The notes beneath the pieces were generated by a model, which ran no database searches, was not told the DNA's origin, and saw only the letters and a list, made by a program, of their open reading frames with translations. Positions 1-21,845 of a stretch of DNA of 21,845 bases are shown here, in pieces; the first letter of the stretch is position 1; each line of letters opens with the position of its first letter. This DNA is from a virus. The stretch is from the IMG/VR virus record IMGVR_UViG_3300033149_001416, positions 1 through 21,845 of that record. One strand, written 5' to 3'. The translations under genes were made by a program, and so were the position numbers.

Positions 1-2
1 GA

Positions 3-39
3 TAAAAAAACCGATGCTCAGAAAAATTGAACATCGGTT
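3..39 (-). terminator. Rho-independent terminator at the left edge
   Basis: On the minus strand a 12-bp stem (AACCGATGTTCA pairing with TGAGCATCGGTT, one G-T wobble) encloses a 7-nt loop and runs into seven T residues. It is a good intrinsic terminator for leftward transcription. It would end the candidate small RNA starting near 125, and perhaps also transcription from the HTH gene. Confidence 0.75.
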
Positions 40-58
40 AAAAAATTTTTACCGCTTG

Positions 59-76
59 AAAATGTTAAAACATTTT
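59..76. repeat. 18-bp inverted repeat
   Basis: AAAATGTT and AACATTTT are perfect inverted arms separated by two A residues. In RNA this forms the inner stem of the first hairpin of the candidate small RNA. As DNA it could equally be an operator. Confidence 0.55.
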
Positions 77-131
77 TAACGGCTTGGATCGAATTCTTAT
101 GGTATACGTTATGTAAACTTCCCATGCTCTC

Positions 132-160
132 ACAATACCGTAAGACCGGACCCATGTCAA
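132..160 (-). promoter_or_regulatory. Sigma70-type promoter for the candidate small RNA
   Basis: On the minus strand a perfect -35 TTGACA (155-160) is separated by exactly 17 nt from the -10 TATTGT (132-137, four of six consensus bases). It points left, into the structured region ending at the 3-39 terminator. It lies just downstream of the HTH gene. Confidence 0.5.
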
Positions 161-214
161 GCGTTTTTTTATTTTTTTTTGCTTTCCGGCCCTTTTAATT
201 GTTTTGCCCGCCGC

Positions 215-637
215 TTAAAACGATTCAGCGGGGTAATCCAGCCTGCGCATTTCCCCGGATGCTGAAAATGTGCGGTATTTGACTGTGCCTCTATATTTTT
301 CAAGGTTCAGCCTGGGATGATTCGGATCATATTCCCCCCAAGGAACAATGACAAAAGGCACCCACCATCCGTGGCCTGTATTGCCTAATATCCCTGCCAC
401 TCTTGTAATTACTGTTGTTGATATGCTGCACCCGTGGTCCATCATTGATATGTACTGTCTTGTCAATCCCAACCCGCGCGCCATTTCCGCGTTGTTTTTC
501 CACCCCTTCCACCGCTGAATTTGTTTTATCGCGCCTTTTTTAAAAACAAGCTTGTATTCCATGCATGGATTCGGCAAACACCCTTTGCTTAATTTCCGGT
601 GGCCGCGAAAAATGTGCCTTAACATTCTTAACGCCAT
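215..637 (-). CDS. XRE/Cro-CI-type HTH transcription regulator
   Basis: A 140-aa protein with a predicted helix-turn-helix around residues 47-85 (NNAEMARGLGLTRQYISMMD, then TTVITRVAGILG), in the style of Cro/CI regulators. The C-terminal part is rich in Trp, Pro and Tyr and was not assigned to a family; it may be for dimerisation. The start at 637 is supported by AAAGGAGG about 9 nt upstream; an internal Met at residue 26 has no comparable site. Unlike the late genes it has its own promoter (684-712) with inverted repeats around it, which suggests autoregulation. It lies at the end of the late operon and may control the adjacent candidate small RNA. The HTH class is fairly sure; the regulatory target is inferred. 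Confidence 0.72.
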   Translation of the reverse strand: MALRMLRHIFRGHRKLSKGCLPNPCMEYKLVFKKGAIKQIQRWKGWKNNAEMARGLGLTRQYISMMDHGCSISTTVITRVAGILGNTGHGWWVPFVIVPWGEYDPNHPRLNLEKYRGTVKYRTFSASGEMRRLDYPAESF

Positions 638-680
638 AAAAAACGCCTCCTTTCAAAAAACGGCCGGATTTTAAAGCAGA

Positions 681-695
681 ATAAGTATACCTAAT
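681..695. promoter_or_regulatory. Candidate operator around GGTATAC (site 1)
   Basis: On the minus strand this reads ATTAGGTATACTTAT, an imperfect palindrome centred on GTATAC that covers the -10 box of the HTH promoter. A similar element, TTATGGTATACGTTAT, lies on the plus strand at 97-112, just downstream of the small RNA start. Binding by the HTH protein is inferred. Confidence 0.35.
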
Positions 696-712
696 TTTAT
701 TTTGCTTTGCAA
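684..712 (-). promoter_or_regulatory. Sigma70-type promoter of the HTH gene
   Basis: On the minus strand the -35 TTGCAA (707-712) is separated by 17 nt from the -10 TATACT (684-689, five of six consensus bases). The predicted start near 677 gives a leader of about 40 nt carrying the strong Shine-Dalgarno of the HTH gene. Confidence 0.6.
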
Positions 713-742
713 GCCCGGCCGTAATATGCGGTTTTTCGCTAT

Positions 743-1177
743 TTAAAACTTAATCTCAATAAACGTCGCGCTGAATCCCCACGGCCAGCGTTTTTTATAT
801 GCCGGCTTGTCCAGCCTATATCCTCCGGCAACGCCTATGCGGCAATTGATAAGGTCTAATATCGGCAGCTGCACATTGAAATCTTTTTTGAGATTGATCA
901 AGGGGTAGCTGATAACCCCTGTAAAGGCGTCATTAGTGCCGCCGGCTTCAATTTTCAACTTTTTCCACCCCAGGACATCAAACGTCGCCATTCCCACGGC
1001 TTCCTTATCTGTCACCCAGTATACACTGCCGGCCTTTGTATTGGGCACTTTGTCAAGCTGCTGAGATATATCCATCACCTGAGATTGTTCCTGAGCAAAA
1101 GCAAAGCTTCCGGGTACCGCGATTGATACAACAAATACAACAACAAATACAGCAACAAATTTAAAAATCTTAAACAT
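743..1177 (-). CDS. Small exported protein, possible outer-membrane barrel
   Basis: A 144-aa protein with a clear Sec signal peptide: a Lys-containing start, a Val/Phe-rich core (residues 7-20) and a likely cleavage site after AFA near residue 28. The mature part of about 115 residues has alternating hydrophobic/polar segments and ends in IEIKF. A C-terminal Phe is the signature recognised by the outer-membrane barrel assembly machinery. The start is supported by AAAGGAGG 8 nt upstream, and the start overlaps the end of the preceding gene by 8 nt. Its place at the end of the tail/lysis cluster recalls lambda Lom, but I see no sequence match. A superinfection-exclusion or host-surface role is speculative; export is well supported. 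Confidence 0.6.
   Translation of the reverse strand: MFKIFKFVAVFVVVFVVSIAVPGSFAFAQEQSQVMDISQQLDKVPNTKAGSVYWVTDKEAVGMATFDVLGWKKLKIEAGGTNDAFTGVISYPLINLKKDFNVQLPILDLINCRIGVAGGYRLDKPAYKKRWPWGFSATFIEIKF
1127..1162 (-). repeat. Three 12-bp tandem repeats in a signal-peptide core
   Basis: Three consecutive 12-nt units (AAATTTGTTGCT, GTATTTGTTGTT, GTATTTGTTGTA on the minus strand) encode KFVA, VFVV and VFVV in the signal peptide of the exported protein. Gain or loss of a unit would keep the frame and change the length of the hydrophobic core. Confidence 0.7.
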
Positions 1178-1538
1178 TATCTTTGCCTCCTTTCTTCTTT
1201 TTTGAAATAGATTCGATCATTTGCCGCGCTTCAGCCGCTACTTTGAAATCAGGCAGCTCGCGCGCGATCCGGTCAACAACCTTTCCGATTAAGAATCGAG
1301 TTATAATATTGAGTTTTATTTTCCCATCCTTTTCCATCTGACCGATTACGCACATAACCAGCGCCTTACGTTCCGCGCGGTCGATAATACCGTCTTTAGC
1401 CATTTCCTCGGCTTCTTTGACTACAGGCGCAGCAATTTTAATTAGATAATTCCAAAGCGCTTTTTTGGATTGGAACCACGCCCACGCAGCCGCAATCATA
1501 GTAACAATCGTCTTGACTGTTAATTTAAACTCGAACAT
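1170..1538 (-). CDS. Small membrane protein, possible holin
   Basis: A 122-aa protein with one likely transmembrane helix near the N-terminus (residues 8-22, VKTIVTMIAAAWAWF) followed by a charged helical region and a basic C-terminal tail (SKKKKGGKDN). One N-terminal transmembrane helix plus a long amphipathic soluble part fits small phage holins of the LLH/type-6 kind, and its place after the tail fibre fits a lysis cassette. No diagnostic holin motif was recognised. GGAGGAGGAG lies just upstream of the ATG. Alternatively it may be a membrane-bound accessory protein. The membrane helix is clear; the holin call is inference. Confidence 0.45.
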   Translation of the reverse strand: MFEFKLTVKTIVTMIAAAWAWFQSKKALWNYLIKIAAPVVKEAEEMAKDGIIDRAERKALVMCVIGQMEKDGKIKLNIITRFLIGKVVDRIARELPDFKVAAEARQMIESISKKKKGGKDNV

Positions 1539-1559
1539 TATCGCTCCTCCTCCCTGTGG

Positions 1560-1904
1560 TTATGTTTTTTTATTAATAACCTGTATCAATTCCCGCAGCA
1601 ACGAATTCGTTGTCCGGATTTCGTTTGCCGTTTCAATAAGCAAAAGCGGCGTTTGTACATATGCGCACCGCCAATAGCGCGTTACTTTTCCTGTTTTTTT
1701 GTCTATATTTTTAAATTCCATAAACTTCTCACAGAATTCACCGATGCATTTGCCGCCCATTAGCCCCTCGCATTGCCTTGCTCCCTTGATATTTTTTCCC
1801 AAAACGTCAATCACGGCTTCCTTGTTTTTAAGTACTCGTTCTTTAATGCCGCGCATCCTGTTAGTTTCTCGCTTTTTGATTATCGCCAATAATCCCATTG
1901 CCAT
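1560..1904 (-). CDS. Four-cysteine small protein of unknown function
   Basis: A 114-aa protein not assigned to a family. Cysteines fall at residues 45, 53, 58 and 80 (motifs GGKCIGEFCEKF and YWRCAYV), an arrangement that could bind zinc or an iron-sulfur cluster. The N-terminal third is basic and helical; the C-terminal third (LLLIETANEIRTTNSLLREL) is probably an amphipathic helix. It lies between the tail fibre and the putative holin gene. Its Shine-Dalgarno region is an unusual run of nine G residues (1908-1916) just before the ATG. The coding call rests on its tight fit in the operon and its composition. Confidence 0.55.
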   Translation of the reverse strand: MAMGLLAIIKKRETNRMRGIKERVLKNKEAVIDVLGKNIKGARQCEGLMGGKCIGEFCEKFMEFKNIDKKTGKVTRYWRCAYVQTPLLLIETANEIRTTNSLLRELIQVINKKT

Positions 1905-1928
1905 TCGCCCCCCCCCTTCTGTAAATGT

Positions 1929-3359
1929 TTATGATTTCTGATGCAGTTTTACATTAAAATATGCCGGCACATTGTCTCCGGCCGCTGATACCCCGGTTAT
2001 TGCACCTGTACCACTTGCTGCTGTATCTCCGCTAATTGAATGGCCGTGGGCTGAGCCTCCACCGGTTTCATCATCAAAAGCAGGAAAACTATCGCTACTT
2101 TTCTTGACAAAACCGGTTTGATATGTTCCTAAATTAACCAAGCTATGTGTATGTGCGGATTCATTTGCAGCAGCAAGTGTCCCCGCACTATGAGTATGAC
2201 TTGGCCCCGCGTAACTTCCGGCGGCGTGAGTATGTGTGTCTGATCCTCCGGTATCTAATGCGGCACCCGTGCTTACTCTCATGAATTTGCCAGTATAAGT
2301 AGCCGTAATGTCCGCCCACCCCGGCTGGGGGGAAGAATTCGTCGTCTGTTTCAAATCATTAGAAACCCAGTCATTCGACATCAGCAAGCCGGAAGTGATC
2401 TTAAACTCGTCAGTGTTAATCAAATTCGCCAGGTTGGCAAACCCTATCTGCAGCAGAGGCCGCACGTCCGCGTAAATATATCCCTGGTTGCTGTCGCTAT
2501 CCTTGTCCTCATAATCGAGCACGCTGGTCATTGTCGATTTGCAGTACACCAGGCATATAGGCAGTTTTTCCGGGGTTAAACTCGACCACGGCGCGCTCGG
2601 CGGTGACGCTTCTGCCCCGGTAACCCACGCTAATGTCCCCGCGCTGTTGATCGTCAGGATATCAATTCTCGGGTTAGCACTGGGCGCGGTCAGTTCCGGC
2701 GCTGCCTGAATACCTGCAGCCAGCGGCTGATCAATAACATAGACATTCTGATAATACGACCCCGGCGTTGAAGTTTCTACCGCTACAGTCATGCCGCATA
2801 CCGCTTTGATAGTATCGATTATATACGTGGCCGAAGCGTCCAGGCCGGAAAACCCGAACTCGACAATATCCGACAACGTAGCGTCTGTGCCGTTATTGCT
2901 GTCGGGAGATGACAAAGTCAGCGTGTCCTGCTGCCAGGTATCTGCCGACCCATTAGTAGTAATATCCCAATAACTGATATTTCCCGAGCTGTCCTTCAGA
3001 TAAAACTTAATCGCGCTGGATGCCGCATCGCATCGTTCCCAGACCTTCACCGAAGTAAACGCCGAAAGGTCTATTGTCAAAGACCGGGCAACTGCCCTGT
3101 CTCCGGTAGCATCGATTGCCAATTCTAACGCGTAATTTCCTTCCTGCTTAGCCGTAGAATACCCTACGGTAACTCCGGTCCCTGACCACTCCGCCTGGGC
3201 TCCGGCATCGGACGGATATTCCATATCGTCCAGGATAAGGCTTGCCCGCGGCCTCAGCGGCATAATGTCGGACTGAAACAGCGCCCTTAATGTATTGCGT
3301 AAATTCAGCAAAGACATGCTCCCCTGCGGTTGATTACGATCGAAGGTACTTTTTTCCAT
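1929..3359 (-). CDS. Tail fibre / receptor-binding protein with HxH motifs
   Basis: A 476-aa protein. Residues about 40-190 form a Ser/Thr/Asp-rich region resembling a carbohydrate-binding jelly roll (it opens LILDDMEYPSDAG and ends near TYIIDTI). The last 110 residues carry four His-x-His motifs (376/378, 388/390, 403/405, 438/440) in Gly/Ser/Ala-rich repeats and finish PAYFNVKLHQKS. HxH pairs on the trimer axis bind iron in T4 gp12 and other fibres, so a metal-bound trimeric needle is likely. It lies directly downstream of the tail-tip and zinc-ribbon genes. The start at 3359 has AGGAGAGGTGAT upstream. The fibre call is strong; receptor binding is inferred from position and domains. Confidence 0.8.
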   Translation of the reverse strand: MEKSTFDRNQPQGSMSLLNLRNTLRALFQSDIMPLRPRASLILDDMEYPSDAGAQAEWSGTGVTVGYSTAKQEGNYALELAIDATGDRAVARSLTIDLSAFTSVKVWERCDAASSAIKFYLKDSSGNISYWDITTNGSADTWQQDTLTLSSPDSNNGTDATLSDIVEFGFSGLDASATYIIDTIKAVCGMTVAVETSTPGSYYQNVYVIDQPLAAGIQAAPELTAPSANPRIDILTINSAGTLAWVTGAEASPPSAPWSSLTPEKLPICLVYCKSTMTSVLDYEDKDSDSNQGYIYADVRPLLQIGFANLANLINTDEFKITSGLLMSNDWVSNDLKQTTNSSPQPGWADITATYTGKFMRVSTGAALDTGGSDTHTHAAGSYAGPSHTHSAGTLAAANESAHTHSLVNLGTYQTGFVKKSSDSFPAFDDETGGGSAHGHSISGDTAASGTGAITGVSAAGDNVPAYFNVKLHQKS

Positions 3360-3365
3360 GATTTA

Positions 3366-3626
3366 TCACCTCTCCTTTTTATAAATTTGTGTCCCGCATT
3401 TTTCGCAGTGCCCAACTATAGCACGGCGCGAATCGATGAGGTTGACCTGATACGCTTCTACCATTTGCCTCGCGACATGGCACGCCATACAATAACCTTT
3501 CATTCCGGGAACCTTGCCGATGATTTTAAACCGCTGCGCTTTTAGTTTTTTCCGGACAGTTACATCGCGCAAAACCGGCGATTTGATTTTTAAAATTTCG
3601 ATTTTTTTCTTAGCTTCCTTTAGCAT
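3366..3626 (-). CDS. Zinc-ribbon small protein (DUF5679-like)
   Basis: An 86-aa basic protein with two CxxC pairs, Cys46/Cys49 (GYCMAC) and Cys74/Cys77 (GHCEKCG), separated by a hydrophobic-strand region and ending GTQIYKKER. This matches the layout of the short DUF5679 zinc ribbon. The N-terminal 40 residues are Lys-rich and may bind nucleic acid. The gene overlaps the end of the tail-tip gene by 17 nt and has its own GGAGGTGG site, so it is translationally coupled to it. Its role is unknown; a small metal-binding chaperone or host-takeover factor are both possible. Confidence 0.65.
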   Translation of the reverse strand: MLKEAKKKIEILKIKSPVLRDVTVRKKLKAQRFKIIGKVPGMKGYCMACHVARQMVEAYQVNLIDSRRAIVGHCEKCGTQIYKKER

Positions 3627-6600
3627 CCGCGTCCACCTCCGCTGTCCCGATCGGCGTTGTCATCGCCTGATCGGAATACACCCTAAACGTACATTTATCT
3701 ATTGCCTTTGTAACTTTAACGAACCCGGCCGCGCCGTTTGTGATATTCACTACCACGCGGGGTATATAAGTAAAATCCGTTCCGTAATACCAGTCCGCGC
3801 CTCCTGTGGGCACCGCCAGGTCAGAGGTCCACGCGACCTTAGTAACCGGCGCGTTAACGTATATCGTCGCCCCGTAAACATACACATTAAAATTCGTGTC
3901 GGAAGTTGATAACAGCAGTTTAAATTTTATGTATTGCGCTGTATACAGTGTTGTCGGGTCCGCATTCGCGAAGCTCGAATACGTTACTCCATCCTCGCTG
4001 CAGCTGATCTGCAGGATTACGCTTCCTCCGGATACATTGCGGTAATCGATATCGGTAACGACATTAAACGATACGATAGTACCAATATCGATAGGGGTAA
4101 TCATTTCAAAGCTTCCGGAAGCTTCCACCGGCCGGTCCATGACCAGCCCGCCATTAGCCTCCTGGTATTCCCATGTCTGCGATTCCGCTTCCCTTTCTTC
4201 CCAGGTCGCCTGCGTTTTAAGGGTTATCGCCGGCCTGGCGTACCCGCTGTCATAATCGTTTGTCATTACCAGCCCTGTATTGCTGTGCTTGTATTCGATG
4301 TTCTGCGCCCAGAGATTATATAAATTAATAAAGTTCATCTCCGGCGGCTTGTCCACGTCGATTGTGTCCGTTGCCGGCGCCTCGCTCTGGTTGCCGGACT
4401 GATCCACGGCGTAGCAGTAGAACGTCTGCTCTCCTATCTGCCCTATCGGGTACATGACCTCTGTAAGGTCGGCGCGCTCAGCGATAATCTCCCCGTTCGG
4501 CCTGACGATTTTAAAATGAGAAAAATCCGCTTCCGGATGCGCGTCCGCGGTAAAACGCAGCATATTCCCCGCCTGGTACACATCGAAACCCGTCGGCGTT
4601 GCCGGCTTTTGTTCTTTCCCGAGGACAGTAACCTGGCTGGAGACTGTCCCGTCAGATATAATTTTATTTATGCTGACGGTTTTCACCCGCACATAATAGC
4701 TGGTTTCCTCAACAGCATAAACGCGGAAATTATTCGCCGCCGGCGTGCCTGCTACCACATAATCGCCCGCGCCCTTTTTCAGCTCCACCTGGTAATGGCT
4801 CAGAAGCCGCTTAGAATCGTCTGTCGGCTCTGTCCAGGAAATAATCAAGTCAGATGCCGCTGTGCCGTCCTTATGCAGGTAGTAAGTGCTTTCGGAAACG
4901 TTCAGCCCGGTAACGTCCGTGACCGGAGCATAAGGATTTGCCGGCGTGCCGTAATTAAACAGCTGTATAGGCGCTCCGTACCTATCGTTATAAATTGACG
5001 GATTATAAGTCTGGAAATATAAAGTATAAATACCGGCCTCAAGTTCCGCTATTTCTAAAACGCGCGCCCTCTGTTCAGTCCAATTCATAAGGCTATGCGT
5101 GACCTTAATAATATCCCCAGGCTCCAGGGATACCGCCTCCATGCTTACTACCAGTTTCCCTGTGAGGTTATTTATTAGCTCCTCGTAAAAATACTGGTAT
5201 CCCAGCCTGAGCGCCTGAGACTGCCGGTTAATGCAGGGGATGGTCAGTGTTTTCTCGTATATTCCGCGCCTTTGCTGGTCCGCCCTATTCTGCGCGCAGG
5301 GCACCTTGACCATCACGTCGTTTTGGTCCGGATCGAAATATTCAATACTGAATTTATTTATTTTTTCGTCAACATCCTTGCCGAATATGACCATCTCCTT
5401 GATATGGTCTTCTTCGGTCAGGCTTAATACAGAACTTTCCTGTTTTGAAACTCTCAGCTTGAACACGCTGCCGGAGCGGAAAATCATGCCGCCGAATCCA
5501 ACAAGCATCTCCGCGATGTTGTCGTTTGCCGGCCTGCGCTGGTCTATAGAATATCCTATCTCATACCTCGCTTCTGTACCGCCTTCGCCGTCGCTGACAC
5601 TTTCCGCGCAGTCCTCATACGCTTCTCCCCAGCTGTCGCTGTCAATATTCGCCGCGGGTATCCCCACTCCTCCGCGCTGGCGTTCGGTGATCAGGTAATC
5701 CCGCAGGCACGCCGCGTAATTAGCGGAATATGTCTTTGCTGACGTCCACGCGCTGCCGTTCCAGGTCTGCACTTTGAGCCCTTGTACCAGGCAAGTTATT
5801 GTCGCCCTGCCGCCTTTGAGCTTGTCCGATGACGCCAGATGCACGTGCAAACACGCCCGGTTGCGGTATTCCACGCCTCCCAGGTCTAACCCTGTGTCTG
5901 TCTCCACGTTTTGCGTGGATGTGCCTAAAAAAGCCGTATAAGAACACCCTGGCAGGCTGGCAATATCGATATTATTGACCTTGACCTCGGATACGCTGTT
6001 GATTTCTCCCTCTCCGAGCATTATCAGGATATCCACCTCTTCCCCGCCGTCCGCCGGGTACTGAAAAACAAAATTCCCGGCGACCCTTACCTGGCCGTAT
6101 ATCCTGGGAAACGGGTATTGATTGCTGACCGTATTCTCCAGCTTGCCGAACTTATACCGGGGCGATGAAGCGTTAGCATTGCGCCTCGGCGGATCAAGAG
6201 CCAGCCCCACGGAATAACCAATAGCTACGCCCTGGATGGTCGCCCATGCCACGCTCAGGAACGTAGCGCCTTCGGCCGCCAGCCCTATACCTCCGGCGAT
6301 CAGCCCTCCGAGAACCGCTCCGGCCGGAGGTCCAGCCGGCGGTAAATACATCCTGCCGCCTTTCGGCCTTAACGCGAACTGGAACATTTCCGCCCAGTGC
6401 GGGGTCATCCTGCTTATTCTGCTTCTGTCCCCTTCCTGGGCGTGCAGCATTTTTTTAAACCCGATGTATACGCCTACATGGAGCTCGTCTTTGATTTTAA
6501 AAACCAAAATATCTCCGGCTTCTAATTTATCCGCGGGGATGATATGCGCGTTTTCTTTTATTTTTTCTTTGAGAATTTCCGGGGGAATATGTTTGGCCTC

Positions 6601-6729
6601 ATCCCGGGATGGGGCTTGTGCATCGATGCCTCTTCCCTGGAGAAACATCTCGCAGAGTTTTACGCAATCCGCTGATTCCCAGGGTATGCCCACCAAACTG
6701 TCTATAAGTTCTATGATATGCTTCTGCAT
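3610..6729 (-). CDS. NlpC/P60 peptidase fused to J-like tail-tip protein
   Basis: A 1039-aa protein. Residues 1-125 resemble an NlpC/P60 cell-wall peptidase, with Cys22 in SADCVKL, His84 in LHVGVYIG and His96 as a possible third residue. Residues about 128-180 are a Gly/Ala-rich hydrophobic segment as in lambda gpI. The remainder resembles lambda gpJ/megatron tail tip: conserved VSNQYPFPRIYGQVRVAG, then two fibronectin-III-like domains (about 600-780) and beta-rich C-terminal modules. Lambda and the gene transfer agent encode peptidase and J separately. It likely forms the tail tip and opens peptidoglycan during entry. The ATG at 6729 overlaps the previous stop as TAATG and has GGAGG upstream, which favours it over an earlier in-frame codon at 6777. 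Confidence 0.85.
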   Translation of the reverse strand: MQKHIIELIDSLVGIPWESADCVKLCEMFLQGRGIDAQAPSRDEAKHIPPEILKEKIKENAHIIPADKLEAGDILVFKIKDELHVGVYIGFKKMLHAQEGDRSRISRMTPHWAEMFQFALRPKGGRMYLPPAGPPAGAVLGGLIAGGIGLAAEGATFLSVAWATIQGVAIGYSVGLALDPPRRNANASSPRYKFGKLENTVSNQYPFPRIYGQVRVAGNFVFQYPADGGEEVDILIMLGEGEINSVSEVKVNNIDIASLPGCSYTAFLGTSTQNVETDTGLDLGGVEYRNRACLHVHLASSDKLKGGRATITCLVQGLKVQTWNGSAWTSAKTYSANYAACLRDYLITERQRGGVGIPAANIDSDSWGEAYEDCAESVSDGEGGTEARYEIGYSIDQRRPANDNIAEMLVGFGGMIFRSGSVFKLRVSKQESSVLSLTEEDHIKEMVIFGKDVDEKINKFSIEYFDPDQNDVMVKVPCAQNRADQQRRGIYEKTLTIPCINRQSQALRLGYQYFYEELINNLTGKLVVSMEAVSLEPGDIIKVTHSLMNWTEQRARVLEIAELEAGIYTLYFQTYNPSIYNDRYGAPIQLFNYGTPANPYAPVTDVTGLNVSESTYYLHKDGTAASDLIISWTEPTDDSKRLLSHYQVELKKGAGDYVVAGTPAANNFRVYAVEETSYYVRVKTVSINKIISDGTVSSQVTVLGKEQKPATPTGFDVYQAGNMLRFTADAHPEADFSHFKIVRPNGEIIAERADLTEVMYPIGQIGEQTFYCYAVDQSGNQSEAPATDTIDVDKPPEMNFINLYNLWAQNIEYKHSNTGLVMTNDYDSGYARPAITLKTQATWEEREAESQTWEYQEANGGLVMDRPVEASGSFEMITPIDIGTIVSFNVVTDIDYRNVSGGSVILQISCSEDGVTYSSFANADPTTLYTAQYIKFKLLLSTSDTNFNVYVYGATIYVNAPVTKVAWTSDLAVPTGGADWYYGTDFTYIPRVVVNITNGAAGFVKVTKAIDKCTFRVYSDQAMTTPIGTAEVDADAKGS

Positions 6730-7610
6730 TATTCCTCCACCGGTACCGGGTTCATTGTCTGCGGGATGTCTTTGCATCCGCCGAAATTAGCCTGGTTGCC
6801 GAAAACGTTTTTGCATGTATCGAACGCCTGGTCGCACCCGCGCCGGATCTCGTACGTATCTCCTTCAGCCGGCGCGTAAGGCAAAGCGTAATCCAGGGTC
6901 AATGTGTCCGTGTCCGCGTCAAAATCGATTATCGTCCTCTCTATCCCCTCATTCTGGCCGCTGGTAAACTTGATAAATCCGCGGTTCCAGTAATCGTCAG
7001 CTTCTGTCCTGGCCGCGTCCACCACTGTTGTCGTTGTACACCCGGAGTCAGCTGTTTGGCCGGTTATCGGAGTGTTATTGACCCCGCACCAATCGTCCCC
7101 AAGGATATACGGGCAGTCAATGTTCTGCAGCGCGCCGGTAATAACCGATAAGGAACTTATTTTCGAGCGGATGCGCACCTTTACTTTTTCTATTCTCAGC
7201 TCCTCCACCTGGCTGATAATACCGTCAAAAAGTATTTTACAGTGCGTTGACGAGGTTAAAAGGTCCAGGAACACCCGGCGGATTACCACACGTTTGCCGC
7301 GCAAGTCCCCCGTAATTGGCGAGGCGATCCAGTTACTCCATGCCAGATCGGCGTTATCGAACTCTCCGCCCACAGAATCAACGGATAATTGAGAATTGGC
7401 GTTTATCGGTTCCCGGGTGAGGTTAAGAGGGGTATAATCCTGCGCGTCGCCGTCTAAATTCCAAAAGCTGACCTTTGTGTTATCCGTACAGAAATGGTAA
7501 GTATTAGAATCTTTAACATCCTGGCTCCCCAGGTATATATCATAAAGTTCGCACGGCCGGTTATTCGCTTTTGCCGCTTCCGCTTTAAATTCAGTAGTAA
7601 GACTCTGCAT
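6729..7610 (-). CDS. Tail hub protein, DUF2163/BR0599 family (gpL-like)
   Basis: A 293-aa protein of the baseplate-hub family that includes lambda gpL and gene transfer agent g13. The C-terminal signature GCDQAFDTCKNVFGNQANFG is typical of the phage BR0599 domain. Cysteines 166, 175, 259 and 266 (spacing 9, then 7) correspond to the set that binds a [4Fe-4S] cluster in lambda gpL and the gene transfer agent hub, so this protein probably carries one too; Cys191 and Cys279 are extra. A domain of about 70 residues (185-255) separates the two Cys pairs. It would sit between distal tail protein and tail tip, matching gene order. The start has AAGGATG upstream. Confidence 0.82.
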   Translation of the reverse strand: MQSLTTEFKAEAAKANNRPCELYDIYLGSQDVKDSNTYHFCTDNTKVSFWNLDGDAQDYTPLNLTREPINANSQLSVDSVGGEFDNADLAWSNWIASPITGDLRGKRVVIRRVFLDLLTSSTHCKILFDGIISQVEELRIEKVKVRIRSKISSLSVITGALQNIDCPYILGDDWCGVNNTPITGQTADSGCTTTTVVDAARTEADDYWNRGFIKFTSGQNEGIERTIIDFDADTDTLTLDYALPYAPAEGDTYEIRRGCDQAFDTCKNVFGNQANFGGCKDIPQTMNPVPVEE

Positions 7611-7626
7611 AAAACATCCTTAATTT

Positions 7627-8217
7627 TTAAGTAGAAGGAACCGTATACGTATCCCATAGCACTTCCTGCAGTTTAAGCCCCATGTGCAGCAGCTTATACA
7701 TTATCAGTTCCCTCGACAGCCGGTCTTCCATAAACCGTACCTGGAAATAAAACTCATAATCCGCGGTAATCACAACGCCCGCTCCCGGAGCCGGCGTAAA
7801 GGTAATTTTTGACGATTCTGTCGTAAGGTTATTCGATCCGGTAAACCCGGAAGATTGCGCTGCGCCGTCGAAATAAGGGACGACAGAGTTTACGTCTATA
7901 GGGAAATAATCCAGTGCGAACTCTGTCTCGTTATCATCGCCCGTGCCGAGAGACTCGCCTTCGCTTTTTTTATGCGTGGGGAACTTAATCCAAAACGGAT
8001 CGTATCGGCCCTTGCGCGCCCTGTAAAAATCCCATATAGTCTTCACGGCTGTATCGCTCTGGTATTTAAGAAACAGTGTCAAGTCCCGCATTCCGCGCGA
8101 GCGGTGCGAGTAGGCTTTTTCCTTACCCTTGCCAGACCGGAATATAGTCGTATCGTAGCTGATGCCCTCTTCGATAGTTTTAAAAGCCGGCGATAACGTT
8201 AATATCTCTGTGCTCAT
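7627..8217 (-). CDS. Distal tail protein, DUF2460 family
   Basis: A 196-aa protein. The opening TEILTLSPAFKTIEEGISYDTTIFRSGKGKE, written here only as its YDTTIFRSGKG core, and the C-terminal ITADYEFYFQVRFMEDRL match DUF2460/TIGR02217, the gene transfer agent g12 distal tail family. A central GTGDDNETEFALDYFP region and a FTPAPGAGVVITADY strand are standard for the family. It forms the ring closing the tail tube and docking the hub. The start overlaps the tape-measure stop as ATGA, so translation is coupled. The next gene downstream is the hub, as expected. Confidence 0.82.
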   Translation of the reverse strand: MSTEILTLSPAFKTIEEGISYDTTIFRSGKGKEKAYSHRSRGMRDLTLFLKYQSDTAVKTIWDFYRARKGRYDPFWIKFPTHKKSEGESLGTGDDNETEFALDYFPIDVNSVVPYFDGAAQSSGFTGSNNLTTESSKITFTPAPGAGVVITADYEFYFQVRFMEDRLSRELIMYKLLHMGLKLQEVLWDTYTVPST

Positions 8218-9857
8218 GCGAAAACCCTCTGCATATCTCTATAACCGCGGTTATATTTCTGCGCCTTGATATTGATTTCCTGGATTACCCCGCTGCCTTC
8301 GCTGCGGAGCTTATCCTGAAAACTTTTCGCATCAAGAGCGGTTATATAATAATTGTTTATTATGGTTTGCCCGCCACCACCGCTTTGCCCCTGGTTTAGC
8401 GGCACAACCTGCGCCCCGGCCGGCAGGTAAACTCTTTCTCTGCCCCTTTCCCCCACATCAACAATCCCGCCGCGGACAATGATTCCGCCGGCAGCCGCGC
8501 CTGGAACCTTCGATTCTGCCCCCATCCCGAACGCCGGAGCCAGCCCCGGAAACATCCCCACCAGCGGCTTGACTACCGCGAAATACGCCATTATCTGCCC
8601 CATAATATTCGCCAGTACGTTCAGCATTACGTCCCCGAACGCCCGGAAGTAATCCTCGGCTGTTTTCAGCTCGCGATGGAACGCGTCCAGGAAGAACGTC
8701 TTAAACGATCCGGCCATGTCATCCCAAAGCAGCTTCGCAACCTGGCTCTGGACATTAGCAAACTCCGAGAACTCATCCATTATTGCCTTAAACCGCCCGG
8801 GTTTTTTGCCGTCCGGCGGTGTTATCGTAATATTTTGCAATTCAACGCTCATTTTTTCTAACCGCTTTAAATCTTCGTCGGTAATTAATTCTTTAAGTTT
8901 AACTAAATCAAATGCAATCCCCGCTCGTTGCAGACTAATTGCTAAGTCAGTTAATTTTTCGGAAAAAAGAACAAGATTATGCTCATAATAGTCTTTACGC
9001 AAAAAATCATTTTTTTTAAGTTTCGTCATTTTTTCTTTGGTCATTTCCAATGCGCCTATTAATCTATAGAATTCATCCACTTGTTTAACTGTTCTTAACT
9101 GCCTCATTGCGATAACGCCCTCCGTAAGATATCCCGCAAATTCTTTTAAAACCGGGATCATCTCCTTAGTAAATGCAATCGCCAATCCCCTCAAAGACCT
9201 TTTCAGCTGCAGCATTTTATCATCGAACTCTTTCATCTCTTCTGCGGAGATTTTATCTAAAACAATTCCTGCCTGTTTTGCCTCTTCCCCCAGTTGTTTA
9301 AGCCCTGACTCGCCGAGCAAGAGCATGTTATAAAGCTCTTTCCCGCCTCTGCCCAATATTTCCTGGGCTCTTTGCAATGCTTCTGTTTTATCTTTGGCAG
9401 TGCTTACATATTCCGCTATATCCATAAAAACATCGTATGTTCTCCGCAGTTTTCCAGAGCTGTCAGCCACGCTTACTCCCATGGCGTCAAAAGCCCGTTT
9501 ATACGTCATAAGCCCGTCCTTTGCCTGGCCCATATATTTCGCTAATACCGGTAATGCTTTTGAAAGCGCTTCCATGCTCGCATGTTCCTGCTCCGCGGCA
9601 TAAGCAAGCTTTGAGAATTCTTCCGTCGACATATTAGTCATTTTCGACATCTTATCGAGCTGGACTCCATACGAAATTACATCCTGGGTTATTTTAGACA
9701 GTGCGTAACCCACCGCCAGGATCGATGCGGCAATTGCCTTCCAATTTTTCCTGACATCGTCGGCAAATTGCCGGATATGGTTTTTTACCCCGGTTAATCG
9801 TTTGCTGGCCTCATCGCGCATCTTCATTCTGATTTCCAATTCATGTTTAGACGGCAT
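8214..9857 (-). CDS. Tail tape-measure protein
   Basis: A 547-aa mostly helical protein. The N-terminal part resembles tape-measure proteins (KISYG-type helices, LDKMSKMTNMSTEEFSKLAY, ILGRGGKELYNML). The C-terminal part carries the lambda/gpH-like module: LKTAEDYFRAFGDVMLNVLA, a hydrophobic stretch, then GGIIVRGGIVDVGERGRERV and a Gly-rich linker. It sets tail length and is ejected into the host. Because length scales at roughly 0.15 nm per residue, the tail should be about 80-90 nm (inference). It has an AAGGAGAATG ribosome site. Unusually, it is separated from the chaperone gene by a two-gene cassette on the other strand. Confidence 0.85.
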   Translation of the reverse strand: MPSKHELEIRMKMRDEASKRLTGVKNHIRQFADDVRKNWKAIAASILAVGYALSKITQDVISYGVQLDKMSKMTNMSTEEFSKLAYAAEQEHASMEALSKALPVLAKYMGQAKDGLMTYKRAFDAMGVSVADSSGKLRRTYDVFMDIAEYVSTAKDKTEALQRAQEILGRGGKELYNMLLLGESGLKQLGEEAKQAGIVLDKISAEEMKEFDDKMLQLKRSLRGLAIAFTKEMIPVLKEFAGYLTEGVIAMRQLRTVKQVDEFYRLIGALEMTKEKMTKLKKNDFLRKDYYEHNLVLFSEKLTDLAISLQRAGIAFDLVKLKELITDEDLKRLEKMSVELQNITITPPDGKKPGRFKAIMDEFSEFANVQSQVAKLLWDDMAGSFKTFFLDAFHRELKTAEDYFRAFGDVMLNVLANIMGQIMAYFAVVKPLVGMFPGLAPAFGMGAESKVPGAAAGGIIVRGGIVDVGERGRERVYLPAGAQVVPLNQGQSGGGGQTIINNYYITALDAKSFQDKLRSEGSGVIQEINIKAQKYNRGYRDMQRVFA

Positions 9858-9858
9858 A

Positions 9859-9887
9859 TTGACATTCTCCTTTTCTTAGTGTATCTT
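9859..9887 (+). promoter_or_regulatory. Promoter of the inverted cassette
   Basis: A perfect -35 TTGACA (9859-9864), a 17-nt spacer and TATCTT (9882-9887, four of six consensus bases) point rightward into the 48-aa gene. On the other strand the same bases hold the ribosome site of the tape-measure gene. The predicted start near 9894 leaves a leader of only about 11 nt, mostly the Shine-Dalgarno, so the exact -10 is uncertain. Confidence 0.45.
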
Positions 9888-9904
9888 TTAGTGAGGAGGT
9901 TATT

Positions 9905-10051
9905 ATGTCGAAACAACCAGTAACTGCTGGCGGAATCGTTGGGGTTTTCCTATTCTTATTAGGGGTTATTTTTGCAATAGCGGGTTTCATGTTTCCGGCA
10001 CTTTGGGTTATTTCCGCGATCTTTATCATATTGGGAGTTACCCTTAAATAA
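9905..10051 (+). CDS. 48-aa two-helix membrane peptide (cassette gene 1)
   Basis: A 48-aa protein not assigned to a family. After a short polar start (MSKQPVTAGG) it has two hydrophobic segments (residues 11-30 and 33-46) separated by a Pro, so a helical hairpin in the membrane is likely. GAGGAGGT lies 5 nt before the ATG, one of the strongest ribosome sites in the window. It is the first gene of a rightward two-gene unit; the WYL-like gene starts 15 nt after its stop. The opposite orientation and AT-rich composition set it apart from the virion genes. Possible roles are membrane partner of the next protein, toxin-like peptide or superinfection exclusion; none is shown by sequence. Confidence 0.65.
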   Translation: MSKQPVTAGGIVGVFLFLLGVIFAIAGFMFPALWVISAIFIILGVTLK

Positions 10052-10066
10052 TTAGGCGTTTTTTTT

Positions 10067-10735
10067 ATGCACATTGTAGTAATATTTAGTTTTATCATTG
10101 TCTTACTTCTATTTTTTTCTAAAAAACAAGCGAACATTCAACCTCCTCATAATTTTCCCCCTTCTATATCACTTACTCAAGACGTCATAGATAAATCTAT
10201 CGTTAATCAAACGCAATTAAAAATCACTTACAATGACTTGCATCGCATTATTAATCCGTATTATGTAACCGAGACTCATATCTATGCCTGGTGCAGCTTA
10301 AGACAAGAACCCCGCACATTTAACATTAACAATATTACTTCTTGTGAGATATTAAACTCATTTTTTAACAAGGATGCGCTGGTTGCTAAATATCTCTGGG
10401 AACAAAAAGAATTCTTCAGTAAAAAGTCATATTCCCAATGGCTCAAAGAGCAAAAACATCAAGTGACAGCACCGCAACAATCATTTACTTTTTCTAATGC
10501 GGAAAATATTTTAAAAGGAAAAAAAGTCTTATGGATCAAATACATTTCTTCTAAAAAAGAAATTACGGAAAGAAAAGTTAACATATACGCTTTGGACCGT
10601 GATTTTTTCCATGCTTGGTGCCATAATTCAAAAAGAATAAAAAATTTCAGATACGGCCGGGTATTAGAATGGAAACCGCTGGATGATTCATATAAGATAA
10701 GAAAACGGCCATCTCCGGATACAACCCCGTTATAA
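10067..10735 (+). CDS. Membrane-anchored protein with two WYL-like modules (cassette gene 2)
   Basis: A 222-aa protein starting with a transmembrane or signal-anchor helix (residues 2-18). Two related modules follow, at about 48-100 (LKITYNDLHRIINPYYVTET, HIYAWC, EPRTFNINNI) and 148-210 (VLWIKYISSKKEITER, FFHAWC, IKNFRYGRV). Each has the WYL-type order: strand with aromatic Y, basic/Asn residues, a Y/H-A-W-C strand, then a basic turn. WYL domains sense ligands or nucleic acid and often regulate anti-phage systems, but usually with an HTH; none is seen here. It is strongly AT-rich and on the strand opposite the late genes, converging on the chaperone gene 13 nt away. The ribosome site is weak, so coupling to cassette gene 1 is likely. 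The WYL call is by eye. Confidence 0.62.
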   Translation: MHIVVIFSFIIVLLLFFSKKQANIQPPHNFPPSISLTQDVIDKSIVNQTQLKITYNDLHRIINPYYVTETHIYAWCSLRQEPRTFNINNITSCEILNSFFNKDALVAKYLWEQKEFFSKKSYSQWLKEQKHQVTAPQQSFTFSNAENILKGKKVLWIKYISSKKEITERKVNIYALDRDFFHAWCHNSKRIKNFRYGRVLEWKPLDDSYKIRKRPSPDTTPL

Positions 10736-10748
10736 TGCATATTCTTTT

Positions 10749-11479
10749 TCATTTTTTCATCCTTTTTTCCTGCACGCGTATAACCTCGCTTTGGATTATC
10801 CGCATTGCTTTGATAAACTTTACTGACTGGCCCATCCATCCTCCCTCGTTCGGCAGATATCCTGAATTAAAAAAACTGTACGCTTCTAAATAATCCGCGC
10901 TCTGCTGTGTGATCAGCCTTAAGGGGCAGCGGTTAAACTTCATATCTATTTCCGGTATTGTGATCGCGCCCGGGATTATCCCCTCGTTATCACAGCCCAG
11001 CTCGAGCTTATCCTGCTCCGAGCACTTGCGGCAGTCCAGGCCGATATGGGGCGCCCAGACCGCCAGGATCAGTTTTTTCGCTCTTCCTCCGAAAATTCCA
11101 GGTTCCTGGTAATTTCGTTAGATAATTCAAACATAAGCTCCGGAGTAAACATTTTCAGTATTTCATCGGTAACCACCTGGTAATTTTTGCCCCCAAAGCT
11201 CATACTCACAGTATCAAATTTCACCGGCTGATTTGTTCTCGGGTCAAGAAAATTTTCCATGCCTTTAAGCCCCATTTTCACGGTCAGGATTATCCGGCGT
11301 CCGGATTTAATCTGATATTCATTTGCCATCCGGTCGTATGTTGCCGTCACATCTTTAATCTGGGCATCCATTATCGTATCGATTGCCCCGAGCTTGAATA
11401 CCGTCGGACTATCTTTATCCGGATCGTTAGGGGATATATAATCCTTTGTTTCATAAATATTAATCCCTTTAAATGCCAC
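10749..11479 (-). CDS. Tail assembly chaperone GT fusion made by -1 frameshift
   Basis: Join of 11479-11072 and, after a one-base slip, 11072-10749, giving 243 aa. The slip site A AAA AAC (11078-11072) lies directly before the TGA that ends the short form, and the -1 frame is open for 107 codons from there. A 7-bp stem starts 7 nt downstream. This is the lambda gpG/gpGT arrangement, in which the minor long form bridges the tape measure and tail tube during assembly. The extension has Cys at fusion residues 150, 153, 163 and 185 (DCRKC, LGC, RCP), so it may bind zinc. The start is GTG with AAGGGGTGAT upstream. The slip signal is seen directly; frameshifting efficiency is unknown. Confidence 0.82.
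11030..11064 (-). promoter_or_regulatory. Frameshift-stimulating stem-loop
   Basis: On the minus strand GGCGGTC (11064-11058) pairs with GACTGCC (11036-11030) through seven consecutive pairs, one of them a G-T wobble, around a 21-nt loop. It begins 7 nt after the A AAA AAC heptamer, the usual spacing for a structure that stimulates -1 slippage. Confidence 0.6.
11069..11479 (-). CDS. Tail assembly chaperone, short form (gpG-like)
   Basis: A 136-aa protein, the normal product without frameshifting. It has no strong sequence signature visible by eye, but length, position between tail tube and tape measure, and the slippery sequence at its last codons identify it as the gpG-type chaperone. The body is mixed alpha/beta and the end is acidic (LEFSEEERKN). 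Most ribosomes should stop at the TGA at 11069-11071. The GTG start was chosen because it has AAGGGGTGAT upstream and no ATG is better placed. Confidence 0.78.
   Translation of the reverse strand: MAFKGINIYETKDYISPNDPDKDSPTVFKLGAIDTIMDAQIKDVTATYDRMANEYQIKSGRRIILTVKMGLKGMENFLDPRTNQPVKFDTVSMSFGGKNYQVVTDEILKMFTPELMFELSNEITRNLEFSEEERKN
11072..11078 (-). promoter_or_regulatory. -1 ribosomal slippery heptamer A AAA AAC
   Basis: On the minus strand the codons CGA AAA AAC TGA contain A_AAA_AAC in the proper zero-frame phase, immediately before the stop. This is one of the most efficient bacterial -1 slippery sequences. Confidence 0.8.
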
Positions 11480-11508
11480 CGTATATCACCCCTTTCGTTT
11501 CTTTCGTT

Positions 11509-12654
11509 TTAGTAGCATAACATCACATAATCGTCGTCGGTCAGGCTTCCTCGGCCGCAGACCGCCATTTTCACGTTCGCGACCTTGACGCCTTCCCTGT
11601 CCCCGTCCTCTACGTCGTTAATCTGCACCTGGGGCGCGTAAAAACGGAACTGGTTGCCGGCATCTGAGCCCCATTGCAGGTTTAGAGGCATTTTTGTCGC
11701 CGCGCGCCAATATCCGTGGAAATCGAACGCCGCCACCAGGAGCATATCGAAGTCAGCGGTAATTACCGGGACCCTGTCCACCCACATAAACATTTTTATA
11801 CCGTAAGTTTCTGAAGGATCGTCAACCGGCGCGATTTCGTTCTGAGCGTCAAACTCCAATGTCCGGAATCTTAGCGCGGTACTGTTGAGCGTAACGGTCG
11901 CAGCCATGAACGCCGGCGGTACAGTGCTCTCCCTGGTAATGCCGGTAATATAGGCGGCATCATCGATACTCTGCTCCACGCCCATAAAATTATGGCTCAG
12001 CCGCACCGGCTTGCCGTTTTCCCATCGAATCTTCTGGTTGCCTACGCAGCCTTTAAGGAGCTTGCGTACTCCGTCTTCGTACCCGGCCAATGTTATCGTC
12101 GGTATTGACGTGGATATCGGGGTAACCGCCTTTCCGGTTTCGGAAGGCGTACTGCCGGTAGTCGCTGTCGCGCCGCTGGTGCCTCCGGTAATAGTTTCCG
12201 CGTTTTCAAAAGTTCCTGTTAACTGAATAAAATACAGCGTGGTTGTCCCGTCGGCCGTATCAATAAGCACTTTTCCAGTTGCCCCGGAATTCGCGCCGGT
12301 AATAGTTTCCCCGTGCTGGAACGGCCCGCTGGTTACCTCTCCGATAGTGATAGCGTAAAAAGCGTTCACCTCATGCCCGCACGCGCGCATATACTTAACA
12401 AAATCCGCCTCAGTTGTTGCCGTGCCCGAGCCTTTAACATCCAGCTCAAAGGGCAGGGTCAGAGGCCGTTTTCCCGGGATTGTGCCCAATTTTGCCCCGG
12501 TATTGCGTTCCGGGTTGCGGTCGTAGTTTTCCACCCCGGCCATGCTGATGATTGCGCCGAACGCAAACGATTTCGCGTCCGTTGCGGACAATGATTCCGC
12601 CGTGCCTGGGCTGCTTTCAATTTTTCCCGCTATTTGCCTGCGTCTGTAATTCAT
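11509..12654 (-). CDS. Major tail tube protein
   Basis: A 381-aa protein in the tail-tube position. The N-terminal KIESSPGTAESLSATDA-type opening (core SSPGTAESL) and the later VKVANVKMAVCGRG strand are usual in phage tail tube proteins of this size. An insertion at about 105-168 contains two copies of a GxF..xETITGxxSGATx unit 37 residues apart, a motif seen in decoration-type inserts of structural proteins. It polymerises into the tail tube around the tape measure. The ATG at 12654 has GGGAGGAT upstream. The chaperone gene follows. Confidence 0.75.
   Translation of the reverse strand: MNYRRRQIAGKIESSPGTAESLSATDAKSFAFGAIISMAGVENYDRNPERNTGAKLGTIPGKRPLTLPFELDVKGSGTATTEADFVKYMRACGHEVNAFYAITIGEVTSGPFQHGETITGANSGATGKVLIDTADGTTTLYFIQLTGTFENAETITGGTSGATATTGSTPSETGKAVTPISTSIPTITLAGYEDGVRKLLKGCVGNQKIRWENGKPVRLSHNFMGVEQSIDDAAYITGITRESTVPPAFMAATVTLNSTALRFRTLEFDAQNEIAPVDDPSETYGIKMFMWVDRVPVITADFDMLLVAAFDFHGYWRAATKMPLNLQWGSDAGNQFRFYAPQVQINDVEDGDREGVKVANVKMAVCGRGSLTDDDYVMLCY
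12185..12310. repeat. Direct repeats encoding tail-tube ETITG units
   Basis: The 15-mer CCGGTAATAGTTTCC occurs at 12185-12199 and again at 12296-12310, 111 bp (37 codons) apart and in the same frame. It encodes the ETITG core of the two repeat units in the tail tube protein, evidence for an internal duplication. Confidence 0.7.
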
Positions 12655-12673
12655 AATCTATCCTCCCTGGTTT

Positions 12674-13123
12674 CTACCGCGCCGTTTCCGGATCAGTCCG
12701 GTCGTACCGGTAATGCACGTTTAATATAATCTCGAGGCCGGACTCCTGTCCGCCGTCGCTAAGTTCTATCGGCGCCACGTCCCCCAGCCAGCAGTCGGCC
12801 GCGTAACCGCCGCGCGTATAATCCGACATCAACGCTTTTTCAATGCTATTGAGCCACTGGTTTAAATATGTGTCCGTGGCTGTTGCATCGCTTTCCTGCT
12901 GCCTATAAAAAAGTAAAATAATGATTTGGTCGATTCGTTCCGATAAATCGTGCGGCCGGTTAGGGTCCATCACCGCGGTTGACGGCCCGGACAAAATGAT
13001 CGCGCAGGGGGTATCCAACAGGCTGTTCATGTGCTGCCAGTACCTTGCCACAGTCAGCCCGGACACTCCGGCAAGTGTTGTTTTAACATCCGCGAATATT
13101 TTTTCTCTAACCGATAACCCCAT
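12674..13123 (-). CDS. Tail terminator / tail completion protein (gpU-like)
   Basis: A 149-aa protein with the layout of phage tail terminator proteins: an opening helix (SVREKIFADVKTTLAGV), a central strand (IDQIIILLFY), a helix with LNSIEKALM, and a final strand (LEIILNVHYRYD). Its position between the HK97-gp10-like protein and the tail tube matches gpU/DUF3168 genes. It would cap the finished tail and contact the neck. The family call is by architecture and position rather than diagnostic motif. It has a GAAGAGGG ribosome site. Confidence 0.62.
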   Translation of the reverse strand: MGLSVREKIFADVKTTLAGVSGLTVARYWQHMNSLLDTPCAIILSGPSTAVMDPNRPHDLSERIDQIIILLFYRQQESDATATDTYLNQWLNSIEKALMSDYTRGGYAADCWLGDVAPIELSDGGQESGLEIILNVHYRYDRTDPETAR

Positions 13124-13125
13124 AA

Positions 13126-13728
13126 TTAAGCCCTCTTCAGCGCTTTGCTGATCGCTTTATTTATATACTGCATCCGCAGCGGTTGTAATTTTTCCCATGT
13201 CTGGTAAAACTGCAGGCGCGGTTTAAGCCGGACACTGCGTTTCAAAACATACAGCGGCTTAATTTCCCGCGTTTTGCGTATAATCTTGGCTAAATATGTC
13301 TTGCCCTTTATTTTTACCGGCTCCACGTTTTTCAGCTGTCCCGGGTCCCGGAACCGTTTACGCAACTGGCCGGAAGCTGTGTACATCTCCTTATTGCGCG
13401 ATAAAGGCACCGCCAGCTTTCCGCTTCCCGCGGTAACTGTTCCTCCGGTCTCATGCAGCCTGGCGGTTTTAGAATCTGTATATATTGACACGCCCATGTC
13501 CATAACATTCCCGCCGCCTCCGAAAAAATTCTTTTTAAACCGTGTTAACAGCCCGCCGCGGAACACGCGCACCCCCGGCGGCCCCTGCAGCCGCTCCGCT
13601 TTCCAGGTTTTAAAGAACTTTTTAGCCGAGTGGTCCAGAGCGTCCGACATCCCGATGCGCAGGTATCCCGGCACGCGCCTGAGCGCCTCCTGCAGTTTTT
13701 TGCTGTTCACTTCGACCTGTAATTCCAT
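13126..13728 (-). CDS. HK97 gp10-like / minor tail protein Z family
   Basis: A 200-aa basic protein. Its opening MELQVEVNSKKLQEALRRVP (core VNSKKLQEALRRVP), a GxxGG-rich loop and a KARLHETGG-type motif (TARLHETGGTV, residues about 88-98) are the hallmark of HK97 gp10-like and gpZ tail-completion proteins. A Lys/Arg-rich C-terminal half is unusually long for the family. It acts at the head-tail junction. The ATG at 13728, 5 nt after the upstream stop and preceded by GAGG, was preferred to a TTG at 13758. Confidence 0.72.
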   Translation of the reverse strand: MELQVEVNSKKLQEALRRVPGYLRIGMSDALDHSAKKFFKTWKAERLQGPPGVRVFRGGLLTRFKKNFFGGGGNVMDMGVSIYTDSKTARLHETGGTVTAGSGKLAVPLSRNKEMYTASGQLRKRFRDPGQLKNVEPVKIKGKTYLAKIIRKTREIKPLYVLKRSVRLKPRLQFYQTWEKLQPLRMQYINKAISKALKRA

Positions 13729-13733
13729 AATTA

Positions 13734-14081
13734 TTACCTCTGCACGATTAAAGTCCAAAACCCGCTGTTTTTGCCTGATATTTCGACCACTGCCCAGTCA
13801 ATAGAAGAATCTCCCGGCCTTAGCGGCATAGTCACCTTATCAAATCCTTTTTTGACAACGTCCACCCCGTACGTGGAATGATTGGTTATCCGCACCCGCG
13901 CTTGATTCTGCATCAGCCGGCTGTTAGTATGCGGGTTGGCGTCTACGCGGAACCGCGTGACAAACGCTTTGATTGTTTTTGCCGAGCCGCCGTAGGGTGT
14001 ATAAATAATTTCCTCAGCCGTCTCATTTGTGTTTAATATCCCGTTATAAAAATCGTTTGCTATTTGAGTTTTGAACGTCAT
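13734..14081 (-). CDS. Head-closure / head-tail joining protein
   Basis: A 115-aa protein in the gpFII position, between the capsid genes and the gp10-like gene. It ends DWAVVEISGKNSGFWTLIVQR (core DWAVVEISGKNSGFW), the kind of final beta-hairpin found in head-tail joining proteins, and the middle has MPLRPGDSSIDW. It probably seals the portal after packaging. The assignment is by position and this C-terminal pattern. GAGGAAA lies about 12 nt before the ATG, a rather long spacing. Confidence 0.58.
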   Translation of the reverse strand: MTFKTQIANDFYNGILNTNETAEEIIYTPYGGSAKTIKAFVTRFRVDANPHTNSRLMQNQARVRITNHSTYGVDVVKKGFDKVTMPLRPGDSSIDWAVVEISGKNSGFWTLIVQR

Positions 14082-14106
14082 TATAATTATATTTCCTCAT
14101 TCTTCA

Positions 14107-14151
14107 CCGCTGGGAGAACCGCGCGTCCTTGCGCGGGTTCCCCGGGGCGAA
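14107..14151 (-). other. GC-rich hairpin upstream of the head-closure gene
   Basis: On the minus strand GGGGAACCCGCGC pairs with GCGCGGTTCTCCC with small bulges, leaving a short loop. There is no following T-run, so it is not a standard terminator. It may protect the upstream mRNA end or slow ribosomes. Confidence 0.4.
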
Positions 14152-14167
14152 GCGGTACCAGATAGAC

Positions 14168-14341
14168 TTACTCGATTACCTTTACTTCATTCGTCTGGAT
14201 TAATTTCCCCAGCGCTTCAATCTTAATTCCGCCGGCCATAGTTACTTTCGCGACTATTGTTCCGGCCTTATATTTTTTCCCGCCCAACACCCGTTCTGTT
14301 TTCAATGCCAGCTGTGCCCCGTTTTTTCCCTTCTCCGCCAT
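14168..14341 (-). CDS. 57-aa hypothetical head-module protein
   Basis: A 57-aa basic protein (13 Lys/Arg) too small for most gene callers. It opens MAEKGKNGAQLALKTERVL and ends KVIE; no family was recognised. Evidence for a real gene is an AAGGAGG site about 9 nt upstream of the ATG, lack of any other gene in this gap, and its position directly after the major capsid gene, where small head-completion proteins (gpFI-like) are common. Its short strands around Gly turns suggest a small beta fold. Confidence 0.6.
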   Translation of the reverse strand: MAEKGKNGAQLALKTERVLGGKKYKAGTIVAKVTMAGGIKIEALGKLIQTNEVKVIE

Positions 14342-14364
14342 TTTTGCCGCCTCCTTTTAAAAAG

Positions 14365-14437
14365 CACTATTTTAATAGTTGCATTAAAATAGCTGTTCTC
14401 CGGTTAAAACCGCGGGGCGCGGCCGTTTTGAACAGCC
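14365..14437 (-). other. Structured region after the major capsid gene
   Basis: On the minus strand GCTGTTC and GAACAGC pair around a GC-rich inner hairpin (CCGCG-CCC-CGCGG). This is followed at once by a perfect 10-bp AT stem (CTATTTTAAT/ATTAAAATAG, loop GCAACT). The weak T-run after it makes termination uncertain; RNA processing or stabilisation of the capsid mRNA is as likely. Confidence 0.45.
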
Positions 14438-14456
14438 GCCCCAGCGATAATTGAAC

Positions 14457-15422
14457 TTAACTCAATGTTGCCAAGCATGCATGCTGCCAGTAACCGTAAC
14501 CGACGTTGCGCAGTGCTTTCACGCCGTAAAGCTCTTTGCCGGTCTTAAACGTATGTTCAGACCCTACCCCCAGCACCTCCGCGGTCATGGCTTCCTCTTC
14601 CTGCAGGATGAACGGTTTTGTCCGCCCGTCCAGCCGGAATACGACCAGTTTTGTCGTCCAGGTCAGCCGCGCGTTATGGATGACCATATCCACAGAAAAC
14701 ATGTCCTCCGGTTTCTGCCCAGCAGCCAGCATATTGTCCCGCACTCCGCTTCCGGTAGCCAGGAACTTGCTGTACACCGCCTGAACCGCTGCCGAGAAGA
14801 ACGGTACCGGCACCATTACGCCGAATTTTAAAGCGTTTTCGTTTATCGGCTCGCCGCGGTCGTCTTTAAAGCTGTACATGTGCTGGATCATCTTTAAAAT
14901 AATCTTAGCCAGTTCATCCGGTGTTGGATCTGTTGCTGTTGACACATTTAACTCGCTGTAGTCACTTGCTGAAAGGTCGTTTGACAAAGTCCCGCTGTCT
15001 CCTTCGGAGTGGTCGGTATCGAAGAAATACTGCCCGTCATAACATACTGTTGATTCCCCATTGAGTATCAGCGCCGACAATAATTTCGCCCAATGCTGTA
15101 CAACCCGGTCAGTCATTTCCCCGATACGAATATCGATCTGCCCGGTTTTGTCCCTTCTGTGGTCGTCTTCATCTATCTCTAAGGTTGTCTCGAATTTCTT
15201 ATTTTTGATAGTGATGCCGTTCTCGCGCAGCCCAACCGGATGGCGCCCGCCGATCCATTCGCGCATAGCTGGAGACATGCCTAACCACTTATAGGTCTCG
15301 CTCTCCTGGTTGGACGGCATCTTCATACCCAGCCGCGTTGGCCAGAACTTATCCTTATTCATTTCCAGCACTTCATAAATGCGGCCGACAATAGCCCGAC
15401 TTGAAAGTCCTCTCTGATCCAT
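14457..15422 (-). CDS. Major capsid protein, Mu gpT family
   Basis: A 321-aa protein matching the Mu major head protein gpT family. Shared features are SETYKWLGMSPAMREWIGGR at residues 41-60, FETTLEIDEDD at 77-87, CYDGQYFFDTDHSEGD at 127-142, the late RPFIL-like TKPFILQEEEAM, and GYGYWQHA near the end. It builds the icosahedral shell with the HK97 fold. It pairs with lambda-like portal and protease genes rather than Mu ones, so the head module is mosaic. The ribosome site AGAAGGAGGAG is strong and lies about 25 nt after a terminator-like hairpin. Confidence 0.87.
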   Translation of the reverse strand: MDQRGLSSRAIVGRIYEVLEMNKDKFWPTRLGMKMPSNQESETYKWLGMSPAMREWIGGRHPVGLRENGITIKNKKFETTLEIDEDDHRRDKTGQIDIRIGEMTDRVVQHWAKLLSALILNGESTVCYDGQYFFDTDHSEGDSGTLSNDLSASDYSELNVSTATDPTPDELAKIILKMIQHMYSFKDDRGEPINENALKFGVMVPVPFFSAAVQAVYSKFLATGSGVRDNMLAAGQKPEDMFSVDMVIHNARLTWTTKLVVFRLDGRTKPFILQEEEAMTAEVLGVGSEHTFKTGKELYGVKALRNVGYGYWQHACLATLS

Positions 15423-15449
15423 GATTTACTCCTCCTTCTTTAGGTTAAT

Positions 15450-15483
15450 AAAAAAAGCGTTTCCGGAACCATTCCGAAAACGC
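15450..15483 (-). terminator. Intrinsic-terminator-like hairpin before the capsid gene
   Basis: On the minus strand GCGTTTTCGGAA pairs with TTCCGGAAACGC (12 bp, one G-T wobble) around TGG and is followed by seven T residues. By sequence it is a full Rho-independent terminator, yet only 27 nt separate it from the capsid ATG, leaving no room for a new promoter. Confidence 0.72.
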
Positions 15484-15535
15484 CGTACTTCTTAAAACAC
15501 GCCGAACTAAAATACTAACAATAAACTGCCGAACT
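15482..15535. repeat. Three short direct repeats GCC(G/T)ACT upstream of the capsid gene
   Basis: GCCGAACT occurs at 15501-15508 and 15528-15535, with GCCGTACT at 15482-15489, all in the intergenic region between decoration and capsid genes. They may be sites for a protein or RNA factor, but could be chance. Confidence 0.3.
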
Positions 15536-15540
15536 GCCTT

Positions 15541-15969
15541 TTAAATCGATCTCTCCGATACCGCCTCAAACGCGACGATAACGTTTGTGCCGCTGATGTA
15601 ACGCACAATCTTGCCGATAGATGATGCGCCGCTGGATGTCAGCGTAAACGTATCGTCATCGGTAGCGTACACCGTGCTGCCCTCATCAGTAACCCCCGTA
15701 ACCCCGGTCACTGACAGCTTGATGCGCCCTTTGGTTTTCAGGTTAATGTTTTTATCCCCTGCCGAGCCTGAGGAATTATCGCACTTGCGGGTGGCAAATC
15801 CGGCAAAGTTATCCCCGCCGACCAATGGCCGGAAAGCTCCCGAACCGTTCTCGCCGACTGCCGCTCCCTCATAGATAATATCAGAAGCCACTATTGGCAG
15901 GTCGTTAAAGCTTTCCTCCGGTCCGGCCAGCTCATACTCTCTCACCTTGTTTGCTGATAATGTTGTCAT
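15541..15969 (-). CDS. Capsid decoration (cement) protein, DUF2190-like
   Basis: A 142-aa Gly/Thr/Ser-rich beta protein. The segments DIIYEGAAVGENG, FAGFATRKCDN and SVTGVTGVTDEGSTVYATDD are typical of the DUF2190 capsid cement family: an early exposed start, then a beta-tulip-like repeat of short strands. Its position between protease/scaffold and major capsid corresponds to lambda gpD. It would bind the expanded shell and stabilise it. The start at 15969 has AAGGAGG 8 nt upstream. A terminator-like hairpin follows the stop. Confidence 0.78.
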   Translation of the reverse strand: MTTLSANKVREYELAGPEESFNDLPIVASDIIYEGAAVGENGSGAFRPLVGGDNFAGFATRKCDNSSGSAGDKNINLKTKGRIKLSVTGVTGVTDEGSTVYATDDDTFTLTSSGASSIGKIVRYISGTNVIVAFEAVSERSI

Positions 15970-16039
15970 ATCCCAATCCTCCTTGTTAATAAGTTAAGTT
16001 TTTTATATCATCCGAAACGTGCCGCCCGGCACAGCCGGT

Positions 16040-16510
16040 TTAACGGATTTTCACATTCCCCGCGTCTTCGTTCTTGCGGAAAAGAATGTACGAGCGCAGG
16101 CTTAAAAACTCTTTCTGGATTTTCGGGTCTTTGTTATATTCCTGGGTGTATTTTTCTTCCGGAGTTGTTGGTTCCCGCGCTCCAGCTTCTTCATCATTTG
16201 CGCCTGGGCTCTGTGCCGCCGCCTGTTTATACTCATTCAGGAACGCTGATTTTGAATCCTCCACACTCTTGCCTTCTTTTATGCATTTCAAGGCGGCCGC
16301 TTCCATGTCCGGCGGCATGTTTTCGATAATGCCGGCGATGCGTTTTTCTTCGGCCTCTTTAGCTTCTTTTACGCCTTCCTTTTTGCCTTCAGCCTTGCCC
16401 TCTTCAAACGCTTCCTCGCGGCCTTCCGCTTTCCCTTCGTCCTTGATTGCCGTAACAAGATCCGGGCATTCTTCTTCCAGTTGCTGCTTTGTTAATGTTT
16501 TAAAATCCAT
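16040..16510 (-). CDS. Scaffold protein from an internal in-frame start (Nu3-like)
   Basis: The last 156 codons of the protease gene can be translated separately from the ATG at 16510. AAGGAGG lies 7 nt upstream of it, as good a ribosome site as any in the window, although it is inside the gene. The product is a Lys/Glu-rich coiled coil (repeats of the type EGKAEGKKEGVKEAKEAEEK, residues about 25-60 of this form) with an acidic Pro-rich linker and a basic C-terminus. That is the composition of scaffold proteins. Lambda makes Nu3 from the end of gene C in the same way. The product would guide capsid assembly and be digested by the protease. Confidence 0.75.
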   Translation of the reverse strand: MDFKTLTKQQLEEECPDLVTAIKDEGKAEGREEAFEEGKAEGKKEGVKEAKEAEEKRIAGIIENMPPDMEAAALKCIKEGKSVEDSKSAFLNEYKQAAAQSPGANDEEAGAREPTTPEEKYTQEYNKDPKIQKEFLSLRSYILFRKNEDAGNVKIR

Positions 16511-17437
16511 ACTATTCCCTCCTTTTTGCGGCTCTTTTTCGAGCCTGGTTTCTGTTTGTCCGCCCTTCCCCGCGTCCGGGCTTCCTGCCTGCGCGCGCGA
16601 TTCTCTTTTAGCCATTTCCTTAAGCACGGTATTATACTGCCGGATTCCGTCCACCAGCCGCATGTTCGCTGCCTTGCGGCCGATGTACACGCGGCCGTTG
16701 GCAACCGCGTCAAGTTCTTCGTCCGAAAAATCCCGATGCTGCGCCACTGCCTGGCGGAACAGCTCGAAATACTCGTTGACTTCCGCCTGGATTACCGCGC
16801 GGTCTTCCTCGGTAAACGGCTTGTCCGGATGCCCCGCGGCCTTATATCTGCCCGCCTTGATGACATCTACTTTAATACCCGCGTTGTGGTTGCGCACCGT
16901 CCAGTCCTCGACCACCGCGTACACTCCGATGGACCCGACCTCCGCTGTTTTAGAGGCGTATATCTTACTTGCCGCGCTGCCTATCCAGTAAGCAGCTGAT
17001 GCCATCTGCCCGTTGGCGTACGCCGCGATCGGTTTTTGTTTTCTGGCTTCGTATATTATCTCCGCAAGCTCTGCGACCCCGGACACACTGCCTCCCGGAG
17101 AATCGATATCCAGCAGAATGTTTTTGACCTCATCATCGGCCAGGGCGATCGCGAGGTCTTGCTCGATCTGCGCCGTAGATGTAGTGTTGGCCGATATCCT
17201 TTCGATTAGGTTAAACCGCTTGCCGATTATTCCCACGATCGGGATAACGGCCGTGCCGTTAACAACTTCGTACCCGCGCGAGGGTTGTTTTTTCCCGGCA
17301 GTTGCCGCCTGTATTGCCTCCTCGGAAAGTTTCTCGCCTTGCATATGCCGCCAGACAATAACGGACATCGCCTTTAAAACATCTTCTTTTATGGCCCACG
17401 GCCTCAGGAAAAATAATTCATTCACGCTTTTACTCAT
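16040..17437 (-). CDS. Prohead protease, S49 family (lambda gpC-like), with C-terminal scaffold
   Basis: A 465-aa protein. Residues 55-280 are an S49/SppA-type serine peptidase: LLDIDSPGGSVSG at 109-120, catalytic Ser147 in GQMASAAYW and the likely general base Lys199 in KAGRYKAAGHPDK. From residue 310 the protein is a scaffold-like coiled coil, which can also be made alone. It would mature the prohead by cutting scaffold and shell components. The ATG overlaps the portal stop as ATGA, and the GAG-repeat encoding the acidic end of the portal protein serves as its ribosome site. Confidence 0.87.
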   Translation of the reverse strand: MSKSVNELFFLRPWAIKEDVLKAMSVIVWRHMQGEKLSEEAIQAATAGKKQPSRGYEVVNGTAVIPIVGIIGKRFNLIERISANTTSTAQIEQDLAIALADDEVKNILLDIDSPGGSVSGVAELAEIIYEARKQKPIAAYANGQMASAAYWIGSAASKIYASKTAEVGSIGVYAVVEDWTVRNHNAGIKVDVIKAGRYKAAGHPDKPFTEEDRAVIQAEVNEYFELFRQAVAQHRDFSDEELDAVANGRVYIGRKAANMRLVDGIRQYNTVLKEMAKRESRAQAGSPDAGKGGQTETRLEKEPQKGGNSMDFKTLTKQQLEEECPDLVTAIKDEGKAEGREEAFEEGKAEGKKEGVKEAKEAEEKRIAGIIENMPPDMEAAALKCIKEGKSVEDSKSAFLNEYKQAAAQSPGANDEEAGAREPTTPEEKYTQEYNKDPKIQKEFLSLRSYILFRKNEDAGNVKIR

Positions 17438-19086
17438 AATTCCTCCTCCTCCTCCTCATCGCCGGTTTTATCGTTGCCCAGATCATCGATTACATCATTA
17501 TTATTTTTACTGCCGGCATTGTTTTCCTCCCGCGGCTGCCCGCTGTCGATCCCCAGCTCTTTCTTGCGCTCCTGCTCCACAGCTATCTGCTCGAACCCTT
17601 CTTCCCAGTCCTCGCCGCGCGACGCGTACACGTCCGCGTGGGTCATTATTTTATTCTCGAGCCCGATTTTTGTCGCGGTCGCGTCTTTCACCGGGTCCAC
17701 CCACTCCCAGCCCGGAGCGATCCATTTTGCCGCTGTCCACAGGTATAACTTATCGATAAACTGCTTCATGGACAAATGCGGTATGCGTCCCCGCATTACC
17801 GCTTCTTCCATCCACTGCCTGTACGCCGGCTGGCAGAACTTATTTACCAGCCACTGCTGGCGCATGCGGAAATACCTACGGGCCTCTAAAAGAGCGGACC
17901 TTGCGCTGGAATAGTTTGACTTGCGGAAATCCTTAAGCACCAGCTCATAAGGCAAGTTTAATGAGGCGCAAACTGACTGCAGCACTCTGTCCACAAAAGG
18001 GTCGAATGTCATGCCCGGGCGCTCCGGCTTAAACTGCTGCATTTTCTCTCCGGGGTGCAGCCTGACTATTCCCGCCGGCTTCATTTTTGTAATTTTGTCT
18101 CCGGACGAATTTGTATCGTCCGTGCCGTCAACCATTGATTCCTCGATTTCCGGCGTTTCGATTATCATGGAAATGCACGCTCCGATGCGCGCGGTCATCA
18201 GCTCCGCTTCCATATAAAGCCCCAAATTGCGGAACGCGTCGATAACCGGCGCCAATATCGGCACCCCGCGCGACTGTCCCGGCCGTTCCACCCAGTACAA
18301 ATGGAACATATTGATATGCCCGTATTTATCGTATTTAGGTATTTCGAGAAAATCGTTTTTTTTCGTTGTATCCCCGAAGATATACGTCCCTGGATGCGCT
18401 TTGCGGATATAATAAGATATCGGCTCTCCGTAGGTCTTGCCGATTTTCACGCCCTTGCGGATATACTTATTAGCGTGCTCGCCGGAAGGCGTATCCATGC
18501 GGTCGGACTCGATCATCTGGTAGCACAGCGAGTACGGCTTGTGTTTGCGGTCGATTAAAATGCGCATGACCAGCGCTTCGCCGTTAACCAGGGTATTGCG
18601 GTCGATCATCGCCTGTATTTCTGAAAAGTTCAGGCGGTCCCCTGCATCCGATTTTTGCGCCCAGGCGTTAAACTCCGCCTCAATCACCTTGCGTACTTCG
18701 CGCACCTGCTTTGGTGTAAGCCCTACTGCTTTCCCGTCCACGCGGCTCTGCATTTTTATGCCGGTGCCGATATCGTTGGTAACGATAGTATTTATGGCCC
18801 CGCCCGCGTAAGGGTCGTTCCGCACCAAGTCCCGGGAACGTTCGCGCAGGTCCGGCAGGTCGTTTAATATAACCTCGTCCGCGGAATAGTCCCCGGGGAC
18901 CCAGGAACTTTTTACTCTATCTTTTGCCGCGCCGCGGTAATGCGAAGAGAATTTGTCCGTCATGTACGACGCCAGCCGGTACCGTTTGCGGGCAAACGCC
19001 GCCTTGGGGCTGAATATGCCGATTATTCCGTCGATTGTTTTAGATAATTTGTCGTGCAGGGGTTTTCCTGTTTTTATTTCTCTCAT
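17434..19086 (-). CDS. Portal protein, lambda gpB family
   Basis: A 550-aa protein with the lambda-type portal signature: DLPDLRERSRDLVRNDPYAG (residues about 53-72) then INTIVTNDIGTGIKMQSRVDG, followed by LVNGEALVMRI and a late RMRQQWLVNKF region. The C-terminus is disordered and acidic (ends EEEEEEL). It forms the dodecameric ring for DNA entry and exit. The ATG at 19086, one base after the upstream stop and with GAGGA 8 nt upstream, was chosen over a TTG at 19101. The connector gene precedes it and the protease follows, as in lambda. Confidence 0.88.
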   Translation of the reverse strand: MREIKTGKPLHDKLSKTIDGIIGIFSPKAAFARKRYRLASYMTDKFSSHYRGAAKDRVKSSWVPGDYSADEVILNDLPDLRERSRDLVRNDPYAGGAINTIVTNDIGTGIKMQSRVDGKAVGLTPKQVREVRKVIEAEFNAWAQKSDAGDRLNFSEIQAMIDRNTLVNGEALVMRILIDRKHKPYSLCYQMIESDRMDTPSGEHANKYIRKGVKIGKTYGEPISYYIRKAHPGTYIFGDTTKKNDFLEIPKYDKYGHINMFHLYWVERPGQSRGVPILAPVIDAFRNLGLYMEAELMTARIGACISMIIETPEIEESMVDGTDDTNSSGDKITKMKPAGIVRLHPGEKMQQFKPERPGMTFDPFVDRVLQSVCASLNLPYELVLKDFRKSNYSSARSALLEARRYFRMRQQWLVNKFCQPAYRQWMEEAVMRGRIPHLSMKQFIDKLYLWTAAKWIAPGWEWVDPVKDATATKIGLENKIMTHADVYASRGEDWEEGFEQIAVEQERKKELGIDSGQPREENNAGSKNNNDVIDDLGNDKTGDEEEEEEL

Positions 19087-19087
19087 A

Positions 19088-19633
19088 TCAAGGGTCCTCA
19101 AATTGTACGTACGTTTTCCTGGTTTGCCCCGCGGCCAGCTGCCGTTTCAGCCTGTCCTCGAGTTCCATCAGCTCAGTCAGGGAGAATTTATTTATATTCA
19201 CGCCGTCGACCTGGTATGACTGCACTGCCCCGCCCGTAATTATCGCGTTAATTGCCGCGCGCACGGCGTTAAGCCTTTCCTGTGTAGTCGAAGGAGTTGA
19301 TGTTGTTGATACCACCTGCTGCACGATATCCGTGACATTAAGCAGGTCCCCATCGGTGTAATACGATCCCGATGGATCCGTAATTTTCAGCTGTACTTTA
19401 TATATCGCCTTTGTATTCGGTGTTGTCCAACCAGGGGTGTAAATCCACAACCCGTTTTGGCTTTCCGTCATCGCCTGGTACTGCGTGGCCCACCCGCTTG
19501 ATTTCCATTCTCCGCCGCTGAAATCGTACATTTTACCGTCTGAAAGCCGGATAATTCCAAACGCTACTGCTGACACATCGCCTGTCGGCTCCTGGTACTG
19601 CGGATAATAGATATCGGTTTTATTAAGATCCAT
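19088..19633 (-). CDS. gpW-like connector with an N-terminal beta domain
   Basis: A 181-aa protein. The C-terminal 65 residues resemble lambda gpW: ERLNAVRAAINAIITGGAVQ (119-138), SYQVDGVNINKFSLTELMEL with the dG-turn, and a final basic tail. gpW is normally about 70 aa and lies just before the portal gene, as here. Residues 1-105 are an extra beta-rich domain with DIYYPQYQEPTGDVSAVAF and YKVQLKITDPSG, like the BppU-type domains on phage baseplate and fibre proteins. A Ser/Thr linker (108-117) joins the halves. Fusion of gpW to such a domain is unusual. GAGGAGAT precedes the ATG. Confidence 0.68.
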   Translation of the reverse strand: MDLNKTDIYYPQYQEPTGDVSAVAFGIIRLSDGKMYDFSGGEWKSSGWATQYQAMTESQNGLWIYTPGWTTPNTKAIYKVQLKITDPSGSYYTDGDLLNVTDIVQQVVSTTSTPSTTQERLNAVRAAINAIITGGAVQSYQVDGVNINKFSLTELMELEDRLKRQLAAGQTRKTYVQFEDP

Positions 19634-19634
19634 T

Positions 19635-21599
19635 TTATCTCCTCAGCCTTTTAATTAAGTCGCGGATAGCATCGAGTATTCCCGATGTAACATCATTCGG
19701 TGTCGCGTCGTCGTCTCCCACGCCTAGAACCGCTTTTATTGCCGTAGCCTCATTGTCGGTGAAATCTTTGGCTCCCGATACGCCGGCATTATCGGCGATT
19801 TCCTTGACAACCGACCCGGCGGCGGCCGTATCATAATCGTCGCCGCTGTTAGTATTAAATAAATCCGCCAAGGCGGAAGCCTGCAATTCATCCACGCTGA
19901 CATCGGCAACAGCGGTATCGAGCTCTGTTTTTGTCGGCGGGCCGTATATATTCAATGCGTCTATTGCTTCGCTTTCGGCTTCCGCGTCCCACGCCGCGTT
20001 CCAGGGTATGGCCGTAAACGAACTGCCGTCCTCTGAGTCCGGCATAAAGCCGGCCGCTTTATATTGTGAGGGGTTATCAAGGTCAGTCTGGATCGCGGAT
20101 AACTGACTGTCGATATCGCTGTCATCCGCGGGATCGTTCGGCAGATTGTTCAGGTAATCCCCGGCATATCCCCCTATGGAAATCGCAGAAATATCATATT
20201 CCCAGACCTCTTGTGCTGTCAGCCCTGACCCGGCCACCCCGCAATCGTTAATCGTTTTCGACGGGGCAGCCACGTCGAAAAAGTAAGAAAATGCGTCGGC
20301 AAGCGTATTCGTTTCGGTCAACGCCGAGCCCAGTATCTGCGTTAGGTTCGCGTCAGCGGTAAATCCGAAAGCTGTCAGCGTTCTTGTTCCGTATCCCCAA
20401 ATGTCAGAGGCTGCCAACGCGGACGTTATCCAGTCCGAGTCTCCCCTGTCCCGGATCGCTTCCAGGGAGTCGGTCGCCCGGTCGTAACTCCACGCTGTGC
20501 CGTCGTCGAGCAGTTCCCCAAAAACGCTGCCTAAAGCCACGTCAGTAGAAACCCCCGCCGGCAAAGCAGAATTAATTAAATGGTCTAATCCGATATCAGC
20601 CAAAGCCGTATCCACCTCGGAATTAACCTGTGCGGTTGTAACAGTAGATAAAGCAGTGTCACTGCCGGCCAACAAAGTTCTTAATTCCGAACTGGTGTCC
20701 ATAGCCGCGGTATCCGCCAAAATTGCGTCAATGTCATCATCCTTGTCAGACTGCCCGCCGGCCCCCATAATGTAATTAGCTGGCAGCTTATCATATATTC
20801 TTTTTATATAAGTTCCGGCATATCCGGCGCCGGAATAAGCGGAAATGTCGACATTCAGGACATCCGCGGCCGAATGTGTTGAAAAGCCGGCCGCTTTATA
20901 TGTTGCCGCATCGTCGCTGTTTGCCAGCGTGCCTGTAACGTTCAGCTTGTCCAGATATCCTGCCCTGGCCACGGTCAACCTGGTTTCCAAATCGTCTACC
21001 AGTCCTTCGATTACACTGTTGCCGTAAGTCCCGGAATTTACGATCGCGTAAGAGTCCCCTGTTTGCGGCGTATGCCCTGTCAGCGTATTGACCGTCCCCA
21101 ATGTTGTGCTGTCGATATCGATTGCCGTGTTATCCTCATCGAATTCCGTTAATTTATTCACCTCGTCGATTTTCCCGGCAGTTACGTTTATAGCCCCGCC
21201 GTCGTCCGTAGTTGCCAAATTCGCGGCGTCGCCAATCATCGTTCTTATTAAGATAGCCTGAGTATTGGCATCGCTCGCCTTAACCTGGATAATGATATAG
21301 TCATTGTTCATTTCCGTTTGCGTAAGGGAAAGGTAATAAACGCCGGTACTTCCGATTTCTGTGGCTTCGTTTGTGCAGTCGACAAACCCGTCCGGTGCCG
21401 AACCGTCCGCGAAAGCGTCGATTTCAGAGTCAAGAGAAGCTGCTGACGATTTATAAGACACGTCATCCGAGCTGTCGATTAAGGGGAAAACGATATAGGT
21501 TGCCGTGTTTTTTTGGCGGACGGCTTCGATCGCCTGGGCGTTGACAGTATAAATCATCAACATTGACAACATAATCAAAAACGAAAAAAGTTTTTTCAT
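19635..21599 (-). CDS. Secreted repeat-rich structural or surface protein
   Basis: A 654-aa protein with a Sec signal peptide (MKKLFSFLIMLSMLMIYTVN then AQA, cleavage near residue 22). A BppU-like beta domain follows (NTATYIVFPLIDSSDDVSY, GVYYLSLTQTEMNNDYIIIQ), then a long Asp/Ala-rich region with duplicated units: YKAAGF near residues 235 and 515, and GYAGTY/GYAGDY. Similar Ala/Asp-rich proteins with such repeats occur beside phage head genes. The start at 21599 has GGAGG 9 nt upstream; an in-frame ATG at 21617 with AAGGAG at longer spacing is possible. A signal peptide is odd for a virion protein, so a surface role is open. Confidence 0.6.
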   Translation of the reverse strand: MKKLFSFLIMLSMLMIYTVNAQAIEAVRQKNTATYIVFPLIDSSDDVSYKSSAASLDSEIDAFADGSAPDGFVDCTNEATEIGSTGVYYLSLTQTEMNNDYIIIQVKASDANTQAILIRTMIGDAANLATTDDGGAINVTAGKIDEVNKLTEFDEDNTAIDIDSTTLGTVNTLTGHTPQTGDSYAIVNSGTYGNSVIEGLVDDLETRLTVARAGYLDKLNVTGTLANSDDAATYKAAGFSTHSAADVLNVDISAYSGAGYAGTYIKRIYDKLPANYIMGAGGQSDKDDDIDAILADTAAMDTSSELRTLLAGSDTALSTVTTAQVNSEVDTALADIGLDHLINSALPAGVSTDVALGSVFGELLDDGTAWSYDRATDSLEAIRDRGDSDWITSALAASDIWGYGTRTLTAFGFTADANLTQILGSALTETNTLADAFSYFFDVAAPSKTINDCGVAGSGLTAQEVWEYDISAISIGGYAGDYLNNLPNDPADDSDIDSQLSAIQTDLDNPSQYKAAGFMPDSEDGSSFTAIPWNAAWDAEAESEAIDALNIYGPPTKTELDTAVADVSVDELQASALADLFNTNSGDDYDTAAAGSVVKEIADNAGVSGAKDFTDNEATAIKAVLGVGDDDATPNDVTSGILDAIRDLIKRLRR

Positions 21600-21650
21600 G
21601 CTAACATTCCTCCCCATCCTGGGCCCTTTCTCCTTGAAATGCTTTGCCCA

Positions 21651-21845
21651 TCATCTAAGCCCTGTTCCGATGCCCGTGCCGATGCCCACAGCCGTTATAT
21701 TTATTCTTATTGTGCTTGGAGCCCCGCTCTGATATTCAAAAGCCCCGATATCATAATCTGTTGACTGCGGCCTTGATGTCCCTATAATATCGTCTGTAAC
21801 ACTTGCTATTGTAGTCCCTGCGTTGTATAAAACAGAAGAAGTATC
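21651..21845 (-). CDS. C-terminal part of a parallel beta-helix protein (partial)
   Basis: The frame is open from the window edge to a TGA at 21651-21653, giving 64 residues of a C-terminus. It contains ASVTDDIIGTSRPQSTDYDI and DIGAFEYQSG, the closing motif of right-handed beta-helix (choice-of-anchor Q type) proteins, which resemble pectate lyase-like and phage tailspike domains. The final 20 residues are Gly/Thr-rich (TGIGTGLR). The remaining gene is off the window. Next downstream is the secreted repeat protein, 51 nt away. Confidence 0.6.
   Translation of the reverse strand, partial: DTSSVLYNAGTTIASVTDDIIGTSRPQSTDYDIGAFEYQSGAPSTIRINITAVGIGTGIGTGLR

Follow-up and report, generated by a model that had tools for sequence, protein, structure and literature searches.

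Two genes of a phage run against its late operon, in the gap between a tail assembly chaperone and a tape measure protein (TMP) that normally stand next to each other, which raises the question of what kind of element these genes form and what they do there. The window, that is, the whole IMG/VR record of 21,845 bases analysed here, carries its structural genes on the minus strand. The portal (TIGR01539) and an SppA-type protease were identified by family matches and the tail genes through PHROG, and the capsid gene is a guess from its position only.

Layout and borders of the cassette

The TMP gene (8214..9857, minus strand) closes the slot on its downstream side, following the order of the late operon, and was recognised through PHROG tail length tape measure families, the best named match being phrog_8462 (4.3e-25). 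The chaperone on the other side comprises a G-type frame (11069..11479, minus strand), which had no family match in Pfam or PHROGs and is named from its place and its frameshift, and a T-type extension (10749..11075, minus strand) reached by a −1 frameshift. Frame G stops at 11069 directly after the slip site A_AAA_AAC, and the −1 frame continues to the stop at 10749. Complete T-type extensions span 95–121 codons among the surveyed homologues, and the A_AAA_AAC slip was observed in 110 of 110 plus-strand homologue rows, in which some contigs are counted twice, and in 14 of 15 genome loci. The insert is exactly the 891 bases from the stop of the frameshifted chaperone (GT, 10749) to the TMP start (9857).

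Within the insert, the plus strand encodes a 48-aa peptide (P48; 9905..10051), which is a predicted two-helix membrane hairpin judging by its ORF and hydrophobicity, and a 222-aa WYL protein (10067..10735). The WYL gene faces the chaperone extension stop to stop, in convergent orientation and 13 nt apart, and the border on the TMP side is start against start, 47 nt apart. A preliminary description of this DNA, made from the letters alone, had reported two AT-rich opposite-strand genes with a very strong ribosome site and tight coupling, and these features were all recovered. The two ORFs are separated by 15 nt, and the G+C content of the insert is 34.1%, against 46.4% for the TMP gene, 45.0% for GT and 49.3% for the window. 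The Shine-Dalgarno sequence AGGAGG (9894..9899, plus strand) ends 5 nt ahead of the P48 ATG, and the pattern AGGAGG-4..9-ATG occurs only this once on the plus strand, compared with 10 times on the minus strand; the ribosome site of the 222-aa gene is a weak AGG only. The longest ORF over 1000 single-base shuffles of the insert reached 111 aa, so the actual ORF of 222 aa is not a product of chance. No terminator was found after the WYL gene at 10650–10900, where the convergent stop-to-stop border lies in its place, and no Rfam match was obtained at 9600–11200.

Relatives of the phage and the chaperone–TMP slot

The portal alignment retrieved at least 592 relatives in viral_contigs and 148 in genome_contigs, the best 80 being kept in each case. 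In the L002 record the portal is identical across 553 matched residues, and this record extends the phage toward the head side; searches of it and of the window, both of them fragments, found no integrase (PF00589) or resolvase (PF00239). The six best genome loci have portals of 47–49% identity, with the other 74 of the best 80 at ≤37%. Five of these six loci come from three Candidatus Omnitrophota genomes and one from a Deltaproteobacteria-labelled MAG; two of the five, L095 and L096, belong to the Candidatus Velamenicoccus archaeovorus chromosome, which is closed. When the chaperone alignment was run against 384 genomes of the Velamenicoccus phylum, 13 matched. Since the nearest portal loci and the chaperone matches fall in that phylum, the host is probably a Candidatus Omnitrophota bacterium, a member of an almost uncultured phylum, and some of the relatives are prophages. 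The Deltaproteobacteria-labelled locus (L097, 47% identical portal) stands amid Omnitrophota matches and possibly reflects a binning error. The L002 record also carries a 362-aa ORF (L002:800-1888) with many near-identical short repeats (QSGxxSSVG-like), and two small ORFs (L002:5302-6342) between the terminase and the next large genes, which may mark another accessory site.

Three sources of chaperone relatives, namely viral_contigs (the best 80 of 107), the portal loci and genomes, gave 119 junctions including duplicates, of which 83 are distinct by GT end, in 55 clusters at 90% identity. Six junctions (L043, L188, L241, L242, L253 and L274) were left out because GT or TMP lies off the contig end or the slip site is absent, and the gaps of L066 (set to 840) and L222 (set to seamless) were fixed by hand reading. 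The statement that the two neighbours are normally adjacent was borne out by this survey: 78 of the 83 distinct junctions are seamless, with the TMP start at −52 to +13 nt relative to the GT stop, and five, the window included, carry an insert. L222 had been taken for a 143-nt insert and was rejected, as its junction is seamless and its TMP frame broken; the break comes soon after the start (L222:3811), through mutation or sequencing error. Two further searches (11 and 128 genomes) yielded no new inserts, and no title on such a slot in Omnitrophota phages appeared in the literature searched.

All five inserts are antisense to the late operon, with cargo that differs between phages. The L065 insert (431 bp; gene at 13723-14106) encodes a protein of 127 aa that is hydrophobic in an N-terminal segment and matches PHROG 11546 of unknown function (2.4e-9); by eye, its C-terminal half is BamE/SmpA-like. 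The L276 insert (genome G109, 318 bp) encodes an 84-aa two-segment protein with an ATG start and the L277 insert (genome G148, 310 bp) one of 91 aa that has its segment at the N-terminus; the two show no likeness, and none of the slot proteins of L065, L276 and L277 has a Pfam match. The L066 insert (839 bp, 18353-19192) encodes a 206-aa four-segment protein, with no Pfam match over the cut-off, and an 84-aa protein of the Imm_superinfect family (PF14373), whose curated cut-off it passes with E 7.5e-17. The latter also matches phrog_1039, ‘immunity to superinfection’ (2.5e-23), and matched 1699 phage records by tblastn; among the 15 listed, several carry a superinfection immunity annotation. 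The 206-aa protein of L066 and the 84-aa protein of L276 are related (BLASTP 6e-8), which indicates that cargo families recur. L066 is the weakest of the five inserts, because its putative TMP start lies 125 bases from the contig end and only 15 codons of this stretch resemble other TMP starts. The end of that contig carries a repeated short word that, by eye, resembles an insertion-element terminus.

A TM-like segment, defined as one above a Kyte-Doolittle threshold, is present in all seven insert proteins, compared with 3 of the 21 genes that the window has on its minus strand and 2 of 7 late-strand frames inside the inserts, a contrast that is suggestive only because AT-richness favours hydrophobic codons. 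In the chaperone tree, which has few columns and long branches, L066, L276 and L277 group together with the empty L070, and the window and L065 each stand apart (four label changes). Because L066, L276 and L277 form one group, the inserts represent three places in the tree and not five independent events.

The preliminary description had also claimed a promoter-like sequence, and this claim stands through comparison only. The putative promoter (9859..9887, plus strand; TTGACA, 17 nt, TATCTT) overlaps the ribosome-binding region of the divergent TMP gene and is at chance level when taken on its own (4 sites in 9600–11100 versus 3.9 expected), so it gains weight solely from the other inserts. 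All five inserts carry TTGAC next to the TMP start, on the strand antisense to the late operon, as TTGACA in four and TTGACC in L065. It is accompanied by hexamers that share 4 or 5 of 6 positions with TATAAT, the spacings being 17, 17, 15, 17 and 16 in the window, L065, L066, L276 and L277, respectively, each hexamer being the best of five spacings (15–19). Among 58 distinct seamless TMP starts, including 11 genome loci and L222 with its corrected start, TTGAC was found in 2 and TTGACA in 0 (Fisher 3.0e-6 and 8.4e-6 versus the inserts), although the GT frame overlaps the seamless starts and limits their sequence, and L066, L276 and L277 are not independent. The best −35/−10 scores, out of 12, are 10, 9, 10, 10 and 11 in the same order of inserts, compared with 70 seamless regions of which 6 score ≥9 and 1 scores ≥10. 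One way to read this shared motif is as a promoter that persisted as the cargo was exchanged.

The rarity of the inserts (5 of 83 junctions), and the fact that relatives of the cassette were not found, might suggest a chance or decaying insertion that left functionless remnants. However, the intact 222-aa ORF with two recognisable WYL domains, the tidy stop and start borders, and the shared promoter-like motif make such an origin very improbable.

The tandem-WYL protein and the P48 peptide

The 222-aa protein was described at first sight as N-terminally anchored, with two WYL modules and no helix-turn-helix (HTH), and the profile searches and hydrophobicity agree. The whole protein matches the Pfam WYL family PF13280 with E 3.1e-12 (46.8 bits against a curated cut-off of 21.8), and its halves, scanned apart, each match it as well (E 2e-5, 25.0 bits, and E 1e-5, 25.9 bits); the modules lie at residues ~39–94 and ~146–203. 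Matches were also obtained to phrog_6785 of unknown function (4.5e-16), to PADLOC WYL models from defence contexts (best 2.9e-17) and to solved PafBC (2.4e-5), the nearest solved WYL relatives being PafBC and PafC. Residues 157–201 also match a PHROG family that bears the name DNA ligase (5.5e-5), which is another WYL-type match. The two modules align weakly with each other over 41 columns, an alignment equalled by 16 of 1000 shuffles, and the second is basic (residues 126–222, pI 10.0, 21 K+R versus 10 D+E). No HTH family was found in Pfam, NCBIfam or PHROGs, and residues 1–19 instead form a strongly hydrophobic, membrane-type segment, in which helix 2–18 is the sole confident helix of the model. 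The single-sequence AlphaFold2 models are of low confidence (pLDDT 36.8 for the whole protein and 50.4 for the second module), the second-module model had no PDB match at E ≤ 0.001, and the structure prediction counts neither way on the WYL fold. Two lysines follow the helix and just one histidine lies near its start, a pattern from which the positive-inside rule predicts that the WYL modules are probably on the cytoplasmic face.

Searches for relatives of this protein gave 3 (single protein), 6 (alignment A1) and 169 (A6) pattern matches in viral_contigs, none of them confirmed, and 59 in genome_contigs, of which 0 were confirmed; since the pattern method recovers close relatives only, this absence is weak evidence. 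The lone match in the phages collection (E 0.4) lies on the strand opposite an annotated ligase gene and was discarded. The plasmids search returned 24 records at E ≤ 1 (best 2e-4), the annotated ones among the 20 listed being YafY/WYL regulators. The closest WYL sequences in the 384 genomes of the host phylum are 11 weak matches in 11 genomes (E 6e-6 to 8e-5), all of them exonuclease-WYL proteins of ~280 aa, which differ from the 222-aa protein in having an exonuclease-like N-terminus, by eye, and one WYL each. No WYL relative was found in the related phage loci either, so the protein looks accessory. We know of no WYL domain that serves as an exclusion protein.

PafBC, CapW and BrxR have the WYL domain in common with the 222-aa protein by sequence profile, but they carry an HTH (PMC9122588), whereas the 222-aa protein has a membrane helix and two WYL modules instead. 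No description of a membrane helix followed by two WYL modules, free of HTH or enzyme, was found in the literature searched, including the accessible parts of PMC4012209 and PMC9122588, which is not proof of absence. WYL domains are described as mostly regulators or nucleic-acid binders (PMC4012209), and their commonness among regulators would suit a membrane-tethered regulator that acts on the phage's own programme, for example on late transcription or lysogeny; the missing HTH, the membrane anchor and the accessory look of the protein render this role highly unlikely.

P48 has two hydrophobic segments (residues 11–29 and 30–48), in line with the two-helix peptide first proposed, and no credible family match in Pfam, PHROGs, NCBIfam or PADLOC. 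Nothing credible appeared among possible relatives, the 2 of 384 phylum genomes matching at E ≤ 0.01 doing so within frames of 388 and 624 aa. In single comparisons, P48 matched HK97 gp15 with E 0.26, which is not significant, and the Imm protein of L066 over 14 residues with E 0.014, which is marginal; in Pfam, PF14373 is matched by neither P48 nor the WYL protein. Conservation of the gene pair in other phages had been put forward as a check, and the searches returned no credible relative of either protein and hence no conserved pairing.

A short hydrophobic hairpin encoded first, behind a strong ribosome site and beside a sensor-type domain matched by PADLOC models from defence contexts, could be understood as an abortive-infection or toxin unit, with P48 as a membrane-disrupting effector that the anchored WYL sensor checks or triggers. 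As P48 has no credible family and the pair no relative in the collections searched, we consider this unlikely.

Comparison with known morons and a proposed function

The closest positional precedent is in phage HK97 (NC_002167, AF069529), where gp15, a ‘moron product’, lies between the frameshifted gp14 and the TMP gp16, the same gap as that of the cassette. However, the gp15 gene is on the late strand and has a putative terminator, while the cassette consists of two opposite-strand genes encoding other proteins, with no terminator found. HK97 gp15 is described as a small, predicted inner-membrane protein that blocks DNA injection (PMC10883804) and is reported to confer resistance to HK97 and HK75 (PMC6379469). 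The Imm_superinfect protein of L066 is a second precedent, occupying the same slot, antisense and membrane-type like the cassette, though neither protein of the window matches its family. T4 Imm, whose family this is, is classed under inhibition of DNA injection (PMC11436027), and its action has been called less easily understood (PMC6832632).

Precedents also exist for antisense genes within larger operons. The Tab moron of Pseudomonas phage JBD26 is an accessory anti-phage gene on the minus strand, read from a promoter of its own inside the late operon, which resembles the arrangement proposed for the cassette, but it lies between terminase genes, encodes 83 aa with no known domains, blocks tail assembly and is paired with anti-Tab (PMC10884400). 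In the noncontiguous operon of Staphylococcus phages (Tha/Ith), an antisense gene is likewise nested in a larger operon and has its own promoter, as is proposed for the cassette, but that gene encodes the inhibitor of a defence gene in the lysogeny module; antisense noncontiguous operons are described as switching phage genes between lysogeny and lysis and as controlling a prophage defence gene (PMC11087260). These two precedents make a scheme of lysogenic transcription and antisense damping plausible for the cassette.

The cassette has two of the features of a moron, namely extra genes between genes that are adjacent in relatives and a base composition unlike that of the operon; its promoter is putative, and no terminator was found. 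Because the five inserts are antisense, of membrane type and share a promoter-like motif, and because HK97 gp15 occupies the same gap, the cassette may be regarded as a reverse moron that occupies a slot with exchangeable cargo. Given the slot, its membrane cargo and the precedents, the likeliest job appears to be superinfection exclusion or a similar role against phages, and we put the combined reading, a reverse moron acting against other phages at the cytoplasmic membrane, at about an even chance. The lysogenic-conversion or superinfection-exclusion idea of the preliminary description thus survives in general form, through Imm_superinfect in the slot of a relative and gp15 in the HK97 gap. 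Its ranking of the pair as the best candidate for a new system was too strong: morons are a known kind of element, and what is new is the cargo, a membrane-anchored tandem WYL protein, in a slot that is apparently swappable and antisense. As a counterpoint, a named exclusion domain is present in one of the five cassettes, that of L066, the least complete junction.

The same slot evidence would also accommodate a reverse moron for lysogenic conversion and not for defence, in which the pair alters the envelope, stress response or nutrients of the host and the WYL modules, in the manner of PafBC, sense DNA damage or a nucleotide of the host. The proximity of PafBC and PafC among solved WYL proteins agrees with such a role, as does the L065 slot protein (127 aa, N-terminal hydrophobic), which belongs to no exclusion family. 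Nevertheless, the sole slot cargo of named function is Imm_superinfect, and HK97 fills the gap with an exclusion moron (function: PMC10883804), which leaves conversion a possible but clearly less favoured role.

Under the exclusion reading, the cassette would be an accessory transcription unit inserted exactly between the frameshifted GT stop and the TMP start, and the slot cargo would have been exchanged over time, with relatives carrying differing antisense membrane genes and a −35 box against the TMP start. In the prophage state, the late operon would be silent and the cassette would be read from its own putative promoter; upon induction, late transcription would cross the cassette antisense and should damp it. 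The P48 hairpin and the anchored tandem-WYL protein would sit in the inner membrane, where the WYL modules, the second of which is basic, could, speculatively, bind the nucleic acid of a phage entering the cell or a nucleotide signal that arises during its infection; such binding could block entry or trigger the membrane partner. We infer lysogeny of this phage, together with the transcription, topology and function of the cassette, from the sequence and its comparisons.

A bolder and rather doubtful extension is that an anchored tandem WYL protein with a two-helix partner constitutes a new class of exclusion or defence system, which reads phage nucleic acid or nucleotide at the inner membrane face, and that Omnitrophota phages keep a promoter-equipped antisense slot by the TMP gene for swapping, which predicts exclusion genes that have no family model. 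The slot offers a rule, by which an antisense gene between GT and TMP with TTGACA at the TMP start would point to accessory, probably exclusion-type, genes. If this rule holds, the location of HK97 gp15 would be extended to very distant phages and to the opposite strand, and the tandem-WYL membrane protein would bring a domain best known from the regulators of defence systems to the membrane.

What the first reader, a model, noticed from the sequence alone, without database searches (positions are those of the whole stretch)
10749..11479. Programmed -1 frameshift makes a tail chaperone GT fusion with a cysteine-rich extension
Seen directly: CGA AAA AAC TGA contains A AAA AAC in the correct phase one codon before the stop. 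The -1 frame is open for 107 further codons to 10749, and a 7-bp stem starts 7 nt downstream. Known: lambda G/GT and many tail chaperones use such a slip. Gene callers will annotate only the short form plus a spurious 64-aa fragment. The extension has Cys at 14, 17, 27 and 49 (DCRKC, LGC, RCP), an unusual metal-binding-like T domain.
Basis: partly seen in the sequence, partly recalled or inferred. Interest (0 to 1): 0.72.

Follow-up and report, generated by a model that had tools for sequence, protein, structure and literature searches.

The report
Frameshifted tail chaperone with cysteine domain
A phage tail-building gene makes a second, longer protein when some ribosomes slip back one base; the added part is a cysteine-rich, probably zinc-binding domain shared by many environmental phages but absent from the protein-family libraries searched.

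Summary
On the minus strand A AAA AAC (11078-11072) lies in the correct phase directly before TGA, and the -1 frame is open for 107 codons to 10749. The reported 7-bp stem is really a 12-bp hairpin starting 7 nt after the heptamer.

No family library matched, but tblastn and heptamer-free pattern searches recovered a large family (116 unique T-domain ORFs). In the heptamer-free set 34 of 39 carry an in-phase slippery heptamer (chance 12%). The hairpin is stronger than protein-preserving recodings and covaries; the -1 frame is under purifying selection; the order tube-G-T-tape measure matches lambda V-G-T-H. This is a G/GT-type programmed frameshift.

New is the T domain: a conserved four-cysteine core, confidently folded by AlphaFold2, with no match in Pfam, PHROGs, NCBIfam, PDB or BFVD and no detectable similarity to lambda T. 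The sites are mostly A AAA AAC, a weak site in E. coli. The signal also occurs in Rhodobacter phage RcZahn, whose authors saw no clear frameshift evidence.

Metal binding, the G:GT ratio and tail-tube binding remain inferred. New variant of a known kind.

The parts
11069..11479 (-). G-like short tail assembly chaperone, 136 aa, GTG start, stop TGA right after the heptamer
   Evidence: ORF; homologues in the same place in relatives
11072..11078 (-). slippery heptamer A AAA AAC, in phase for -1 slipping
   Evidence: sequence and phase; conserved in relatives
11069..11071 (-). 0-frame stop TGA
   Evidence: directly after the heptamer in 85 of 106 junctions
11030..11064 (-). 12-bp stimulatory hairpin: arms 11064-11053 and 11041-11030, loop 11052-11042, starting 7 nt after the heptamer
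   Evidence: folding, covariation, stronger than synonymous recodings
11086..11090 (-). GGAGG, possible Shine-Dalgarno-like stimulator (not shown)
   Evidence: duplex -9.5 kcal/mol here, but no family signal beyond the encoded peptide
10749..11078 (-). -1 frame extension: Cys-rich T domain (107 aa after KK) and its stop
   Evidence: open frame; family alignment; purifying selection; AlphaFold2 pLDDT 92.1
10749..10943 (-). 64-aa ATG ORF that a gene caller would report: a fragment of the T domain
   Evidence: same kind of fragment annotated in JP1, L338C, RcTiptonus
11509..12654 (-). major tail tube protein (381 aa), upstream neighbour
   Evidence: tblastn to proteins annotated as tail tube in JP1 and RcTiptonus
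8214..9857 (-). tape measure protein (547 aa), downstream neighbour
   Evidence: PHROG tape measure families, best named one E 4e-25

Best explanation
This is a lambda G/GT-type tail assembly chaperone gene. Most ribosomes stop at TGA and make the 136-aa G-like protein. A minority slip back one base at A AAA AAC, helped by a 12-bp hairpin 7 nt downstream, and make a fusion of about 243 aa that ends in a 107-aa T domain. The signal, its conservation and the selection on the extension are shown; the products and their ratio are not. By analogy with lambda, G coats the tape measure protein and GT recruits the tail tube subunit (inferred). The T domain belongs to a distinct family with a four-cysteine core, most likely a structural zinc site (inferred).
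For: In-phase heptamer before the stop with an open -1 frame. Heptamer conserved in 34 of 39 members found without using it, chance 12%, and in named phages found by tblastn. 0-frame stop directly after the heptamer in 85 of 106 junctions. Hairpin: mean z -2.34 over 71 representatives against about -0.3 in controls; stronger than synonymous recoding, window 0 of 60 as stable; 88% of cells paired, covariation 0.417 against 0.239 shuffled. -1 frame under purifying selection, median pN/pS 0.22. No usual start codon before three of the four Cys. T runs into the tape measure gene in nearly all relatives and the order is lambda's.
Against: No product, ratio or binding was measured. G and T show no significant similarity to named chaperone families or to lambda G and T, so the role rests on gene order and the junction. 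A_AAA_AAC is a weak site in E. coli (PMC4066793). A few family members lack a recognised heptamer at the usual place.
Confidence: 0.92

Rival explanations
1. The T domain is a separate gene with its own start, translated by coupling or reinitiation after the G stop; the heptamer is incidental.
For: Some relatives have an ATG, GTG or TTG upstream of the first Cys, and annotators used such starts (RcZahn gene 28).
Against: The window and many relatives have no such start before the Cys core; it does not explain the in-phase heptamer or the hairpin; conservation (KKL-x2-A) runs up to the heptamer.
Confidence: 0.03
2. Transcriptional slippage at the run of six A, rather than ribosomal slipping, makes the fusion mRNA.
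For: A6 run at the junction.
Against: Six A is short for polymerase slippage (general knowledge); homologues use GGGAAAC and AAATTTG at the same place; a conserved hairpin 6-7 nt downstream in the usual position for a ribosomal stimulator (5-8 nt in PMC4066793).
Confidence: 0.03
3. Sequencing error or pseudogene: G and T are one broken gene.
For: A homopolymer at the junction.
Against: The same frame relation is found at 106 independent junctions from many assemblies and in isolate genomes.
Confidence: 0.01
4. The frameshift is real but the four cysteines do not bind metal; they are structural or redox-active.
For: No metal data; AlphaFold2 gives no ligand; no known zinc family matches above noise.
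Against: C-x2-C plus two more Cys in 106, 102, 104 and 106 of 106 members; one replacement of C29 is His (L076); some members add more C-x2-C pairs; stable disulphides are unlikely in the cytoplasm where tails assemble (general knowledge).
Confidence: 0.2

Closest known systems
Bacteriophage lambda gpG / gpGT tail assembly chaperones
   Same: Gene order tube-G-T-tape measure; short protein plus a -1 frameshift fusion near the end of G (PMC5009743).
   Different: Slippery site A AAA AAC; conserved hairpin downstream; T domain has a four-Cys core whereas lambda T has no Cys and does not align with it.
Rhodobacter phages RcTiptonus and RcZahn tail assembly chaperones
   Same: Homologous G and Cys-T domains with in-phase AAAAAAG and AAAAAAC.
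   Different: Annotated as two separate ORFs; for RcZahn the authors report no clear evidence of the frameshift (PMC8601537).
Haloarchaeal viruses HCTV-1 and HCTV-2 g-t frameshift
   Same: AAC-type slippery sites G GGA AAC and A AAA AAC (PMC5009743).
   Different: Archaeal hosts; relationship of their T domains was not tested here.
IS1-type A AAA AAC frameshift
   Same: Same low-efficiency heptamer used for programmed -1 frameshifting in bacteria (PMC4066793).
   Different: Transposase gene; the A_AAA_AAC IS cluster has no established stimulator there.

Membership tests
G/GT-type frameshifted tail assembly chaperone | small ORF between the tail tube and tape measure genes, with a second overlapping ORF in the -1 frame | tested here: met
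G/GT-type frameshifted tail assembly chaperone | in-phase slippery heptamer near the end of the first ORF, conserved in relatives | tested here: met
G/GT-type frameshifted tail assembly chaperone | fusion product made in a defined minority ratio and needed for tail assembly | not testable with these tools
   needs expression or phage genetics
G/GT-type frameshifted tail assembly chaperone | sequence or fold similarity of G to known tail chaperones | tested here: inconclusive
   no significant match; only marginal single-member hits to Phage_TAC_5, XkdN-like and PHROG tail chaperone models, and YqbN 3klu at E 3.6
lambda T domain family | sequence similarity of the extension to lambda T | tested here: not met
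   hhalign finds nothing; lambda T has no Cys
-1 programmed ribosomal frameshift signal | stimulatory RNA structure 5-8 nt downstream of the heptamer | tested here: met
   hairpin at 7 nt
-1 programmed ribosomal frameshift signal | Shine-Dalgarno-like stimulator upstream (optional) | tested here: inconclusive
   GGAGG present here; family signal not above the synonymous null
Zinc-binding Cys4 domain | four conserved Cys ligands | tested here: met
   106, 102, 104, 106 of 106, with partial bias from the search patterns
Zinc-binding Cys4 domain | bound metal with tetrahedral geometry | not testable with these tools
   model coordinates were not readable and AlphaFold2 places no metal

The most novel reading that the evidence does not exclude
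A widespread T-domain family, separate in sequence and predicted fold from those in the libraries searched, uses a zinc-stabilised four-Cys domain to recruit the tail tube, and is expressed through a conserved AAC-type slippery site (mostly A AAA AAC) plus a covarying hairpin, a combination expected from E. coli work to start from a weak site, so that the hairpin or host tRNA modification sets the GT ratio.
Probability: 0.5. Interest if true: 0.62.

Novelty: new variant of a known kind. Interest (0 to 1): 0.5.

Why it matters
It defines an uncatalogued family of frameshifted tail chaperones in about a hundred metagenomic phage contigs and in sequenced Alteromonas, Rhizobium, Agrobacterium, Rhodobacter and Microcystis phages, where records show unnamed or wrongly started fragments. 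It gives annotators a usable signature, a natural data set of covarying frameshift hairpins outside E. coli, and a T domain whose fold and possible metal site can be solved to learn how GT recruits the tail tube.

Tried and rejected
Single-protein searches of IMG/VR and GTDB found nothing or one chance subtilisin-like hit. P24, JY22, JP1 and L338C as IMG/VR queries gave only near-identical contigs or nothing. Alignment A1 was too divergent for degenerate patterns. The GTDB pattern scan was mostly chance matches; only L196, L204 and L248 proved real. A Shine-Dalgarno-like stimulator was tested: there is a peak 11-15 nt upstream, but not stronger than synonymous recoding of the conserved acidic peptide gives, so it is not claimed. 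Separate initiation, transcriptional slippage and sequencing error were considered and set aside (see rivals). Structure searches of T (PDB, BFVD) and G (PDB) gave no significant match.

Full report
OBSERVATION. The minus strand of the window reads ...TCG GAG GAA GAG CGA AAA AAC TGA TCC TGG... The heptamer A AAA AAC is at 11078-11072, in the X XXY YYZ phase of the ORF 11479-11069, with TGA at 11071-11069. The -1 frame continues for 107 codons to 10749 and has Cys at residues 16, 19, 29 and 51 counted from the first K of KKLILAV. The window is a whole IMG/VR record of 21,845 bases, a linear fragment.

NEIGHBOURHOOD. Upstream on the same strand is a 381-aa protein related to proteins annotated as tail tube in JP1 and RcTiptonus. 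Downstream is a 547-aa tape measure protein, then DUF2460 and BR0599-type tail genes and a J-like protein. This is the lambda V-G-T-H order.

IS IT MORE THAN CHANCE? Neither product matches a Pfam, PHROG or NCBIfam model. tblastn found distant relatives in named phages: Alteromonas P24, Agrobacterium JP1, Rhizobium L338C, P11VFA, RHph_I4 and RHph_TM16, Microcystis Mae-JY22 and, starting from JP1, Rhodobacter RcTiptonus and RcZahn. All of these have an in-phase slippery heptamer at the junction (AAAAAAC, AAAAAAG or GGGAAAC). To avoid circularity I built a DNA pattern from the downstream T motif alone (G-C, C-P, G-x-L-P-x2-G-G-x3-Q) and scanned IMG/VR. In 34 of 39 unique confirmed members an in-phase heptamer lies within 100 nt upstream of the first Cys; the chance rate in the same contigs is 12%. 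For AAAAAAC alone it is 25 of 39 against 0.7%. Across 106 junctions the 0-frame stop follows the heptamer directly in 85 and within one codon in 94; this larger set includes loci found with a heptamer-first pattern and is biased towards AAAAAAC. Between related pairs, differences in the extension concentrate in third positions of the -1 frame (2623, 1851, 6070), with median pN/pS 0.22.

STIMULATOR. Over 71 representatives the stretch 6-60 nt downstream is far more structured than its dinucleotide shuffles (mean z -2.34, controls -0.33 and -0.26). Against synonymous recodings that keep the -1 frame protein, mean z is -1.85 with controls near 0; for the window none of 60 recodings is as stable. 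On 53 gap-free sequences the window's 12-bp stem is formed in 88% of cells (shuffled 78%), with covariation score 0.417 (shuffled 0.239; best slid register 0.175) and 74 doubly changed cells (shuffled 30). An independent consensus fold finds the same helix. For example, alignment column 21, the wobble base of a Val codon, covaries with column 43, the first base of an Asp or Asn codon (U-A or C-G). Relatedness inflates the shuffle control, but the slid registers and the recoding test do not share that weakness. GGAGG at 11090-11086 could act as a Shine-Dalgarno-like stimulator, but across the family that signal is explained by the conserved acidic peptide.

T DOMAIN. The family reads K-K-L-x2-A ... 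C-x2-C-x(5-9)-C-x(17-35)-C-P ... G-x-L-P-x2-G-G-x3-Q in the members listed. The four Cys occur in 106, 102, 104 and 106 of 106. Part of this was required by the search patterns, but each set also conserves the Cys columns that its own pattern did not require, and the tblastn relatives have all four. One replacement of C29 is His (L076), and several members add further C-x2-C pairs (L099, L112, L120, L165, L166), as a zinc site would allow. AlphaFold2 predicts a compact domain (pLDDT 92.1, pTM 0.79) with no significant match in PDB or BFVD. Profile comparison with lambda T finds nothing, and lambda T has no Cys. Scans of all family members against Pfam, PHROGs and NCBIfam give only scattered single-member noise. 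G has marginal single-member matches to XkdN-type and other chaperone models, which are leads only.

MECHANISM. Shown: heptamer, phase, hairpin, conservation, selection, gene order. Inferred: that slipping yields a minority GT product; that G binds the tape measure and T the tail tube, as in lambda (PMC5009743); that a balanced ratio matters, as a permanently fused GT in TP901-1 gave non-infectious particles (PMC4493119). [quoted passage not shown] coli (PMC4066793, PMC5009743), yet 29 of the 34 heptamers in the unbiased set are of this AAC type. A weak site plus a stimulator is a plausible way to set a low GT ratio; different tRNA modification in the hosts is another possibility and was not tested.

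WHAT IS KNOWN. Frameshifted tail chaperones are textbook. For RcZahn, a member of this family, the authors wrote that there is no clear evidence of the frameshift sequences (PMC8601537); its junction here has A AAA AAC in phase and the T domain in the -1 frame. Deposited records lack the fusion: P24 has no T gene, JP1, L338C and RcTiptonus show short fragments, RHph_I4 and Mae-JY22 show separate ORFs. None of the text searches found a paper on a cysteine or zinc T domain; subscription papers were not searchable.

VERDICT. A conserved programmed -1 frameshift signal. The kind is known; the T-domain family, with its site and hairpin, is new to the libraries searched.

Noticed in passing
window 10067-10735 (+): A 222-aa WYL-domain gene (Pfam E 3e-12) with a hydrophobic N terminus, on the opposite strand and only 33% G+C, sits in an 891-bp gap between the T domain and the tape measure gene. 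In nearly all relatives T runs straight into the tape measure gene and none of the fetched loci has this protein: it looks like a recently inserted moron.
   Followed up: partly
window 9847-10137 (-) and 10459-10839 (-): 96-aa and 126-aa ORFs in the same insert overlap the WYL gene on the other strand, have no family match and no homologue in relatives; probably spurious.
   Followed up: partly
L042, L043, L099, L112, L120, L165, L166: T domains with an insert of extra C-x2-C pairs between the third and fourth core Cys, resembling a DnaJ-like zinc knuckle.
   Followed up: no
L018 (RcZahn) 2519-3420: Published as lacking a clear tail chaperone frameshift signal, but A AAA AAC is in phase at 3001-3007 and the T domain follows in the -1 frame.
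   Followed up: yes
L196, L248, L204: Members close to the window's clade lie on small contigs of Omnitrophota MAGs (L196, L248) and a Dehalococcoidales MAG (L204), a weak hint at the host.
   Followed up: no
window 3610-6777 (-): A 1055-aa protein that seems to join a minor-tail domain near the N terminus (probably NlpC/P60-like), a short lambda-I-like stretch and a J-type central fibre in one polypeptide.
   Followed up: no
L031, L046, L048, L057, L071: Family members with the heptamer further upstream or of another type (GGGAAAG, GGGAAAC, GGGAAAA, TTTTTTG), possibly a different junction design.
   Followed up: no
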